64,000 nt of DNA from Atopobiaceae bacterium (GTDB lineage: Bacteria > Actinomycetota > Coriobacteriia > Coriobacteriales > Atopobiaceae), in contig JAFWKQ010000021.1 of the NCBI GenBank assembly GCA_017545665.1, positions 1 to 64,000 of the forward strand, in the 5' to 3' direction. Positions 1-64,000 of this stretch are shown here, in pieces. The notes under the pieces are model-generated. The model was not told the origin of the DNA and did no database searches. It worked only from the letters and a program-made list of their open reading frames with translations. Within the stretch, counting starts at the first letter, position 1. Each line of letters starts with the position of its first letter. The position numbers and the translations under genes were made by a program.

Positions 1-64
1 ACTTTTGACGAGACTCCCGTTTTTGGTGTCCTATTTGGTGTCCCGTTTAGTGTCCTAAACAAAA

Positions 65-94
65 GCAGGTAGACGGTTTATGCCATCTACCTGC
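65..94. terminator. Hairpin, probable bidirectional terminator
   Basis: Perfect 9-bp inverted repeat GCAGGTAGA (65-73) and TCTACCTGC (86-94) with a 12-base loop. It is followed by GTCTTT on the plus strand and by TTTTGTTT on the minus strand. It sits beside the tRNA fragment, so it could end a gene lying left of the window (for example an integrase) or the minus-strand gene at 180-1472. Confidence 0.6.
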
Positions 95-102
95 GTCTTT
101 CG

Positions 103-146
103 TGGTGGGCGTTACAAGATTTGAACTTGTGACCTCTTCCGTGTCA
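103..146 (-). other. tRNA-Val(GAC) 3' fragment, probable attachment site
   Basis: Read on the minus strand, these 44 bases give the 3' part of a tRNA: anticodon loop TTGACAC minus its first base (GAC anticodon, valine), anticodon-stem half GGAAG, variable loop, T-stem ACAAG, T-loop TTCAAAT, CTTGT, acceptor AACGCCC and ACCA. The 5' half of the tRNA (acceptor, D arm) is absent: the homology stops at position 146. A tRNA 3' end of this length without the rest of the gene is the usual trace of site-specific integration by a tyrosine recombinase, so I read it as attL or attR of an integrated element. The intact tRNA and the integrase are not in the window. Confidence 0.7.
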
Positions 147-179
147 GCAGAGGCGCACAGATGCGACGTTGGCATTTGC

Positions 180-1472
180 CTACTGCTGCAATCCAGCAAC
201 AGGTACGACATATATGCCATCAGAGCGACGATACGCTCTGCTTCCCTTGCCAACTACGAATGCGAGAAACGCTGGTGGTCGAACCTGCTCCCGAGGGTTT
301 GATGTCAGCTTTGACGCCACATGAAGCAGCTTGGTAGCAGCGTCGTCATCGACCTTGTCCTCAGATAGCTTCACCTCGATCGCCGCCCAGCGTCCATCCG
401 ATAGCTCGACGACAATATCAGCTTCCACGCCCTTTTCGTCATGGTAATAGCCAACCTTGTTAGCGACTCCAGGCATGACGGATACGTAGGTGCGAATGTC
501 TCGCACGACAAGAGTCTCGAAGAGGTTTCCAAGCGTCTGCGTGTCGCGCATGAGCGTCTGGGGCGAGGCGCCAATGAGTGATGCGGGGATGGACGGGTCG
601 ACAAAGTATCTCTTGGGTTTGGTCCTCACGCGTTTCTTCGACCGCAACGCTGGCGCCCATCCTGGTAGCTTCTCTACGACATAGAGCTCTTCAAGGACCT
701 CGAGATAACCTGTAACGGTATTCTGGGCAGCCTTTGCGTCTCCATCGCCCATGTCCTTTGCCAGCGTCGCAAGCGTTGGGGCTTGAGCGACGTTGAACGC
801 CAACGCACGCATGAGCCGCAGAGCCGTATCTCCGTTTTTACCAAGGGAAGGGACGCTCACATCGACGATGCTCTTAACGTATTCCGAGGGCGTTTCGAGG
901 GCAAATTCATCATCTAAGTCGACTATCGAAGGCCACCCACCCCTACAGCACCATCGCGCAACGTCTAGTACCGTCGTCTTTTTGAGAACGGGAATGAACT
1001 CACCGTCGAACAGACTCGCGAAGCTTATCCCCCCGCACGCTGGATCCGATTCGCAAAGCGCCATGGGACGCATGTGCAAGCGAGCTATCCTGCCAGTACC
1101 GCTATGCCGTATCTTCCCTTCGTCTTTTGGGCGAGCGGAACCGGTTAGTATGAGCTCACCCTTGCGATTGGCATTGCGGTCTATATGGTTTCGCGCAGCA
1201 TCCCAGATTGCTGGCACCTCCTGCCATTCGTCAATCAAATGCGGCTCATCGCCCATTAATACCAGATTTGGGTCTGTACGTGCAGCATCAAGCGCAGTTG
1301 CCTCCATGAGCGAATCGTAGCTCATGGCGTGGGCCAGCGCCGTCCATGTCTTGCCGCACCACTTGGCACCGGTAATCTCCAGGCCACCAAAGGATTTGAG
1401 CAGCTTGTCTATTCGCCCGTCGACGATTCTTGGACGATAGCCGGCCGGAGTAAGGCTGTCTTGTTTGGGCAT
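180..1472 (-). CDS. AAA-family ATPase with DUF4143 domain
   Basis: 430 residues, the usual length of the AAA_14/DUF4143 family. The N-terminal P-loop reads GAKWCGKT (about residues 36-43), the Walker B-like segment is HLIDEWQEVP, and LILTGSA is a sensor-type strand. The C-terminal DUF4143 part includes the nuclease-like stretch with GVEADIVVEL and AAIEVK, a PD-(D/E)XK-like signature. A ribosome site GAAGGAAA precedes the ATG. These proteins are widespread in gut bacteria and archaea, often near mobile elements, and their cellular role is not established. It is the only intact gene in the first 4 kb and lies next to the tRNA fragment, which fits carriage on the island. Confidence 0.85.
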   Translation of the reverse strand: MPKQDSLTPAGYRPRIVDGRIDKLLKSFGGLEITGAKWCGKTWTALAHAMSYDSLMEATALDAARTDPNLVLMGDEPHLIDEWQEVPAIWDAARNHIDRNANRKGELILTGSARPKDEGKIRHSGTGRIARLHMRPMALCESDPACGGISFASLFDGEFIPVLKKTTVLDVARWCCRGGWPSIVDLDDEFALETPSEYVKSIVDVSVPSLGKNGDTALRLMRALAFNVAQAPTLATLAKDMGDGDAKAAQNTVTGYLEVLEELYVVEKLPGWAPALRSKKRVRTKPKRYFVDPSIPASLIGASPQTLMRDTQTLGNLFETLVVRDIRTYVSVMPGVANKVGYYHDEKGVEADIVVELSDGRWAAIEVKLSEDKVDDDAATKLLHVASKLTSNPREQVRPPAFLAFVVGKGSRAYRRSDGIYVVPVAGLQQ

Positions 1473-1532
1473 TCGATTTCCTTCTGAACCAGTAAATAAT
1501 TTCCGCTTAGTACACTATACATTTTCCGCCAG

Positions 1533-1670
1533 CTAGCTAAACTGTTTTCCGCACGAGGTTGATTGTGCGTTGATTGATTCGATGTAGATGCGTTGGAGAA
1601 TCTGGAAGTACTTCTGCTCGGTCTTCCCCTCGCAGCATATGAGTAGCGGTGGCATCATCATGCGCATCAC
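1533..1670 (-). pseudogene. RloB-like TOPRIM protein, N-terminal remnant
   Basis: A 45-codon minus-strand frame starts with GTG/ATG directly after the stop of the ATPase remnant at 1671 and contains ICCEGKTEQKYFQILQRIY. That is the signature of the TOPRIM-like N terminus of RloB/AbiLii-type proteins (CEGxTExxYF). The frame then runs into CGKQFS and a stop, so about three quarters of a normal RloB (roughly 200 residues) is missing. RloB is normally encoded directly after RloA, an AAA ATPase, and the upstream remnant fits that pair. The family call rests on one short motif. Confidence 0.55.
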
Positions 1671-1904
1671 CTACCGTTCGATGGTGGGGATTGCACCTGA
1701 GAGCGTTGGGTGGATGAACGACCCGCACTCGTCAATGAAGATTGCCTTCCCGTTCTCGAGCGCATCAATGATAGGCACCGCAACCTCGAAGAACTTCTGA
1801 GTTCCCATGGACTCTTGGTTCCAGAAAAGGAGAAAGTGTAGTCGTAGCGCCTGCCATCGCAAAGAAACTCATCGAATTCAAGCTCAGCTCTCACGAGGTG
1901 GAAA
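1671..1904 (-). pseudogene. AAA ATPase (RloA/AbiLi-like) C-terminal remnant
   Basis: Two adjacent minus-strand frames join into one sequence: AELEFDEFLCDGRRYDYTF in one, then ESMGTQKFFEVAVPIIDAL and FIDECGSFIHPTLS in the next. The second part matches the D-loop/Walker B region of AAA15-type ATPases (xxDExxxxxHPxL). A frameshift near 1845-1855 and loss of the N-terminal P-loop region show it is broken. It lies immediately before the RloB-like remnant, as in intact RloA-RloB (AbiL) loci. Confidence 0.5.
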
Positions 1905-2169
1905 AATCCAAGCCTGCTTTTCGGGATTCCAGACACGCCCCGTCTCCTTGCCGCGAAGGACAGGTCGCATCCAATCCGCCACGGCCGCCTCTGCCGCTGC
2001 GACATCCCCGAAATCGAGGGGGAGCTTCGCTTCCCGAGAACACCCTGCATAGGAACCGGTCGTGGTAGAAGCCGGCTATGGACCCATTCGTGTCCCTGCC
2101 CGATTTCACAGCCGCCGCCTTGACGGCCTGCTCCAAGGCTTTGGACGTCTTGTACCTCATTGGCGTCAT
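1884..2169 (-). pseudogene. AbiEii-like nucleotidyltransferase remnant
   Basis: The N-terminal frame reads MTPMRYKTSKALEQAVKAA and then GFYHDRFLCRVFSG, close to the start of AbiEii-type nucleotidyltransferase toxins. After a frame change it continues as VADWMRPVLRGKETGRVWN and an Ile-Phe end, resembling the C terminus of the same family. The catalytic middle, normally about 200 residues with the GS...D motif, is missing. The pattern is an internal deletion plus frameshift. The start ATG overlaps the end of the preceding broken frame, as in abiEi-abiEii pairs. Confidence 0.5.
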
Positions 2170-2175
2170 CCTTCA

Positions 2176-2664
2176 TCATTCATGCTTTGCACAATCGTTT
2201 CGACGGCCTCTCGGAAACTCTCGCGCGTTACCAAGTCGGCTTCCATGCCCCGGAGAATCCGGGCAATGGTCCCGAACGCATACGTCATAGACGCTCACGG
2301 GGCGCACGGAGCGATCCGCGCGAGGCACTCCGATAGCAACGAACGCTCTTCCCTCATGGTCCGCAGCACATACACCACTCGGCGCCAGCACATCAGCCGA
2401 AACCTGTTTCGGGTTGCCCAACGTGTCCCAAATGGCCTTAACAAGCAGCGGAGCATCCTTCACGCCCGTAAGTTCGAGCCCGTGGGAAGAGACATCCTCC
2501 CGAATGCCGAACACGATGATGCCACCCTCCGTATTCGCGAAGGCGGAATAGGTCTCCCACAGGTCGTTAGGCAGGCCTCCACTTGCTTCCCTGAACTCGT
2601 AATTCAGGTCCTCCCGCAAGTCCCCAAGGTTCGAGAGAAGCTCCCTAAGCTGTTTCTCCGTCAT
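2176..2664 (-). pseudogene. AlbA_2/Schlafen-domain protein, truncated
   Basis: The first 125 or so residues form a recognisable AlbA_2 (Schlafen AAA_4, divergent) domain: ETYSAFANTEGGIIVFGI is the characteristic core, preceded by LREDLNYEFREASGG. These domains usually open 300-500 residue DNA-binding/ATPase or regulator proteins. Here the frame degrades after RSVRPVSVYD into non-homologous sequence. A different frame ending at 2169-2175 reads FGTIARILRGMEADLVTRE and ends just before the AbiEii remnant, so it may be the tail of another gene joined by deletion. Confidence 0.55.
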
Positions 2665-2869
2665 GAATGCCCACCATCCTTGGCACAGAGAGGATGCGAT
2701 CGAGCATGAGCACGCGCCTCGGCTCCATGTCAGCGATGGCGTCCTTCAGCTCGCCGAAAGCGAACACAGTGAAGTAGGAGCTGATGATGCTGAGGCGGTC
2801 CCCGCTGGAAAGCGAAGCGCGCAGCTTGTCGCCCAGCGCATTGACGCCCACGTTTGACAAGAACTCCAT
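2645..2869 (-). pseudogene. PLD/SNF2-helicase-like N-terminal remnant
   Basis: From ATG at 2869 (GGAGAGCT just upstream) the frame reads EFLSNVGVNALGDKLRASL and then GDRLSIISSYFTVFAFGELK. That resembles the phospholipase-D-like N terminus of large SNF2-type helicases found in defence islands. It stops after about 75 residues and overlaps the start of the AlbA_2 remnant, so two unrelated gene pieces have been fused by deletion. Family assignment is from sequence style and is tentative. Confidence 0.4.
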
Positions 2870-3026
2870 AGCTCTCCAAGTATTCAGCAATGGCTCGGTA
2901 AGTTGCTAGCATAGCGTAGCCGTCTGGTGCCTTGTTCGTTCCTATCCACGGACGGGGCCTAGAGGCGTAATATATGAGGAGGGGACCCCCAACCAGATAT
3001 TTGGCACCCCACAAAGAGATCGAACC

Positions 3027-3416
3027 ATGCGCTTCGTACGACGACTCAAGGTGCTCGAGCTTATGGTGGAAAGCTCGAACTTCGACCTCATGGGTGCGGG
3101 GACGGAAATAGACGGCTACTGCCTGCGGAACGACATACTGCCCCGCACAAAGAACCTCATTAACCTGACTGTAGAGGAACTGGTCTGCAATATTCTGAGT
3201 CCCGTGCTTGACGACGTGCCCATGTTGATCACGATCGAGTATTCCGAGAGCGATGGCCATGTGGACGTTGTCGCATCGTATGGCGGCAAGAGGTTCGATC
3301 CGGCGGGAGATGAAGATGACTTTTCGTATCGGGTGCTTTGCAGCACCGTCAAGGACCTTTCCTATGGCTATGACCCGAAGGCGGAGAGGGCGAACACCAT
3401 ACGCGTTCTGATCTAA
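3027..3416 (+). pseudogene. GHKL/anti-sigma-type ATPase-like domain fragment
   Basis: 129 residues with LTVEELVCNIL, then DVVASYGGKRFDP and ANTIRVLI at the end. This layout (N-box-like helix, GG.RFDP loop, closing strand) recurs in this window as the N terminus of the symporters at 31937-33583 and 54152-55744 and at the C terminus of the MATE protein at 50747-52468. There is no ribosome site in front of the ATG, and no transporter part is attached, so I read it as the end of a larger deleted transporter gene. It could still be expressed as a free domain. Confidence 0.45.
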
Positions 3417-3522
3417 CATCGCTGGAGCCGGTGATGCATGACATGCGGAATCCATGCCATGGCCACAGGAAGTGCAACAATGGGTGCGAGAACCGCTGCT
3501 TACGTGCCCAGAGGGAGTCGTT

Positions 3523-3848
3523 ATGAGAAGAGCAATCACATTGCTCGTCGTTGTCGTGATGCTCTCGTTTGGCCTGTGTGGCCTTGTGGCGTGTGGAGGA
3601 CAGCTGTCTTCGAGCGACGCGGACGGAAGCGCGAAGACGGCGAGTCCCGTAAAGGTCGCTTGCGAGAACGACGTTATGCCGGGGCGCTCTGCGGATGGGG
3701 CGGAACGACAGTGCCCATGTACGACGGCAAGAATTTCGCAAAGGCGCATGGCGACGCCATCTTGGTGACCTGCAACTATCGTCTTGGCCTCATGGCATGG
3801 GCGGACCTCAAGGCAATCTCGGGCGAGGATTGGATGAAGCTCGACTGA
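3523..3848 (+). pseudogene. Carboxylesterase-type lipoprotein, broken
   Basis: The ATG at 3523 begins a clear lipoprotein signal peptide: MRRAITLL, a hydrophobic core, and lipobox LVAC. The frame goes astray after about 50 residues. A second frame then reads GGTTVPMYDGKNFAKAHGD and VTCNYRLGLMAWADLK, which matches the conserved block of carboxylesterases just before the catalytic serine elbow (NYRLG). The elbow itself and the rest, about 400 residues, are missing. At least one frameshift and one large deletion are present. Confidence 0.5.
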
Positions 3849-3867
3849 CGCCAATACCAGAGACACT

Positions 3868-4038
3868 ATGGTCATCGACAAGCACAAATGGGGATGCGTC
3901 CTCGATCCCTCCAAGACGGCACGTACGCTGCTCGCGCGAGCCTACGGAGACAAGCCATACCACGAGTGGCAGGACCTTTTTGGCAGCCATGCCGAAAGAA
4001 CATTGGGAAGAATTTTCCAAAATATGTGGGATATCTAA
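3868..4038 (+). CDS. Small unknown protein before the RiPP locus
   Basis: 56 residues from ATG 3868 to TAA 4036-4038, starting MVIDKHKWGCVLDPSKTAR and containing LARAYGDKPYHEWQDLFG. Composition and codon use look coding, but no family is recognised. The same frame is open for 10 codons upstream, so this may be the tail of a deleted gene. It ends 54 bases before the RiPP precursor and has no convincing ribosome site. Confidence 0.35.
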   Translation: MVIDKHKWGCVLDPSKTARTLLARAYGDKPYHEWQDLFGSHAERTLGRIFQNMWDI

Positions 4039-4092
4039 TATATTCGCGCGTATTATAAGCAACGTGGCAACCGTTAAGGGAAAGGAAATACC

Positions 4093-4302
4093 ATGGAGTT
4101 CAACGATTTGAGCAAAGAGCAGCAGGAGAAGGCGATGGCGTGCAAGACGCCAGAGGAAATCTTGGCGCTCGCCAAGGATGAGGGCTACGAGCTTTCCGAC
4201 GAGGAGCTGGAGAGCATCAACGGCGGCATGATGTGGGGCGATGTCTGCGTGGGCGTGGCATGCAAGGTGTGCCGTGGCTACAAGGGCTGCAAGTGCTACT
4301 AG
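4093..4302 (+). CDS. Nif11-leader Cys-rich RiPP precursor
   Basis: 69 residues. Residues 1-45 are a Nif11-type leader: the helix EEILALAKDEGYELSDEELE ends in SINGG, the double-glycine cleavage signal at 44-45. The 24-residue core after GG is rich in Cys (52, 57, 60, 66, 68) with Gly, Lys, Trp and Tyr. The ribosome site AAGGGAAAGGA lies upstream. It is 129 bases ahead of a radical SAM/SPASM maturase on the same strand. Nif11-leader peptides are known substrates of RiPP enzymes, and Cys-rich cores paired with SPASM enzymes are typical of sactipeptides or ranthipeptides. Thioether cross-links from the core cysteines are therefore the likely modification, which is an inference. Leader-core boundary and product class are unproven. 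Confidence 0.85.
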   Translation: MEFNDLSKEQQEKAMACKTPEEILALAKDEGYELSDEELESINGGMMWGDVCVGVACKVCRGYKGCKCY

Positions 4303-4395
4303 GGCGCGCTATTTGAGGCTGGGCCTTGCGGACGCAGCCGTTGCGGACTCGGCGTCACGAGCGCAGGTAGCACGAGACGTAAATGAGTTGTTCGA

Positions 4396-4413
4396 GCAGG
4401 GGCAAGCCCCTGC
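4396..4413 (+). promoter_or_regulatory. GC-rich hairpin between precursor and maturase
   Basis: GCAGGGG (4396-4402), loop CAAG, CCCCTGC (4407-4413). There is no U-run, and a ribosome site AAGGAGG follows six bases later. In RiPP operons such stem-loops act as partial terminators or processing sites so that much more precursor than enzyme is made; that role here is an inference. Confidence 0.5.
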
Positions 4414-4431
4414 TCCCATAAGGAGGAAGAC

Positions 4432-5781
4432 GTGGAAGAACGGCGAACCGCGGGCGATGCAGGCTGGCATGCCTCGCGCTATAACCTGATGGCAAGGGTT
4501 CCGGGTACCAAGAACGTTGCCATCGCCAACCTGTTCAAGGGCAATTGTGCGGAGTACACACCGATCGAGATGTTCCTGCTGTCGGTGATAGAGGAGCTTG
4601 ATGAGGGCCATCCCATAATTGAGCGCTTCGCGCGGCGGGGCGTTATCTGCAAATTTGACGAGCGGGCCGCGCTCGAGTCAATGGGCCGAGCCGCCTGTGC
4701 GTACGGTGGGTCCGTGGCGCTCACCATTTGCCCGACCATGGGCTGCAACTTTGACTGTCCGTACTGTTTCGAGAACCACAGGCGGGGGAAGATGTCGCAA
4801 GAGGTGCAGGACGATGTCGTGGCGCTCGCCGAGCGTATGATGGACGCCTCCTCATCCAAGAATCTCTCCGTAAGCTGGTTTGGGGGTGAACCGCTCCTGG
4901 CCCCCGATGTCATTGAGTCGCTTTCGCAACGGCTGATGGCGCTCGTGGAGCGGCGGGGCGGTGAATACTCGGCCGGCATCATTACCAATGGGTACCTCCT
5001 GACACAGGAGATAGCGGATATGCTCGCCCGCTGCAAGGTCGATTCGGCGCAGATCACCATAGACGGTTTGGGTGCGACACATGATGCCACGCGTTACCTG
5101 CGAGGCGGTGGACCGACCTTCGAGCGCATAACAGCCAACCTGCGCGACGTGAAGATTCCCTTCAAGGTGAGCGTTCGCCACAACGTACACGAAAGCAACT
5201 TATCCCAGATTGACGACTTGGAAGCGTTCGTTGAGGAATTGGCAAGGATTTCGGGCAACGACCTCGAGTACTACACCGCCGTCGTGTATGGCAGCGAGGT
5301 TGCGGACGAGCGTGGAGGCCAAGTGGGACTGCTGTGCGGCTCGGATGCCAGTAGCGTGGGAGTCAGGCAGGAGGCCAACCGATTTGAGGCTGGCCATGGT
5401 TACTACTGTGGCGCGAACATGCTGTGGAGCGTTGGCGTTGACGATTGCGGCAACCTGCAGAAGTGCTGGGAGTCTGTTGACAAGCCGCAGTTCTCGTTTG
5501 GCACGGCGCATGACTGGGACCCCAACGATCCGCTGGCAACGGCAAGCAATCTGGACAACCTCACCATGTACCTCAACCTGGCATGTCCCTTGCCCGACGA
5601 GGAATGTCGCGAATGCGTTTGGCTGCCCATGTGCGTGGGTGGGTGTCCCCACAAGCGCCTGACGACGGGCCGCGGATGCGTGGCGTTCAAGGACGAGCCT
5701 GAGCGCTATGTGCTTGCGCTGCACGATCGCATTGGTAAAGGCAGGCGTCATGGCGAAACGAAGGATGAGTCAAAGTCATAG
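4432..5781 (+). CDS. Radical SAM/SPASM peptide maturase
   Basis: 449 residues with a GTG start five bases after AAGGAGG. The radical SAM cluster motif CX3CX2C is C105-NFD-C109-PY-C112, and the SAM-binding GGEP lies at 151-154. The C-terminal SPASM region has Cys at 326, 339, 345, 385, 392, 395, 401, 405 and 416, including CRECVWLPMCVGGC, enough for auxiliary Fe-S clusters. Residues 1-90 probably hold the peptide-recognition part. Enzymes of this build install thioether or C-C links in Cys-rich peptides (sactipeptide/ranthipeptide maturases such as the SCIFF and PapB types). The adjacent Nif11-leader precursor is the obvious substrate. No protease or exporter follows: an IS256 remnant begins within 80 bases, so the operon may have lost its end. 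Confidence 0.9.
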   Translation: MEERRTAGDAGWHASRYNLMARVPGTKNVAIANLFKGNCAEYTPIEMFLLSVIEELDEGHPIIERFARRGVICKFDERAALESMGRAACAYGGSVALTICPTMGCNFDCPYCFENHRRGKMSQEVQDDVVALAERMMDASSSKNLSVSWFGGEPLLAPDVIESLSQRLMALVERRGGEYSAGIITNGYLLTQEIADMLARCKVDSAQITIDGLGATHDATRYLRGGGPTFERITANLRDVKIPFKVSVRHNVHESNLSQIDDLEAFVEELARISGNDLEYYTAVVYGSEVADERGGQVGLLCGSDASSVGVRQEANRFEAGHGYYCGANMLWSVGVDDCGNLQKCWESVDKPQFSFGTAHDWDPNDPLATASNLDNLTMYLNLACPLPDEECRECVWLPMCVGGCPHKRLTTGRGCVAFKDEPERYVLALHDRIGKGRRHGETKDESKS

Positions 5782-5821
5782 CTTTGCTTCGGGCTAGAAT
5801 TGCGCACGCTCCGACGTTCCC

Positions 5822-6322
5822 TTGTCGCGTAGAGGAGGGTCTTGCTGTGCTCGTCTGTCTCAAGGCGCCCTCCGCGCACATGTGGACTTCTACCGGAATG
5901 TCCTGGCCAAGGTGCCGAAGAGACGAAGGAGGCAGGTCGCCGCCCAGCTCAAGGCCATACACGCGCAGGAGTCCATGGAGTCGTGCGCGCGCAAGGCGGC
6001 CGAGGTCGTCGAGTCGCTCAGGACGTCCAACCTCGCCGACGCGGCGAGAATCGTGGAGGAGGGCTTCATGGAGACGCTGACGCATGCCAGGTTCCCGATG
6101 GAGCACTGGAGGCGAATCAGGACGAACAACGGCATCGAGCGCCTCAACCGCGAGATCAAGCGCAGGACCAAGGTCGTCGCAAGCTTCCCCGACGGAAAGT
6201 CGGCGATGATGCTCGCCGCGGCCAGGTGCAAGTACGTCGCAGGAGGCAACTGGGGATCGAGGAGGTACCTCGACCTGACGCTCCTCCAGGGCTGGGACGA
6301 GAGGAGGGACATGGGATTCTAG
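5822..6322 (+). mobile_element. IS256-family transposase, 3' fragment
   Basis: About 155 residues homologous to the C-terminal half of mutator-type (IS256) transposases: HVDFYRNVLAKVPKR, AIHAQE, RFPMEHWRRIRTNNGIER, LNREIKRRTKVVASFPDG and WGSRRYLDL. The catalytic Glu near the C-terminal part may be present, but the N-terminal half with the two catalytic Asp residues is missing, and no terminal inverted repeats were found. It lies directly downstream of the RiPP maturase and probably marks a past insertion or deletion there. Confidence 0.85.
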
Positions 6323-6456
6323 CTCCGATTTGATAAATGATACCGTCACGAAGAGCTATGAAGATATTTGCAAAAGATACTTGACGGAACCTTTTGCTCA
6401 GCATGTTGTCTCCCATAACCAGTAACGAATGCACACATTATAAGCGTGCATCCAGC

Positions 6457-6510
6457 GTGTCGCAGGGACGGAGGCGTTGTGTCACGGAGACGGGGGCGTT
6501 GACACACATC
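6457..6510. repeat. GTGTCAC-GGGACGGGGG intergenic repeat
   Basis: Contains GTGTCGCAGGGACGG and GTGTCACGGAGACGGGGGCG followed by GTTGACACAC. This short family recurs between genes at about 14986-15056, 21320-21385, 24479-24530, 28636-28667, 30241-30276 and 38139-38180. Confidence 0.6.
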
Positions 6511-6530
6511 CGTCAGCTTTTGCGTCATGT

Positions 6531-6756
6531 TGGCGCCTCGTGTGCGGGCGCAAAAAAACAAGGTGCGCACGAGCCGCCAGAATATTCACGTCGATTCCTG
6601 CCCAACTGGCCTTTTGCGACGACTTTGCGAAATTCCTGGCGGCTCGTGTACAACGGCGAAGCTCCAATTGTACACGAGCCGCCAGAGTCGTCGGACCGAC
6701 CTCTCGCGATCTGGGGTTTTGTGGAAGACAATGCAAAATCCTGGCGGTTCGTGTGC
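6531..6756. repeat. 105-bp-periodic inverted-repeat array, copy 1
   Basis: Five 15-base arms alternate in direction: forward arms TGGCGGCTCGTGTAC-like at 6531, 6637 and 6742, and reverse arms GTACACGAGCCGCCA-like at 6565 and 6670. Forward-to-forward spacing is 106 and 105, reverse-to-reverse 105. The spacers are also related (AACTGG..TTTTG and TTGCGAAATTCC). The same structure occurs at 8574-8798 and 19912-20136. No protein is convincingly encoded in 6323-6917. Confidence 0.85.
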
Positions 6757-6917
6757 GTGCTCCCCCAGCCGCTCCTTTGCTAGGCACCCTTTGTGAGGCA
6801 AGCTCGATGGCGCCACCATCGTTAACGAAGGAATTTATCCGTTATTCTCATTGTCGGACGGGTAGCCCACGGGAATTTCCTCGCGCAAAGGCGTGTCGCT
6901 TGTCGCGCACCCACCAG

Positions 6918-8267
6918 CTACTCGTCCGAATTGGCGTCAAGTGCCCGCACGCTCTTCGAAAGAGCGAGGAACGTGGCGAGCAGCAGAAGGAAGATGCCAT
7001 CAATCACAAAGAAGAGTGGCGTACCCGTAGCCTCGGCGACTGCGCCACCAACCGCAGTGCCAGCGGGTATGGCCATCCCGTTCATGGCCGTGAACAGCCC
7101 CATCACGCGACCAAGCTTCTCTTCGGGAACACCCTTCTGCAGAAGCGTCATGAGGGGCGCGTTGAACCACGCGCACGCTATGGCCAGGACGCCGATGCAC
7201 GCCACGAATATCCAGAACCCCGTGCTGGGAACCAGGCCAGACGCCACCGCACCCCCACCGACTATGTATGCGGCAACAACAATAATGCGCGCGAGCCTCC
7301 TCTGCGGGTTTACGACCATGAGACCCACCGAGCCGACGAACAGCCCTATGCCCATAACCGCGGCAACGAGCGACGCCGCGAGTCCGTCCCCGCCAAAATG
7401 GTTGTGCACCATAAGGGGTATGAGCGAATCGATTGGCCCGTATGCCAGCATGCCAAGCGACACGCCAATGGTAAGCACGAGCAGGCCGCGCTGCTCCGCC
7501 AGGGCAGACGCGCCCTCGCGCAGGCTCGCCCACGCACCTGCGTGCTCGTGCGTACCTTGGTCGCTGGGAATCACCGCAAGCAGCATCGTGGCGGCGGCAA
7601 TTGCGGCACCAATACTTCCCAAAAGAAGCGTGGACTGCAGTCCGAAGCTCGTGTATAGCAGGATGCCGAGTGCGGGGCCCGCGATCAGCGAGATGCTGCC
7701 AAGCAGCGTGTCCATGCTGTTGATGCGCACGAGATGGCGCGCCGGCACGAGCAGGGGCATGGTAGCGTTGTACGCGGGCGTGCGGAATCCCGACACGAGG
7801 CCATACGCGGCGCAGTACAGCGCAACCGGCACGAAGCCCGGGCCAACGATAAAAATCCAAGCGGCGAGCGCAAAACTGGCCAGCGCCATAATCGAGTCAC
7901 TGGCCACGATGATGGTCTTGCGATTGAACCTGTCGGCCATAACGCCGCCAAACGGTGAGAGCAACCCCGTAGGCAAAAAGGCCAGCACGTAGAGGAACGC
8001 AAGGCTCAGAGGAGAGCCCGTCGTTTCGGTTGCGTACCAAATGCAGGCATAGCTGGCCGCACTGCCAGCGAGCATCGCAACCGCATAGCCAATCCATATG
8101 AGCACGATGCGTCTAAACCAGTCGGAGGGCAGCGGATGTCCGCCGGATGTGAGGTTCTCTGCTTGTGCGGTCTTCTGGGCGACACTCTTGTCCATGGGCT
8201 CGCGCTCACTTTGAGCCGGGGATTTGGCCCCCTCGTTTGTGTTAACGTTGCTTGCCTTGTCGCTCAT
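6918..8267 (-). CDS. MFS efflux transporter
   Basis: 449 residues from ATG 8267, which has AGGAGA 7 bases upstream; a longer in-frame start has no ribosome site. A 40-residue hydrophilic N terminus is followed by about 12 membrane segments. Motif A-like GGVMADRFNRKT lies between helices 2 and 3, as in MFS_3 / macrolide-efflux (MefA-like) exporters, and PLMTLLQKGVPEEKLGRVMG lies between helices 10 and 11, typical of the same group. Substrate is not predictable; drug or metabolite export driven by the proton gradient is the family function. The gene stands alone between two copies of the 105-bp array. Confidence 0.85.
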   Translation of the reverse strand: MSDKASNVNTNEGAKSPAQSEREPMDKSVAQKTAQAENLTSGGHPLPSDWFRRIVLIWIGYAVAMLAGSAASYACIWYATETTGSPLSLAFLYVLAFLPTGLLSPFGGVMADRFNRKTIIVASDSIMALASFALAAWIFIVGPGFVPVALYCAAYGLVSGFRTPAYNATMPLLVPARHLVRINSMDTLLGSISLIAGPALGILLYTSFGLQSTLLLGSIGAAIAAATMLLAVIPSDQGTHEHAGAWASLREGASALAEQRGLLVLTIGVSLGMLAYGPIDSLIPLMVHNHFGGDGLAASLVAAVMGIGLFVGSVGLMVVNPQRRLARIIVVAAYIVGGGAVASGLVPSTGFWIFVACIGVLAIACAWFNAPLMTLLQKGVPEEKLGRVMGLFTAMNGMAIPAGTAVGGAVAEATGTPLFFVIDGIFLLLLATFLALSKSVRALDANSDE

Positions 8268-8393
8268 GCTCAAATCTCCTCGTATGGCTGCTTGCGCCAT
8301 CTCGTTTTGGTAGTCCGTCAATACGTCCCGCTTGGTCTCGGTGCAACCGAAGTCGACCGTTGCGGATATGTATCCGTTATCAAGAGTCACACC

Positions 8394-8441
8394 TCACGAC
8401 TGTTGGACAGGCGTGCGCGCGAAGAAGACCGCGCGGAGCAT
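8394..8441 (-). CDS. Possible 15-residue leader peptide before MFS gene
   Basis: A short minus-strand frame MLRAVFFARTPVQQS preceded by GGAAGG five bases before ATG. It lies 127 bases upstream of the MFS start. Leader peptides that control translation are known for several efflux genes. The overlap with the -10 candidate at 8452-8457 argues against both being right at once. Confidence 0.25.
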   Translation of the reverse strand: MLRAVFFARTPVQQS

Positions 8442-8451
8442 AGTGCCTTCC

Positions 8452-8457
8452 ATTATA
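8452..8457 (-). promoter_or_regulatory. Candidate -10 box for MFS gene
   Basis: TATAAT on the minus strand, 185 bases upstream of the MFS start, in an AT-rich patch. The -35 region at the proper distance does not match TTGACA well. Confidence 0.3.
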
Positions 8458-8573
8458 TGATGTATTTGTAAGAAGGAACTCTTGTTATAGTGCCAAACAC
8501 AAGAACACAATGCGCATATTCGGCTGCGCTCCCTCGGCAAAGAGCGCCTTCGGGCCGTTTCTCGTCGCTGTTT

Positions 8574-8798
8574 TGGCGGCTCATGTTCTAACGCAAAAAG
8601 CGAGGTTGTACACAAGCCGCCAAGATGTTTGCAATATTTTTTGCTCAACTGGGGTTTTATGGACAACTTGCGAAATTGTTGGCGGTTCGTGTACTTTTCC
8701 CGAAGCTCAGTTGTACACGAACCGCCAAAAACGCTCGTCCAGACTCTCGCCAACTGGGGTTTTGCGCGATTCGCGCCGAATCCTGGCGGCTCGTGGAC
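8574..8798. repeat. 105-bp-periodic inverted-repeat array, copy 2
   Basis: Forward arms TGGCGGTTCGTGTAC-like at 8574, 8680 and 8784; reverse arms GTACACGAACCGCCA-like at 8608 and 8713. Spacing is 106, 104 and 105. Between the units the spacer AACTGGGGTTTT is repeated at about 8646 and 8752. The stretch 8268-8573 upstream holds only the candidate leader region. Confidence 0.85.
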
Positions 8799-8821
8799 AA
8801 GCGCGCCTATCCGACGGTGCG

Positions 8822-9823
8822 TCACCGGCGCCCCTCGCGCCTTCGGACGCTACGGAGCACCTCATAGCTTTCGGGCCCGAGGTGCTTGCGCCCCGCGAGC
8901 ACATCCAGGAGGTCCTGTAGTTCGTCCTCGGTCGGCCACTGCTTTTCGTTCACGCTGCTGCCTATGCGCCTCGCGACCTTACGCGCAATATGCCCCATCT
9001 GCACCGCGCTCTCCAACTGCTCCTTCGCCAGATACCACAACTCATAGCTTTCCTCGCGCGCGGCAAAGCATCGCGCATAGTCCTCGCCAAGCTGCGTGCC
9101 ATGCTCGTCCCCCTGGTACTCCAGCCCGAACATCGCATCCCGCCAGCAGAGGTCGATGCGAATCGAATCGTGCGGATACAGCTGACGCGCCTCCGACGAG
9201 AGGTCCACCTCGTAGTTCATAATCGGCTGCTCGAGTCCGAAGCCGTGCAACTCGGGCGGCAGGCAGAGGACAAGCTGCAGGGAGGTCTCGGGTGCCGAGG
9301 CGGCTCCGTCGCAGGTATAGGCCATGGCAAACCTGAGGCTGTGCATGCCACGCGCGCTGCTCATCTCCCTCGCAAACGCCCGCAGCGAGTCAAACGTCGT
9401 GAGCGGCGCGCGCTCAACCTGGCCGGACTGGTGCCCCTTCGCGGGCGACCACGTCCCGAGGTAGCGCCCAAGCATCTGGCAGAGGCTAGCCTGGTGCAGC
9501 TGAGAGGCCTGCTGCAGGAGCGTAAACTCGGGCGAGGTTACGTAGGCGCCCCCGCCCAGCGCGAGGAAGCCCACCTCCGGCAGCGGGCCCCGCCACACAT
9601 GCACAGCCAAACCCCTCTTCCGACGACGTGCGTCTAGGCTTCCCGTCAGAAGCTCAATAGGTCTGGGTAGGTCTTCCGCAAGCTCCCCCAACGCCTTTCG
9701 CGCGAGCTCGACGTCTGTGGTAAAGGAGGTAGGGTCGGGCGACGCGGGTTCGAGGCTCAGTTTTCCTTGGGCGGCAAGCTCCAAAACCGCATCGGCGGAC
9801 AGGTTGCAAAGACAAACGCTCAC
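8822..9823 (-). CDS. DUF559/Vsr-like endonuclease-fold protein
   Basis: 333 residues with a GTG start after GAGGGATC. The C-terminal half has IRIDLCWRDAMFGLEYQGDEH, which follows the pattern of DUF559/very-short-patch-repair-like nucleases (vDlxW ... lEYDGxxH), with GED, Tyr and Arg residues after it. The N-terminal half is unassigned. Related proteins are common single genes in Coriobacteriia, often beside AbiEi-like regulators, but none is adjacent here. Function is unknown; a DNA-acting nuclease fold is an inference from one motif. Confidence 0.5.
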   Translation of the reverse strand: MSVCLCNLSADAVLELAAQGKLSLEPASPDPTSFTTDVELARKALGELAEDLPRPIELLTGSLDARRRKRGLAVHVWRGPLPEVGFLALGGGAYVTSPEFTLLQQASQLHQASLCQMLGRYLGTWSPAKGHQSGQVERAPLTTFDSLRAFAREMSSARGMHSLRFAMAYTCDGAASAPETSLQLVLCLPPELHGFGLEQPIMNYEVDLSSEARQLYPHDSIRIDLCWRDAMFGLEYQGDEHGTQLGEDYARCFAAREESYELWYLAKEQLESAVQMGHIARKVARRIGSSVNEKQWPTEDELQDLLDVLAGRKHLGPESYEVLRSVRRREGRR

Positions 9824-10042
9824 GATCCCTCATTTCTGCAACGGAAGTGCAAACATATGCCATCTTACTTGATGCGCCGCAACCATGGCTCCCGAACACC
9901 GCCTGCCACGGCCTTTTGCACGAAACGCAATTGCCGCAGTCACGCACTGTTACCAAAAACTCGACAAATCCGTAACACGGATGGTATAGCCAGCAATCGC
10001 ATATTCGTACCATAAGAAAAACTCGGTAGGTTGGAGCCAATC

Positions 10043-10840
10043 ATGAATATAGTCTTTAGCGACGTGGACGGAACGTTGGTGGGAGACGACCACCATCCCA
10101 TAGCACAAAGCGCGGACGCCATCCGTACGGCCTGCGAGCACGTAACGTTTTGCCTGGTATCCGCACGATCGCCCGAGGGGCTCTACCCCATACAGGAGCA
10201 ACTGGGCTTTAGCGGACCGCTTGCGTGCTATTCGGGGGCCTATGTGCTCGACCACGAGGGCACCGAGCTCTTTAGCACTACCATCCCCACGTCAGACGCC
10301 GTATTAATAAAGGAGTATGTGTCCGCCGAGTTCCCAACGATGACGGTGGGGACCTACGGCTTTCACACGTGGATTGCAGACGATGCAAACGACCCTCGAA
10401 TACGCAACGAGGAGAAGCTCGTTCAAACAACCGCCACTACGTGCAAGGACCTTATGTCCGCCTTTGGCACCCGTGGCGTCCACAAGCTGCTCCTTATGGG
10501 AGAGCCGGATCAAATAAGAGTCGCGCAAAAGACGTTGGCCGCGCGCTATCCCAGTCTCAACGTGGTTCGCTCCAGCTCAATCCTGTGCGAGGTAATGGCT
10601 CGCAACGCAAGCAAGAGCAATGCGGTGCGCATAGTGTGCGAGCGATACGCCACCTCGCCCGAACGCGCGGTGGCGTTTGGCGACGGACCCAACGACATCG
10701 ACATGCTCCAGGCAGTGGGAACCTCCTACGCCATGGCCAACGCCGAGAAGAGCGTTATGGACGCGGCCACGCATGTTCTGCCCTGGACGAACCAGCAGTC
10801 TGGAGTCGCCCGCCAGCTCGAGAAGCTTATGGCCCAATAG
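10043..10840 (+). CDS. Cof-type HAD-IIB phosphatase
   Basis: 265 residues from ATG 10043 with TTGGAG eight bases upstream. Motif I is SDVDGTLVGDD (nucleophile and acid Asp, residues 6 and 8), motif II VSARSPEG, motif III Lys in ASKSNAV, and motif IV FGDGPNDIDML. The size and GDGxNDxxML are characteristic of Cof-type sugar-phosphate phosphatases. It is monocistronic and cytoplasmic. A 14-base segment covering the stop codon is duplicated downstream (10828-10841 and 10845-10858). Confidence 0.9.
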   Translation: MNIVFSDVDGTLVGDDHHPIAQSADAIRTACEHVTFCLVSARSPEGLYPIQEQLGFSGPLACYSGAYVLDHEGTELFSTTIPTSDAVLIKEYVSAEFPTMTVGTYGFHTWIADDANDPRIRNEEKLVQTTATTCKDLMSAFGTRGVHKLLLMGEPDQIRVAQKTLAARYPSLNVVRSSSILCEVMARNASKSNAVRIVCERYATSPERAVAFGDGPNDIDMLQAVGTSYAMANAEKSVMDAATHVLPWTNQQSGVARQLEKLMAQ

Positions 10841-10881
10841 TTGCTATGGCCCAATAGTCGCGCTTTTTTGTGATTCAGGCA

Positions 10882-11709
10882 CTATATTTCATGGATCTCT
10901 CGCGTGCGCCATTCGCGAGGGGTCTCTCCCGTAAGATGCTTAAATACGTTTTGGAAGTGGCTTTGCGACGAGAAGCCCGTTTGATACGCAATCTGCGAGA
11001 TCTCGTAATCGGTAGTATCCAGCAGACGGCGGGCGCGCTCCACGCGAAGCCTCCGTACATACGACGCAAAGGTCTCCCCCGTTTCCTGCTTAAACCGCGT
11101 GCACAGCGTCTTGCGGCTCACTCCGCATGCCTCCGCCACCGAGTCGCCGTCTAGTGGCTCGCTCAGGTGACTGCGCACATAGGTCATTGCATGATGGGAA
11201 AGCGGGTGCGTGTATGCGCGAGCCTCGGTAGAAACCGCTTTAGTGAGCTCGAGCATCATGGGAAGCATAAGATAGTGAACGAGCTCCTCGTTTATGGACT
11301 CGTTGGCAAGCTTTATGTAGTCCTGCGTAATGGCGTAGCTGCGGTTCACGGAAAGGCCCCCGTTCCGGGCGGCCTGCGCGCAGGTGCTCGCCAAAAACGC
11401 AATGGCAGTCCTTCCCTGTAAGAGCGGGTCATCGGAGGTGCGAAGCTCCATAAGCGGCATATTTGTTCGTATGAATTTAAGCAGCCCTTCCACGTCTCCC
11501 ATAGAGATAAACGACGAAAATCCCTCGTACTGCTCGGCAATCTCTCGCGAGGTTATATGGGTGTTTACCGCAATAAAGTACATGCGCTTGGAGTAGGTAA
11601 CTATACGCACCAAATCATCTTCGGCTCCACCCTCGTTCACGTACGAAATCGCGTCCATTATCTCCTGCGTGGTAAGCAATGTGGACGATTCTGATTCCTC
11701 TTGTGCCAT
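10882..11709 (-). CDS. AraC-family transcriptional regulator
   Basis: 275 residues from ATG 11709, preceded by GGGGAGGGG; a longer in-frame start is unlikely. The C-terminal 100 residues form the two-helix-turn-helix AraC domain: VAEACGVSRKTLCTRFKQ, and IAYQTGFSSQSHFQNVFK with TGETPREWR. The N-terminal sensing domain (about 170 residues) is unassigned. It is divergent from the PTS operon starting at 11895 with a 185-bp shared regulatory region, so it is probably the operon's activator. Confidence 0.85.
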   Translation of the reverse strand: MAQEESESSTLLTTQEIMDAISYVNEGGAEDDLVRIVTYSKRMYFIAVNTHITSREIAEQYEGFSSFISMGDVEGLLKFIRTNMPLMELRTSDDPLLQGRTAIAFLASTCAQAARNGGLSVNRSYAITQDYIKLANESINEELVHYLMLPMMLELTKAVSTEARAYTHPLSHHAMTYVRSHLSEPLDGDSVAEACGVSRKTLCTRFKQETGETFASYVRRLRVERARRLLDTTDYEISQIAYQTGFSSQSHFQNVFKHLTGETPREWRTREIHEI

Positions 11710-11791
11710 ATCCCCTCCCCCGTAAGTTGTCTCAAATACGCAAAAAATGGTAACAGTGTTGGTATTTTTTGGGTTCACCACTTTCCCATAA

Positions 11792-11807
11792 TTAACCGTG
11801 AGGTTAA
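11792..11807. promoter_or_regulatory. Dyad in araC-PTS intergenic region
   Basis: TTAACC (11792-11797), GTGA, GGTTAA (11802-11807): a perfect inverted repeat between the divergent regulator and PTS operon, a candidate operator. Direct evidence for binding is lacking. Confidence 0.4.
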
Positions 11808-11894
11808 ACAACGCGGCGTCAAAACGTTACTGGCTAAACGTAGCCGCACTATCAAATCTCTCGCAGATGTGCGGAGAGGGAAGGAGATGTGCCT

Positions 11895-12326
11895 ATGAAG
11901 TATTTGCTCTTGGTAAGTCACGGAACCATGGCGCCTGGCGTGCACAGCGTTATTCGCATGCTGCTTGGCGACCGCGACAACGTGCTCAGTCATTCGATGG
12001 AGGACGGTGTCTCGGCCGACGAGTTCGTAAACGCCTTGGAAGCCGTAATCTCGCCAATTGGCACCGACGACTCGGTTGTTCTTCTTGGCGACATTATGGG
12101 TGGATCCCCACTTACCAACACCCTTAACACGCTCACCCAACATGGCCTTTTGGCCAACACGGTGGCCTTCGGCGGCTTGAGCCTGCCCATGGCCATTGCC
12201 GCCCTCATGGGCATCGAAGACGGCATTGAGGGCGACGCCTTTGTGGACTACGTGCTAAACGAGGCTCGCAACGGCACCGTGAAGATCGACCTTGCCTTTG
12301 ATGACGACGAGGAAGAAGAGCTGTAG
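11895..12326 (+). CDS. PTS EIIA component, mannose family
   Basis: 143 residues from ATG 11895, eight bases after AAGGAG. The N terminus LLLVSHGTMAPGV carries the phospho-accepting His of the EIIA-Man fold (His 9), and GDIMGGSPLTN is the conserved GG-S-P turn. The acidic C terminus (DDDEEEEL) is unusual. It is the first gene of a complete A-B-C-D operon and relays phosphate from HPr to EIIB. HPr and EI are not in the window. Confidence 0.9.
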   Translation: MKYLLLVSHGTMAPGVHSVIRMLLGDRDNVLSHSMEDGVSADEFVNALEAVISPIGTDDSVVLLGDIMGGSPLTNTLNTLTQHGLLANTVAFGGLSLPMAIAALMGIEDGIEGDAFVDYVLNEARNGTVKIDLAFDDDEEEEL

Positions 12327-12356
12327 AGCTCAATAAACAGAAGGAAGGAAAAGGAA

Positions 12357-12854
12357 ATGATTTCATTCGTACGTATTGACGACCGCATGATTCACGGACA
12401 AACCGTAACGCGTTGGAGCCTGGAGTATCCCTGCGACGGCATCATTGCCGTCAACGACGTGGCTGCGAGCAACCCAGTTCTTAAGGCAGCCTACAAGGGC
12501 GCCGCTCCCGACAAGAAGATCTTCGTGTGGACCATGGACCACTTCAAGGAGAGCGCCGACAAGGTCCTTGCCAGCAAGACGCGTTACTTCCTGATTACCA
12601 AGAACCCGCTGGACATGAAGGAAATCCTGGTGGACTTCGGCTTCAAGCCCTCCGACGTAAAGCGCGTAATCGTGGGTCCGTGCAACGATCGTCCAGACAC
12701 CGTGAAGCTGGGCAACAACCAGTCCATTACCGCCGAAGAGGCCCAGGCCTTCGAGGACATGACAAAGGCCGGCTACACCGTTGAGTTCGCACTCATCAAG
12801 GAGGCCTCCATTGGCGAGTGGCCCAAGTTCCGCGGTCAGTTTAACGTTAAGTAA
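12357..12854 (+). CDS. PTS EIIB component, mannose/fructose/sorbose family
   Basis: 165 residues, the family length. RIDDRMIHGQTVTRW holds the phosphorylated His 14 and the signature of the IIB-Man/Sor family. It accepts phosphate from EIIA and passes it to the incoming sugar. It follows the EIIA gene by 30 bases, with AAGGAAAAGGAA as ribosome site. Confidence 0.95.
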   Translation: MISFVRIDDRMIHGQTVTRWSLEYPCDGIIAVNDVAASNPVLKAAYKGAAPDKKIFVWTMDHFKESADKVLASKTRYFLITKNPLDMKEILVDFGFKPSDVKRVIVGPCNDRPDTVKLGNNQSITAEEAQAFEDMTKAGYTVEFALIKEASIGEWPKFRGQFNVK

Positions 12855-12863
12855 GGAGTAACC

Positions 12864-13730
12864 ATGGGAATTAGCGTAGTACAAGCGGTCCTTCTGGGAC
12901 TCTTCGCCTGCCTGGCGTCCCTGCCTGGCATGGGCGGAACAACCATTGGTAACTACACGCTCGGTCGTCCTCTGGTAGGCGGCCTCGTAGTTGGCATTAT
13001 TATGGGCGACATCCAAACCGGCATTATTGTGGGTGCTGCCATCCAGCTGGTGTACATCGCGCTGGTAACGCCTGGCGGAACCGTATCTGCCGACGTCCGC
13101 GCCGTAACCTACATCGGCATCCCCCTTGCCATCCTGGCAATCCGCGCACAGGGGCTCGACCCCTCGTCCGAGGCTGCGTCTGGCCTGGCCGCCTCCCTTG
13201 GCGCCGCAGTCGGCACGCTCGGCACCGTTCTGTTCTACGGCACCGCCACCCTCAACCTGGTATGGCAGGGCATTGGCTGGAAGGCGATGGACGGCGGCAA
13301 GTGGGCCTCCATCAAGAAGACCATCCCCATGGTCGACTTCGTGCTTCCCTGGATCAGCCACATCGCATTCTCCTTCATCCCCACCGTCATTATCTGCATG
13401 GCCGGCGAATCCATGGTCGGTCTTATGAAGGACTACCTACCCATGGACGGCATTGCAATGAAGACCCTCTTTACCGTGGGCTCGCTGCTTCCCGCCGTCG
13501 GTGTTGCCATCCTGTGCAAGCAGGTTGTGCAGAAGCCCCTGGACTGGGTTGTCTTCGGTCTTGGCTTTACGCTCGCAGCCGTAATGGGCTGCAACCTTAT
13601 TGCCTCCGCACTCATCGCCGTATTCTTCGCGCTTATCAACTTTAAGGTGGAGCAGCTCAAGACCGCCCGCCCCGCGCTCGCGACTGGAGGAGAGGCAGCG
13701 TTCGATGACGAGGAAGAGGAGGACATATAA
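12864..13730 (+). CDS. PTS EIIC component, mannose family
   Basis: 288 residues and about seven membrane segments. It opens with VLLGLFACLASLPGMGG and contains RPLVGGLVVGIIMGDIQTGI, the conserved IIC-Man block (GDxxxGxxxGA). It forms the membrane channel with EIID. The start follows GTAAGGAGTAACC. The C terminus is acidic (DDEEEEDI), like the EIIA. Its stop overlaps the EIID start in TAATG. Confidence 0.95.
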   Translation: MGISVVQAVLLGLFACLASLPGMGGTTIGNYTLGRPLVGGLVVGIIMGDIQTGIIVGAAIQLVYIALVTPGGTVSADVRAVTYIGIPLAILAIRAQGLDPSSEAASGLAASLGAAVGTLGTVLFYGTATLNLVWQGIGWKAMDGGKWASIKKTIPMVDFVLPWISHIAFSFIPTVIICMAGESMVGLMKDYLPMDGIAMKTLFTVGSLLPAVGVAILCKQVVQKPLDWVVFGLGFTLAAVMGCNLIASALIAVFFALINFKVEQLKTARPALATGGEAAFDDEEEEDI

Positions 13731-14563
13731 TGGCTGAGCTCAAAAAAGTTTCGCAGAAGGCACGCAGAAGCGCGTTCTTGCGTTGGATTTACGGCAACCT
13801 TACCTGCTTCTCTCAGGAGCACATGCAAACATTTGGCTACCTGGCCGCAATGCTGCCCGTAGTGGACGAGCTCTACGAAACCGAAGAGGAGAAGGTAAAG
13901 GCACTTTCCACGTACCGCACCTTCTTTAACACCGAGCCGCAGATCGGCACCATGGTAGTTGGCCTTACGGTAGGCCTGGAAGAGGCCCGTGCCAACGGCG
14001 AGCCCCTGGACGACGACACCATTAACGGCATCCGCGCCGGCCTTATGGGCCCGCTTGCCGGCCTGGGCGACTCCATTATCGTCGGCACGTTTATTCCCAT
14101 CCTGCTGGGCATCGCCCTCGGTCTCTCCACCGGCGGAAACGTGCTTGGCCCCCTGTTCTACGTCGTGGTGTGGAACGTTGCCATGTACTTTGGCATGAAG
14201 TTCGCGTTCGACCAGGGCTACGAGCTTGGTGGTTCCGCCGTCGAGGCGCTGGTTGGTCCGCAGTCCGCCGCCCTTCGCTCCTCCATCGTCATGGTTGGCA
14301 CCATGGTTATTGGCGCCGTCGCCGCTACCTGGATCAACATTACCACCGCTCTTGTCGTGCCCTTCTCGGCCGACAGCAGCCTGGTGCTTCAGGACACGCT
14401 CGATTCCATTTATCCCAAGCTGCTCAACTTCGTGTTTGTGTGGTTCTGCTGGTGGCTCATGACCAAGCGTAAGATGTCGCCGACCCTGGTAATGGGCCTG
14501 CTCGTCGTAATCGCTCTGGTGGGCGTGCTGGTTGGCTTCTTTAACCCGGGCCTTTCCTACTAG
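13730..14563 (+). CDS. PTS EIID component, mannose family
   Basis: 277 residues. Typical IID features: the N-terminal RRSAFLRW and QEHMQTFGYLAAMLPVV, the GLMGPLAGLGDSIIVGTFIPIL signature, and C-terminal membrane helices. The start codon overlaps the EIIC stop, so translation is coupled. With EIIC it forms the sugar-translocating membrane part. The transported hexose or amino sugar cannot be decided from sequence. Confidence 0.95.
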   Translation: MAELKKVSQKARRSAFLRWIYGNLTCFSQEHMQTFGYLAAMLPVVDELYETEEEKVKALSTYRTFFNTEPQIGTMVVGLTVGLEEARANGEPLDDDTINGIRAGLMGPLAGLGDSIIVGTFIPILLGIALGLSTGGNVLGPLFYVVVWNVAMYFGMKFAFDQGYELGGSAVEALVGPQSAALRSSIVMVGTMVIGAVAATWINITTALVVPFSADSSLVLQDTLDSIYPKLLNFVFVWFCWWLMTKRKMSPTLVMGLLVVIALVGVLVGFFNPGLSY

Positions 14564-14596
14564 TAGACAAAACACGGAACCACAAGAGGAGACGCT

Positions 14597-14923
14597 ATGA
14601 AAAAGGCAGGAAACAAAGGGCAGAAGGAGCGCAAGCTCTACCGGCGTGAGTGGACAGAGACCAACAACCCGCTGGTAAACGAAGCACGCGCCCAAACGCT
14701 CGCACTGCAGAGGCTGCAGGTATGGCTTCGCCTCGCATACGCCGCCCTCGCGCTCGCTGCGCTGCTTGGATACTGGGGATTTGCCGAAAACGGCGGTCTT
14801 GTGCCAGGCATTGTGGGAATCGTTTTGGGAGTAGTTTCTTTGGGCGTGGTAATTGTCCTAAGGATCGGAATCGACCACGGGCGAAAGAACGTTAACGCCA
14901 TGCTCAAGGAGCTGGAAGCGTAA
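14597..14923 (+). CDS. Small membrane protein at end of PTS operon
   Basis: 108 residues: a basic N terminus (KKAGNKGQKERKLYRR), then two membrane helices (about residues 45-63 and 68-90) and a short cytoplasmic tail. Ribosome site AAGAGGAGACGCT. It follows EIID by 33 bases and precedes the operon terminator, so it is co-transcribed. No family is recognised. Confidence 0.75.
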   Translation: MKKAGNKGQKERKLYRREWTETNNPLVNEARAQTLALQRLQVWLRLAYAALALAALLGYWGFAENGGLVPGIVGIVLGVVSLGVVIVLRIGIDHGRKNVNAMLKELEA

Positions 14924-14945
14924 GACTTGCCTTCCCTTCCTTCTT

Positions 14946-14980
14946 GGCCCCGCGCCACACGGCTGCGCGGGGCCTTTTTT
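14946..14980 (+). terminator. Rho-independent terminator of PTS operon
   Basis: Perfect 10-bp stem GGCCCCGCGC (14946-14955) / GCGCGGGGCC (14965-14974), followed by six T. Confidence 0.95.
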
Positions 14981-15079
14981 ATGTGTGTGTCACGGGTGTG
15001 TCACGGGGACGGGGCGCTGAGTGTGTCACGGGGACGGGGGCGCTGACACACCCGCGCGTGTCCAACTGGCACCATCGCG

Positions 15080-18000
15080 TTAATCGGCACCTTTCATCTG
15101 CGCCTTGCACTTGTACATACGACGGTCCGCCCGATCGAAAACAACCTCGGCCGACTCGTCGGCATCGAATCGCGCAGCACCGTAGGCAATCTGGATTCCG
15201 CCAACGTCCTTGCCGCGAACGTTGTGCTCCTCAATCTTCGCCACGATCTCGTCGAGGTGATCGTAGTCGTGTCCACGGCAGATAACTGCGAACTCGTCGC
15301 CACCAATCCTGAATACCGGGCTGCGCTTGAAGGCATCGCAAATCACGGCACAGGCATCGCGGATGTATTGATCGCCAGCCTTGTGTCCTTGCGTATCGTT
15401 TACTCTCTTGAGGTCGTTGAGGTCGCAAACCATGATAGCGAAGGCGGGGTCCTCAGTCGATTCGATAAGATCATCGAGGTCCCGCTCCTCATCCGCGTAC
15501 GCGTGCTTGTTCCTAACTCCTGTGAGGCTGTCCCGCGTCGCCCGCCGCTGAGCCACCGAAAGATTGCGTGCGAACTCCTGCTCGCGTCGCACCTGCGCAT
15601 CCTCGTCCAGCACGCCGACGATGAGCATCGGCTTGCCGTTCTCGATGATTTGTGCCGCCTTGAACCTCACGCAGGTAGGAAGCGCACCGCCAACCAGGCG
15701 GTAGTCCAGCATGAACACGCCATCCTGCTCGATGACGCACATAACGTTCTCCTTCGTTATGCGCGAGCGGAACAGCTCCTGGTCCTCCGGGTGCACCACG
15801 CGGCGGCTGTTCTCGTGCGTGTCCTTAAAGAAGTCCTCGCCCTGCTTGGATATACCCAGCCCCTCAAACTCACTCGTGGCGCTGTACTCCGAGTAGTGGT
15901 CGCTCTCGGGATCCACGAAATAGAGAACGATCATGTTCCCGTTCAGCGCGCTGAGGCGTGCAAAGACGTCGCGCTCTTCGCTCGCCTTGCGAGCCGCCAC
16001 GCGCTCCCGGACCTGGGCATCTATGTTGTTCACGCCAACAATCATGAATCGCTCGTTGCCGCTTATCGTGGTTGCCTTGAGGTTGACGTACGTGGGCGTG
16101 CCGTCAATCATCAGTCGGTACTGCATGATAAAGGTCCCATGGGCGCGTATCTCGTCCCGCATCCACTCCTTGTTCATGGCGGCAACGAACGCCTCCCGAT
16201 CCCCCTCGTAAATGTAATTCCTAGCGTTCCCTCGACTGGTCGCGAAGAAGTCGGTCCCTCTCGTTTCCGAAAGTCGATCCGAGGCCTCGGTCCGCGACCC
16301 GTACTCAATGTATTCCTCCGTCTCCAAGTCAACGTAGAAGAGGTTGAAGTAGTCCCCGGCCAGGGCGTCGACGATGCTCTCGTAAATCGTGCTGCTCGTA
16401 AGGGCCTCCTGGTACGCGGCCAAATACCGCTCGCTCTCCCGCTTGGCCTGCTGCATCTCCGTAATGTCCACCGACATGCCAAGGGTGCACAGGCGGCCGT
16501 TCTCGTCGTAGAACTTGAGCTTCGTCGTTTGGAAGCTCCGTGGCCTGCCTTCAGCGTCGGCAACCTCCTCAAAGAACACGAGGGACGTATCCATCGCAAG
16601 TGCCCTCTGATCGTCCTGCATGAAGTGCTTCGCAACCTTCGCATCAAAGATCTCGTAGTCCGTGAGGCCTACGACCTCCCCGGGCGTTTCCTTGCACGCG
16701 AACTCCGCAAACGCCTGGTTGCACACAACATACTTTCCGGTTTCAGCGTCCTTCGAATAGCTCATGAGCGGCATGTTGTCGAACAGCGAGTTGATGGAGT
16801 CCTTGAGCTCCACAATCTCCTTCGCGGCCTGCGCCTCGCGCTCCGCAGCGGTTAGCTGCTGCCCGAGCTCGCGGTTCTCTCTAAAGCTGTCCAGCATAAT
16901 CCCAAGGGAAAGGAGAAACATCCCCAACGACACGGCCGAGTACATGGTATTGGTGCGACTGATCTGCCCCGCCTGTTCCAGAAGATAATCCTCCCTCTGA
17001 CGAATCGAATCGTCGTTCGCATCGTAACCGGGATGGACCTGATGATACTCATAGATACGTTCGATGGCCTGGTTCGCCGCATGCTCGGTTGCCCGAGAAA
17101 CCCACATCACGGAGGCAAACAGCACCAGCACGAGGAGAGAAACCCAAACTATGGCGCTCCTCCCGTACTCCCGGCCCCGCTCTCGCCGCAGTCGCCTAAA
17201 GTAGGCAAGCCCGAGCAGTGCCCAAACAATAAACAGGAAGTAGGACTCCGTTGCCATCGCATCAAACGGCAAAAGTCCTGGTACGAGCAGGAGCAGTGCG
17301 AAGCAAACCATAAGCACAACGCCAATGATGCCAGTGCACATGCCCGCACGCTCGCCGTCCCGCTTCGAGCTCACGTAGACGGCATGGGAGATAAGCCCAT
17401 ACACGATGGTCACGCAGAGCGTCGTCACGTCTACGATCCATCCGATTGCCGTCCTTCCCAAAAACGGCACGACCGCCGAGACGGCAACCACGGCAAAGAT
17501 TGCATTCGCGGGAATCCCACGATCGCTCAGCCGCGACAGGGCGCGCGGGGCCTCGCCTTCCCTTCCCGCTGCGTACAGCAACCGGCTCAGCGCGAGCATG
17601 TTACCTATGAGACTGGTAAGAATAACGCCAAAGAGCGCCAGCATAAGCGCCACGACCCCAGCGTCGCCCAGGTAGTGCTGCGCGACGTAGAATGATGGAA
17701 CCGCCTTAATGCCGCTCAGGTTACCCATGTCTTGGATGTAGGCGAGCCAGCTCTCGTACTCCGGCGGGTACGCCGATACGGAAAGCGCAGAAACAAGCAA
17801 ATAGAGCAACGTCGTAACCAGCACGGAGCAGATCAGGATGCCGCGGATCCTCTTGATGGGAAACGCGTATTCCTCAGAGAAGTGCGAGACATTCTCGAAG
17901 CCGATGAAGGCCCATGGCGAGATTGCGGCTATGCGCACGATTTGGACAAGCGCGCTCGACCCCTCTGTGTAGAGTGGAGAGAAGCTAAAGGTGCTCTCGT

Positions 18001-18274
18001 GCCGAAACAGCACGATGACGGCACACGCCGTAAAGCTGATCGCAAAGATCAGGGCAGAGACGACCACGATTTTGCTGGGAAGACGCGCGCTCTTGGCACA
18101 CAAGAGGCCAATGAGCGCGACCGCGCAGGTAGAGAGCAGTACCTCACCGAGCCACACCTCATAGCCAAAAATCTGATAGTGGAAGCCAAACTGGAACGTA
18201 TTGCCCAGGAAGAATCGGGCAAAGAGCGGAAGCGAGGTCATGTTTGCCCAGAGTATTGCCATGTATGTGAGCAA
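15080..18274 (-). CDS. Amino-acid-permease / PAS / GGDEF fusion protein
   Basis: 1064 residues. Residues 1 to about 375 are an APC-type amino acid permease (membrane helices, with ISPWAFIGFENVSHFSEE and a long run of further helices). Next come a membrane-bounded region at about 375-460 containing a small extracytoplasmic segment, three PAS-like modules, and a C-terminal diguanylate cyclase with intact RIGGDEFAVI. The transporter probably serves as the sensor for c-di-GMP synthesis. The listed start is TTG 18274, but the frame stays open upstream to a stop at 18409-18411 and reads FVVDNEPKGPVLLARRDLG before it, so a GTG at 18378 or a frame break further upstream is likely. The first permease helices seem missing or out of frame. 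Confidence 0.8.
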   Translation of the reverse strand: MLTYMAILWANMTSLPLFARFFLGNTFQFGFHYQIFGYEVWLGEVLLSTCAVALIGLLCAKSARLPSKIVVVSALIFAISFTACAVIVLFRHESTFSFSPLYTEGSSALVQIVRIAAISPWAFIGFENVSHFSEEYAFPIKRIRGILICSVLVTTLLYLLVSALSVSAYPPEYESWLAYIQDMGNLSGIKAVPSFYVAQHYLGDAGVVALMLALFGVILTSLIGNMLALSRLLYAAGREGEAPRALSRLSDRGIPANAIFAVVAVSAVVPFLGRTAIGWIVDVTTLCVTIVYGLISHAVYVSSKRDGERAGMCTGIIGVVLMVCFALLLLVPGLLPFDAMATESYFLFIVWALLGLAYFRRLRRERGREYGRSAIVWVSLLVLVLFASVMWVSRATEHAANQAIERIYEYHQVHPGYDANDDSIRQREDYLLEQAGQISRTNTMYSAVSLGMFLLSLGIMLDSFRENRELGQQLTAAEREAQAAKEIVELKDSINSLFDNMPLMSYSKDAETGKYVVCNQAFAEFACKETPGEVVGLTDYEIFDAKVAKHFMQDDQRALAMDTSLVFFEEVADAEGRPRSFQTTKLKFYDENGRLCTLGMSVDITEMQQAKRESERYLAAYQEALTSSTIYESIVDALAGDYFNLFYVDLETEEYIEYGSRTEASDRLSETRGTDFFATSRGNARNYIYEGDREAFVAAMNKEWMRDEIRAHGTFIMQYRLMIDGTPTYVNLKATTISGNERFMIVGVNNIDAQVRERVAARKASEERDVFARLSALNGNMIVLYFVDPESDHYSEYSATSEFEGLGISKQGEDFFKDTHENSRRVVHPEDQELFRSRITKENVMCVIEQDGVFMLDYRLVGGALPTCVRFKAAQIIENGKPMLIVGVLDEDAQVRREQEFARNLSVAQRRATRDSLTGVRNKHAYADEERDLDDLIESTEDPAFAIMVCDLNDLKRVNDTQGHKAGDQYIRDACAVICDAFKRSPVFRIGGDEFAVICRGHDYDHLDEIVAKIEEHNVRGKDVGGIQIAYGAARFDADESAEVVFDRADRRMYKCKAQMKGAD

Positions 18275-18643
18275 AATGAACCAGAACGCAAGAAATCCAA
18301 GGTCCCTTCTTGCTAGGAGGACAGGTCCTTCGGTTCGTTGTCTACGACAAACGCTAATAAAGCATGCTCGCCTACCACTTTACCGCTTGACGAGATGCGC
18401 GTACCCAAGAATCAGGGGGGACGAACGCGAAAGGGGTTAGCGGTCCTTGCGCCAAGAATGGGGAGCCTCATTGCCTTGAGGGGGCTATGCAGAAAGTTGC
18501 GACGAGGACACACAGAAGCAGGACGCCTGCCGCAGACGACGTAACGTCTGCCAAAGCAGGCATGCGCGAGGCCCTTTGCCGCTACTCTTAGACGAGCGTA
18601 GCGTCGAACAAGCTCGGTGTTGACGACGCCACGCCCAACACTA

Positions 18644-18949
18644 TTACGGACGCTTTGTGACGTCCATCATCTCGCTGAAGCCCGTGACCTCAAAGATCTC
18701 GTAGACCTCTGGCGAGGCATTTATCACCTTCAGTGGCCCCTTCGTGCGTCTCATGACCTTCATGAGCACGCGAAGACCAGCCGAAGACACGTACTCGAGC
18801 TTGTCCACGTCAATCACAACCGACGCATCCGGCGCCGAGTCCATGGCCTCCATTACGTCGCGATCGAAGTCCCTCGCGTTCTTGGAATCAACGTGTCCCT
18901 CGGGAAACAGCGTTAGGATCCCATCGCTCACCTTCGTCTTCATGTACAT
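18644..18949 (-). CDS. STAS-domain anti-sigma factor antagonist
   Basis: 101 residues, family length. LEYVSSAGLRVLMKV carries the phosphorylatable Ser of SpoIIAA/RsbV-type proteins, and the N-terminal GILTLFPEGHVDSKNA is the first STAS strand pair. AGGAGAGGAAG precedes the start; ATG 18943 is an alternative. Such proteins release a sigma factor or other partner from a GHKL kinase. No cognate kinase or sigma factor is adjacent, although several GHKL-like domains are fused to transporters elsewhere in the window. Confidence 0.9.
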   Translation of the reverse strand: MYMKTKVSDGILTLFPEGHVDSKNARDFDRDVMEAMDSAPDASVVIDVDKLEYVSSAGLRVLMKVMRRTKGPLKVINASPEVYEIFEVTGFSEMMDVTKRP

Positions 18950-19053
18950 CTTCCTCTCCTATAAGCAATGGGGGTATTCCCCTCTGCTTGTTTAATACAA
19001 CGCTAGCATATTTAAATATAACTCTGCTCGTCTTGCCAAGCAATGAGGAGAGT

Positions 19054-19082
19054 GGGCCAAAGGGGACTGTCCCCTTTGGCCC
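19054..19082. repeat. AAAGGGGAC-GTCCCCTTT palindrome
   Basis: GGGCC flank, palindromic core AAAGGGGACTGTCCCCTTT, GGCCC flank. One of many copies in the window; between STAS gene and the next gene. Confidence 0.85.
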
Positions 19083-19149
19083 AAAAGTGGCATAAGGCAA
19101 ATGTCGTATACTGATGGCGTTTGGAAGCTCTTGTAGCGTGGAGGCAGGC

Positions 19150-19746
19150 ATGGCCGGATACCAGTTTGGTCCTAAAGAGAAGGTGATTCTTCGCGCGCAA
19201 GACGTAAAGATTGACGGCAACTCTTCGCCCTTCTCGTCATCGGCGGAGCTCATCCTCACAAACCAGAACATCGTGTTTCCGCGAAAAGGCATGTTTGGAA
19301 AAATAAAGGGCTATCGCGTGTGGCCGCTCTCCAGCATTCGCATGGTGGACGGTATGCCGCAGTGCAGACTGGATTCTTCTGAGTTCATGGCGCACAAGCT
19401 TGAGGTCTCGTTTAACGACGAGCTCGTGAGCTTTGAGTTTGACAGCCTCGATGCAAAGAAGGAAGTCCGCCAGTGGGTAAACGAGATCTGCGTCCTTCTT
19501 ACGGGAGCTCAGGCACCAGAGGAAAATCTTCGCTCGACGGGAGCTGGCGCCTTTGCCGACGGCGACTCGGTCGCTGAGACGTTTGGTAGCATATTTGGGT
19601 CGTTTGAGAGCGCGTTCAACCGAAAGATGGCCGAGGCAGAACCCGACGTGGCTTGTCGCTGCCCGTCATGCAACGCTTCGGTAAAGGGCAGGCGTGGCAC
19701 GACTGTGGTGTGTCCCTACTGCGAAACCAACGTAACAATACGCTAA
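19150..19746 (+). CDS. PH-like/GRAM-type domain protein with zinc ribbon
   Basis: 198 residues from ATG 19150, after GGAGG. The first 110 residues look like a beta-rich PH/GRAM-type fold (LILTNQNIVFPRKG, GYRVWPLSSIRMVDG, KLEVSFNDELVSFEF). A linker follows, then a C-terminal zinc ribbon CPSCNASVKGRRGTTVVCPYC. Likely cytoplasmic. Similar two-part proteins are known in actinobacteria, but the partner is unknown. Monocistronic. Confidence 0.6.
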   Translation: MAGYQFGPKEKVILRAQDVKIDGNSSPFSSSAELILTNQNIVFPRKGMFGKIKGYRVWPLSSIRMVDGMPQCRLDSSEFMAHKLEVSFNDELVSFEFDSLDAKKEVRQWVNEICVLLTGAQAPEENLRSTGAGAFADGDSVAETFGSIFGSFESAFNRKMAEAEPDVACRCPSCNASVKGRRGTTVVCPYCETNVTIR

Positions 19747-19911
19747 CAAGCAACCTGCTGCCTCATATGCCTGCACACTGACTGCGATTGGCCCGCGCAC
19801 GTCAGCTTGCGGGTCCCTACCCTTTTCTGTCCCGCGATGGGCGTGTTGTCCTGCCATCTGGCACTGATGCCTCGGCAAAAAGCACTTTTGGGCTGCGCCT
19901 CGCTGCCGTCT

Positions 19912-20136
19912 TGGCGGCTCGTGCACCTGCGGATGAGCCGAGGGTGTACACGAACCGCCAAATTTTGTTCAATGATTTGCATTCAACAGGGCTTTTGTGG
20001 CCCATTTGCGAAATTATTGGCGGCTCGTGTACATCCATAAAATTCCAAGTGCACACGAACCGCCAAAATTTCTCGAGCAAGCTCTCGCCAACTGGGGTTT
20101 TACGTGATTCGCACCAAATCCTGGCGTCTCGTGCAC
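19912..20136. repeat. 105-bp-periodic inverted-repeat array, copy 3
   Basis: Forward arms at 19912, 20018 and 20122; reverse arms at 19946 and 20051; spacing 106, 104 and 105. It occupies the gap 19747-20344, which holds no gene. Confidence 0.85.
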
Positions 20137-20277
20137 AAACGCAACCATCCAAAAGCGAGGCGCAGCGCCCCTCGCGCCTCCGGGTGTTGTGACTCACCTC
20201 GTTTCGGACGTCCCGACTTGCCTGTGCCCAGAGTTTTGAGTAACGTCGCGAGCTTTACGATGCCATATTTAAATTGA

Positions 20278-20308
20278 TTGACTACAAAGATATTAATTCT
20301 TCTACAAT
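20278..20308 (+). promoter_or_regulatory. Candidate promoter of DMT transporter gene
   Basis: TTGACT (20278-20283) and TACAAT (20303-20308) with a 19-base spacer, longer than optimal, in an AT-rich stretch 36 bases before the start codon. Confidence 0.4.
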
Positions 20309-20344
20309 ATGAAACCGAATATGGCTGAACGCTTGGAGTTGCCA

Positions 20345-21310
20345 ATGAATAATGCTATTTGGCTTCTGTTGGTTGTCTTGACGATTATTATGTGGGCTAC
20401 AACCAGCTTGCTTTACAAGGCCGGTGTACGCGACGGAAAAGAAGAGCACATTTGTTTGAAGTATTCCGTTTGCATCGGCATTGTGTTTTTTGTAATCGCC
20501 CTCATTTACCTGGTGGTTCGAGACGAGCCGATCCCGATTTGGGAAAGCGCCATACGATTCTGGCCGATGACTCTGTTTGGCTTCATCTACCCCATACTCA
20601 ATACGATTTCTTTTAAAGGCTACGTCTACAACGAGGCGACGGTGGAATCCCCCATAGAGGGAATAGCCGCAGGTACATCCACGATACTGCTCATTATTAC
20701 GTTCCTCGTGCTTGGAAGGGCAAACTCTATCTCTGAGCTTTTGACTCCTCTGAGGGCCGCGGGAATACTCACAATACTCATATGCATTGTGCTGCTGTCA
20801 ATCGAGCGCAACAGGGCCTTTCGAAAGAGCGAGCAAGGACAAGCCTCTCGCTGGATGAGTCGCGGTTTGGGCACTCTTATATTCCCATTGATATTCGCCG
20901 TGGCAGACGCCTTGGAAACAATCACAACCGGAATTTGCCTGGACACCACCTATGGCTACGCCATGCCCGAGGGAGACAGCATAATAATTGTTGGAATGAT
21001 ATACGCATTATTCGCGCTTGGGTTCTGGATATACATTTACCAAAAGGAAAAGAAAGTCTACAACCCCTTTACCAAACACAGCGCGCCCCGATTGCTCGGC
21101 GCAGTCGTAGACAATATCGGGATTGTCTTCTACAGCTATGCGATGGCGTTGAACTCGGTTTCTACCGATCCGCTGATTGCCGCCTACCCAATTTTCGTAA
21201 TGATCGGCGGCCGCATCTTCATGAAAGAAAAGGTCAGTGTGCGACAGTACATTTTCCTAATTGGAATCGTTGCGGGAAGCATGATGGTTGTTGCGAGCAC
21301 GGTGCTTTAA
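20345..21310 (+). CDS. EamA/DMT-family transporter
   Basis: 321 residues from ATG 20345 (TTGGAG six bases upstream). About ten membrane helices in two EamA-like halves: MWATTSLLYKAGV in helix 1, and in the second half YSYAMALNSVSTDPLIAAYPIF with GGRIFMKEKVSVRQY, the classic EamA end. Family members export or import metabolites such as amino acids. Substrate not predictable. Its AT content is higher than its neighbours', which may indicate transfer. Confidence 0.8.
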   Translation: MNNAIWLLLVVLTIIMWATTSLLYKAGVRDGKEEHICLKYSVCIGIVFFVIALIYLVVRDEPIPIWESAIRFWPMTLFGFIYPILNTISFKGYVYNEATVESPIEGIAAGTSTILLIITFLVLGRANSISELLTPLRAAGILTILICIVLLSIERNRAFRKSEQGQASRWMSRGLGTLIFPLIFAVADALETITTGICLDTTYGYAMPEGDSIIIVGMIYALFALGFWIYIYQKEKKVYNPFTKHSAPRLLGAVVDNIGIVFYSYAMALNSVSTDPLIAAYPIFVMIGGRIFMKEKVSVRQYIFLIGIVAGSMMVVASTVL

Positions 21311-21619
21311 GCCAGTTGTGTCAGCATGTGCCACAGGTAACGGGGCATTGACAGTGTCACGAGTGTGTCACGGGGTGTTGACACACTCAAAAGCAGCCCA
21401 CGCAAGGGCCACGTCGAGGGCCTGCGAGAGGGTCTGTGCTTTATGCGTTTTGCGTAAGTTGCCCCAGAGCAGCTCTTTGGCACACTTCTTAAGTACTATC
21501 TAAATGCACGCAACAGCCATCAATGCGGCAGAGTTTTCAAAAGCACCCGATGACTCGTGCCTGCATTGATTTCGCTCGCATAAGAAAAGGGCATGCAAGG
21601 TGCCCCGAAAGGAGAAACG

Positions 21620-23116
21620 ATGATCAAGGTCTACCCCGCAAGCGAGGCTCCCCGGCAGGTGCGAAAATACGCGTCCACCAACGACGAGGACGTGTTTATT
21701 ACCGCCCGTGACTTCTATCACCGCAACAAGGACATCCGCCACCACAAGGTCGTGGTGTACGACGATAACGGCAACATTGCCTATTGCCTAGGATTCCAGA
21801 AGAACAAGCCCGTGAATTGGGAGGATGCAGAGAACAACGCCATGGTTCAGATGCATCTCTCCAACTACTGGGAATACTCGCTGGACGACGAGGACCTCGA
21901 CTGGTCGTACGTCAACAGGTTCCAGCTCTTCGTGTATGACGAGCTGGATGAGTACGCCTACCACACGGCGCGCGTAATCGCCAAGCACAGCCCGTCCGTC
22001 ACGATCGCGTTCACCGACCCAACCGCCGCGCTCTTCTTCACCGAGGACGAGCGGCTGTTGATTGCGGACTCCGAGGAGAAGCTGTTCGAGGCGCACCCCG
22101 AGCTCAAGGGCCTTCGCACCCTGCGCGTGCACTCCGAGATCAGGTGGGACGTGCAGGATGTCTTTACCAACAACGTCTCCAGTTATCTGCTCATGACGAG
22201 CCTCTACTGGGTAAGGCGCGAGTTCTACTACGGGCCGCTCAACCCCGACAAGGTGTTCTACCTCATCAAACAGCCCGTGAAGGAGAACGGCCTCACCGCA
22301 CTTATCGCCAACGTGGTGGGAACCAAGCAAATGATTCGCGCCATCCGTCCAGATTTCATTCCCGTGGTCGACCTGGGCGTTGTCAACGATCCCAACCAGT
22401 TTGCCGGCACCTCGGGCGAGGACGTGTGGGCCATGTTCTTCGATCAGATCTCCGACTACGACCTCAAGGAGGTCTACAACTCGCAGCACGTGATCTTGGA
22501 CCAGAACTCCAACCTCAACCTCAACCCGTATATGACCGAGTTTGTCTTCTCCAACAAGCGAGCGGAGCTGCAATACGGCGACGACTTCCAATACAACGAG
22601 GCGGTGCGTACCCATGTTGAGGAGACGCTCGCCAAGGTGTTCCCGGCCGATGCCAAGCGGGTGCTCGCCGTAATCGTACGCGGCACCGACTACAACGCCC
22701 AGAGGGTGTCCAAGTACGTGCCGCACGGACTCACCGCCGAGGCGACCCTCGCGAAGGCGATCGATTACGTGCAAGAGGGGAACTTCGACCACGTGTACCT
22801 GTGCACTGAAGACCAGTCATACCTCGACCTCTTCCGTGAGAGCGAGCTAGCCGACAAGTTGATCTACGTGGACCAGAACAGAATCGACTACCAGCAGGAG
22901 GATAACCAAGAAAAGCTCCTCATCGAGATATTCGGGCGCGAGCGATCCAACCCGTACACACGGACGCTGGACTACATCGCGGTGCTGGAGGGCCTCACGA
23001 AGTGCCAGGCACTGCTGGCAAACGTTACCTGCGGCGCAGTGACGTACGCCCTGGGTCGCGGCACCGACTACGAGTTCGCCGACGTCGGCAAGATTCAGGA
23101 CGGGCTCAACGAGTAG
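21620..23116 (+). CDS. Probable glycosyltransferase (fucosyltransferase-like)
   Basis: 498 residues from ATG 21620, after AAAGGAG. The C-terminal half has VLAVIVRGTDYNAQRV, then HVYLCTEDQSYLDLFRE and LANVTCGAVTYALG. This resembles GT11/GT23-type fucosyltransferases, whose motif I is (V/I)xxRxxD, followed by a nucleotide-sugar binding segment. The N-terminal part is unassigned. No signal or membrane segment. It is followed at 43 bases by the condensation-fold gene, suggesting an operon. The fold call is moderate and the donor sugar unknown. Confidence 0.5.
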   Translation: MIKVYPASEAPRQVRKYASTNDEDVFITARDFYHRNKDIRHHKVVVYDDNGNIAYCLGFQKNKPVNWEDAENNAMVQMHLSNYWEYSLDDEDLDWSYVNRFQLFVYDELDEYAYHTARVIAKHSPSVTIAFTDPTAALFFTEDERLLIADSEEKLFEAHPELKGLRTLRVHSEIRWDVQDVFTNNVSSYLLMTSLYWVRREFYYGPLNPDKVFYLIKQPVKENGLTALIANVVGTKQMIRAIRPDFIPVVDLGVVNDPNQFAGTSGEDVWAMFFDQISDYDLKEVYNSQHVILDQNSNLNLNPYMTEFVFSNKRAELQYGDDFQYNEAVRTHVEETLAKVFPADAKRVLAVIVRGTDYNAQRVSKYVPHGLTAEATLAKAIDYVQEGNFDHVYLCTEDQSYLDLFRESELADKLIYVDQNRIDYQQEDNQEKLLIEIFGRERSNPYTRTLDYIAVLEGLTKCQALLANVTCGAVTYALGRGTDYEFADVGKIQDGLNE

Positions 23117-23159
23117 CGACGGCCTTGCACAACAAAAGAGAGAGCCGAGGAAGCAAACC

Positions 23160-24446
23160 ATGAACGACGAGCCGATTCTTTCGGGACGAATGATGTTCTA
23201 CGGCGACGCGGCGTTTCTTGCCTCAACCGCAAAGGTAACGCTCAAGGCGCCGCCCGATCTCCAGCTGCTGCAAGAAGCGATAAACGGGGCCGTAATGCAG
23301 CATCCTTGGGTAACGTATGGCGTTCGCGAGGAGGGTGGCCTGTTCTACTACAGCGACAACCTCTCCCACTCCATAGCGATTACCAAGTGGAACGACGATG
23401 ATCCGCCCGTTATGGGAGGTAAGGAGTCGGATGGCCATCTGCTGGGCGTCTATTACCAGGGAAGGGACATCCGTTTTTGCATGTTCCACGGACTGACGGA
23501 CGGGGACGGATTGCTCTCCTTCTTGGACGCCACCATGAGCCGCTACGCCGCACTTCTGCAGGGAGAACCCCTCGCCTTGGAAAACGTGTGCTATCCCGAT
23601 GCGGAGGCAGAGCCCCTTATAGCGGTCGACCAGGCCCTGCGCAAGGCGGGAATTCCATGGGACCCGCAAGCCATGGGAAGCGGGTTGCCGAACGAGGACT
23701 ACGCAGCCCACAAGCAACTGGCGGATGCCGGAGACGGTTCGCGTACGTTCTTCGTCAGTGCCGACGCCGCTGGTCTGGTTGGCTTTGCGAAGGAGCGGGG
23801 CGTCAAGGTCTCCGCGACCCTCGTGAGTCTTTACGCGGGAGCGGTACAGAAGGTCCATCCCGACGCGCGACGCATGAGAGTGGCGATGCCAGTAAACTTT
23901 AGGCACGCGTTGGGCATCCCCCACACGTTTAGGAACTGCGCAATGCCTCCCGCCATGTACGACATCGAGGTGGGCGTGGGAGACGGTGTTAACCAGATTG
24001 CCGCCCAGGTGAACCAAACCATTCTAAAGGTCACGTCCCCCGCGGCCGAGCTTTATACCGTAAAGGGGTTCGCCACGCACATGGACATGCTCCCGCCGAT
24101 GCCCTACGCCCAAGCGGAGGTGGCAATGGCGCAAACGATGAGCGTCGATCGCCCTCCCTTCACATTCAACTGCTCCTATGCAGGACGCTACTCTAACGAG
24201 GACTACCTCGAGTTGATCGACTGCGTCTACTTCACGACACCCGCGTTCGGCTCTGCCCCCGTGCTCGAGGTAGTGGCCATGCCCGACCGCTTTTACATAA
24301 CGATCAACCAGGGAGGCAGCACCGACGTGTACGTGCAGGCGTACCTGGACGTACTGCAGGAGAACGGCATCGACGCCACGCTCGATGCCATAGAGCCTGG
24401 TGCGAGGCAGTACGTTGCCTTGCGAGAGACGCTCGGCCTGCGCTAA
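23160..24446 (+). CDS. Condensation/acyltransferase-fold protein
   Basis: 428 residues. CMFHGLTDGDGLLSFL resembles the HHxxxDG active-site motif of condensation and alcohol-acetyltransferase folds, with the first His replaced by Phe but the catalytic second His and DG kept. VAMPVNFRHALGIPHTFRNC and FNCSYAGRY fit the second half of that fold. A frameshifted relative lies at 49621-50552. There are no carrier-protein genes nearby, so a small-molecule acyltransferase is more likely than an NRPS part. Substrate unknown. Confidence 0.6.
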   Translation: MNDEPILSGRMMFYGDAAFLASTAKVTLKAPPDLQLLQEAINGAVMQHPWVTYGVREEGGLFYYSDNLSHSIAITKWNDDDPPVMGGKESDGHLLGVYYQGRDIRFCMFHGLTDGDGLLSFLDATMSRYAALLQGEPLALENVCYPDAEAEPLIAVDQALRKAGIPWDPQAMGSGLPNEDYAAHKQLADAGDGSRTFFVSADAAGLVGFAKERGVKVSATLVSLYAGAVQKVHPDARRMRVAMPVNFRHALGIPHTFRNCAMPPAMYDIEVGVGDGVNQIAAQVNQTILKVTSPAAELYTVKGFATHMDMLPPMPYAQAEVAMAQTMSVDRPPFTFNCSYAGRYSNEDYLELIDCVYFTTPAFGSAPVLEVVAMPDRFYITINQGGSTDVYVQAYLDVLQENGIDATLDAIEPGARQYVALRETLGLR

Positions 24447-24478
24447 GGCAAAGGGGATACTTCCCATTGTTTGGCGAG

Positions 24479-24520
24479 CGCCCCCGTTCCCATGACACGT
24501 GTGTCACGGGAACGGGGGCG
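24479..24520. terminator. Long hairpin between convergent genes
   Basis: CGCCCCCGTTCCC and GGGAACGGGGGCG arms, with TGACAC/GTGTCA inside and one mismatch. It is a member of the GTGTCAC-GGGGAC repeat family and lies between convergent genes, so it may stop transcription in both directions, although T-runs are short. Confidence 0.55.
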
Positions 24521-24535
24521 CCAACACACGCCCGA

Positions 24536-25344
24536 CTAGGCGCCAAGGATGGTAATGCGTCCCTGCGGTTCGACGTACGCACTAGGAACCGTGTGGTTGC
24601 AAGGCGTTATGAGGTAGCTCGAAATAGCCTCGTAGTCGAAGCTGAACATGACGGGTGACTGGGCTTCTGCCGTCCACTTGTAGGCGTCGGCAATAAAGTC
24701 GCCAAGGTTTGCCTCCTGCGTGCGCACGCCCGGGACACGATTGCCGTCGAGCAGGAACGGCGTGCTGCCAAGGACGACGTTTAGCTGGGATTGGACGCGC
24801 TCGTTCTCTTGGTCGATAACCGCCTGAACGGACTTGTCAACCTTGTCGAAGCTGCCGTACGCAACAAGCTCGTTCTTGGGCGCGCCTTCGTCGATGGCCA
24901 CGACGCCGATGTTGTGGAGGCAGCAGCCGGTTTCCACGAGTAGGGTCCCCGCAACCTCCTCCTCGACCTCCTGATGGTCGTGTCCGTCGATGAACAGGTC
25001 GATGCCCTTAACGTGCTGCAACAGGGCACGGCTGTTGTTCAGCTCGCCATTGGTGTTGTTGCCAATGTGGCCGACGCACACCACTAGGTCGCACCCCTTG
25101 CCGCGCAGCTCGTCCACCTGCGACTGGGCGCAGGAAACGAGCTCGTCGTCTTGGAGGAAGCGGAAGGGCTCCACGTCCTTTGGGCTGGCGCTCGTGCTTG
25201 TGGCCGGTGTCGTCAGGCCAAAGAAGCCCACCTTGGTGCCGCTTGCGAGCTCAAAGACCTTGTTTGCCGCAAACCGCCGCTCGCCATTGTCTCTGCGCAT
25301 TACGTTGGCCGAGAGGAACGGGAACTTGGCCTGCTTTTGTGTTT
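24536..25344 (-). pseudogene. 5'-nucleotidase, truncated and internally deleted
   Basis: Homologous to the metallophosphatase of UshA-like 5'-nucleotidases: FPFLSANVMRRDNGERRF, VCVGHIGNNTNGE, DLFIDGHDHQ and LGDFIADAYKW. The N-terminal signal peptide and first metal motifs (DxHG, GNHE) are absent; homology begins right at the palindrome at 25345. Between ADAYKW and YVEPQGRI about 150 residues of the C-terminal substrate domain are missing. About 270 residues remain of an expected 500 or more. It cannot be an active secreted nucleotidase. Confidence 0.75.
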
Positions 25345-25374
25345 GGGTACAAAGGGGACTGTCCCCTTTGGCCC
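25345..25374. repeat. AAAGGGGAC-GTCCCCTTT palindrome at gene breakpoint
   Basis: GGGTAC flank, core AAAGGGGACTGTCCCCTTT, GGCCC flank. It abuts the 5' end of the broken nucleotidase gene. Confidence 0.85.
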
Positions 25375-25507
25375 GCTTTTGGCTTTTCCCTTTGGCCCGG
25401 CGTCCGTCCTAGGGATGGTATGATGATGCTGCGGGTAGCTAGTCGGACTTATTTCTTAATCCCACCCTGATAATCAGCCCGACACTATCACCCGCCTTGC
25501 AAGCCCG

Positions 25508-25539
25508 GTGGCGAATTGGGACCCGCCCCAATTCGCCAC
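25508..25539 (+). promoter_or_regulatory. Hairpin in the leader of the TerD-domain gene
   Basis: Perfect 13-bp inverted repeat GTGGCGAATTGGG (25508-25520) / CCCAATTCGCCAC (25527-25539), ending 21 bases before the start codon. It may be an operator or RNA structure. Confidence 0.5.
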
Positions 25540-25560
25540 TCGCAGCGAAGGGTGTTTACC

Positions 25561-27615
25561 ATGCGTGATGCGCTCTGCGACTTTTTGTTTTCTAAGGGCT
25601 ACTTTGTAGGTCAGGGCGAACAGAGGCACGCACCTGCAACCTTGGCGGCGTTGGCCAAGCTGTTCAACATACGCGTCGTTGCAAATCCTGGATGGGCAGA
25701 CCCTGGCATGGTGAGGATCGCCAAGCGCAACTTGGGCGTGGACGTACCGCTACCGTTCTACAAAGGCTTTCCAAATTCGGTGCTGGCGCTCTCCATGGAA
25801 CAGATCGTTGCGGATCGTCTGCTGCACTACCTGCGCACCTATGGCTTAGGCGACTTCTCACAGCCAAGATACTCTCTGTTCGAAGAGGAGGTCGTACGCG
25901 AGTGCTTTGACGAGAAGACCGAGGTGCGTGAGTTCACGATCGTCACCGAGGCCGAGGCCATCGAACTGCTCGACAACATCGTGGACTCGCTCCTTGCCAG
26001 CACGCGCCCGCTCAACAACATCCAGTACGCACTTGTCTGCGCGTTCATCCAGGACTACGACTACGAGGTTGCGGAGTGCGGCTGCAAAGACACGGTCTGC
26101 CGTCTGCTGATTGACAAGCGCGACCCGTCTTATGCACGGCTGCTCAAGCTCTCCGACGTCATCCGCCTGGTCGAATGGCTCCAGCTGCTTTCCTATGACG
26201 GAGCAAGCATAAAGAAACTGAACCTGCGTAACCGCGACCGCAAGCTCATAACCGCCGTTCTGGACCACCTCTTCCTAAAGGGCGACAAGCACTCCCTTAA
26301 CCAGCGAACTTGTCTTGAGAAGAGGAGACTGTGGAAGGGGCTTCTCCACCACCTGCACTACAGGCCCAAGAACTCCGCCGCCGAGCGTTTCCTGCACACC
26401 ATCCGCAACAACGACGAGCGCTCCGTATATTCCGAGTTCGAACGCGCGGTGGCCGAGGGACGCACCCGGAACGCCGTTGACGTCCTGCGCAACAACAAGG
26501 GCACGGGTGAGGTGCTGCGCCACCTTGACTACATACTCAGTCAATCGTGGCCATTCGGAGACCTGGACTACGTCCTCAACAACATTGTTTCCGCCAACAA
26601 GATTCTACTCATTCAGCTGCTGTATCACTACGCCAACGGAGTCTCGCGCGAGCCGCGTGTGTTCGCGTTCCAAAGGCTCGGCATGATGCACGTATACCAC
26701 GAGGACGGCAGTCAGTCCATCAAGCGTCACTCGTTTTTGAACGAAAACATGGCAACGCGCACGTGCCTGTGCGTGCTCAGCGCGCTCGAGCGCACCTGCA
26801 AGGGAACGCTCGGCAAAGTATATGCCAACGAGGACATGAGGCGCATTGGGCTGCCATTGCAGGAGGGCACGTCAATGAGTGGGGTAGGCACGCTGCCCCG
26901 CGGCTCGCGCATTCCCATACCCGACGGCAAGAAGATTCGCGCGTTCACCTACTGGGAGCGCGTCAACGACATAGACCTGAGCGCGTTCGCGCTGGAGGAA
27001 GATGGGGGCCAAATCGAGTTCTCGTGGCGAACCTTGAACTGGGGCGGGAGTTCCAAGGGCAAGCCCCTCGTGTTCTCCGGCGACCAGACATCAGGCTATG
27101 AGGGCGGCTCTGAGTACTTTGACATTGACTTCGACGTCTTTCGGGAGCGGTATCCCAACAGTCGCTACATCGTGTTTTGCGACAACGTGTACTCGGGCGT
27201 GCCCTTCTTCTCCTGCGTCTGCCGAGCTGGCTATATGATGCGAGACGTGGAGGATTCGGGCGAGGTGTATGAGCCCGCAACCGTAAAGTCGTCGTTTGCC
27301 ATCACCTGCAAGTCCACGTTCGCCTACCTTTTTGCCATCGACCTGCGTACTCGAGAGATTGTATGGCTAAACGTGGCGCGTTTCGGCAGCAGGCATGTGG
27401 CGGGCACAACGCAGATGAGCTTTCTCAAAAGGTACCTTGAGGCGACGAGCGTCATTAACCTCTACGACTTTGCGCGTATGCTCGCAACCGAGGTGGTGGA
27501 CGATCCCAAGCAGGCTGACGTTGTGTTTAGCGACAAGATCGTGCCAATGCGCGAAGGTGCCGATCTTATCCGCAGCCAGGACACAGAACGCGTTGTTGAG
27601 CTGCTGAACCTGTAG
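25561..27615 (+). CDS. Large protein with C-terminal TerD-like domain
   Basis: 684 residues from ATG 25561. About residues 475-600 match the TerD fold: YWERVNDIDLSAFALEEDG, GDQTSGYEGGSEYFDIDFD and YIVFCDNVYSG, which carries the Ca2+-binding acidic residues of TerD. The first 470 residues are helical and unassigned; LSYDGASIKKLNLRNRDRKL is a notable conserved-looking block. TerD proteins belong to tellurium/stress-response systems. TelA, XpaC and VWA genes, other parts of that network, lie at 57-61 kb. Single gene followed by a strong terminator. Confidence 0.6.
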   Translation: MRDALCDFLFSKGYFVGQGEQRHAPATLAALAKLFNIRVVANPGWADPGMVRIAKRNLGVDVPLPFYKGFPNSVLALSMEQIVADRLLHYLRTYGLGDFSQPRYSLFEEEVVRECFDEKTEVREFTIVTEAEAIELLDNIVDSLLASTRPLNNIQYALVCAFIQDYDYEVAECGCKDTVCRLLIDKRDPSYARLLKLSDVIRLVEWLQLLSYDGASIKKLNLRNRDRKLITAVLDHLFLKGDKHSLNQRTCLEKRRLWKGLLHHLHYRPKNSAAERFLHTIRNNDERSVYSEFERAVAEGRTRNAVDVLRNNKGTGEVLRHLDYILSQSWPFGDLDYVLNNIVSANKILLIQLLYHYANGVSREPRVFAFQRLGMMHVYHEDGSQSIKRHSFLNENMATRTCLCVLSALERTCKGTLGKVYANEDMRRIGLPLQEGTSMSGVGTLPRGSRIPIPDGKKIRAFTYWERVNDIDLSAFALEEDGGQIEFSWRTLNWGGSSKGKPLVFSGDQTSGYEGGSEYFDIDFDVFRERYPNSRYIVFCDNVYSGVPFFSCVCRAGYMMRDVEDSGEVYEPATVKSSFAITCKSTFAYLFAIDLRTREIVWLNVARFGSRHVAGTTQMSFLKRYLEATSVINLYDFARMLATEVVDDPKQADVVFSDKIVPMREGADLIRSQDTERVVELLNL

Positions 27616-27625
27616 CGCTCCGGAA

Positions 27626-27665
27626 AGCGGGCCAAAGGGGACAGCCTCCTTTGGCCCGCTTTTTT
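27626..27665 (+). terminator. Terminator built from a REP-like palindrome
   Basis: AGCGGGCCAAAGG ... CCTTTGGCCCGCT followed by five T. It is the AAAGGGGAC palindrome family with a mismatch in the centre. Confidence 0.85.
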
Positions 27666-27780
27666 CTCATGTGTTGGGGCATGTGTCGGAGGGACGGTAG
27701 ACTTGGCACACCTTCATGCTAAAGTGTGTCTGAGTGTGTCATGTCCCCCGTGACACACTTGACGCACGATAGGAGACCTC

Positions 27781-28635
27781 ATGATCAAGCTCGTTCTTTC
27801 CGACATGGACAACACGCTCATCCCCTTTGGGAAGGAGCGCGTCTCGCAGCGAACGATTGACGCCATTCACGCCTGCCAAGAGCAAGGCGTTGACTTTGGT
27901 CCGGCGACGGGCCGCGATCGCGCGGAGCTCGCGGGCTTCTTCGGCGGCGATCGGAGCTGCTACAACACGGCGGTATGCGTAAACGGCCAGAAAGTCTACT
28001 ACCTGAGGTCACTCGTCTTCGAGCGCAGCCTTGACGAAGAGCCGCTAAGGCAAGCGGCCCACTACGTGCAAACGCTACCGGGCTGCGCCTTTGTTACGTA
28101 CCGCTCGGACGGTCTGGGCGATTGGGTGGGAATCACACGTGAGGAAATGGGCTCAATGTACGACCGCGCGTTCATGGCGGGCGGAATGTACCACGAGGAA
28201 CTTCCGGTGTATCCCGTCGCAAAGGCGGGCGTCATCTGCATGGGCGGTCAGGACGTCATCGATCGCCTACAAGCGGAGCTCGAGGCTACCTGCCCTGAGC
28301 TTGTTTTCCCCAACACGGTCGTAAACTGGATGGACGTCTCGATCAAGGGGTGGACAAAGGTTGAGGGCGTAAAAGAGCTCGTTAGAACCTTGAGGCTCTC
28401 CCCCGACGAGGTATGCGTCTTCGGCGATGCCGACAACGACCTGACGATGCTCGAATACATTCCCAACTCGTGCGCGATGGCCAATGCCAATGCCAACGCC
28501 AAAGCCGCCGCACGCTGGCATGTGGGCGCGTCGGCCGACGACGGCGTGGCGATTGCACTCGAGCAGATTGCCGAGGCGGCGCGCCTGTGCAACGAGCGTG
28601 GGACCGAGGACATCCTCCCGGCGTTCATGCACTAA
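27781..28635 (+). CDS. HAD-IIB family phosphatase
   Basis: 284 residues. Motif I is LSDMDNTLIPFG, motif II PATGRDRAEL, motif III Lys in WTKVEGV, motif IV FGDADNDLTML. The motif IV region is followed by AMANANANAKAAA, encoded by near-identical GCCAAT/GCCAAC hexamers. Family members dephosphorylate sugar phosphates or flavin/PLP intermediates. ATAGGAGACCTC precedes the start. Single gene. Confidence 0.88.
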   Translation: MIKLVLSDMDNTLIPFGKERVSQRTIDAIHACQEQGVDFGPATGRDRAELAGFFGGDRSCYNTAVCVNGQKVYYLRSLVFERSLDEEPLRQAAHYVQTLPGCAFVTYRSDGLGDWVGITREEMGSMYDRAFMAGGMYHEELPVYPVAKAGVICMGGQDVIDRLQAELEATCPELVFPNTVVNWMDVSIKGWTKVEGVKELVRTLRLSPDEVCVFGDADNDLTMLEYIPNSCAMANANANAKAAARWHVGASADDGVAIALEQIAEAARLCNERGTEDILPAFMH

Positions 28636-28667
28636 GTGTGTCAAATCCCCCGTCCCCGTGACACGCT

Positions 28668-28696
28668 GGGCCAAAGGGGACAGTCCCCTTTGGCCC
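28668..28696. repeat. AAAGGGGAC-GTCCCCTTT palindrome
   Basis: GGGCC flank and core AAAGGGGACAGTCCCCTTT; immediately preceded by a GTGTCA...CCCCCGTCCCCGTGACAC repeat (28636-28664). Confidence 0.85.
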
Positions 28697-28825
28697 GCTC
28701 ATGTGCGTTTTGTTGCCAATCGCGCGGATAGGCCAACAATATTACCCATAGGTATAATGTACGGTGCGCAACGAACCCCTATGCGCAGATTGCCCAATGA
28801 TCCGCCTCACGTAGAAGGAAAGCCC

Positions 28826-29197
28826 ATGAAGATCACCGCGTTCAACCCGTTCGTCATTTCCCCCAAGGCCGAGGAGGTCGTCGCCCTGTTTGAGGAGCTC
28901 GGCTTCGAGCGCGCGCACACCAAGGATGGAATCAACGGTCACGTTACCAGCTATGACCTCAAGCTTGGCGAAGACTTCCGCGTGGACGTGGCACATTCCG
29001 AAGTCGTGCCCCAGGACCTCACCGCGATCCGCATGAACGTGCGCGACTTCGACGAGGCCTACGACTTCCTTATCTCCAAGGGCTTCAAGAACGCCCAAGG
29101 CGACAAGATCACCGAGACTAGCTCCTCCAAGTCCGCCCTCATGGTGTCGCCCTCCGGCTTTGCCATTAGCCTGTCGTACCACATCCGCAAGCAGTAA
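28826..29197 (+). CDS. VOC/glyoxalase-superfamily protein
   Basis: 123 residues from ATG 28826, after AGAAGGAA. The fold shows one betaalphabetabetabeta module pair typical of VOC proteins: the start ITAFNPFVISPKAEEVVALFEELGF and the C-terminal FAISLSY strand. The usual metal-binding His/Glu residues are not all evident, so it may bind rather than convert a ligand. Single gene with its own terminator. Confidence 0.7.
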   Translation: MKITAFNPFVISPKAEEVVALFEELGFERAHTKDGINGHVTSYDLKLGEDFRVDVAHSEVVPQDLTAIRMNVRDFDEAYDFLISKGFKNAQGDKITETSSSKSALMVSPSGFAISLSYHIRKQ

Positions 29198-29232
29198 CCC
29201 TGCCCAACACGTGTGACAAACTCGCGAAGAGG

Positions 29233-29268
29233 GGACGTGCCTCGCAATCCGAAGGCACGTCCTTTTTT
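29233..29268 (+). terminator. Rho-independent terminator
   Basis: Perfect 10-bp stem GGACGTGCCT / AGGCACGTCC with 10-base loop and six T, between the VOC gene and the convergent AbiEi-like gene. Confidence 0.95.
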
Positions 29269-29277
29269 GCTCCGGTT

Positions 29278-29823
29278 CTACCCGTTGCCCACGGCAATGC
29301 CAAGGTACTCCAGAACCGCTTGACGCTGTGTGTCGGATAGCACCTCGCTCATCTTGCAGGCATACTCGACCTTCTCTTGCAACTCGATTGAAAGTTGGTC
29401 CATGCATGTAGCCAGCGCATTATCTGGCGACTGACTTGGTATGCGACCGAACTCTATGCAAACGTCGTTTCTTGGGGCCTTTTTGAGTTCTATCCATTCT
29501 GGCAGTGCACGTCGCACCCTCTGCTTGGTGGCAACGCAAATGGCGCCGGGCTCATATGGTAGAAGGTCGCATAGCATGAGGGCGGACCTCCCGAACACAT
29601 ACGACCCCTCACCCACAACCGCAACCGCCTCGGCGAACCTCGTGAGCCTGGTTGGCGTGTAGTCCGCAAGCCTATACGTGCCGTACCCCGTGCGTACGAG
29701 CCTCCCGCTCTGGCAGAAGCGCACGACCTCGTTTGTCTGCAGTCCCAGGTCCGCGGCAATGGATGACGTTACGACGCCGTAGTTTTCCAGCGCCTTGCTA
29801 TGTAGTGCGTCAAAATGCGTCAT
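29278..29823 (-). CDS. AbiEi-like antitoxin/regulator, orphan
   Basis: 181 residues from ATG 29823 (GTGAGGAC just upstream; ATG 29859 is possible). The N-terminal winged helix YGVVTSSIAADLGLQTNEVVR is followed by LVRTGYGTYRLADY, as in type IV antitoxins (AbiEi family), and a middle domain FGRSALMLCDLLPYEP. No AbiEii nucleotidyltransferase lies next to it; the only related toxin trace is the broken one at 1884-2169. It may act alone as a repressor. Confidence 0.7.
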   Translation of the reverse strand: MTHFDALHSKALENYGVVTSSIAADLGLQTNEVVRFCQSGRLVRTGYGTYRLADYTPTRLTRFAEAVAVVGEGSYVFGRSALMLCDLLPYEPGAICVATKQRVRRALPEWIELKKAPRNDVCIEFGRIPSQSPDNALATCMDQLSIELQEKVEYACKMSEVLSDTQRQAVLEYLGIAVGNG

Positions 29824-30163
29824 TGTCCTCACGCATCCAGATCGTCTCCTTTGTTCCATTGTGCACCAAAGAAAGAGGTTTGTCAATTTACTTACAATTC
29901 TGAGACGAGCACGAAAAAACGGCAAAGTTGAAAAATAGTGGCCGATAGGGTCTTGCCCACCTTCGGCCATAAGAAAACGGCGCCGCCCAGGAGGCTTCTG
30001 GGCATGTCGCTGCCCCATTATAGCCACACGCGTCCACTACGAGTCAAGAGATGTTGTCATATTGCATACATTACTTTAGCAGAAAGAGCTAAGAGCAAAT
30101 TTGACCCAACATCACAGAGAAAGGCACGGCAGGAATGCGAGCACCAGGTGGTCTCCTGTTTTA

Positions 30164-30234
30164 GGGCCAAAGGGGACAGTCCCCTTTGTACCCAAAGCGC
30201 AAATCGGGCCAAAGGGGACAGTCCCCTTTGGCCC
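30164..30234. repeat. Two tandem AAAGGGGAC-GTCCCCTTT palindromes
   Basis: Copies at 30164-30193 and 30206-30234, followed at 30241-30276 by a GTGTCACTGCCCCCGTCCCCGTGACACAC repeat. The gap 29824-30292 contains no gene. Confidence 0.85.
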
Positions 30235-30292
30235 GCTTAGCGTGTCACTGCCCCCGTCCCCGTGACACACGCCCGTGGCACGCTGCCTTTTG

Positions 30293-31840
30293 CTAGCAGG
30301 TCACGCAGAAAGGCACAGCGGGAATCTGGGCGCCGTTGTAGAGGTTCACGCGATACCAGTTGTTTTGCGCAAAGCGCACCTCAAGGGGACCCCTAACGGG
30401 CTCGTTTGGCGCGAGCACCAGGCGGTCTCCCCTCGCGCCCACCTGGAACGGCACGGGCACCCCGTCGCTCAGCAGCTCGAGCGCGTTGACCTCCGCTCCC
30501 GCGATCACAAGGCCACCCTCGGCGTGCTCGAAGTGCAGGATAACCCACGGTCCCTTGCGCTCCGCGCGCACGCAGCGCGGCGCGTCGGCCGGGATGTCCA
30601 CTCCCAACAGGTGCCGAAGCGCGAGCAGAGAGAGACGCTCGCCAACGGGCTTCTTCTCCTTGGGATGGATGTCGTGCTTGTCGCCCAAGTCGCTAATAGA
30701 GCAGAGCCACACGAGCTCGTCCTCGTCTGCCACCCGCTCCTGCGCGGCGCGAATGGTGGGCCAATCCCGCGCGGGCAGGCTCATTGCATCCCACCTGCCA
30801 AGGCCGGGCAGCTGCACGACCATAAAGGGCAGGTCGTCGCGCTGCCAAGCCTCGCGCCAGTCCGCAATAATGGTGCGGAGCGCCTCGGCGTGGCGCGCCT
30901 GCGCGCCGGCGTCCTCGTCGTCGCTCTCGCCCTGGTACCACAGCACGCTGCGCGTGGCAAAGCCCGCAAGGGGAAGCACCATGTAAGTGAACAGAGCCCC
31001 CGGGGCATCCTTGGTGGGCGTCAGGATGCCAGGCTTGAGGCCTGCGCCGTCATCCGCAGCATCCATGAGAGAGGCCATGAACGCCGCCCCCTCGTCCTCC
31101 GTCCGCGCCTGCGACAGGAAGTACTCGTTCCACGCAGGCCACGTGGCATAGCCCTTGTTGTTCTTCTCCTCGTTCAGACGCCCGTTGGCAAGCAGCTCCT
31201 CGTACGGGAGCCCCTGCAGCTGCGTGTCGAAGGCGGCCGCCTGCTCGGGCTGTACCGCACGGGCGTGCTCGGGCGTCATCCAGGCAGAGGACTTCGTGCC
31301 GCCGTAGTTGCAGCCCACGATGCCAACGGGAACGTCGAGCACCATCTCCAGGCCGCGCGCGAAGTAGTAGCCGACCGCCGAGAAGTAGTCGAGGTCCTCG
31401 GGCGTCGCCTTGCGCCAGACGCCGACCTTGGAGTAGTCGAAGTCCTCCGTCTGACCGGGATAAGAGCACTTTGGCTGATCATAGAAGCGGATTCGCGAGT
31501 TGTCGCACGTGGGACGGAACTCATCAGCGTCCTGGTCGTAGCGCATCCAGAACTCCATGTTGGACTGGCCGGCCGCCACGAAGACCTCCCCCACGGCAAC
31601 GTCTTCGAGCGCAACGTGCTCGCTGCCCGCACGGACCTCGAGCGTCTGCCCCTCGGATGCGTGCAGCGGCGCGAGCGTGCAGGACCAGCTTCCCTGCGCA
31701 TCCGCAACGGCCGATGCGTTCTGCCCCTGGATGCGCACCTCAACGGTGGCGCCGGGCTCCGCCTCGCCCCAAACGCGCGCGGGCAGCTCCCGCTGAAGTA
31801 CCATACCGTCGGCAAAGATGGGTGCAAGGGCAAGACTCAT
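30293..31840 (-). CDS. Sialate O-acetylesterase (SASA family)
   Basis: 515 residues from ATG 31840, after AAAGGAATTGCC. The catalytic block VGEVFVAAGQSNMEFWM has the Ser of GQSN. VLWYQGESDD is the second conserved block, and DKHDIHPKEK supplies the Asp/His dyad. The N-terminal beta-sandwich ADGMVLQRELPARVWGEAEPG is typical. No signal peptide, so cytoplasmic, acting on imported O-acetylated sialic acids or similar acetylated sugars. No sialic acid catabolic genes are adjacent. Confidence 0.9.
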   Translation of the reverse strand: MSLALAPIFADGMVLQRELPARVWGEAEPGATVEVRIQGQNASAVADAQGSWSCTLAPLHASEGQTLEVRAGSEHVALEDVAVGEVFVAAGQSNMEFWMRYDQDADEFRPTCDNSRIRFYDQPKCSYPGQTEDFDYSKVGVWRKATPEDLDYFSAVGYYFARGLEMVLDVPVGIVGCNYGGTKSSAWMTPEHARAVQPEQAAAFDTQLQGLPYEELLANGRLNEEKNNKGYATWPAWNEYFLSQARTEDEGAAFMASLMDAADDGAGLKPGILTPTKDAPGALFTYMVLPLAGFATRSVLWYQGESDDEDAGAQARHAEALRTIIADWREAWQRDDLPFMVVQLPGLGRWDAMSLPARDWPTIRAAQERVADEDELVWLCSISDLGDKHDIHPKEKKPVGERLSLLALRHLLGVDIPADAPRCVRAERKGPWVILHFEHAEGGLVIAGAEVNALELLSDGVPVPFQVGARGDRLVLAPNEPVRGPLEVRFAQNNWYRVNLYNGAQIPAVPFCVTC

Positions 31841-31858
31841 GGCAATTCCTTTCAAATC

Positions 31859-31929
31859 GGGCCAAAGGGGACAGTCCCCTTTGTACCCAAAGCCCAAATC
31901 GGGCCAAAGGGGACAGTCCCCTTTGTCCC
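31859..31929. repeat. Two tandem AAAGGGGAC-GTCCCCTTT palindromes
   Basis: Copies at 31859-31888 and 31901-31929, filling the whole gap between the symporter and esterase genes, with the second next to T-runs, so they may terminate transcription. Confidence 0.85.
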
Positions 31930-31936
31930 GTTTTTC

Positions 31937-33583
31937 TTAATTGTTATAGCGCTTCGCATCCAGCGCATGCTCCTTCTTGGCAACCACCACACTCACGGCA
32001 ACGTCTCCCATGCAGTTGCCCACGGTTCGGAACATGCCAACCAGGGCGTCGATTCCCATAACCAAGCCAATCGCCTCAACGGGGACGTTCATCTGCGCCA
32101 GCAAAACCGAAAGGCAAATGAGCCCAGAGCCCGGGATTCCGGGCGCTCCCATAGAAAGCACAACAATGGAGACGATCATTGCCACAAGGGTGGCCTCCGT
32201 TACCTGCACGCCGTAGGTCTGCGCCAAGGCAAGGGCAAACACGGCGAGGTGGATGCAGGTACCGTCCATGTTGAGCGTCGCCCCCAAGGGAATCGATAGG
32301 CTGTAGATCTTCTTGTCGATTCCCATCTTTTCGCAGGCTTCCATATTGATCGGTATGGACGCGTTGGAAGAGGCCATGGAAAACACCTGCAGCAGCATCG
32401 GCGCATATTTCTTCATAAACGGCCCGGGGTTTGTCCCTCCAACTACAAGAATCATCAAGCAGTACAGAATCGTCATCACTGCCAACCCAAAGAGGAACGT
32501 CCCGAATATTCCCAAAACGGAACGGATGGAATCCAAGCCCATAGTTAGCATCATGGAACATATGGAGCAGAACACCGCCAGGGGCATAACCCGAATAATG
32601 AGGGTGGTCATCTTTAAAAACAGCTCGTTGAAGGCCTCAAAGATGCTCTTTACCATCTCTGAGTACTTGCCAATCAGGCCCGCAGCAACGCCGCACAGCA
32701 CTGCCATAAAGATGAGCTGCAGCATGTTCGAGTCAATAAATGCCTTGAGGAAATTCGCCGGAACGACGTTGACGATCATGTCTTTAATAGACACGTCCAT
32801 CTTTTGGGACGTAATGCTACTCGCGTCCGCTACCACCTGGCCCGCGTCCAACGGTTGCCCGGGCTTAAACAGCAAAAACGAGGCGACTCCCACCGCAACG
32901 GCAACGCACGTTGTGGCCAAAAACAGCACGATTACCCTACCACCCACTCGTCCAAGCTCAGACAAGTCCGAAAAGCGAACGATGCATGACACAATGGAGA
33001 AAAACACCACCGGTGCCACAATCATCTTGAGCGCATTCATATACATTGTCTTTACCGGCACGAGCACGTTCTCGTTCAGAACGGTATTCATCTCTCCCGG
33101 CGCGACTGCCGACAAAACCATCCCCGCCACGATTCCCAGGATCATCGCTCCCAGAGTCTGATACAGGAACGCCTTCTTTGAGCGGACTATGGTCATCCGA
33201 ATTTGGTTGACGCCATATTTGTGGCGGTACTTGAGGTCGTCCACGGAGGATTTGAGTATGATGTTTCGCAACATCTCCTGGGCGTCACTGGACGCTTCGC
33301 TCTTGAGGGTGTCCGCCATGTCCACCGTCTCTGCCAGGTCGTATTCCTCTCCCTCGGAGAACAGCTCAATTGTGACCGTGCCCAAAAACGAATGTATGCT
33401 AATCTCGATGTAGCCCTCTGGCTTCGCATGCGCCGCAAGACTTCCCACGGATTCCTCCACCGTGAGCGCGGCACGGAGCAATGCCTTTTTCTTTATGCCG
33501 TATTCGGTAAGAAAAGCTTCCACGAACTCAACTGCCTCGGTGACGCCGGCAGCATCCGCCCGAACCGTCTTAGATTTTCTCAC
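31937..33583 (-). CDS. Dicarboxylate/amino acid:cation symporter with N-terminal ATPase-like domain
   Basis: 548 residues from GTG 33583, after GGAAGGA. Residues 1 to about 135 form a small GHKL/anti-sigma-like domain (LLRAALTVEESVGSLAAHA, TVTIELFSEG, NQIRMTIV). The rest is a DAACS symporter (GltP/SstT-like): MALNALKMIVAPVVF-type block, SSNASIPINMEACEKMG with the SSNA serine-rich hairpin, and LGATLNMDGTCIH. It imports glutamate-, dicarboxylate- or serine-like substrates with Na+ or H+. The fused domain suggests regulation by a nucleotide or by a STAS partner. A similar fusion lies at 54152-55744. Confidence 0.85.
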   Translation of the reverse strand: MRKSKTVRADAAGVTEAVEFVEAFLTEYGIKKKALLRAALTVEESVGSLAAHAKPEGYIEISIHSFLGTVTIELFSEGEEYDLAETVDMADTLKSEASSDAQEMLRNIILKSSVDDLKYRHKYGVNQIRMTIVRSKKAFLYQTLGAMILGIVAGMVLSAVAPGEMNTVLNENVLVPVKTMYMNALKMIVAPVVFFSIVSCIVRFSDLSELGRVGGRVIVLFLATTCVAVAVGVASFLLFKPGQPLDAGQVVADASSITSQKMDVSIKDMIVNVVPANFLKAFIDSNMLQLIFMAVLCGVAAGLIGKYSEMVKSIFEAFNELFLKMTTLIIRVMPLAVFCSICSMMLTMGLDSIRSVLGIFGTFLFGLAVMTILYCLMILVVGGTNPGPFMKKYAPMLLQVFSMASSNASIPINMEACEKMGIDKKIYSLSIPLGATLNMDGTCIHLAVFALALAQTYGVQVTEATLVAMIVSIVVLSMGAPGIPGSGLICLSVLLAQMNVPVEAIGLVMGIDALVGMFRTVGNCMGDVAVSVVVAKKEHALDAKRYNN

Positions 33584-33602
33584 TGCGCATGTCCTTCCTG
33601 CG

Positions 33603-33639
33603 AAAAGCTGACAAGTGACCTGTCCCCTTGTCAGCTTTT
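33603..33639. terminator. TGACAAG palindrome, bidirectional terminator
   Basis: AAAAGCTGACAAG ... CTTGTCAGCTTTT with T-run. It lies downstream of the M15 peptidase gene on the minus strand; the same element recurs three times at 50561-50731. Confidence 0.75.
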
Positions 33640-34446
33640 TTCCACGTTCTCCGGATACCATTCGGCAATCTTGCTATCGGGCATCGCGAAGTGCTGGTAG
33701 TCCTTGCGGTCCGGCCACTCCCCGCCCCACTCAAAGCCATGCTCGATAAACAACTTGTAACAGAGATCGTCCTTGGTGATCTTGTAGTCAAACGAGGCGT
33801 TGCGGTCCAAATACGGCTCCGCCGTAACGGGCTCTATGATCCTCTTGCCGTCAACCACCTTGGTGTAGGGGTTGTACAGCGTGTTTATGTCAACCGCAAG
33901 CCCAAGGCCATGATTGGAAATACGATTGGTGTGGGAGATGAAGCGGAAGTTGAAGCAGGACGAGTTGTTGTCTTCCATCGAGCGCTCGTCGTCGGCGTCG
34001 TACTCGTCCACGAGTCGAATCTTCTGGATGGGATAGCTGTTCTTGTAGAGCTCACGCAGAATGTCGAGCACGTCCTCGGCAATGTGCTTGTTCACGATCA
34101 TCTCGCCCTCGTGAGTCTTGCCGTCCTTGTCTTTGTGAAGCACGTGGAGGTAGCGCAGATCCTCTCTTGGGAGAGTGCAGTCGTCTTTGAACGACTTGCC
34201 CTTAATGCGGGCAAAAATATCGTCGGTTATCTCCGTTACGTAGAAGGCCTTCTGCTCGTCGGCGCTGAGCTCGGCATTGCTCGCAACCTGCGAAGACGAC
34301 GCGCTTCCAGCATCGGTCGCCTTCTCGGACGACGAGCTGGCGCTGTTCGTTGGCGCAACCGAGGTATTCGCTTGGCCACATGAAACAAGACCAAACGAAA
34401 CTACCAAGGCAACCAGTACTGTAATAAGGTGCGCTTTGAATCTCAT
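33631..34446 (-). CDS. M15-family D-Ala-D-Ala carboxypeptidase lipoprotein
   Basis: 271 residues from ATG 34446 (GGGAG seven bases upstream). A lipoprotein signal ends in LVSC, followed by a Ser-rich linker. The peptidase part has SNHGLGLAVDINTLYNP (the His-x6-Asp zinc motif of M15/VanY enzymes) and GFEWGGEWPDRKDYQHF, which provides the catalytic Glu/Asp and final zinc His. Located on the outer face of the membrane, it would trim peptidoglycan stem peptides. Confidence 0.88.
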   Translation of the reverse strand: MRFKAHLITVLVALVVSFGLVSCGQANTSVAPTNSASSSSEKATDAGSASSSQVASNAELSADEQKAFYVTEITDDIFARIKGKSFKDDCTLPREDLRYLHVLHKDKDGKTHEGEMIVNKHIAEDVLDILRELYKNSYPIQKIRLVDEYDADDERSMEDNNSSCFNFRFISHTNRISNHGLGLAVDINTLYNPYTKVVDGKRIIEPVTAEPYLDRNASFDYKITKDDLCYKLFIEHGFEWGGEWPDRKDYQHFAMPDSKIAEWYPENVEKS

Positions 34447-34647
34447 GAGGTCTCCCTTTCTTTTGGAGCAACGCGCAAGCACAACACGCCACCATAATAC
34501 GCCATGTTTACCTTGCTGCCCCGCAGCCTGGAATCGTTGACAGCCTGAGGTCGATAAAGCATGATGGAACCATCCGCGACTATACGAAAAATCGGATAAA
34601 CGCGGGCAGGTATTTGGCGTGTTTAGACTTGGTTTAGGATGATAACC

Positions 34648-35162
34648 ATGGCCAACGAAACGAACGAGCTTTTTACCAAAAGGCGGCGGACAAGCTCCGC
34701 AGCCCAGACGACCTAGACGAGTACGTACGCATAACCAACCCCAGCATATGGATTGTGCTCAGCGGATGTGCCGTCCTGCTAATTGGCCTCTTTGCGTGGG
34801 GCTTCTTTGGCACGGCCGAGACGCGCGTAGGCGCCATGGGAGCGTACGTAAGGGGCGAAGTATTCTGCTTCCTGCCGTCTGACAAAGTTTCCAGCATTCA
34901 CGAGGGAGACATTGCCAACGTAAGCGGGGAGCAGATGAAGGTGGCATCCATAAGCACCGTGCCCGTATCGTACGCCGAGGCACGGCAGCTCGTAGGCAGC
35001 GACTACCTGGCGAGCACGATCGTGGGAGGCGAATGGACCTACGTCGTGCGCTTTGCCAGTGACAACAAACCAAACCTCGCCGCAGACATCCCGCTCAGTA
35101 TAAACATCACAACCGAGCGCATCGCACCCATTAGTCTCGTTTTTGGGAACGCAAAACGATGA
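34648..35162 (+). pseudogene. NHLM-type secretion adaptor, frameshifted
   Basis: ATG 34648 starts MANETNELFTK. After four A (34678-34681) the frame fails; one extra A restores KAADKLRSPDDLDEYVRITNPSIW, then a membrane helix and a beta-barrel part of about 100 residues ending with INITTERIAPISLVFG. This matches the HlyD-like secretion proteins of NHLM/NHLP bacteriocin export operons but is shorter than usual (about 170 against 250 residues). Its stop overlaps the start of the exporter in ATGA, so the two were co-translated. Confidence 0.7.
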
Positions 35163-37327
35163 GCAGAGTAAAGAAAGTCCCCCAAATCATGCAGATGGAG
35201 GCACTCGAATGCGGTGCCGCCTGCCTGGCTATGGTTCTTGCCTATTACGGACGATGGGAGCCGCTCGAGAAGGTTCGCGAGCAGTGTGGCGCCTCACGCG
35301 ACGGCAGCAAGGCGGCAAACATCCTTAGGGCGGCACGCAGCTATGGGCTTTCCGCCGAGGGTGCCTCTGGCAACGCTCAGGCACTCCGTGCGGAAGCCAC
35401 CTTTCCCTGCATCATCTTTTGGAACTTCAATCACTTTGTCGTGCTCAATGGCTTTAGAGGACGCTACGCATACATAAACGACCCCGCGCGCGGCGAGATA
35501 CGGGTAAAGATGGAGCAGTTTGAGGAGAGCTTTACGGGCGTCGTTCTTCTATTTGAGAAGAACGAGGCCTTTGAGGAGGGTGGCCAAAAGCCAAACACGC
35601 TACGCTACGCCAAGGAGCGACTTAAGGGCATGGGCGCCCCCCTTGCCTTTGTTATGCTAACGGCTGCCATCACGTCGCTTACGGGAATCGTCAACACATC
35701 CATGGGCCAGGTGTTTATGGATCGCATCCTCACAGGCAATAATCCCGACTGGCTGACGCCAATGATAATTTGCATGCTCATCCTCGCTGCAATAACAGGA
35801 ATCGTTTCCATATTGAACGCATTGTATTTGGTACGCATCCGAGGCAAGATCGCAGTTGTCTCCTCCTCGCGCTTCATGCGTCATTTGCTGCACCTGCCCG
35901 TAGGCTTTTACTCGCAGCGCATGGTAGGCGACCTGCAGCAACGACAGTCCTCCAACGAGTGCATCGCCTTTTCGCTCATTGGGCAAGTGGCACCCGTTAT
36001 CGTTAACGTAATTATGCTCGTGCTGTACCTGGTCGTTATGCTGAGCTACAGCGTCCTCCTTACGGTGGTGGGAGTAACGAACGTCCTCATAAACATACTG
36101 TTGGCACGCTACATCTCCAAGCAGCGAGTGAACATCTCTCGTTCGGCTACCGCCAATGCTGGCAAGAAGTACGCCACTGGCGTAAGCGGCATCGAGATGA
36201 TCGATACCATAAAGTCGTCCGGTGCCGAAAATAGCTTTTTCGAGCGATGGGCGGGCTATCAGGCGCTCATGAACAAGGATCAGGTTCGCACCGAGCGACT
36301 GAACCAGTACTTGGGATCGCTGCCCGCAACCCTTACGTCGTTGGCAAACGTCGCGGTACTCGTGCTTGGCATTTGGCTCATCGTAAGGGGCGAGTTTACC
36401 CCTGGCATGCTGCTCGCGTTTACGGGCTTCCTCTCGTCATTTACGGCTCCAGTCAACCAGCTCACGGCCCTTGGACAAACGGTCCAGGAAATGGAGACGC
36501 AGATGGAGCGCATCGAGGACGTTATGAACTACGAATCCGACGTGCCTGAGGAATGCGGAGACCCCGCGGACATAAGCAGCCTCAAGCAGGAGTTTGGACG
36601 CGAAAAACTGCGTGGGCAGGTGGGTATGGAGGGAGTTTCCTTTGGCTACTCCCCGCTCGACCCCCCGCTCATACAGGACTTCAACCTCCACGTTAAGCCC
36701 GGTTCCTGGGTGGCGCTCGTGGGACCTTCCGGCTGCGGCAGATCCACCATAGCCAAGCTGATGAGCGGCCTCTATGAGCCATGGTCTGGCACGGTGAGTT
36801 TCGACAACAAGCCCATAGGGGAAACACCGCGCCCCATCCTCCGTGGTTCGGTGGCCGTCGTTGACCAGGACATCGTGGTGTTTGACGACACGGTATCCAA
36901 CAACGTAAGGCTGTGGGACGATTCCATCGAGGACTTTGAGGTTATGCTCGCCTGTCGCGACGCGAACATTCACGAAACCATTGCCAGTCGCGGCGATGGC
37001 TACTCATCCCGCATGTTGACAGGCGGGCGAAACTTTAGCGGCGGTCAGCTCCAGCGACTGGAAATAGCGCGCGTGCTTGCCAAGGACCCCACCGTGGTTG
37101 TATTGGACGAGGCCACGAGCGCGCTGGACGCAAAGACCGAGGCCTCGGTTATAAAGCGCATTCGAGAGCGTGACATTACCTGCATCGTGGTAGCGCATCG
37201 CCTGTCCACCATTCGCGACTGCGACGAGATAATTGTGTTGGACGAGGGCAAGGTGGTAGAGCGCGGGACGCACTCCCAGCTACTCGCCATCGACGGATCA
37301 TATGCGGAGTTGGTGCGCAATGGATAG
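35159..37327 (+). CDS. NHLP-family bacteriocin exporter, peptidase/permease/ATPase
   Basis: 722 residues, the family length. Order: C39 peptidase at 1-140 (ALECGAACLAMVLAYYG with catalytic Cys, NHFVVL with His), six-helix permease at about 160-450, ABC ATPase at 480-722 (FSGGQLQRLEIARVL signature, VVVLDEATSALD Walker B, VAHRLSTI). The Walker A reads GPSGCGRST, with Arg in place of the essential Lys. It would cut double-glycine leaders such as Nif11-type ones and export the core. It is preceded by the adaptor and followed by the second subunit (ATG overlaps its end). Confidence 0.92.
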   Translation: MSRVKKVPQIMQMEALECGAACLAMVLAYYGRWEPLEKVREQCGASRDGSKAANILRAARSYGLSAEGASGNAQALRAEATFPCIIFWNFNHFVVLNGFRGRYAYINDPARGEIRVKMEQFEESFTGVVLLFEKNEAFEEGGQKPNTLRYAKERLKGMGAPLAFVMLTAAITSLTGIVNTSMGQVFMDRILTGNNPDWLTPMIICMLILAAITGIVSILNALYLVRIRGKIAVVSSSRFMRHLLHLPVGFYSQRMVGDLQQRQSSNECIAFSLIGQVAPVIVNVIMLVLYLVVMLSYSVLLTVVGVTNVLINILLARYISKQRVNISRSATANAGKKYATGVSGIEMIDTIKSSGAENSFFERWAGYQALMNKDQVRTERLNQYLGSLPATLTSLANVAVLVLGIWLIVRGEFTPGMLLAFTGFLSSFTAPVNQLTALGQTVQEMETQMERIEDVMNYESDVPEECGDPADISSLKQEFGREKLRGQVGMEGVSFGYSPLDPPLIQDFNLHVKPGSWVALVGPSGCGRSTIAKLMSGLYEPWSGTVSFDNKPIGETPRPILRGSVAVVDQDIVVFDDTVSNNVRLWDDSIEDFEVMLACRDANIHETIASRGDGYSSRMLTGGRNFSGGQLQRLEIARVLAKDPTVVVLDEATSALDAKTEASVIKRIRERDITCIVVAHRLSTIRDCDEIIVLDEGKVVERGTHSQLLAIDGSYAELVRNG

Positions 37328-37978
37328 TCTCATGAAGTCCCGACTCGAAGCCCGAGCCAAAAAAATGCCCAGAAGACCGAGCGCGCCTATGCGGAGCTTG
37401 CGGCCAGCATAGTTCGAAAGAGCAAGAGGCCTCCCGTACAAGTTGACGATACCGAACAGGTTGACAAGGCCGTAAGGGCATGTCTCAGACACATGGGTGT
37501 GACGCCAGGAGACGCACCCAGCGGCAACGTGAGTCTGGAGGAGCGCATAGACTGGTTCTGTCGCCCCTCGGGCACGATGCACCGAAAGGTGCGGCTTAGC
37601 AACGGCTGGCAGAAGGAGGCCTTTGGCGCCATGGTCGGACGCCTGAACACGGGCGACGTGGTGGCACTCATACCCAAAGGGCTCGGCGGCTATTGGTATA
37701 TAAACCCAAGCACCGATGAGAAGGTTAGGGTAAGTACCGAGGTTGCGCGACAACTCGACCAAGAGGCTACGTTCTTCTACAAGCCTCTGCCATCCCGGCC
37801 GCTCAAGAAGGGCGACCTGAGCTCGTTCGTGTTTAGTTCGCTCAGTCGTTCGGACTACCTCGTCGTCCTTGGCGCGGCAACCGTCATGACACTCGTTGGT
37901 CTTCTGCCTGCGTGGGCAAACAAGGTGGCCTTTGGCGCGGTGGAGTCTTTGCAGACCTGGTTGCCCGCCAACGTATAG
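37320..37978 (+). pseudogene. NHLP permease/ATPase subunit, N-terminal part
   Basis: ATG 37320 overlaps the previous stop. The frame fails after a run of seven A (37359-37365); one extra A would restore AQKTERAYAELAASIV and the cyclic-nucleotide-binding-like N-terminal domain (LSNGWQKEAFGAMVGRLNTG, VVALIPKGLGGYWYINP) up to the first membrane helix (VVLGAATVMTLVGLLP). It then stops at a palindromic repeat at 37994-38037. The remaining permease and ATPase part is found 5 kb downstream at 43027-44538. Confidence 0.75.
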
Positions 37979-37993
37979 ACGAGGACGAATAGC

Positions 37994-38037
37994 AAAAAGC
38001 GGGCCAAAGGGGACAGTCCCCTTTGGCCCGCTTTTTT
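37994..38037. terminator. AAAGGGGAC palindrome with flanking A/T runs
   Basis: AAAAAGC, GGGCC, core AAAGGGGACAGTCCCCTTT, GGCCC, GCTTTTTT. A complete bidirectional terminator structure that sits exactly at the break of the NHLP subunit gene. Confidence 0.85.
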
Positions 38038-38258
38038 GCGGCAGGCACAGGGATAGTCCTTGTACCCACTATGATAAGAGGACCAATGAAGGCCTTGTCA
38101 ATCCAGGACGTTTTGGACGCACGCGCAGCTATTGCCCGCAGTGTGTTAACGCCCCCGTCCCCATGACACCCATGACACGCACACATAGGCAAGAAATGAA
38201 GCTAAAAGGGGGACGTTCCTTCCGTGTCTAAATCCTTAATATCTTTTATGTATAATTT

Positions 38259-38412
38259 AACGGGAAATGAATCGGTTCAAAAATGCAAAAGGCCAGGATT
38301 TATCAAAATGGCGCGCATTCATTTCCCACTACGTATTTTATCTAACGGGAAATGAATTTGTTCAAAAAAGCGTTTTCCCAGTTGGCGACTAGAAGAGGCT
38401 CGTTCACTTCCC
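38259..38412. repeat. 85-bp-periodic inverted-repeat array
   Basis: Forward arms AACGGGAAATGAAT at 38259 and 38344 (85 apart), reverse arms ATTCATTTCCC at 38317 and GTTCACTTCCC at 38402 (85 apart). No gene is visible in 37979-38600. Confidence 0.75.
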
Positions 38413-38514
38413 ATTATTTGTACAGGTTGCTGAATAACCAACACCAGCCGCCGCCCGAATCGCATCGATTTCGACCAAACGGCTACAAAAGTCGCAAGAT
38501 GCAAGTCACAGGAA

Positions 38515-38558
38515 GGGAGCGTGCCTTTTGCAAACCACTTTACAAAAGGCACGCTCCC
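38515..38558. terminator. 16-bp perfect hairpin
   Basis: GGGAGCGTGCCTTTTG (38515-38530) and CAAAAGGCACGCTCCC (38543-38558) with a 12-base loop, 43 bases beyond the end of the minus-strand gene at 38601. No T-run, so it may be a processing or attenuation element rather than an intrinsic terminator. Confidence 0.5.
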
Positions 38559-38600
38559 CTATTTAAGTCACAGATCTAATTGCCGCACGATCGATAAGCG

Positions 38601-40058
38601 CTATGCGGGCGCTTTGGCTGGCGCGGCCTTCGCGGATCCCGAGTCCTTCGCAGACCCGGAGTCCTTTGCGGGCGCCTTCGCGGACGACGAGGACGACGAG
38701 TCCTTTGCGGGCTCTTGAGCAGGCGCCTCTTTCAAGGAGTACGAGGCGTATATGCGCGCCAAGTCCTCCTCCGAAACGCCCAGCTCCTTCATTAGGTTCA
38801 TAAAGTTCTCGCGATCGGTCTCGTCCATGTACTCGCCGGTCTCCTCTGCCATTTGGGCAATCGCTGGTAGCACCTGCTCCTTGGCAGTGGTTACCACCTC
38901 AGTCTTGGCATAGCGTGCAATCTCTCCTATGAGAAGAAGGCCACCCTCCAAATAGAGAATCAAAAGGAGCGTGATGGCACCAACGGGAATGGCAAGCTCC
39001 ACGAGCGTGTTCTTATAGGTTTTCATGTAATTGAAGAGCAGCATAATGGGGGCAAAGAGTATGAGCTGCGCAGACCCACCAAAGCCGGCATTAAGATACT
39101 TGTTCACCACACGATAGACCCAAGCTCCTTGGCCGTTGTTCCATATTTCCGCAATGGCTTGCAAGCCACCATTCGCGTCGCTCGCTATCACAATATTGGA
39201 AATAACAACATCCAGTATGCCAGCCAAAAGGCAAACAACGGTAGCGTACTTGGCAAAATCCCAGCAGTTACGATTCGTTCCGAGGTAGGCCATGAATTCC
39301 TCGTGCGATCGACCTTCCTTGCGGAAGCGCTTCTCGAGCACCGTTTGGTAAACGATCATGCCGCAAAGGGCAAAGAACATCATAGGCGGCTTGGTAGGAA
39401 GGAAGGGGAAGAACGAGATGGACAGGTGGAAACCACCTGAGTTAGCCTGCACCTTTAAATACAAACAGACAAGTTCAAAAATAACGGGCAGAACCGTAAG
39501 ATAGCGAAAATACCTGCGCTTCTCGCCCACAAAAAACTTGGTGGGCTCATAGTTAAGGAAGAACATAACGCTGGTGCAAAGAAAGAGGTCTATAAACACG
39601 TTAAAGGCTATGAAGCCTGCGGAATTGAGCATTGAGAAGGCCGCGTCGCACATCACAAGTGCCTGGTCTCGGTTTTCCACAAAGGCATCGACGGAACTCA
39701 CGATGTAGCGGTGGTACAGAAGCTCAAAGACCACAATGATGGCAAGAGCAGCACCGCCGTAAACAATCATCTGGTTTTTGTAGTCGTGCTTAATGAGCAT
39801 CTGCGAAAAGCTCGCAAGGAGGAGGAAGAAAACCGAAAGGGGCGTGATGAGCTCCAAAACGCCAAGCGGTGTTGCCAGAGAATCTCCAACCGCAGGATCT
39901 ATTTTGGCAACGAGTGCAACTGGCGGAAGAAGCAGCTTGATTACTAGGAGCAGCCAGCCGATGATCTTAAAGTGGCGATAGCTGAGCGGACCCAAGTACG
40001 AAATGTCATCACCCTCGGCATGCTGGTTCCACTTGAGTTTGGACGCTTTTTCTGCCAT
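38601..40058 (-). CDS. Polytopic membrane protein with Ala/Lys/Ser tail
   Basis: 485 residues from ATG 40058 (GGAGGGG upstream). About ten hydrophobic helices, then a cytoplasmic region with ETDRENFMNLMKELGVSEED and a low-complexity tail rich in Ala, Lys, Ser and Asp (AKDSGSAKDSGSAK). No family is recognised. It lies inside the 5-kb block that splits the NHLP subunit gene, on the opposite strand. A role with the exporter is conceivable but unsupported. Confidence 0.7.
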   Translation of the reverse strand: MAEKASKLKWNQHAEGDDISYLGPLSYRHFKIIGWLLLVIKLLLPPVALVAKIDPAVGDSLATPLGVLELITPLSVFFLLLASFSQMLIKHDYKNQMIVYGGAALAIIVVFELLYHRYIVSSVDAFVENRDQALVMCDAAFSMLNSAGFIAFNVFIDLFLCTSVMFFLNYEPTKFFVGEKRRYFRYLTVLPVIFELVCLYLKVQANSGGFHLSISFFPFLPTKPPMMFFALCGMIVYQTVLEKRFRKEGRSHEEFMAYLGTNRNCWDFAKYATVVCLLAGILDVVISNIVIASDANGGLQAIAEIWNNGQGAWVYRVVNKYLNAGFGGSAQLILFAPIMLLFNYMKTYKNTLVELAIPVGAITLLLILYLEGGLLLIGEIARYAKTEVVTTAKEQVLPAIAQMAEETGEYMDETDRENFMNLMKELGVSEEDLARIYASYSLKEAPAQEPAKDSSSSSSAKAPAKDSGSAKDSGSAKAAPAKAPA

Positions 40059-40196
40059 GGCCCCTCCGAACGTATCCCTAAACAACAGCGCCTTTAGGCT
40101 ATCATGAAGTACCCTCTTGCGTGCTATCATTCGCGTTTCTTTTTGGTCTTTTTCGGCAAAGTTCAAACAAGGGGGCTCTTCGGCACATTTGTCTTC

Positions 40197-40250
40197 CTCA
40201 CTCAGTTTCTCACTCATGGTACGGTCATCCTGAGTGAGAAACTGAGTGAG
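40197..40250. promoter_or_regulatory. 20-bp perfect inverted repeat upstream of membrane gene
   Basis: CTCACTCAGTTTCTCACTCA (40197-40216) and its exact complement TGAGTGAGAAACTGAGTGAG (40231-40250), 14-base loop. It lies between two minus-strand genes, 139 bases upstream of the start at 40058. Operator, attenuator or terminator without U-run are all possible. Confidence 0.55.
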
Positions 40251-40319
40251 CATGGAGTGGGGACTATGGCATCAAGCAATAGGGAGCATTCCCTTTGCTT
40301 GGGTTAAGCCACTGGCTCG

Positions 40320-41456
40320 CTAAGCCACTGGCTCTTTCTTTACCCCATCGCCGTAGATGGTCGCAAAGTCGTCACGCATGGAGAACACCGTGTATCCCGC
40401 CTTCTCCCACGACTCGCGATCCTTGGCAGCATCCTCGGCATTGCCGTATTCCCGCTCGGTGTCGTCGGCTAGAACCATAAACGCAGCACTTGGGTGGGCA
40501 TTCTCCGACAAGGCGTAGTTGAGCATGGCAGCGTCACCAGAAGAGTTGCCAAAGGCAAGAACGGGCTGCTTGCCAATCTCGCGCGCGATGGCATCCACCT
40601 TGCACGTCTTCGCGTTCTCACCCGCATAGGTGCCGTCGAACACCACCTTGTCACCCACCTTAAAGGTGTAGTCGCCATCCGCCTCGTCGCCCTGACCAGT
40701 TGCGGTATATCCGTACTCGGTGCCAATAACGTGCGAAGGATCGATGTTAAGAGTGCCGGCAACAACGGCACGAACGACGTTGCGCTCGGTGGCGGTAACA
40801 ACGTAGACGTCGAAGTCGTTTGCCTGAAGGTACTCAAAGACCTCAACCATGGGCTTGTACCACGCCTGTCCCCTGGTCATTCCCGAGAAGCCCTCCGCCT
40901 TTGACTCCTTAAACTTGGTCACATACACCTCAAGCTCTGCCGGAGTGAGGCCCTTGTATGCAATGGCACCCGCCTGCGCCTGACGCGTGCTCATCTTCTC
41001 GGGCTTTTTGCCCCATGCCGAGTCGACTATCTCCTGCGCCACGGCTTTTATATCCTCGGGAGCCTTGTAGTTGGGGTTGTTGAGCGCGTAATCGGCAAAC
41101 ACCATGTACTCAAAGCACCAAGGATACGTCTCGCACATGAGCGTTCCATCCAGATCGAATACGGCAATGCGGTCCTCAACCGGAATGTAGTCCTTGCTCG
41201 ACTCGTCCGTTGCCGCACTCACGAAGTCAGTGAGCTTCTTTAGCGACTGGCTGTCTTTCGTCCACGACGAAAGCGAGGCAGTTGTCACAGCGGAAGAAGC
41301 GCTCGAGGAACTTGTCTGCGAGCTCATCTGCGAGCTCGATCCCGAAGACGCATTTGCGCCACATCCCGCAATACAGAGCGCCACTATCAGGGCAACCACA
41401 ACCGAAAGGGCGCGCCTTGCGCGTGTAAGGCCCTGCATGCTTACGTTGTCTTTCAT
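40320..41456 (-). CDS. HAD-family phosphatase lipoprotein
   Basis: 378 residues from ATG 41456, after GGGAGGATCT. Lipoprotein signal with lipobox CIAGC, then a Ser-rich linker of about 35 residues. HAD motif I is VFDLDGTLMCETYPW, motif II VVTATERNVVRAV, motif III Lys in CKVDAIAREIGKQ, motif IV AFGNSSGDAAML. The phosphoserine-phosphatase-like build (HAD-IB) is unusual outside the cell; as a lipoprotein it would act at the outer membrane-face, possibly as an acid phosphatase. Single gene divergent from the small peptide gene. Confidence 0.85.
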   Translation of the reverse strand: MKDNVSMQGLTRARRALSVVVALIVALCIAGCGANASSGSSSQMSSQTSSSSASSAVTTASLSSWTKDSQSLKKLTDFVSAATDESSKDYIPVEDRIAVFDLDGTLMCETYPWCFEYMVFADYALNNPNYKAPEDIKAVAQEIVDSAWGKKPEKMSTRQAQAGAIAYKGLTPAELEVYVTKFKESKAEGFSGMTRGQAWYKPMVEVFEYLQANDFDVYVVTATERNVVRAVVAGTLNIDPSHVIGTEYGYTATGQGDEADGDYTFKVGDKVVFDGTYAGENAKTCKVDAIAREIGKQPVLAFGNSSGDAAMLNYALSENAHPSAAFMVLADDTEREYGNAEDAAKDRESWEKAGYTVFSMRDDFATIYGDGVKKEPVA

Positions 41457-41673
41457 AGATCCTCCCAAGGTTTTATGAGCAAACGATTTATATTGCCCCT
41501 AGCTTCTCACAAAAAGGCACGTCTCGCACATCGTTTTGACCCCGCATGCAAGAATACTTCCCTTTGCGCAAATACTTCACATGTGGGACACGCGGCACCG
41601 CAGTGCGTAATTAAGGGCACGTCAGTCAAACATGAGGGTCCGAAAGGCGGGCCCCAACGAAAGGAGAATGACA

Positions 41674-41838
41674 ATGACACAGGTAAAGATGAACCAAATG
41701 CAGGCAGTCGAGCTCAATGACGACCAGCTCAACATGGTAGTGGGCGGCAAGGGTCGCCCTGGTGGCAGCAGCCCCATCCGCGAGTTGATCCAACTGATTC
41801 GCCGCATGATCGAAAAGAATCCGCCAAGCAACGGATAA
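41674..41838 (+). CDS. Double-glycine peptide, bacteriocin-like precursor
   Basis: 54 residues from ATG 41674, eight bases after AAAGGAG (an ATG at 41668 is too close). The leader QAVELNDDQLNMVVGG ends in the LxxxxVxGG-type double-glycine signal. The core of 29 residues, rich in Pro/Gly, Ile and Arg (PIRELIQLIRRMIEKNPP), would form a basic amphipathic helix. A C39-type exporter gene lies 4 kb upstream. Followed by a strong terminator. An unmodified class II-like bacteriocin or signalling peptide is the best guess; no immunity gene is evident. Confidence 0.75.
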   Translation: MTQVKMNQMQAVELNDDQLNMVVGGKGRPGGSSPIRELIQLIRRMIEKNPPSNG

Positions 41839-41845
41839 GCGCGAC

Positions 41846-41876
41846 GGCGCCCTCACGCAAGTGGGGCGCTTTTTTG
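41846..41876 (+). terminator. Rho-independent terminator of peptide gene
   Basis: GGCGCCCTCAC / GTGGGGCGC stem with GCAA-type loop followed by six T. Confidence 0.9.
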
Positions 41877-42014
41877 GCCCCTTTCCCACGCTGGGCCGAG
41901 CCGAGCCCTCGCAAACGAGGCTTTGGGCATACCGAGAGCATAAACTTTGCAATCTGCGCACTTCTCAGCGGCTGTCGGCTGGGCTTTGGGCATAAAACTT
42001 TGCAACCTGCACAC

Positions 42015-42090
42015 AAAACGTGACACGAAAACGGTCCTGTGTACACTCCAGGGCATACAGTGTACACAGAGCCTTTTTGTGTCACGTTTT
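42015..42090. repeat. Nested inverted repeats
   Basis: Outer arms AAAACGTGACAC (42015-42026) / GTGTCACGTTTT (42079-42090), inner arms TGTGTACACT (42038-42047) / AGTGTACACA (42059-42068). Part of a 41877-42360 gap that also contains a direct repeat of CTTTGGGCATA...AACTTTGCAA and has no gene. Confidence 0.7.
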
Positions 42091-42360
42091 CTGTACAGTT
42101 TCGATATTTATGTGCGGGCACGGACAAAGACGAGCGCCGAGCCGCGGGGACGGGGGGGACTGAGGTGTGTCACAGGCCCGCCGAAGCAACGAAAACCGAC
42201 AAAATTAAAAGATTCTGTAACGTTAGAGGAATTGTCGTTATGCTTATCGACTTTTATGGGCATAATAGCTATCGAAGCATGATGAGTGTGTCGCGCAAGG
42301 TGCTCGGCGCTGCTTCGGTGAATCAATGTGTGTGGTCCATCTCGAAAGGAGAAAAGTAAG

Positions 42361-42891
42361 ATGGCGAAGAAGAACAAGAAGAACAAGAAGGCCGATTTCC
42401 CCATGCCCCCCTTCCCTCCCATGCCGTTCCCCGTTCCCGTGCCTCCCATGGACGCGAATGCTGGCGACCCGCAGAAGGAAGTCAAGGCTAAGGCACAGGA
42501 AGTTGCGGCTGGCGCAAAGGATGCATGGGGCAAGTCCATCGATATGAAGAAGGCTACTATCGATAGCACCAAGGATCAGTTCGCGCAGTTCTTCGCCTAC
42601 ATGATGGAAATGCAGGACGGCTTCGCCGAGACTCTTCCCGAGCAGCTGCCCACGCTTCCCGGCATGCCCGAGGTTCCCGTTTCTCCCAAGGCTCTTATGA
42701 AGGCCCTGAAGGAGTTCGAGGAGATGGCCAACGACTACTTCATCAAGCAGATTGATTCCTGCATCGCCTTCCGCTTTGAGGTCCAGGAGAAGGCCATGGA
42801 GAAGATCCCCGAGGCTCAGGAAGCCGCCGAGGGTGAAGAGGCTGCCGCTGACGAAGCTGCCGAGGAGGCCACCGAGGAGAACGCCGAGTAA
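42361..42891 (+). CDS. Pro-rich, helical, acidic-tailed protein
   Basis: 176 residues. Basic start (AKKNKKNKKADF), a Pro/Phe/Met-rich stretch (PMPPFPPMPFPVPVPPM), a long amphipathic helical middle (AAGAKDAWGKSIDMKK, DQFAQFFAYMMEMQDGF) and an acidic Ala/Glu tail. AAAGGAG upstream and an intrinsic terminator follow. No family is recognised; the helical region is phasin-like in style only. No membrane segment. It is the last gene in the block that splits the NHLP subunit. Confidence 0.65.
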   Translation: MAKKNKKNKKADFPMPPFPPMPFPVPVPPMDANAGDPQKEVKAKAQEVAAGAKDAWGKSIDMKKATIDSTKDQFAQFFAYMMEMQDGFAETLPEQLPTLPGMPEVPVSPKALMKALKEFEEMANDYFIKQIDSCIAFRFEVQEKAMEKIPEAQEAAEGEEAAADEAAEEATEENAE

Positions 42892-42916
42892 CCTCAACCG
42901 CCTAGTTCTTTATGGG

Positions 42917-42947
42917 AACCCCGCCACAAGTTGGCGGGGTTCTTTTT
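42917..42947 (+). terminator. Rho-independent terminator
   Basis: AACCCCGCC (42917-42925) / GGCGGGGTT (42933-42941), 7-base loop, then CTTTTT. Confidence 0.92.
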
Positions 42948-43000
42948 ATATCAAAAGGCTCCATCCGATGGGTATACTCCCCTTTGCCTTGCAAAAGCGA

Positions 43001-43026
43001 GACAAAGGGGACTGTCCCCTTTTGCC
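43001..43026. repeat. AAAGGGGAC-GTCCCCTTT palindrome at gene breakpoint
   Basis: Core AAAGGGGACTGTCCCCTTT. Homology to the NHLP permease/ATPase subunit resumes just downstream, so this copy and that at 37994-38037 bracket the inserted block. Confidence 0.8.
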
Positions 43027-44538
43027 CTCATCTTTCCGTTCAACCCGCTCGTCAGCGGTTTTCCTTGGGTGCGCGCATACAAAACCGATTGGACGTAATA
43101 GCCGAGAATGGCATATTTTCTCGCGTGCTAAACCTTCCGGTTTCCTTTTTTAGCGAATACTCGGCAGGTGGCCTCTCGCAAAGAATCACTGCGTTTGCCG
43201 ATGTTCCCAAAATAATTACGGACACCATCTTCGTGATTATGAATATGGTGGTTGCCGTCGTTATGTCCCTGCCCATCCTGTTTGTTGCTCCAGAACTTCT
43301 TCCTGCGGGACTCGGGGCCATTGTCTTGGTTATTATCGTGCAAATCGTAACGACAATGCAGGAGCGTCGGTTGGCGATGCTGCAGTTTGAGAGCGCCGAG
43401 AAAAACGGCAGCATGGTGTTCGACCTCTTTTCGGGAGCGCAGCGCCTAAAGCTCAGCGGCGGAGAAGACCGAGCTTACGCAAGATGGCTGCGGGGATACA
43501 CCGAGCAAGCCGCAGCAACCTATAGCACGAGGTTTCCTTTGTGTGCAAGAACACAGCTCGTCGCCTCGTGCCGTCTTATTGGACTGCTCATGGCGTTTTA
43601 CCTTGCCTACAAAGGTCACGTTTCGGTGGCAAGCTTTGCGGCTTTTTTCCACGGCCTACGGGGCGGCCATGGGGTGCCTCGATGTAATAGCTCCGCGATT
43701 CAAATGGGTTGCACAGCTCGGACCTCGCCTTAAGATGGTTGAGCCAATCCTGCAGGCCGTACCTGAGTACGGCACCAACAAAGCCATGGTGTCCAACCTA
43801 GAAGGCAAAATCGATCTCGACCACGTTACTTTCCGTTACGACGAGCACAGCCCCACGGTTCTTGACGACCTTTCGCTCACCATAGAGCCGGGCGAATATG
43901 TGGGCATTGTCGGCGGGAGCGGCTGCGGCAAATCCACGCTGGTCAGAATCTTGTTGGGGTTCAAGACGCCACAAGAGGGAACGGTCTATTACGACGAGCG
44001 CGACATGAGCGTTACCAACCTGCGGAGCCTGCGCCGCTGTATTGGCACGGTTTTGCAGGACGGAAAGCTGTTTGCGGGAGACATCTACTCAAACATTACC
44101 ATCGCCTCGCCGCACCTCAGCGTAGAGGAGGCTTGGGATGCCGCCGAAAAGGTGAGTATGGCAGAGGACATTAGACTCATGCCCATGGGAATGCACACGC
44201 ACATCTCGGAGGGCAGTGGTGGTATCTCCGGCGGGCAGAAGCAGCGACTCATGATCGCGAGGGCCATCGTGGGCAAGCCGCGCATCCTTATAATGGACGA
44301 GGCCACGAGTGCCCTGGACAATCTCACGCAAAAGATCGTTACCGATTCTCTTGATGCCCTGGATTGCACGAGGATCGTTATTGCCCACCGTCTTTCCACC
44401 ATCCGGTCGTGCGACCACATAATTACCCTCAACAAGGAGAAGATCGTGGAGAGTGGCACCTACGACGAACTTATGGAAAAGGACGGTTTCTTCGCCGAGT
44501 TGGTTAAGCGTCAGCAAATCGACGAGGACCAACGGTAG
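43027..44538 (+). pseudogene. NHLP permease/ATPase subunit, C-terminal part
   Basis: Homology begins near 43065 with ARIQNRLDVIAENGIFSRVL and VSFFSEYSAGGLSQRITAF, typical of the ABC permease after helix 2. A run of six T (43643-43648, five expected) shifts the frame; from there on the sequence is continuous to the ATPase with Walker A GGSGCGKST, signature ISGGQKQRLMIARAI, Walker B ILIMDEATSALD and AHRLSTI. This ATPase, unlike that of the peptidase subunit, keeps the Walker A Lys. A shortened product could start at a later Met, but it would lack the first permease helices. Confidence 0.75.
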
Positions 44539-44586
44539 CTGGCCAGGCGACGGGGGTGCTCCCCTTTGCCTTTTCAGCTTATTTTG

Positions 44587-44615
44587 GGGCCAAAGGGGAC
44601 TGTCCCCTTTGTACC
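44587..44615. repeat. AAAGGGGAC-GTCCCCTTT palindrome
   Basis: Core AAAGGGGACTGTCCCCTTT between the convergent exporter gene and the membrane gene at 44625, 10 bases from the latter's stop. Confidence 0.85.
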
Positions 44616-44624
44616 GCTTTGTGG

Positions 44625-45155
44625 CTACTGGATGTAGATTATCTCGGTGGGCTTGAAAACGGAAACCAGCCGAACGCCCGCATAGTAAAACAGGCATATG
44701 CAGAAGACCCAAATAATGGTTTGGTCCGAGTTGATAAACACAACGCAGAGCGCGGCTAGCCCCAGGCACATCAAGGCCTGCAGGATGAGCGGAAGCGCGG
44801 GAGACCCAAACAGCTTGGACTCCACGGCGCGCGCGATAAAAAGAACTCCGCTAACCGCGCAATAGCATATTACGTACAGTGCTACCGCAAACTTGGGATT
44901 GTCTATAGTCGTAACCGCAAACACGGCGATGTCGATGGCGATTATGGCCAAGAACAGAATCGCTAGGCCGCCTGCCATATAGTGTGCCATCCTAATGTAG
45001 TACAGCAGCTTTTCCACGCCATACAGCAACAGGCCAACACTCATAACGGACGCCACAACCAAAACGCCGACTTGCGGCTCCAGCGCCAGCATGATGCCTC
45101 CGGCAATCAGCAGCAGGCTAAGGATCAGATTAAAGATGCGTTGCAGCTTAGTCAT
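44625..45155 (-). CDS. HdeD/DUF308-like membrane protein
   Basis: 176 residues from ATG 45155 (GAGGAGG eight bases upstream). Six membrane helices arranged as three hairpins, with short polar loops, in the style of HdeD/DUF308 proteins. It overlaps the stop of the preceding gene by eight bases, so it is translationally coupled to the DUF6765-like gene. Function unknown. Confidence 0.65.
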   Translation of the reverse strand: MTKLQRIFNLILSLLLIAGGIMLALEPQVGVLVVASVMSVGLLLYGVEKLLYYIRMAHYMAGGLAILFLAIIAIDIAVFAVTTIDNPKFAVALYVICYCAVSGVLFIARAVESKLFGSPALPLILQALMCLGLAALCVVFINSDQTIIWVFCICLFYYAGVRLVSVFKPTEIIYIQ

Positions 45156-46326
45156 GTTTGCTACCTCCTCGTATGTATCTAATAAGGGGTAGGAAGTCCT
45201 CAATGCCCTCAAAGAACTTGCCGTTGTACTCAATCGATCGTCCGGCAAGCGGATTGCCGGAGGACCACACGCGGTTTACCACCATGCCCTTTTGAGCGAG
45301 CGCCGCCAAGATGAACTTGCCCAAATAGGTGTCCTCTTTGCAGTCTTCGTCGGCGTCCAAGTACTCCTGAACATGTGCGTCCAAGTCGAAGTAGTCAACG
45401 GCGTGGCCGCACAGCCGCTCTCCGAACGCACGCCAGTCCTCGATGGCGTCCTCCGCAGGCTGGCGCTTCTCTAGGATCGTACGGATTTCCTGCTCGTAGG
45501 GCGCGACGGCATCCGTGTCGTAGGTATTCAACTGGAACGGGCCATTTTCTCCGCGCAGACATTTCATGGCATAGACCATCTGACAAAATGCCTGGTAGTA
45601 CTCGGTGGGATTGTCTTTAAACACCTCTTCGTAGCCATTCCACGCAGGCACGTAGCGATACCTCATAAAGCTGTGGTCGGGGAGGTGACCACACCTCCCG
45701 TGCCCCAGGTTCATAATGGTGTTTTCGCTGGGTTGGAAGATGGTGTTTGTGTACATGCTCTTATCGAAGTCGTCGCCTATTGCCGGGTTGTGCCCAAACT
45801 TAACGGGCCTCTCTATAAAAGAGCCGTCCTCGGAGGGAACCAGCTCGACGAAGAAGCGATTGGTGTTGTTTATAACAAGCGACGGCGTTCCGGCAAAATA
45901 GCGGTGTGCCCACGTGTCGGCCAAAACGTGCATGGCCAAACCCACTGCCTGCACGCCCTTGCCCTGGGCAAGGTTCACCGTGTCTGCCACAAGGTCCCCG
46001 TTTGGACCGCAGATCAACCGATACTTGTTGCGATAGTTTCTGCCTCCCTTTTTTACCTCTGCATGCAAATTGCCAGGCAGGAAGTGAAAAGAAGACCAAA
46101 TGCGCGTAATGTCTTGAAGCCCTATAGGGTCTGTTCGCGCCGACGCCATTTCCACGGGAAGCTGCGTCGTGGCAGCCGACTCCGGTCCGCCAATACGTGT
46201 GAGGAACGTCCTCGAGCATTTGTCAACAAGAAACGCGCTATGGCAGAGCTCTTTGCTTTCCTCAACCGAATAGCCCGCTATGAGCGCCGCACAATACGTG
46301 CCGTAATAGTGAAAGGACCTCTCCAT
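45148..46326 (-). CDS. DUF6765-like protein (His-rich, zinc-nuclease-like motifs)
   Basis: 392 residues. It starts ERSFHYYGTYCAALIAGYS. Then follow a conserved block AVGLAMHVLADTWAHRYFAG with several His and an Asp, GHGRCGHLPDHSFMRYRY, and late FDLDAHVQEYLD. The His/Asp pattern resembles the S1/P1 nuclease / phospholipase C-like zinc fold that DUF6765 proteins are thought to share; that is an inference. No signal peptide. Middle gene of a three-gene minus-strand operon (46808 to 44625). Confidence 0.55.
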   Translation of the reverse strand: MERSFHYYGTYCAALIAGYSVEESKELCHSAFLVDKCSRTFLTRIGGPESAATTQLPVEMASARTDPIGLQDITRIWSSFHFLPGNLHAEVKKGGRNYRNKYRLICGPNGDLVADTVNLAQGKGVQAVGLAMHVLADTWAHRYFAGTPSLVINNTNRFFVELVPSEDGSFIERPVKFGHNPAIGDDFDKSMYTNTIFQPSENTIMNLGHGRCGHLPDHSFMRYRYVPAWNGYEEVFKDNPTEYYQAFCQMVYAMKCLRGENGPFQLNTYDTDAVAPYEQEIRTILEKRQPAEDAIEDWRAFGERLCGHAVDYFDLDAHVQEYLDADEDCKEDTYLGKFILAALAQKGMVVNRVWSSGNPLAGRSIEYNGKFFEGIEDFLPLIRYIRGGSKHD

Positions 46327-46334
46327 AGTGCCAC

Positions 46335-46808
46335 CTATCCCAATTTCTTGCTTATGTGCCGCAAGCGTAAGGCGCTAACAACAACCAACACCAGTGCGGC
46401 AATCGAAGTCGCCTCGATGGCGATTGCTGCGACTACCACCAGAATGGAATTCACGAACGATGTGCTCACCGCAATTAAGTAAAGTGTGAAGGCGTTTACT
46501 ACTGCGGCAGCTAGGGCAACGATCAGATAGAGGGAACCTTTCTTCTTGCCGTATCCCTCCGCACGAGCCGACAATCCCACGTATACGCGCACGCCCATGT
46601 CTATGAGGACTATAACAGCAAGCAGCACATAGACCGTAACCGTCAACGCGATACCGTTGATGCCAAACAGCCAGCGCAGCAAGTTTTCGTCGACATTCGC
46701 GAGGAACAGACCTATTTTAACGAGGGACCAAATGCCAAATGCCAAAACGCCACCACCGGCAATAGTCAATGTATCTTGGAGACGCCTTATCTTTGCCTGC
46801 TCTGTCAT
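46335..46808 (-). CDS. Four-helix membrane protein
   Basis: 157 residues from ATG 46808 (GGAAGC upstream). Four predicted membrane helices and a short basic end (LRLRHISKKLG). First gene of the operon, eight bases ahead of the DUF6765-like gene. No family is recognised. Confidence 0.65.
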   Translation of the reverse strand: MTEQAKIRRLQDTLTIAGGGVLAFGIWSLVKIGLFLANVDENLLRWLFGINGIALTVTVYVLLAVIVLIDMGVRVYVGLSARAEGYGKKKGSLYLIVALAAAVVNAFTLYLIAVSTSFVNSILVVVAAIAIEATSIAALVLVVVSALRLRHISKKLG

Positions 46809-46981
46809 TGCTTCTTCCTTGAAATGCCAACGATTGCACCCGCTCCATCGCACAGATGCAATTCGAACGTTTTCCAACTCATGCAATTCGCATTACGGTA
46901 AACCCGTAACATGGTGCATGATAGCCCATCACACGCGCATAGCAAAACTTGGGGTCCGTCTCTATATTTTGCCGTCTTCGT

Positions 46982-47075
46982 CCCCGTGCCTGCGCCCAGC
47001 CCGCAGACGGCTCCGCGCTCGTTTCACTCGCTCACTTCGTGAGTCGCCGTCCGCGGGCCTGGCGCAGGCACGGGG
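46982..47075. repeat. 94-base hairpin element
   Basis: Outer arms CCCCGTGCCTGCGCC (46982-46996) and GGCGCAGGCACGGGG (47061-47075), with further pairing inside (CGCAGACGGC with GCCGTCCGCGGG, ACTC with GAGT). It lies between two minus-strand genes and could be a terminator or a miniature repeat element. Confidence 0.65.
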
Positions 47076-47085
47076 GCGCAAACGA

Positions 47086-47796
47086 CTAGTTGCCATGCAG
47101 GAAATGGAATAGGTCGAAGCCCGCTGGCATGGGGATGCTAAACATAAGTGTCAATCCAACCACGAGCATCACAACCGCGGTTGCCACAACCCCTATCCTG
47201 TTTGGAGAGTGTTTGAACGTCCCCGCAATACCTAGCAGGAAGAGGACCAGCGAGTATATAACCGAGGCCAATCCGTACCTATCGCTATTCAGGTTGTCCT
47301 GTTTGCCCGTTGCCAGAATGTCTTGGGACTTCTTTATAAGATCCTTGGCCTCCGTGTAATAGGACTCTGAATACCCCTCCATCTCAAAAGGCGATTTGCC
47401 TGTTTCCAAGGCCCAGTCAATTGCCTTTTTGAGTTCGGGCGTGCACTTTTCCTGGAGTGCCTCGATCTTTGCCGTTGCGATTTGGAACTTTGCGTCGTCC
47501 CCCTCATCGATGGCTGCCTGCGCATCGAAGGTATAGTTCTGAATGCTACTCCACACCGCCGCGTCCAGCACCACCATCTGGGTGGCATCGTTGTACACGG
47601 CAACCGCACTCGACATGGCGTTGTTGCTCTCTGTAAAGTGAGTTTCCTGAAGTCCCGTGTGAAGCGACCCTATCCAAGTCGCCCAAGCCGTAAGAAGGGT
47701 GGTGATGCCGAGGAGAACGGCCCGTATTGTTTCGAGCACCTTATCGTTCCTCATGGCTCTTTTTTCGTTTATATCGTCTGTTTTCTCTTCTGTCAT
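47086..47796 (-). CDS. Membrane protein with large extracytoplasmic loop
   Basis: 236 residues, GAGGGG upstream of ATG. One membrane helix at about 25-45, an Ala/Glu/Lys-rich helical region of about 125 residues, and two helices at the C terminus. The topology resembles DUF4337-type proteins. Single gene; function unknown. Confidence 0.6.
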   Translation of the reverse strand: MTEEKTDDINEKRAMRNDKVLETIRAVLLGITTLLTAWATWIGSLHTGLQETHFTESNNAMSSAVAVYNDATQMVVLDAAVWSSIQNYTFDAQAAIDEGDDAKFQIATAKIEALQEKCTPELKKAIDWALETGKSPFEMEGYSESYYTEAKDLIKKSQDILATGKQDNLNSDRYGLASVIYSLVLFLLGIAGTFKHSPNRIGVVATAVVMLVVGLTLMFSIPMPAGFDLFHFLHGN

Positions 47797-47945
47797 CGCA
47801 ACCCCTCGCTAAACGCTGGCAGTCGGTTAGCCACACCTCACCCAATGACTTTTTCGACTGCATGGTAGCACGAACGCTCCTCTTCGAGTAAACGTCCTTC
47901 GCAATGCCGCCAACAACCGCCGCATATTTGGCTCATGAGCTTCCT

Positions 47946-48200
47946 AAAACCCGAATAAACGGTACTTTCGGAGCAAAAAAATGGAAATCTGCCACTTATT
48001 CGGTTTTAGTTCTTCACGAATCCGAATAAACGGCATTCTTGTGAAATGATGCATAGATTTTTTTCGTTTGTTCGGGTTTTGCATAATATCTATAATATTT
48101 AAAAATACTCACATACTGAATAGGTGGATTTTTCCATCGATTCCTCGGTCTTTTTTGCCGTTTATTCGGGTTTGTGATTTGCAAAACCCGAACAAACGGC
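47946..48200. repeat. CCCGAATAAACGG inverted-repeat array
   Basis: Forward arms CCCGAATAAACGG at 47950, a variant at 48022 and CCCGAACAAACGG at 48187; reverse arms TTATTCGGTTTT at 47996, CGTTTGTTCGGG at 48065 and CCGTTTATTCGGG at 48158. The first two units repeat at 71-72 bp. It fills the AT-rich gap 47797-48532 together with featureless sequence from 48201 to 48532; no gene is seen. Confidence 0.75.
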
Positions 48201-48532
48201 AATTCCAGCACTAATTCATCTCATTTTGACGCTTGTTATGGCGTACGTAGGTTCGAAGCCCGTCTACGGGTTCGAACCAAGGGGCATTGCCTCGCCACGC
48301 ACGCTGCGCACACTTGTGCCGCGTAGTCAATCTTGCTGTCGTCGGCAAAGATCTGCGAATCTTGCAGCTCATGACTCCCGAATCGGGATTTTAGAATTCC
48401 GCTCCGTGCCTTACGGCTATAAGGATAGTGGAATGAAGTCTTTATCGCGCGACCAACAGCACAACGTCGTATAATCTCGTCGTATTCAATGTTAGGATGG
48501 GTTTTCTTGCTTTTACGCGTAAGGGTGGAACA

Positions 48533-49444
48533 ATGCTGCAGATAGGCGGTAAGAGGATGAAGGTATTCGTTGTGGTAATAGTCGTTCTGGCCGTACTTGT
48601 CTGTGCACTCACGCTGTTTCTTGCGCACACCATCATGAACGGAAAGCGGCCTACTTTGGACGAGGCCTGGGAGTGGCAGTCGGCGCGCTACGACACGAGC
48701 TTCTACAAGGACCTCAAGAAGACCGACTACCTGGTTAATGGCTATAACAACTACCAGTTGCACGTGCAGTTGCTTGAGGCCCCCACGCCGTCTGACCGCT
48801 ACGTCATCATGACGCACGGAAATACCGACAACCACATCGGGTCGCTCAAGTACGTGCAGATGTACAGGGACCTGGGCTACAACTGCATTCTTTACGACAT
48901 GCGCGGCCACGGCGAGGACGAGCCCACATTCTGTACCTTTGGAGACCTGGAGAGCAAGGACCTCTTGGAGCTCATAAAGGACACGCGAAGTCGCTATCCA
49001 AAAGTCGGCAAGCTAGGGCTTCACGGCGAGTCCCTGGGCGGATCCACCTCGATTGAGGCGCTGGCAGGCAAGCCAGAGATTGACTTTGTTGTGTCGGATT
49101 GCGCCTTTGCCGACGTCGAGAGCACAATCAAGCAAAAGTTCAAGACCATGCACCTGCCGGAGTTCTTAATACCGCTCGCAAACGTTGGTATTCGCCTGCT
49201 CTACGGCTACTCCATATACGACATGCGTCCCATCGACGCCTTGGACGGGAACAAGATTCCGATTCTGTTCATGCACGGAGACGCAGACACCACGGTACCG
49301 CCACAGAGCGCCCACGACCTGTACGAGAGGACCGCGGGCGTTCGCGAGCTCCACTACATCAGCGGAGCCGATCACGCGGAATCCATTATCAAGGCGCCGG
49401 ACGAGTATCGCAAAATCGTTACCGACTTCCTTGGGCGCCTTTAG
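48533..49444 (+). CDS. Membrane-anchored alpha/beta hydrolase
   Basis: 303 residues from ATG 48533 (GGGTGGA upstream; ATG 48557 is possible). An N-terminal anchor helix (MKVFVVVIVVLAVLVC) is followed by an alpha/beta hydrolase: oxyanion strand VIMTHGNTDN, nucleophile elbow LHGESLGGS, acid FMHGDADTTVP and His in GADHAES. This is the BAAT/YqkD-type family. Outside-facing esterase or peptidase-like activity on an unknown substrate. Ends just before two tandem palindromes. Confidence 0.85.
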   Translation: MLQIGGKRMKVFVVVIVVLAVLVCALTLFLAHTIMNGKRPTLDEAWEWQSARYDTSFYKDLKKTDYLVNGYNNYQLHVQLLEAPTPSDRYVIMTHGNTDNHIGSLKYVQMYRDLGYNCILYDMRGHGEDEPTFCTFGDLESKDLLELIKDTRSRYPKVGKLGLHGESLGGSTSIEALAGKPEIDFVVSDCAFADVESTIKQKFKTMHLPEFLIPLANVGIRLLYGYSIYDMRPIDALDGNKIPILFMHGDADTTVPPQSAHDLYERTAGVRELHYISGADHAESIIKAPDEYRKIVTDFLGRL

Positions 49445-49464
49445 CGGAACCCGAGTTTGGGGTA

Positions 49465-49540
49465 AACCGGGACAAAGGGGACAGTCCCCTTTGTCCCGGT
49501 TTGGTTTTTGGGTACAAAGGGGACTGTCCCCTTTGTACCC
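49465..49540. repeat. Two tandem AAAGGGGAC-GTCCCCTTT palindromes
   Basis: AACCGGGACAAAGG...CCTTTGTCCCGGTT at 49465-49502 and GGGTACAAAGG...CCTTTGTACCC at 49510-49540. Note that the flanks pair perfectly within each copy although they differ between copies (compensated changes). Confidence 0.9.
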
Positions 49541-49620
49541 AAGCGTGCACTATAGTTCTAATAGCATATATTTTTACAATCATGTTGCTTACCCAGCGAC
49601 AACCCAACGTAAGGACAAGC

Positions 49621-50552
49621 ATGAACCCAGACACCCATTTGCTGTACGAGTACATGGACAAGCTCCCCTTTACCGTAAGGATGAAGATCCGCCTGGACGC
49701 GCCCGTGGACGCGACGCTGCTAAACGAGGCCGCGCAGGAGGCAATCGTTCGCTTCCCTTACTTCAGCGTGCGCGTAGGAGTCGACGAGAGCCAGAGCTAC
49801 ACCCTAAGCCACAACAGCGCGCCCTTGGCGATGCTGCCCGAGAGAAACAAGCGTCTGGTGCTGGGAAGCGACGAGGTAAACGGCCATCTGGTTGCGATTA
49901 CCTACCGCAGCGACTGCATATGGTTCAACTTCTCCCATGCCCTGTGCGGCGCGTACGGTGCTCTCTTTTGGATAAAGGCAACGCTCTATCTGTACCTTTG
50001 CAAAACCTGCGGACCCCTGGACTCGCCGGAAGACATTCGTCTGCCGGGCACCGACATCCCGGCCGAGGAGCTTGCGTATCCCGACGAGTCCGCACTGCCA
50101 CACGACGAGCCATCGTCACGCTACGAGGGCGACTCCAACGTGGCAATCGTGCGGAGCAGAATCAGCCCGAGCTGGGTCGCGAGCGGTTCTTCAAGGTCAA
50201 CAAGGTGCATCGGGGCATCGACGAGCAACCCACGCTCAAGAAAAAGAAGCGCTTCGCGCTGTCCAACAGCGCCTTTAGGAGCGATCCCCGCGACCCCTGG
50301 TCCGTGAGCTACGTGGGCAAGGTTGACTGGGGCGGCATGGAGCAGCACATCAAGGATGTGTATACCATCTCGGACGGTGACCTCATCCTTGAGGTCAATG
50401 CCCTCAAGGACCACTTCAACATTGCGTTCCAGCTCTACAACAAGGACGAGCGACCCCTTAGGCTGTTCTTGGCGGTGCTCGATGCAGAGGGCATTCCCTA
50501 CACCATGTCAGAGCGGCTCGTAAGGTACCTGCCCAAGATACAGCTACCCTAG
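49621..50552 (+). pseudogene. Condensation/acyltransferase-fold protein, frameshifted
   Basis: The first frame (ATG 49621) covers the N-terminal half: MKIRLDAPVDATLLNEAAQ and FNFSHALCGAYGALFW, which corresponds to the HHxxxDG region but lacks a recognisable DG. After VAIVR near 50153 the frame is lost; one extra G in GG restores EQNQPELGRERFFKVNKVH and continues to WSVSYVGKVDWG and ISDGDLILEVNALKDHF at the end. It is about 310 residues if repaired. It is a relative of 23160-24446. Confidence 0.65.
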
Positions 50553-50560
50553 CCAGAAAA

Positions 50561-50731
50561 GCTGACAAGTGACCTGTCCCCTTGTCAGCACAAGGCGCTC
50601 TTGCACTTGTCCCCCACCCCTCGCTCACGGGAGGTGGGGGACTTTTTCAGGCAAAGTATGACAAGTGACCTGTCCCCTTGTCATGTTTTTTGGAAGCGCT
50701 ACTCTGACAAGGGGACAGGTCACTTGTCAGC
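50561..50731. repeat. Three TGACAAG-type palindromes and a terminator
   Basis: TGACAAGTGACC...CCTTGTCA copies at 50561-50589 and 50659-50684, and one in reverse orientation at 50704-50731. Between them, GTCCCCCACC (50609-50618) / GGTGGGGGAC (50633-50642) followed by TTTTT is an intrinsic terminator. Confidence 0.8.
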
Positions 50732-50746
50732 TTTAGGAGGCATGCG

Positions 50747-52468
50747 ATGGAGCTCATAAGAGGCACGATCAACTACGTCTACGAAGACAAGCTCATCAAA
50801 AAGAGCAGCCTTCACTACATCATCCCGGCCATCATCGGCCTGGTGTTTGGGCAACTGTCGCCGGTAATAGGCGGCATCTGCATTTCTTCCAGCTTGGGAG
50901 AGGTACCCTTCTCGGCGCTCAGCACCGTGGAGCCCATCAACCTCATCTTTAGCGCCATCGGCTGTTTGGGCGGCGTGGGATGCGGCATTACCATTTCCAA
51001 GTGCTCGGGCTCGGGTGACAAAAGCGTTGCGGCCAGGATATTCACCCGAACCGTCATTGCCCTAATGGTTGCTTGCGCCCTCATGAGCGTCGTGATGTTT
51101 GCCTTTGCCGACCCACTCTTGCAATTCCTCCAGGCGACGCCGGAAAACCTCGCGTATTCGCGGGAATACCTGTTCGTGATTCTTTTGGGCTCGATTCCCA
51201 CCGTTCTTTTCTTTTCGGGTGACTACATCTTTACCGACGATAACGACCCTGGCCTTGTGCTCGTGGCAAACATCGTGGCGGCGATCGTAAACGTCGTGGG
51301 CAATTACGTGGGCCTGGAGCTGCTCCACTTTGGCGTTGGTGCCAGCGCCTTTGCCATGGTGTTTGGCAACCTTTGCGCTTGTTTTGTCTTCGTCAGGCAC
51401 TTCAAGAAGAAGGATGCGCTGTGCCGCTTCGTAAAGCCGGAGCGAAAGGAGGGCGACCCCGGCATCTTTGCGGCGCTCAAACCAGGAACGCCCATGGCCA
51501 TCATGTACATTATGTTCACCATTCAGATGATCGTGCAAAACCTCGTGCTCAGCAACCAAATTGGCACGAGCGGCCTAGGCAACTCCGCCGTAGTAGACAA
51601 CCTGGTGCTCTTTCTTACCATCTTTACGGCGTCTACCAGCGAACCTGTTATGCCGCTCGCCTCGTCCTACTTTGGCGAGGGAAACCGCTGCGGAATCCTT
51701 TTGGTAAAGCGGTCCATGTACCACATGGGACTGCACATCCTCGTACCCATCATTTTGGTGCTCGTGGCGTTTCCGCAGCTGTTCATGGCCATCTTTTCGG
51801 TGCAGGACCCCGTTATGCTCGAGTCGCTGCCCTTTGCCATTCGTATTGTGTGCATAAACGCATTGTTTACCTTTACCAACGACTCCATGGTCAATTACCT
51901 CTCGGCCACGGAGCGCGAGCACCTTGCGAACATCTCGTACGCCATCCAAATCGTGATTAACGTGGGCGCCACGCTGGGACTCGCGCGCGTCGTGGGCATG
52001 GACGCCCCCTGGTATGGAGCCATAATCTCAAACCTGTGCTCTTGCTCATTCCTGCTCCTTGCGGGACGTCTCTCCAAAGGCTATGTAAAGCAGTATCCCG
52101 AAAACGCGCTCGTACTCACCGGCGGACACACAGATGCGGAGCAAATAGAGTCGTGGCGCAAAGACACCACCAAGGTCCTTGGCCAGGAAAAGACGGCTGC
52201 GGTATGGGAGAAGGTCATCGAGCCCTTCTTGGCATCAGACGCCAACAAACCGAATCAGCTCTGTGCATACAGCGTCATCCAGCGAGACAACGGCGATACT
52301 GCAGCCATCCTGCGTTACGGAGGCCACACGGACCTTAAACACCTCATCATCGGCGAGGAAGGCGACGAAGAAGAGGACGAGGAAGAGCTGTCGCATGTGT
52401 ATGGCCAGTGCGTGAGCTCCGAGTTCAACACGCTGCGCAGGATGATGATCAACTTCAAGGCGGAATAG
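50747..52468 (+). CDS. MATE efflux protein with C-terminal GHKL-like extension
   Basis: 573 residues, AGGAGG upstream. Twelve membrane helices of the MATE/NorM type (FGQLSPVIGGICISSSLGE, GCGITISKCSGSGDKSVAARIF, and LFSVQ-like second half). Family length is about 450; the extra 120 C-terminal residues (AILRYGGHTDLK, EEDEEELSHVYGQCVSSEF, LRRMMINFK) resemble the end of the anti-sigma/GHKL-like domains fused to the two symporters in this window. The drug or metabolite substrate is unknown. Confidence 0.85.
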   Translation: MELIRGTINYVYEDKLIKKSSLHYIIPAIIGLVFGQLSPVIGGICISSSLGEVPFSALSTVEPINLIFSAIGCLGGVGCGITISKCSGSGDKSVAARIFTRTVIALMVACALMSVVMFAFADPLLQFLQATPENLAYSREYLFVILLGSIPTVLFFSGDYIFTDDNDPGLVLVANIVAAIVNVVGNYVGLELLHFGVGASAFAMVFGNLCACFVFVRHFKKKDALCRFVKPERKEGDPGIFAALKPGTPMAIMYIMFTIQMIVQNLVLSNQIGTSGLGNSAVVDNLVLFLTIFTASTSEPVMPLASSYFGEGNRCGILLVKRSMYHMGLHILVPIILVLVAFPQLFMAIFSVQDPVMLESLPFAIRIVCINALFTFTNDSMVNYLSATEREHLANISYAIQIVINVGATLGLARVVGMDAPWYGAIISNLCSCSFLLLAGRLSKGYVKQYPENALVLTGGHTDAEQIESWRKDTTKVLGQEKTAAVWEKVIEPFLASDANKPNQLCAYSVIQRDNGDTAAILRYGGHTDLKHLIIGEEGDEEEDEEELSHVYGQCVSSEFNTLRRMMINFKAE

Positions 52469-52518
52469 CTGCGTTTTGGCACACTTATACCAAGTATAAG
52501 CGTGCCACCAAGCGAACC

Positions 52519-53934
52519 CTATTCCTTTGTCTCAGATTTGAGCTTGCTCTTGTCTTCATACATAAGACGATCGGCGCGCTCGAAAACCGCGGCTACGCAA
52601 TCGTCGTCCGCAAACCTTGCCATCCCGCAGGCAATAACGACGTCTCCGGTATGCAGAGCTTCCTCGTTATGCACGCTCACGTCCCAAAGCCGCTCTTCAA
52701 TGTGGTCGTAGTCAACTCCCTGCGCAATTACCGCAAACTCATCGCCGCCAACGCGATACACCGGACTGCGCTTGAATGCCTCGCATATAATTCTGCAGGC
52801 ATTGCGAAGGTGTTGGTCGCCCGCCTGGTGTCCGCCGGCATCGTTGACCTTCTTGAGGTCGTTCACATCAAAAACCACGATGGCAAACGGCGATGCCTGG
52901 TGACTTTCGATCTGGCCATTAAGGCGATCCTCTGCCTCCTGATACGCATGTTTGTTCTTAACGCCCGTGAGTGCGTCAACGTTGGCTTGGGCCTGGGCCT
53001 TGGCAAGGAGCGTCTCGGCCTCCTTCTCCTGCCGAACCTGCGCATCAACATCGTTAAGGCCCACAATCAGGCGAGGACCCCTGCTCTCCTCCACCAAGGC
53101 AGCCTTTAGTTGGACGTGTATGGGCCTCCCCTCAACCATAAAGCGATACCCCAAGGTAAAGATCCCGTCGCGCTCAATCGCGGCCAGTACGTTCGCTTTG
53201 GTAAAGGATGTAAGGAAGAGGCTCAAGTCCGCAGTATGGATGTAGCGACAAGTCACTTTTCTGGCACGCTCAAAAAAGTCCTCACCCTCCTTTTCCAACG
53301 CAAAGTACCGTGCGTAGGCCTCAGTAGAGCTAAACTCGCGAAAGTGATTGGTCTCGGGGTTCACCACGTACACAACGATGAAGTTGCCCGTAATGGCATG
53401 CAGGCGCGCATATACCGTACGCTCCTCCTCAACCCGCTCCTCCGCACGACGTTTTTTGACAAGTTCGTCGATGTCCGAAACGGCTATAACTATATAGTTA
53501 TCGTCGTCCTTCATTCGTGAAATTCTCATCTGAACGTAGAATGACCGGCGGTCTTTTAGCCTGCGATAGGTTATCTCGTATTCCTCTGACTTGCTTAACG
53601 CATCAAAGAGGAACTCCCTTTTCATAGTTCCCACAAACATATCGCGATCGTCCGAATGCACGAACAGTTGGGCCTCACGCTCACAACTCTCAAAGAAGTC
53701 AGTGGCTCGCCTGCTCTCCAGGAGCATGCCGCTCTTGTCGTCACTGCTGTATTCAATATACTCGCCCGTGGACATGTTTACGTAGAACAGATCGGTGTAG
53801 GCCCGTGCCAGGGCAAAGGCGATGTGGGAGTATATGCTGCTCGTACCCCATGCCCTCTCGCAAGCTTCCTTAAGAAGCTCGTGCTCTTGCAGCAGCGCAT
53901 CATACTTGGCAGACAAGTCCATCTCGTTTTGCAC
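52519..53934 (-). CDS. PAS-GGDEF diguanylate cyclase
   Basis: 471 residues from GTG 53934, four bases after AAGGAGG; ATG 53967 is possible but has no ribosome site. Two PAS-like modules (starting YTDLFYVNMSTGEYIEYSS and FIVVYVVNPETNHFREFSS) and a C-terminal GGDEF domain with intact YRVGGDEFAVIAQ; an inhibitory RxxD site is not obvious. No membrane helices, so it senses a cytoplasmic signal. The modules are close relatives of those in the permease-GGDEF fusion at 15080-18274, indicating duplication. Confidence 0.9.
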   Translation of the reverse strand: MQNEMDLSAKYDALLQEHELLKEACERAWGTSSIYSHIAFALARAYTDLFYVNMSTGEYIEYSSDDKSGMLLESRRATDFFESCEREAQLFVHSDDRDMFVGTMKREFLFDALSKSEEYEITYRRLKDRRSFYVQMRISRMKDDDNYIVIAVSDIDELVKKRRAEERVEEERTVYARLHAITGNFIVVYVVNPETNHFREFSSTEAYARYFALEKEGEDFFERARKVTCRYIHTADLSLFLTSFTKANVLAAIERDGIFTLGYRFMVEGRPIHVQLKAALVEESRGPRLIVGLNDVDAQVRQEKEAETLLAKAQAQANVDALTGVKNKHAYQEAEDRLNGQIESHQASPFAIVVFDVNDLKKVNDAGGHQAGDQHLRNACRIICEAFKRSPVYRVGGDEFAVIAQGVDYDHIEERLWDVSVHNEEALHTGDVVIACGMARFADDDCVAAVFERADRLMYEDKSKLKSETKE

Positions 53935-54102
53935 AGGTCCTCCTTCCGTCCCATCGTCGAACGCCATAGTCAAACGGCGTTTAAATGTGAATGTAAAAGG
54001 GCATTATCCAATCATCCGCCGTTCCGTTCAAGGGGGTATTCCAGAGTGTCATACCCAAAGTGATGGCAAGGGGCTTGTCTCCAAGTCCTGGATTTGTTTA
54101 GT

Positions 54103-54162
54103 GCTACGCATCCTTGGCGCTACGCATCCTTGGCGCTACGCATCCTTGGCGCTACGCATCCT
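54103..54162. repeat. 16-bp tandem repeat overlapping a stop codon
   Basis: GCTACGCATCCTTGGC repeated at 54103, 54119, 54135 and partly at 54151. On the minus strand each unit contains GATGCGTAG, and the first provides the stop of the symporter gene. Confidence 0.9.
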
Positions 54163-55744
54163 CAAACTTCGATCGATCAACGCTGCCAAGCGAACATCCC
54201 GCACTAAGGACATCCACCATTATTGACCCCACGCGGAAGCCCGTTATTACGTAGTCAATAATGACGTTAAAGGCAGTGGCAATGGCAAGCGCCTCAACGG
54301 GTATGCCCAGCTTGGCAAAAAGAAGACCAAAGCATGCGAGCATTCCACCCGGCACGGGAGGTGACACCATGGAATAGAGGAAGCACATCAGCGCCATACG
54401 CATGTACCACGAAACGTCTGCCCCCAACCCGTACACCTGCATGCAATGCAAAGAGAGCACAACCAGCATAATAACCGTAGACGGTTGGCAGAGCACCATA
54501 CCCAGTGGAATGCCAAATGACGTCTGCTCCTCATCAACACCCAGGCTATCCTGACACCCAGAGATCATGGGGCCAAGCGCAGCGCACGAGGAAGCGGTGG
54601 TGAACCCTAGCATCATGGCGGGCTTCATGGCTATAAGGAGTTTTTTTACTGGAACGCGGTACCGCAGGCAGTTAGCAACAACTTGCATGGCAAAGAACAC
54701 AACAATAAGCACGGCAACCAGCAGAATCGGCATCCAAGCGGTAAACAGCGTCTCATAGCTACCCGACCAAACCTGCAATACAACCATAATGAATATGAAT
54801 GCTGGTATAAAGCGACAGAATTGCTCCATAATAAACTGCACAAGAATGTTGAGCTCTTCTATTCCCCTGCGCACACCTTCGCACACGTTTTCCAACACCA
54901 AGGCAGAAACGCCAACGATCACACCGAGTATGATGATCTGAGACGTGTTGCCGTCCACGAATGCCTTAACTATGTTTGTGGGCAGCAAGTCAATGATCAG
55001 CTTCATCAAGTCCCCAAAGAAGTCCGCATCACCCTGTACGCCCTGTGCCGGAAGCGCAAAGAGGGGTATGCAAATCAAGCAGGAAAAGAGCGTAGCCAAG
55101 ACGTTACTCGTCAAGTACCTTCCAATAAGGGACTTTCCGCTACGCCCAAGCACCGTCACATCGCCTATGCCACAAATGCCCCAGGCGACGGTAAGAAATA
55201 TAAGGGGGCCGGCGATGCCGCTCAGCATTGCCAAAAACACGTCGAACAAAGGTGTAATGAGTTTTTCGATTACGTAGGTGCGACCAGCTTCGGGAATAAT
55301 GAGGTTTCCCAAAAGCGAAACCGCAATACCCAAAACAAACGCAATAAGAATTTGAATAAGCGCACTCAGCGGCTTTCGCGGACGCGTGAGCGTAATCATG
55401 TTGTAGCCGCCGCGATAGGTGTAACTCGGAAGGAATCCAGAGGCCGATAACATGGTCCGTGCTATGGGAGCGTATTTGTCTCTGCTTGTGTCAATGGTGC
55501 GTGGGTCAAAGCGCTCTCCACGTACCGATGCCACCAGGCTTGGCCTGCCAAACCGATTTCCCATTCGTATAACAACGGGAGTATTGTCACCATAGTGATA
55601 ATGCCACACGTGCAGTATGTTCTCAAAGGACAGACGTGCGGCCAGCATTTCACGCTTGCCAAGTTTTGTTTCCGACAAGAACGCGTTCGCCTGATCGCAG
55701 GCACTGTCTATTCCTTCGGCGTCGAGCATCAGCTCCAATTTCAT
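54152..55744 (-). CDS. Dicarboxylate/amino acid symporter with N-terminal ATPase-like domain
   Basis: 530 residues from ATG 55744 (AGGGAT upstream). Residues 1-125 resemble a GHKL/anti-sigma fold (AARLSFENILHVWHYH, VVIRMG, VASVRGERFDPR, GGYNMITLT). The DAACS part has the conserved helices but a variant hairpin (FTTASSCAALGPMI) and LGMVLCQPSTVIM where family members have LGATxNMDG, so transport activity or ion use may be altered. Second such fusion in the window. Confidence 0.75.
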   Translation of the reverse strand: MKLELMLDAEGIDSACDQANAFLSETKLGKREMLAARLSFENILHVWHYHYGDNTPVVIRMGNRFGRPSLVASVRGERFDPRTIDTSRDKYAPIARTMLSASGFLPSYTYRGGYNMITLTRPRKPLSALIQILIAFVLGIAVSLLGNLIIPEAGRTYVIEKLITPLFDVFLAMLSGIAGPLIFLTVAWGICGIGDVTVLGRSGKSLIGRYLTSNVLATLFSCLICIPLFALPAQGVQGDADFFGDLMKLIIDLLPTNIVKAFVDGNTSQIIILGVIVGVSALVLENVCEGVRRGIEELNILVQFIMEQFCRFIPAFIFIMVVLQVWSGSYETLFTAWMPILLVAVLIVVFFAMQVVANCLRYRVPVKKLLIAMKPAMMLGFTTASSCAALGPMISGCQDSLGVDEEQTSFGIPLGMVLCQPSTVIMLVVLSLHCMQVYGLGADVSWYMRMALMCFLYSMVSPPVPGGMLACFGLLFAKLGIPVEALAIATAFNVIIDYVITGFRVGSIMVDVLSAGCSLGSVDRSKFEDA

Positions 55745-55839
55745 GACAATCCCTATCCGACGCACGTTTTGTAAAGAGTAATCATATGAATGTTTTCCCT
55801 TAGTCGTGCATATCGTTATTCGTTGTTAACGGTAAACCA

Positions 55840-55866
55840 GGCCAAAGGGGACAGTCCCCTTTGGCC
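55840..55866. repeat. AAAGGGGAC-GTCCCCTTT palindrome
   Basis: Core AAAGGGGACAGTCCCCTTT with GGCC flanks, followed at about 55885-55908 by a half-copy (TGTCCCCTTTGGCCC). Confidence 0.85.
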
Positions 55867-55957
55867 CCAAAATAAGCTGAAACAGAGGATTGTCCCCTTT
55901 GGCCCGCTTTGGCGATAGAATGGCGTCTTGGAATCGTACCCAAATGTAAGGTTCGCT

Positions 55958-56902
55958 ATGGATAAAACCGTTGTTGGCCGCTTTGCCCCCACCCCGTCTG
56001 GCCGCATGCACGCGGGAAACGTTTTCGCCGCACTTATGGCGTGGCTGGGCGTGCGCTCGGCAGGCGGGCGACTCGTGCTGCGCATTGAGGACCTGGATCC
56101 GCGCGGAAGCAAGCCTGAGGCAACGCGCCTGCTGCTGGACGACCTGCAGTGGCTTGGCTTGGATTGGGACGAAGGCCCGTACTACCAGAGCCAGCGTGGC
56201 GACCTGTACGCCGAGGCCCTGCGCTCGCTACATGAGTGCGGACTTACCTATCCCTGCTTCTGCACGCGCGCCGAGCTTCATGCCGCAACGGCACCCCATG
56301 CCTCGGACGGCACGTACGTGTATGCCGGAACTTGCAGGAACTTGTCGGCGGAGGAGGTTGAGCGCCGACATGCGGAGCGTCCTCCCGCAACACGGCTGCG
56401 CGTTCCAGCGGACGGCGACCCCGCAGGAACCATAGCGTTTGGTGACCTCGTGTGCGGCTGGCACGAAGAGGCTCTGGCGCACGAGTGCGGTGACTTTTTG
56501 GTACGACGCAGCGATGGCATAGTGGCGTATCAGCTTGCCGTGGTGGTGGACGACGCGCTTATGGGGGTGAACCAAGTGGTGCGTGGAAACGACCTGCTTG
56601 GCTCCACTGCGCGGCAAATCTATTTGCAGAGGCTGCTGGGCTACCACCAGCCCGCCTATGCGCATGTGCCCTTGTTGGTGGCGGCGGATGGTCGACGTCT
56701 TTCCAAGCGCGACTTGGACCTGGACCTCGGGCAAATTCGAGCGCACGAGGCGGGGCCCGAGCGTTTGCTCGGACGCCTTGCCGCAACGGTGGGCTTTGCC
56801 CAGAAGGACGAAGAGACAAGCGCGGACGATCTGGTAGAGCGCTTCTCGTGGGAAGCGCTCGCAAACGATGGGCAACGCCACATTGTGTTTGACTCCGTTT
56901 AG
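55958..56902 (+). CDS. gluQ: Glutamyl-Q tRNA(Asp) synthetase
   Basis: 314 residues from ATG 55958 (AAGG upstream). Class I synthetase core without an anticodon-binding domain: GRFAPTPSGRMHAGN holds the HIGH-type motif (HAGN), RIEDLDPRG the amino acid pocket, CFC...YAGTC the zinc-binding cysteines, and RLSKRDLDLDLG the KMSKS-type loop. It charges glutamate onto queuosine in tRNA-Asp. No tRNA or dksA partner is adjacent. Single gene. Confidence 0.92.
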   Translation: MDKTVVGRFAPTPSGRMHAGNVFAALMAWLGVRSAGGRLVLRIEDLDPRGSKPEATRLLLDDLQWLGLDWDEGPYYQSQRGDLYAEALRSLHECGLTYPCFCTRAELHAATAPHASDGTYVYAGTCRNLSAEEVERRHAERPPATRLRVPADGDPAGTIAFGDLVCGWHEEALAHECGDFLVRRSDGIVAYQLAVVVDDALMGVNQVVRGNDLLGSTARQIYLQRLLGYHQPAYAHVPLLVAADGRRLSKRDLDLDLGQIRAHEAGPERLLGRLAATVGFAQKDEETSADDLVERFSWEALANDGQRHIVFDSV

Positions 56903-56987
56903 GCGTGAATGCCAGACGCTGAGAATGCCACGTCGCGGCGGCGCTTGTGGTTAGCGTGGCTGCCATCACATACATTGCATACCGCGC

Positions 56988-57245
56988 AAAGTCTGTAATC
57001 CGTCGGCCAAAGTCTGTAGCCCCTCTCGCAAAGTCTGTAATCCCCTGGCTAAAGTCTGTAGCCCTCTGGCCAAAGTCTGTAATTCCCCGGCTAAAGTCTG
57101 TAGTTCTAAAGTCTTGTCATTGACAAAACCGCAGGTCAAGGGCTTATACCTTTTGAACTGTTTTTGAATCTCTACAGACTTTGCGTGAGGGGCTACAGAC
57201 TTTACCTGCGAGGCTACAGACTTTGCACGCCGGATTACAGACTTT
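56988..57245. repeat. 21-bp-periodic AAAGTCTGTA array with mirror half
   Basis: Six forward AAAGTCTGTA words start at 56988, 57009, 57030, 57051, 57072 and 57093, exactly 21 bp apart. Four complementary words TACAGACTTT start at 57173, 57194, 57215 and 57236, again exactly 21 bp apart. The spacers vary. The 3' half runs up to the ribosome site of the next gene (57266). No gene is seen in 56903-57265. Confidence 0.95.
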
Positions 57246-57265
57246 GCGGGAGGGAGGAGTCGCTC

Positions 57266-58132
57266 ATGGCAAGCCAGAGCACGCACCTCTGCAGCGCACC
57301 GCACCACGCCCAACAACGCGCGCCCGAGTGCCCATCCTACTCCCACCGAAACACGGTTAGCCTACAAGCGCACACGGGTATACTAAGACCGTACTGTCCG
57401 CTCGACGATTGGCCCTCGGTGAAACGCTACGTCCGTCTCTTTGCAATATACGTGCTCATTGCACTTGTCGTAGTTTTTATATATGCGCCATGGGGACTGG
57501 CGCTGCGACCGTGGGACCCAAGCCTGCTACGCGCGGGTTTCTCCATAATCGCCGGCATCGCACTTGCCGGCACGTTTGGCGCAGCCACCTACCTTACCCT
57601 TAAGGATCCGGACGTAAAGCTCCTAGAGCCCACGAAGGTCCTCACGGACGAAGAGGTCGTGCCCGTGCTCGAGGAGTACAAAGAAGCCCCATATGTGGGC
57701 GACATTGCCACCGAGGCCCTCGAGCAGGTCCATAGCGCAACTCGCAAGCGCAACCGCCTGCGTAAGGTCATAAGCGTTCAGTTTTCCGAAGGCAGCCTGA
57801 GCTGGGATCGCTTTACCACTTTGGTGGACACCGCCCAGCGCACGGTGCTGCGCAACTCCGCACTTGTGGCCAACGACGTGCAGTCATTCGACCGCGACGG
57901 CTACACCAAGGCCAAGCACGCAGGCGCAAAGCAGGAGCAGCACCTCGCACTCTACAACCAATCGCTGGCAGAGATGCAGGAAGTCCTTGGTGCCAACGAG
58001 CGCGTGTTGCTGGAAATGGCAAAGCTCGAGCACGAGTTGGGCAAGCTCGAGGCCGACGACACCCGCGAAGAGGCGGGACAGACCATAGAGGAGCTGCAGG
58101 GCCTCATAGAGGAAACACGGTATTATCGCTAA
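57266..58132 (+). CDS. XpaC-like protein
   Basis: 288 residues from ATG 57266 (GGGAGGGAGGAG seven bases upstream). A 55-residue hydrophilic start, two membrane helices at about 55-75 and 92-112, then LLEPTKVLTDEEVVPVLEEY and a long helical region with YNQSLAEMQEVLGANERVL. This is the XpaC build (5-bromo-4-chloroindolyl phosphate hydrolysis protein), commonly paired with TelA as here. First gene of the three-gene operon. Role in envelope stress or tellurite tolerance is proposed for the pair, not shown. Confidence 0.75.
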   Translation: MASQSTHLCSAPHHAQQRAPECPSYSHRNTVSLQAHTGILRPYCPLDDWPSVKRYVRLFAIYVLIALVVVFIYAPWGLALRPWDPSLLRAGFSIIAGIALAGTFGAATYLTLKDPDVKLLEPTKVLTDEEVVPVLEEYKEAPYVGDIATEALEQVHSATRKRNRLRKVISVQFSEGSLSWDRFTTLVDTAQRTVLRNSALVANDVQSFDRDGYTKAKHAGAKQEQHLALYNQSLAEMQEVLGANERVLLEMAKLEHELGKLEADDTREEAGQTIEELQGLIEETRYYR

Positions 58133-58186
58133 TCGCATCCGCTATTCGTACTTGCATCGCGCAAGCCATATTAGCAAGGAGGAGTC

Positions 58187-59875
58187 ATGGGTAAGAAGCG
58201 CGTTATAGTGGGACTCGTCGTGGGTCTTGTGGTTATAAGCGGACTGGTGTTTGCCATCCTCTCGCTCACGCGCAACGTGGGCAAGACGGAACGCACCATT
58301 AGCACCGAAACCGCCCAAGAGCGCCTGGACGGCATGCTGCGTGAAATTGACCCCCAAACGGCTCAGCCCATAAAGTCGTCGGTGGAGTACTCGCAAAAGG
58401 AAACCACCGCCGAGGAGCTTCCCGATCTAAACACCAACGAGGTAACCGTCAAGGCCACCACCGACGCCTTTGCAGAGATTTGGGCTTCTCCCGAGAAGGC
58501 CGGCTCCGGCACGGACGGCTGGATGCGCGAGATGGCAGAGCAGTTCAACAAGTCCGGCGCCACCGTGGGAGGCAAGCCCGCAAGCGTGCAGATTCGCAAC
58601 ATGAGCAGCGGATTGGGCGTGGACTACATTGCCACCGGCAAGGCAACGCCCGCCGGCTATACCCCCTCCAACATGCTGTTTGTTGACCTCCTTGGCAGCC
58701 GTGGCATAAAGTGCGACGTCGTACGAGAGCGCCTGGTGGGCAACGTGGCCGGCATCCTGCTAAACAAGCAGCACTACGACGAACTCATCAAAAAGCATGG
58801 CTCGGCCGACCTCAAGGCCGTAACCGAGGCCGTGGGCGCCGGCGAGCTCACCATGGGATACACCAATCCCCTTACGTCGAGCACTGGTCTTAACTTCCTG
58901 GTATCGACCCTTTTGCGCTACGACCCGAACAATCCCTTGTCCGACAAGGCCGTGGAGGGCTTTAGACAGTTCCAGTCCAACGTGCCCTTCGTGGCCCTCA
59001 CCACCGTGCAGATGCGCGATGCGGCCCAGCGCGGAGCTCTGGACGGCTTCGTAACCGAGTGGCAGCTCTATACCAACGACCCGTCCCTCTCCGACAACTA
59101 CGTGTTCACCCCATTTGGCTACCGTCACGACAACCCGCTGGTTGCCTGCCCCACCGCAACCAGCGAGCAGCGCGAGATCCTGGAGCAGTTTGCACAGTAT
59201 TGCGACAACAACGGCAAGGAGCTCGCAGAGCGCTACGGCTTTAACGGCAAGGACGACTACGTAAGCGAGGTGCCTGCCATCAACGGAGAACAGCTGGTAA
59301 AGGCACAGGAGCTATATAAGAAGAACAAGGACACCGACAGGCCCGTCGTCGCCGTGTTTGTGGCAGACATAAGCGGGTCCATGAGCGGTACACCCCTTGC
59401 CGAGCTCCAAACCTCGCTGATCAACAGCATGCGCTACATAAATCCCGAGAACTACGTGGGTCTGGCATCCTACTCAGACACCGTAACCATAGACGTCCCC
59501 GTGGCCAAGTTCGACCTCAACCAGCAGTCGCTGTTTAAGGGCGCCGTGGAAAATCTGCGTGCGGGCGGAGGCACCGCCACCTTTGACGCGATTCTGGTTG
59601 CTGCCGACATGGTGAAGAAGGCCACCGATCAGGTACCGGGCGCCAAGCCCATGATTTTCGTGCTTTCCGACGGCGAGAGCGGCGAATACGTAGCCAGCTT
59701 TAATGCCATGAGCGAGGTCGTGGCCGGACTGCGCATTCCCATTTACACCATCGGCTACAATGCCAACATTAGCGCTTTGCAACAAATAAGTAGCATTAAC
59801 GAGGCCGCCAGCATTGACGCCTCAACGGATGACGTAACATATCAACTGAGGAACCTGTTCAACGCCAACATGTAA
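58187..59875 (+). CDS. Membrane-anchored solute-binding/VWA protein
   Basis: 562 residues with an N-terminal anchor (IVGLVVGLVVISGLVFAIL). The middle 270 residues look like a periplasmic-binding-type domain. The C-terminal VWA domain has the complete MIDAS: ADISGSMSG (DxSxS), GGTATF (Thr) and LSDGES (Asp). Extracytoplasmic. It lies between XpaC and TelA, 54 and 83 bases away respectively, the typical grouping of a metal- or stress-related system. AAGGAGG precedes the ATG. Confidence 0.8.
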   Translation: MGKKRVIVGLVVGLVVISGLVFAILSLTRNVGKTERTISTETAQERLDGMLREIDPQTAQPIKSSVEYSQKETTAEELPDLNTNEVTVKATTDAFAEIWASPEKAGSGTDGWMREMAEQFNKSGATVGGKPASVQIRNMSSGLGVDYIATGKATPAGYTPSNMLFVDLLGSRGIKCDVVRERLVGNVAGILLNKQHYDELIKKHGSADLKAVTEAVGAGELTMGYTNPLTSSTGLNFLVSTLLRYDPNNPLSDKAVEGFRQFQSNVPFVALTTVQMRDAAQRGALDGFVTEWQLYTNDPSLSDNYVFTPFGYRHDNPLVACPTATSEQREILEQFAQYCDNNGKELAERYGFNGKDDYVSEVPAINGEQLVKAQELYKKNKDTDRPVVAVFVADISGSMSGTPLAELQTSLINSMRYINPENYVGLASYSDTVTIDVPVAKFDLNQQSLFKGAVENLRAGGGTATFDAILVAADMVKKATDQVPGAKPMIFVLSDGESGEYVASFNAMSEVVAGLRIPIYTIGYNANISALQQISSINEAASIDASTDDVTYQLRNLFNANM

Positions 59876-59958
59876 GAGGTTACACAAGCGCGGGGTCTCT
59901 TGCACAAACGCACAGTAGGTCCCGCTGACTGCGACAAACGATTTAGGAAGGACGAAAC

Positions 59959-61137
59959 ATGGCATTCGATCTAGAGATTCCCGAGCCAGAAGAGGTTAAG
60001 GAGAAGGTTAAGCAGGAGCTTGCCGTACCCGAGGAGCACGCGCAGGTAATCAATACCACGGCCGAGAAAAAGGGCGAGGAGATCATGAAGGTCGACCTCG
60101 ACTCCGTGCAGAGCCGTCGCGAGATTACCAACGCCGTGGAGGATCTGGGATCCGACCTCGTTCGCAAGTCCTCCTCCAAAAACGACATTTTGGCCCGTCG
60201 CATGGCCGACCTCTCGCGCGCGGGCGGCGAGAGCGGCGACGTGGCCAAGGGCCTGGAGGACCTCGCCATAAAGATGCGCGACCTCGATCCCAGCGGCATC
60301 GACTTTGCCAAGCAGGGTAGCCTCGGTCGCCTGTTCAATCCCGTGCGTCGCTACTTCGACCGCTACAAGACGGCCGACGCCGAGATTGCCGAAATCGTAA
60401 AGTCCCTGGATAAGGGCCGCGAGACCCTGCGCAAAGACAACGTAACCCTAGAGCTCGAGGCCGGTGGCATGCGCGACCTTACCAAGCAGCTCAACCAACG
60501 CCTGGAGATGGCGCAAGACCTGGACGCGTACTTGTCTAATGCGCTGGACAACTACCGCGCCGAGCAGGGTGGCGACGACGACAAGACCCGCTTCCTCGAG
60601 GAGGAGGTAATCTTCCCGCTACGTCAGAAGATCATGGACTTCCAGCAGCTTCTTGTGGTTAACCAGCAGGGCATCGTGGCCATGGAGGTCATTCGCAAGA
60701 ACAACCTCGAGCTCATCCGCGCCGTGGATCGCGCCGAGAGCGTAACGGTGGCAGCACTGCGCACCGCCGTAACCGTGGCAGGCGCCCTGTACAACCAGCG
60801 CATCGTCCTGGAAAAGGTACAGACCCTCAACGCCGCAACCAACGAGATGATAAGCGCCACCTCGCGCATGCTCAAGGAGCAGGGCGTTGCCATCCAAAAG
60901 CAGGCCACCGACGCCGCCATTTCGCCAGATACGCTGAAGAACGCCTTCCAAGACACGCTGTCGGCGCTCGACGACATTACGGACTACAAGCTCAAGGCGC
61001 TGCCGCAAATGCAGCAGACCATCGAGCAGTTCCGCGAGATCGCCGACGAGGGCGAGAAGCGCCTGCAGCAGATGGAGGATGCCGGAAGTTTCTCTTTGAA
61101 TCCGTCCAGCAGCGACCAAAGGCGCCTGCGGTCGTAA
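59959..61137 (+). CDS. telA: TelA-family protein
   Basis: 392 residues, typical for TelA/toxic anion resistance proteins. Long helical cytoplasmic protein: FDRYKTADAEIAEIVKSLD, LEAGGMRDLTKQLNQRLEM, RFLEEEVIFPLRQKIMDFQ, QGIVAMEVIRKNNLELIRA and VAALRTAVTVAGAL. Its partner XpaC is in the same operon. Ribosome site AGGAAGGACG. Tellurite tolerance is the historic name; a general membrane-stress role is more likely. Confidence 0.9.
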   Translation: MAFDLEIPEPEEVKEKVKQELAVPEEHAQVINTTAEKKGEEIMKVDLDSVQSRREITNAVEDLGSDLVRKSSSKNDILARRMADLSRAGGESGDVAKGLEDLAIKMRDLDPSGIDFAKQGSLGRLFNPVRRYFDRYKTADAEIAEIVKSLDKGRETLRKDNVTLELEAGGMRDLTKQLNQRLEMAQDLDAYLSNALDNYRAEQGGDDDKTRFLEEEVIFPLRQKIMDFQQLLVVNQQGIVAMEVIRKNNLELIRAVDRAESVTVAALRTAVTVAGALYNQRIVLEKVQTLNAATNEMISATSRMLKEQGVAIQKQATDAAISPDTLKNAFQDTLSALDDITDYKLKALPQMQQTIEQFREIADEGEKRLQQMEDAGSFSLNPSSSDQRRLRS

Positions 61138-61149
61138 CGAACCACCAGA

Positions 61150-61220
61150 ACCTCGAGTTGGAACAGGCCCCGAGTTAGGATTTTCCAAAACCCTAACTCG
61201 GGGCCTTCCCAACTTGAGGT
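61150..61220. terminator. Bidirectional terminator between convergent genes
   Basis: GGCCCCGAGTTAGG (61166-61179) / CCTAACTCGGGGCC (61192-61205), with outer pairing of CCTCGAGTTGG and CCAACTTGAGG. The loop contains TTTTCCAAAA. Confidence 0.85.
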
Positions 61221-61229
61221 CCAAGTCCG

Positions 61230-64000
61230 TTATATCTCCTTTATGACCCAGCAGCCTTTGCCTGCCATCTTTGCCTCATACATGGCCCTATCGGCAACTT
61301 CCAGCAAATCGTAGAACGTGGCCCCACGATCGCGCGAAACCACCACACCCACGCTGCACGCGGCATGCGTGTTGTCACTTGCCCTCACACGCGAAACAGC
61401 CTGCACGATGGCCGATGCCCGGCGCTCGGCCAGACTGCGAGCCTCTCCGACGGACGAGGGCATAAGCGGCATGAACGCCACGAACTCGTCGCCACCGTAA
61501 CGCCCCAATACGTCACTCTCCCTAAACTGCGACAAAAGCGCCCGTGACACGTTGCGCAGCAGTTCGTCGCCCTCCAAGTGTCCCAACTCGTCATTTATGC
61601 GCTTAAAGCCATCGAGGTCAATCATAAACATGAGGCCTGCGCCTTGCGTACGCATGGAGAGGTTCATCTCCTGCTCCACGGCGTTGCGGTTAAGAAGTCC
61701 CGTGAGCTGATCCGTAACAGCCTGACGACGCCACCAACGCACGGAGCCCATCTGGTCGTTGGCATCCTGTGCGTATCCACGCAGCACGGTGGTGTTTCCC
61801 TCTTCGTCCGCCTCGCAGGTGTAGTTGATGTGATACCACCGTTGCTCTTCTCCACCGTGGAAGTTGCACTTAACGTCGCCAAACCCGGCTGCGGGATGAT
61901 GGCGAATGTCGCGTATCGTAGCAAGCACGGTAACGGCACTCGACTTGGAAAGGGCATCGGGCATGGACTCAATATTCTTTATCAGATTTTCAACTACGAT
62001 TTCCTCCTGGCCCCCATCGCCCGCGGGAGGATAGATTACCAGCACGTCGGTACGCAGGTCGTAGTCAAACCGGGTTACGCGTGACGCAAGAACAAGGTCC
62101 TCATCGTCGTTTTCCATTACGGGATCGCCCATTATTGACAAAAGCGCATACAGCCAGCGCTCGCCCTTGTCGTCAAACTGCACGCGACCCATAACGCGCG
62201 CCTTAAGCGTGGCGCCCTCCAAGCCGTAATAAAGGCTCAAGTCGCAGTCAAAGGGCTGGCCGATTTGGGTGCTCTCCTTTACGGCCTCTAGAAGCACGAT
62301 ACGATCGGAAGGCACTATTACCTCCGCAAACGAGTTGTGGAAGCGCCTCGTAAACTCAACGAGCGAAAGTCCGCTGTGCTGAATGAGGCTGGGGGTAATG
62401 TGAACGATGTCGAGCGTGTCGTTGCACGCGCATTTAATGAACCCGCTGGGCACGATTTGGTTCAGAAGATCGAGGCTCCAACTGAGGTCCTCGGTCGCCC
62501 GTGCGGTTTCGTCGCGCGCACTTCCCTGTCCGCGCGAGCGGATGATGTTGAGCGAGTAGATGTCGCCACGGTTGCTCGGGCCAATGAAGCGCATAACGCA
62601 GTCGATCACACGACCCGACAGCTTAACCGTCCCGGTGCAGGTAGCCGACCCGTACTCGCGCGCCTCTTGCGCTGCGCGCCACATGGTAGCGCGTGTGGTA
62701 ACGTCCAGCTCTTCCACGGGGTTTATCTTGCGATTGCCAAATTCGGAACGCCTGAGGCCACATGCCTCGTAGAACTCGTCGTTTACCAAAATGCTCTCGG
62801 TAGACCCTTCGTTGATGAAAAAGAATATGGTCCCGCCGATAGCGTTGTTGAAGAGGTAGGACGATTTGGCGTCAAAGCTCAGGAGCTCGTCCAAATGCGC
62901 TCTCGCACGCGAGCGACGCATGTTCTTCTCGGCCGCACGATTGGAGGCCATAAAGCCCTCAAAGTCGTCCAGCGGCATGGGACGCGAAAAATGGAAGCCC
63001 TGCATGAGGTGACAGCCCATGTTTTTGAGCATCTCCGCCTGTTCCAACGTCTCCACGCCCTCGGCGATAATGGGGGTGTTTAGACCTTGCAACATGCGAA
63101 TAACGGACCCCAGTACCACGCCACCGCGATCCTCGTTCATGGCGGAGCGCATGAAGCCCATATCGAGCTTAACGACGTCTACCGGCACGTCCTTGAGCAT
63201 GTTCAGAGAAGAGAGGCCGCTGCCAAAGTCATCCATCTCCACCAGCATGTCGTGCGCACGCATTTGCTCTATGACGGCATACAGGCGATCGGCCTCTTCC
63301 ACAAACGCGCTCTCGGTTACCTCCAAATGCAACGAACCTTTGGGAAGGTCGTAGCGTTTGCGCAGGTCGAGGAAATGTTCCAGAAGGTCAGGCTCAAACA
63401 TCTCGGAACGCGAGACGTTAACCGAGATGGGGACGGGTTTGCCGTCCGACATGGAGCGCCAGCGGCCCGCGCTACGGCAGGCCTCCTCCCACACGAAGAG
63501 GTCGAGCTCGTGCACTTTGCCGCAGTTCTCGAGCACGGGTATGAACTCGGCAGGGCTTATCCAACCCAGCGTAGGATGGTTCCAACGCGCAAGGGCCTCG
63601 GCACCAACGACCTCACCGTAGGTGTAGTCAATCTGCGGCTGATACCACACCTGAATCTGACCAGTGGCAAGCGCCTCGTCAATGGACTCCTCTATGGTAA
63701 TGCGGCGCAAATCGCGCTCGAGATCCTCGTTGGTAAAGCGAACCAAGCTGCTCTTTGGATACTCGCGCGCATTACGGTGCGCTATTGAGGCATAGTCTAC
63801 GGGCAACTGGTGATTGGCACTCTTGTAGTCCTGTTCGCGCAGGTAATAGATACCAGCCGAAAGAATCGCGTTGTGGGTTATACCCTTTTTGTTTAGCGCA
63901 TCCGGTAACCAGTCAACCAAGGACAGAAAAGCTTCGTTGGCTTGGGTGAAGTCCATGTTTGAGGTAAGGATCAAAAAGCGATCGCCACCCAAACGCGCAA
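61230..64000 (-). CDS. GGDEF-EAL-PAS-GGDEF protein, runs off the right edge
   Basis: At least 920 residues; the 5' end is beyond 64000. Order from the edge: a degenerate first GGDEF (LGGDRFLIL, Glu and second Asp replaced), an EAL domain (EALARW, ISVNVSRSEMF, LEVTESAFVEE, DDFGSGLSSLNML, KLDMGF, AEGVET, QGFHFSRPMP) with the catalytic Glu, Asp and Lys present, two PAS-like segments, and a C-terminal GGDEF (RYGGDEFVAFMPL) that looks active. It probably both makes and degrades c-di-GMP, with the degenerate domain as a GTP sensor. Convergent with telA. Confidence 0.9.
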   Translation of the reverse strand, partial: ARLGGDRFLILTSNMDFTQANEAFLSLVDWLPDALNKKGITHNAILSAGIYYLREQDYKSANHQLPVDYASIAHRNAREYPKSSLVRFTNEDLERDLRRITIEESIDEALATGQIQVWYQPQIDYTYGEVVGAEALARWNHPTLGWISPAEFIPVLENCGKVHELDLFVWEEACRSAGRWRSMSDGKPVPISVNVSRSEMFEPDLLEHFLDLRKRYDLPKGSLHLEVTESAFVEEADRLYAVIEQMRAHDMLVEMDDFGSGLSSLNMLKDVPVDVVKLDMGFMRSAMNEDRGGVVLGSVIRMLQGLNTPIIAEGVETLEQAEMLKNMGCHLMQGFHFSRPMPLDDFEGFMASNRAAEKNMRRSRARAHLDELLSFDAKSSYLFNNAIGGTIFFFINEGSTESILVNDEFYEACGLRRSEFGNRKINPVEELDVTTRATMWRAAQEAREYGSATCTGTVKLSGRVIDCVMRFIGPSNRGDIYSLNIIRSRGQGSARDETARATEDLSWSLDLLNQIVPSGFIKCACNDTLDIVHITPSLIQHSGLSLVEFTRRFHNSFAEVIVPSDRIVLLEAVKESTQIGQPFDCDLSLYYGLEGATLKARVMGRVQFDDKGERWLYALLSIMGDPVMENDDEDLVLASRVTRFDYDLRTDVLVIYPPAGDGGQEEIVVENLIKNIESMPDALSKSSAVTVLATIRDIRHHPAAGFGDVKCNFHGGEEQRWYHINYTCEADEEGNTTVLRGYAQDANDQMGSVRWWRRQAVTDQLTGLLNRNAVEQEMNLSMRTQGAGLMFMIDLDGFKRINDELGHLEGDELLRNVSRALLSQFRESDVLGRYGGDEFVAFMPLMPSSVGEARSLAERRASAIVQAVSRVRASDNTHAACSVGVVVSRDRGATFYDLLEVADRAMYEAKMAGKGCWVIKEI

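Follow-up and report, generated by a model that had tools for sequence, protein, structure and literature searches.

Besides thioether bridges, the SPASM enzymes related to the maturase described here make C-C cyclophanes, cyclopropanes and epimers, or splice their substrates. Among the described systems, CteB and PapB are the precedents for thioether-forming maturases, and PlpX is associated with leaders of the Nif11 or nitrile-hydratase type (PMC11002830). Haft et al. (PMC2887384) connected NHLM exporters with the NHLP and Nif11 leader types. MppC, an abba-type enzyme, transfers a geranyl group to a Trp in a lanthipeptide with a Nif11 leader, and requires that leader to do so (PMC12715784). 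Applying standard rules, the Hungate1000 survey recorded no ranthipeptides in rumen Actinomycetota (PMC13289728).

The locus analysed here lies in a stretch of 64,000 nucleotides from an Atopobiaceae bacterium, the whole of which we refer to as the window. It brings together a Nif11-leader precursor and a maturase composed of an RRE, a radical SAM domain and a SPASM domain, an assignment supported by domains, by motifs and by the pairing of the two genes. The first-pass annotation had read a 69-residue precursor, with a Nif11-like leader ending in GG and a 24-residue core with five Cys, followed by an enzyme with C105-X3-C109-X2-C112, GGEP and nine C-terminal Cys; all of these features are borne out in the two open reading frames (Table 1). 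The precursor matches PF07862 (Nif11) with an E-value of 7.7e-8 and 32.9 bits, above the cut-off of 23.8, and scores 32.2 bits against TIGR03798, which at 0.1 bit short of the cut-off of 32.3 is below threshold. The GG of the leader occupies residues 44-45, the core following directly. The two genes are 129 bases apart, a plausible ribosome-binding site precedes each, and the 10-bp hairpin between them is perfect and situated just 5' of the maturase ribosome-binding site; locus L009 keeps the stem with a different loop. An Rfam scan of window positions 3400-6900 returned no known RNA and no match for the hairpin, which may possibly act as a stoichiometry or stability element. Relatives of the precursor were absent from plasmids and from viral contigs, both of which were searched.

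Table 1. Features of the precursor-maturase locus and of the export genes in the window.
Feature	Coordinates	Strand	Basis or remark
RiPP precursor gene, 69 aa	4093..4302	+	PF07862 match; same core at six further places
Nif11-type leader, residues 1-45, end NGG	4093..4227	+	Nif11 model match residues 9-39; GG invariant
Core peptide MMWGDVCVGVACKVCRGYKGCKCY, residues 46-69	4228..4299	+	conserved, low pN
10-bp hairpin GAGCAGGGGC-AA-GCCCCTGCTC between the two genes, no T-run	4394..4415	+	
RRE + radical SAM + SPASM peptide maturase, 449 aa, GTG start, AGGAGG upstream	4432..5781	+	
N-terminal region, residues 1-90, RRE-like order (3 strands then 3 helices)	4432..4701	+	model secondary structure
Radical SAM cluster motif C105-x3-C109-x2-C112	4744..4767	+	invariant in 54 sequences
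Seven-Cys SPASM: C326-x13-G340-x4-C345 ... C392-x2-C395-x5-C401-x3-C405 ... C416	5407..5679	+	
HlyD-like export protein, N-terminus uncertain, trans-acting candidate	34755..35162	+	like cluster-5 proteins beside exporters in related loci
NHLM peptidase C39/ABC exporter	35159..37327	+	TIGR03796 917.8 bits, cut-off 853.3; C39 domain
Second NHLM exporter subunit, fragment, 161 aa	37493..37978	+	TIGR03797 E 1e-18, profile positions 31-163 of 686

The radical SAM domain of the maturase is recognised by PF04055 (E 3.3e-18), GGEP is found at residues 151-154 and the nine Cys run from C326 onward. Across 54 homologues there is no variation at C105, C109, C112, C326, C345, C392, C395, C401 and C416, and hardly any at C405. 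The enzyme fits the SPASM pattern C-x9-15-G-x4-C plus C-x2-C-x5-C-x3-C, and its homologue at L028 scores 44.5 bits against TIGR04085, above the cut-off of 27. The best NCBIfam match is TIGR04463 (209.8 of 525 bits), followed by Clo7bot (TIGR04334; 182.7 of 600) and CefB (145.5 of 600); PapB (NF047865; 108 of 340), the nif11-like peptide maturase family TIGR04064 (66.1 of 518.7) and SCIFF (TIGR03974; 62 of 425) score lower, and the maturase passes no NCBIfam equivalog cut-off. Scores so far under the equivalog cut-offs set the family apart from TIGR04463 and Clo7bot, and by this measure the maturase belongs to a separate, new family of the Cys-rich-peptide maturase kind. When five other members of the family were scanned, TIGR04463 was again the top NCBIfam model for each; with the window enzyme included, the scores span about 181-219 bits. 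Lying outside any NCBIfam equivalog, the family would escape genome-mining rules or be misnamed by them.

The predicted structure of the maturase (pLDDT 89.0, pTM 0.84) places the RRE-like part ahead of the SAM barrel. The nearest solved fold is that of CteB (5wgg/5why; TM 0.60, E 2.6e-15), which is also the top profile match (E 2e-19), in an alignment that begins at profile position 46 and within residues 1-90. NCBIfam, fold and profile matches alike give peptide maturases as the closest relatives, and not a clade with non-peptide substrates.

The core has its Cys at C52, C57, C60, C66 and C68, that is, C-x4-C-x2-C-x5-C-x-C. The pattern MMWGDVCVGVAC[KQ]VCRGYKGCK[CV]Y recurs at seven places in rumen Coriobacteriia, a count that includes loci from genome searches besides the contig scan: the window, the near-identical L009, L019, L028, L029, L141 and L207. 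A maturase adjoins the core at six of these, 3' of the precursor in the window, L009 and L019 and 5' of it in L028, L029 and L141, and the precursor is thus conserved beside the enzyme in relatives. At L207, from a different family of the same order, a lone precursor has no maturase on its 5.3-kb contig; the genome holds three maturases at other positions. A shortened relative of the core, KAWDLSCSVCTGYRGCKVY, is present at L013 and L208. A degenerate form of the core pattern was also run on 397 genomes of the order, where it gave mostly chance hits, a reversed control being about as frequent, and recovered the orphan core in G337 and the L013-type core in G327.

Eight aligned precursors have W48, C57, C60, G62, Y63, G65, C66, K67 and Y69 in common. 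C68 is replaced by Val in four of the eight and C52 is lost in one, while C57, C60 and C66 are universal. The suggestion that a core with CxxxxCxxC and CxC spacing might represent a new type needs correcting: the spacing belongs to a conserved product and does not by itself make a new chemical type, and C68 is dispensable. Between six copies, mean pN is 0.036 and pS 0.41 in the core, compared with 0.148 and 0.42 in the leader. Because pN is lower in the core than in the leader at equal pS, the core itself is, by this comparison, under purifying selection, its changes being almost only synonymous while the leader diverges; taken singly, the pairwise test is significant for the window versus L028 (p 0.003) and not for other pairs. 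The equality of pS rules out recent copying of the core between loci.

On the enzyme tree, the carriers of this core stand in three places (the window with L009; L019; L028 with L029), and the starred branches cannot be reconciled with fewer than two changes. The split indicates that divergent enzymes serve one peptide, and a core carried by three maturase lineages is not one recent copy. That the core stays near-identical against diverging leaders and enzymes suggests a target or signal that is fixed in the gut of ruminants.

We regard it as probable that the two genes form a RiPP operon, its leader bound by the RRE, its core bridged by thioethers, and its product cleaved at GG and exported through NHLM proteins in trans. 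The 69-aa precursor would be made with its Nif11 leader, which may bind the N-terminal RRE of the maturase. A residue of the 24-aa core would lose a hydrogen to the radical SAM site, and the auxiliary clusters of the SPASM domain would help to bond a Cys sulfur to the carbon so activated, at a cost of 2 Da per bridge. Likely donors would be the universal C57, C60 and C66, with C52 and C68 as optional ones. Cleavage behind GG would remove the leader, and an NHLM C39-peptidase ABC exporter, for example that of the window, would export the cationic product in trans for secretion as a bacteriocin or signal; such a role for the core would fit its charge, about +2.5 at pH 7 unmodified. The calculated monoisotopic mass of the unmodified core, its thiols free, is 2658.15. 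What can be read from the DNA itself is the pairing of precursor and maturase, the domains, the cluster motifs, the purifying selection on the core and the presence of an exporter. Thioether bridging of the core is likely by analogy, and it is the likeliest chemistry because of the CteB and PapB precedents (PMC11002830). The range of other products made by related SPASM enzymes counts against it. Bonded to an alpha carbon, the Cys sulfur would make the product a sactipeptide, and bonded to a non-alpha carbon a ranthipeptide. D50 is the sole acidic residue in the core, and PapB-type Cys-Asp bonds could consequently explain at most one bridge; most acceptors would be non-acidic, as with the Thr of CteB.

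The first-pass annotation had described a minimal operon with neither protease nor exporter. This holds for the operon itself. At a distance of 29 kb downstream, however, the same window has an NHLM peptidase/exporter, a candidate from its sequence for removing the leader and exporting the product in trans. The HlyD-like protein encoded beside it has no match in an NCBIfam scan. Against the reading proposed above stands the truncation of the second exporter subunit in the window. A GPKGTVPF-like stretch follows the break in that subunit and is also found near 31.7 kb of the window. The genome as a whole encodes five C39 proteins. Directly 3' of the maturase, the C-terminal remnant of an IS256/Mutator-type transposase occupies window positions 5822-6322; decay of the operon by this neighbour is ruled out, both reading frames being intact and their motifs complete. 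Similar short stretches at 6560-6760 and 8500-8800 (of the cgtgtacaa / ctggcggctcgtg type) flank an MFS transporter gene and look like a dispersed intergenic repeat.

Beyond the window, a scan of genome contigs gave 76 loci with relatives of the maturase, mostly from ruminant-gut Coriobacteriia and with some from Clostridia and Chloroflexota. Nif11 precursors are present in 31 of the 33 maturase genomes among 140 genomes of the family, as against 15 of the 107 others. The window's own genome has two maturases of this family and nine Nif11 matches above the curated cut-off (thirteen at E 0.01), spread over many contigs. For about half of the maturases in the family no adjacent precursor could be recognised, which weakens the notion of one enzyme dedicated to one peptide; non-Nif11 Cys-rich precursors were sought beside maturases without a Nif11 gene, and none was convincing. 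Conversely, L207 and L144 hold orphan precursors. That of L144 (5345-5755, G132) has a similar motif, DWCPDVCRGYKLCGVVVH, is situated near an adenylate kinase gene and has no maturase within its 10-kb stretch. The maturases may act in trans on scattered precursors. Rather than standing by itself, the operon is one piece of a system whose parts are dispersed; its exporters lie in trans, and a second modifying enzyme, here called c2, probably belongs to it.

Two further groups of Nif11-type genes were observed. At L060, L061, L063 and L066, about +1400, a conserved convergent precursor with a core of YWGGGCNCDWYHF type adjoins a separate clade of maturases, with c2 on the opposite side, and constitutes a second stable peptide type. 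Elsewhere in the genus and in related genera, Nif11-type leaders are fused to zinc-ribbon-like tails, CxxC...CxxC (L093, L098, L116, L119, L123, L125, L132 and L136).

The c2 family comprises proteins of about 330 aa that recur beside maturases at 25 of the 76 loci, in 18 cases within 500 bp (members include L045:3894-5918, L077:4707-5693, L082:4776-5777, G000:C68:5803-6798 and G000:C114:45587-46591). Thirty-four c2 copies were seen at maturase loci, with about 0.4 expected at own-genome density. In the same 140 genomes c2 is found in 37, made up of 32 of the 33 with a maturase and 5 of the 107 others. Searches of Pfam, NCBIfam and PDB gave no meaningful sequence match for c2. In Foldseek its model (pLDDT 92.8) is nevertheless closest to soluble aromatic prenyltransferases, namely EpzP (E 1.3e-5), AnaPT, CloQ, DMATS1 and IptA, with modest TM-scores of 0.42-0.53; the conserved residues E52, R175, Q228, K311, K323 and Y325 fall on predicted strands.

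It is tempting to speculate that the system works in two dispersed steps, in which a radical SAM crosslink is joined by prenylation of W48 in trans by c2 to give a crosslinked, lipidated RiPP. We hold this to be possible rather than probable, and it extends the thioether reading rather than opposing it. In its favour are the resemblance of the c2 model to aromatic prenyltransferases and the genomes and loci that c2 shares with the maturase. Moreover, several genomes share operons in which a Nif11 precursor is accompanied by a single c2 gene or by two in tandem, with no radical SAM gene nearby (L224, L225, L226, L227 and L228, also L232 and L233). The cores of these operons are of the forms DS[WF]WCPTATSCPNYE[VI]MR and [ST]WY[ND]CMNETW, with DSWWCPTATSCPNYEVMR and SWYNCMNETW as Trp-bearing examples. 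Of 102 distinct Nif11 cores, 74 have a Trp among their first eight residues. In the window's genome c2 is present twice, each gene retaining the full set of 20 conserved residues that were checked and one of them adjoining an intact NHLM exporter pair, and MppC offers a precedent (PMC12715784). Set against this are the modest TM-scores and the absence of sequence matches to prenyltransferases. The operon of the window, furthermore, has no adjoining c2, the nearest MMWG-type case being L028, where c2 is 2 kb away; cores that have no known connection with c2 often contain Trp as well, and the co-occurrence may partly stem from clade structure. From the model and by analogy, c2 may fairly, if tentatively, be guessed to prenylate Trp residues of the cores, perhaps including W48 of the window core.

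The same invariant W48, together with the equally invariant Y63, would suit a maturase whose product is a C-C cyclophane, formed for instance at W48-G-D50 or Y63, and not a thioether, leaving the Cys to form disulfides. The cyclophane maturases YhhB, AmcB and GrrM are indeed among the weaker NCBIfam matches, but the Cys-rich-peptide families (TIGR04463, Clo7bot and PapB) score far higher. The Trp, moreover, is conserved in cores both with and without this maturase, and W48-x-x, although mostly W-G-D, is W-D-L in L013. We therefore consider a cyclophane unlikely. More doubtful still is a core that binds metal through CxxC...C and bears no crosslinks, the radical SAM enzyme modifying something else. 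Other Nif11-type proteins of the genus, with their zinc-ribbon-like tails, lend this idea some weight; however, the core is only 24 aa long, its universal Cys are just three, and it accompanies the maturase in both gene orders. A spliceotide or epimerised peptide is highly improbable: PlpX-type splicing enzymes and radical SAM epimerases likewise accept substrates with Nif11 leaders, but the core has GYKG and KCY in place of the Xaa-Tyr-Gly motif, which rules out a spliceotide, and the 25 best NCBIfam matches of the maturase include no PlpX-type or epimerase family. A LanM/LanC lanthipeptide is ruled out because PF05147 finds no LanC-like protein in the whole genome.

A thioether-bridged RiPP remains the preferred reading of the locus, and what is new here, as judged from sequence comparison, is the maturase family with its conserved Cys-rich Nif11 peptide. 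The most interesting lead, a lipidated, crosslinked RiPP assembled from scattered parts, lies outside positions 4093-5781. If c2 were a peptide prenyltransferase, it would open an unannotated enzyme family for leader-guided peptide lipidation and offer an example in which scattered precursors are modified in trans by two enzymes. To our knowledge, no described RiPP class combines a thioether crosslink with prenylation. As a tentative picture, scattered Nif11 peptides of rumen Coriobacteriia, and of some rumen Clostridia, might be crosslinked by the new radical SAM/SPASM family and prenylated on Trp by c2, yielding lipidated thioether RiPPs.

Compared with the known systems, the maturase shares its domain order with TIGR04463 (rSAM_vs_C_rich) and TIGR04334 (Clo7bot) but is far below both equivalog cut-offs. 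With CteB/SCIFF (TIGR03974) it has in common the RRE, the SAM barrel, the two-cluster SPASM and a Cys-rich substrate; this substrate differs from those of SCIFF and PapB (NF047865) in having a Nif11 leader instead of a SCIFF sequence, and one Asp only. A Nif11-leader substrate and a SPASM enzyme are also the combination of TIGR04064, although the score against that model indicates another family. For c2, the model is MppC/MppE, in which an abba-type prenyltransferase acts on Trp of a Nif11-leader substrate (PMC12715784); that system uses a lanthionine synthetase and not a radical SAM enzyme, and sequence comparison detects no similarity between c2 and known prenyltransferases. In its overall economy the system resembles the prochlorosins and N11P peptides (ProcM; PMC2887384), where many Nif11 precursors are served by few modifying enzymes and NHLM-type exporters. 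In place of LanM and a LanC-like enzyme, the window's genome has radical SAM enzymes and perhaps c2, and whereas prochlorosin cores are hypervariable, the core of the window is strongly conserved.
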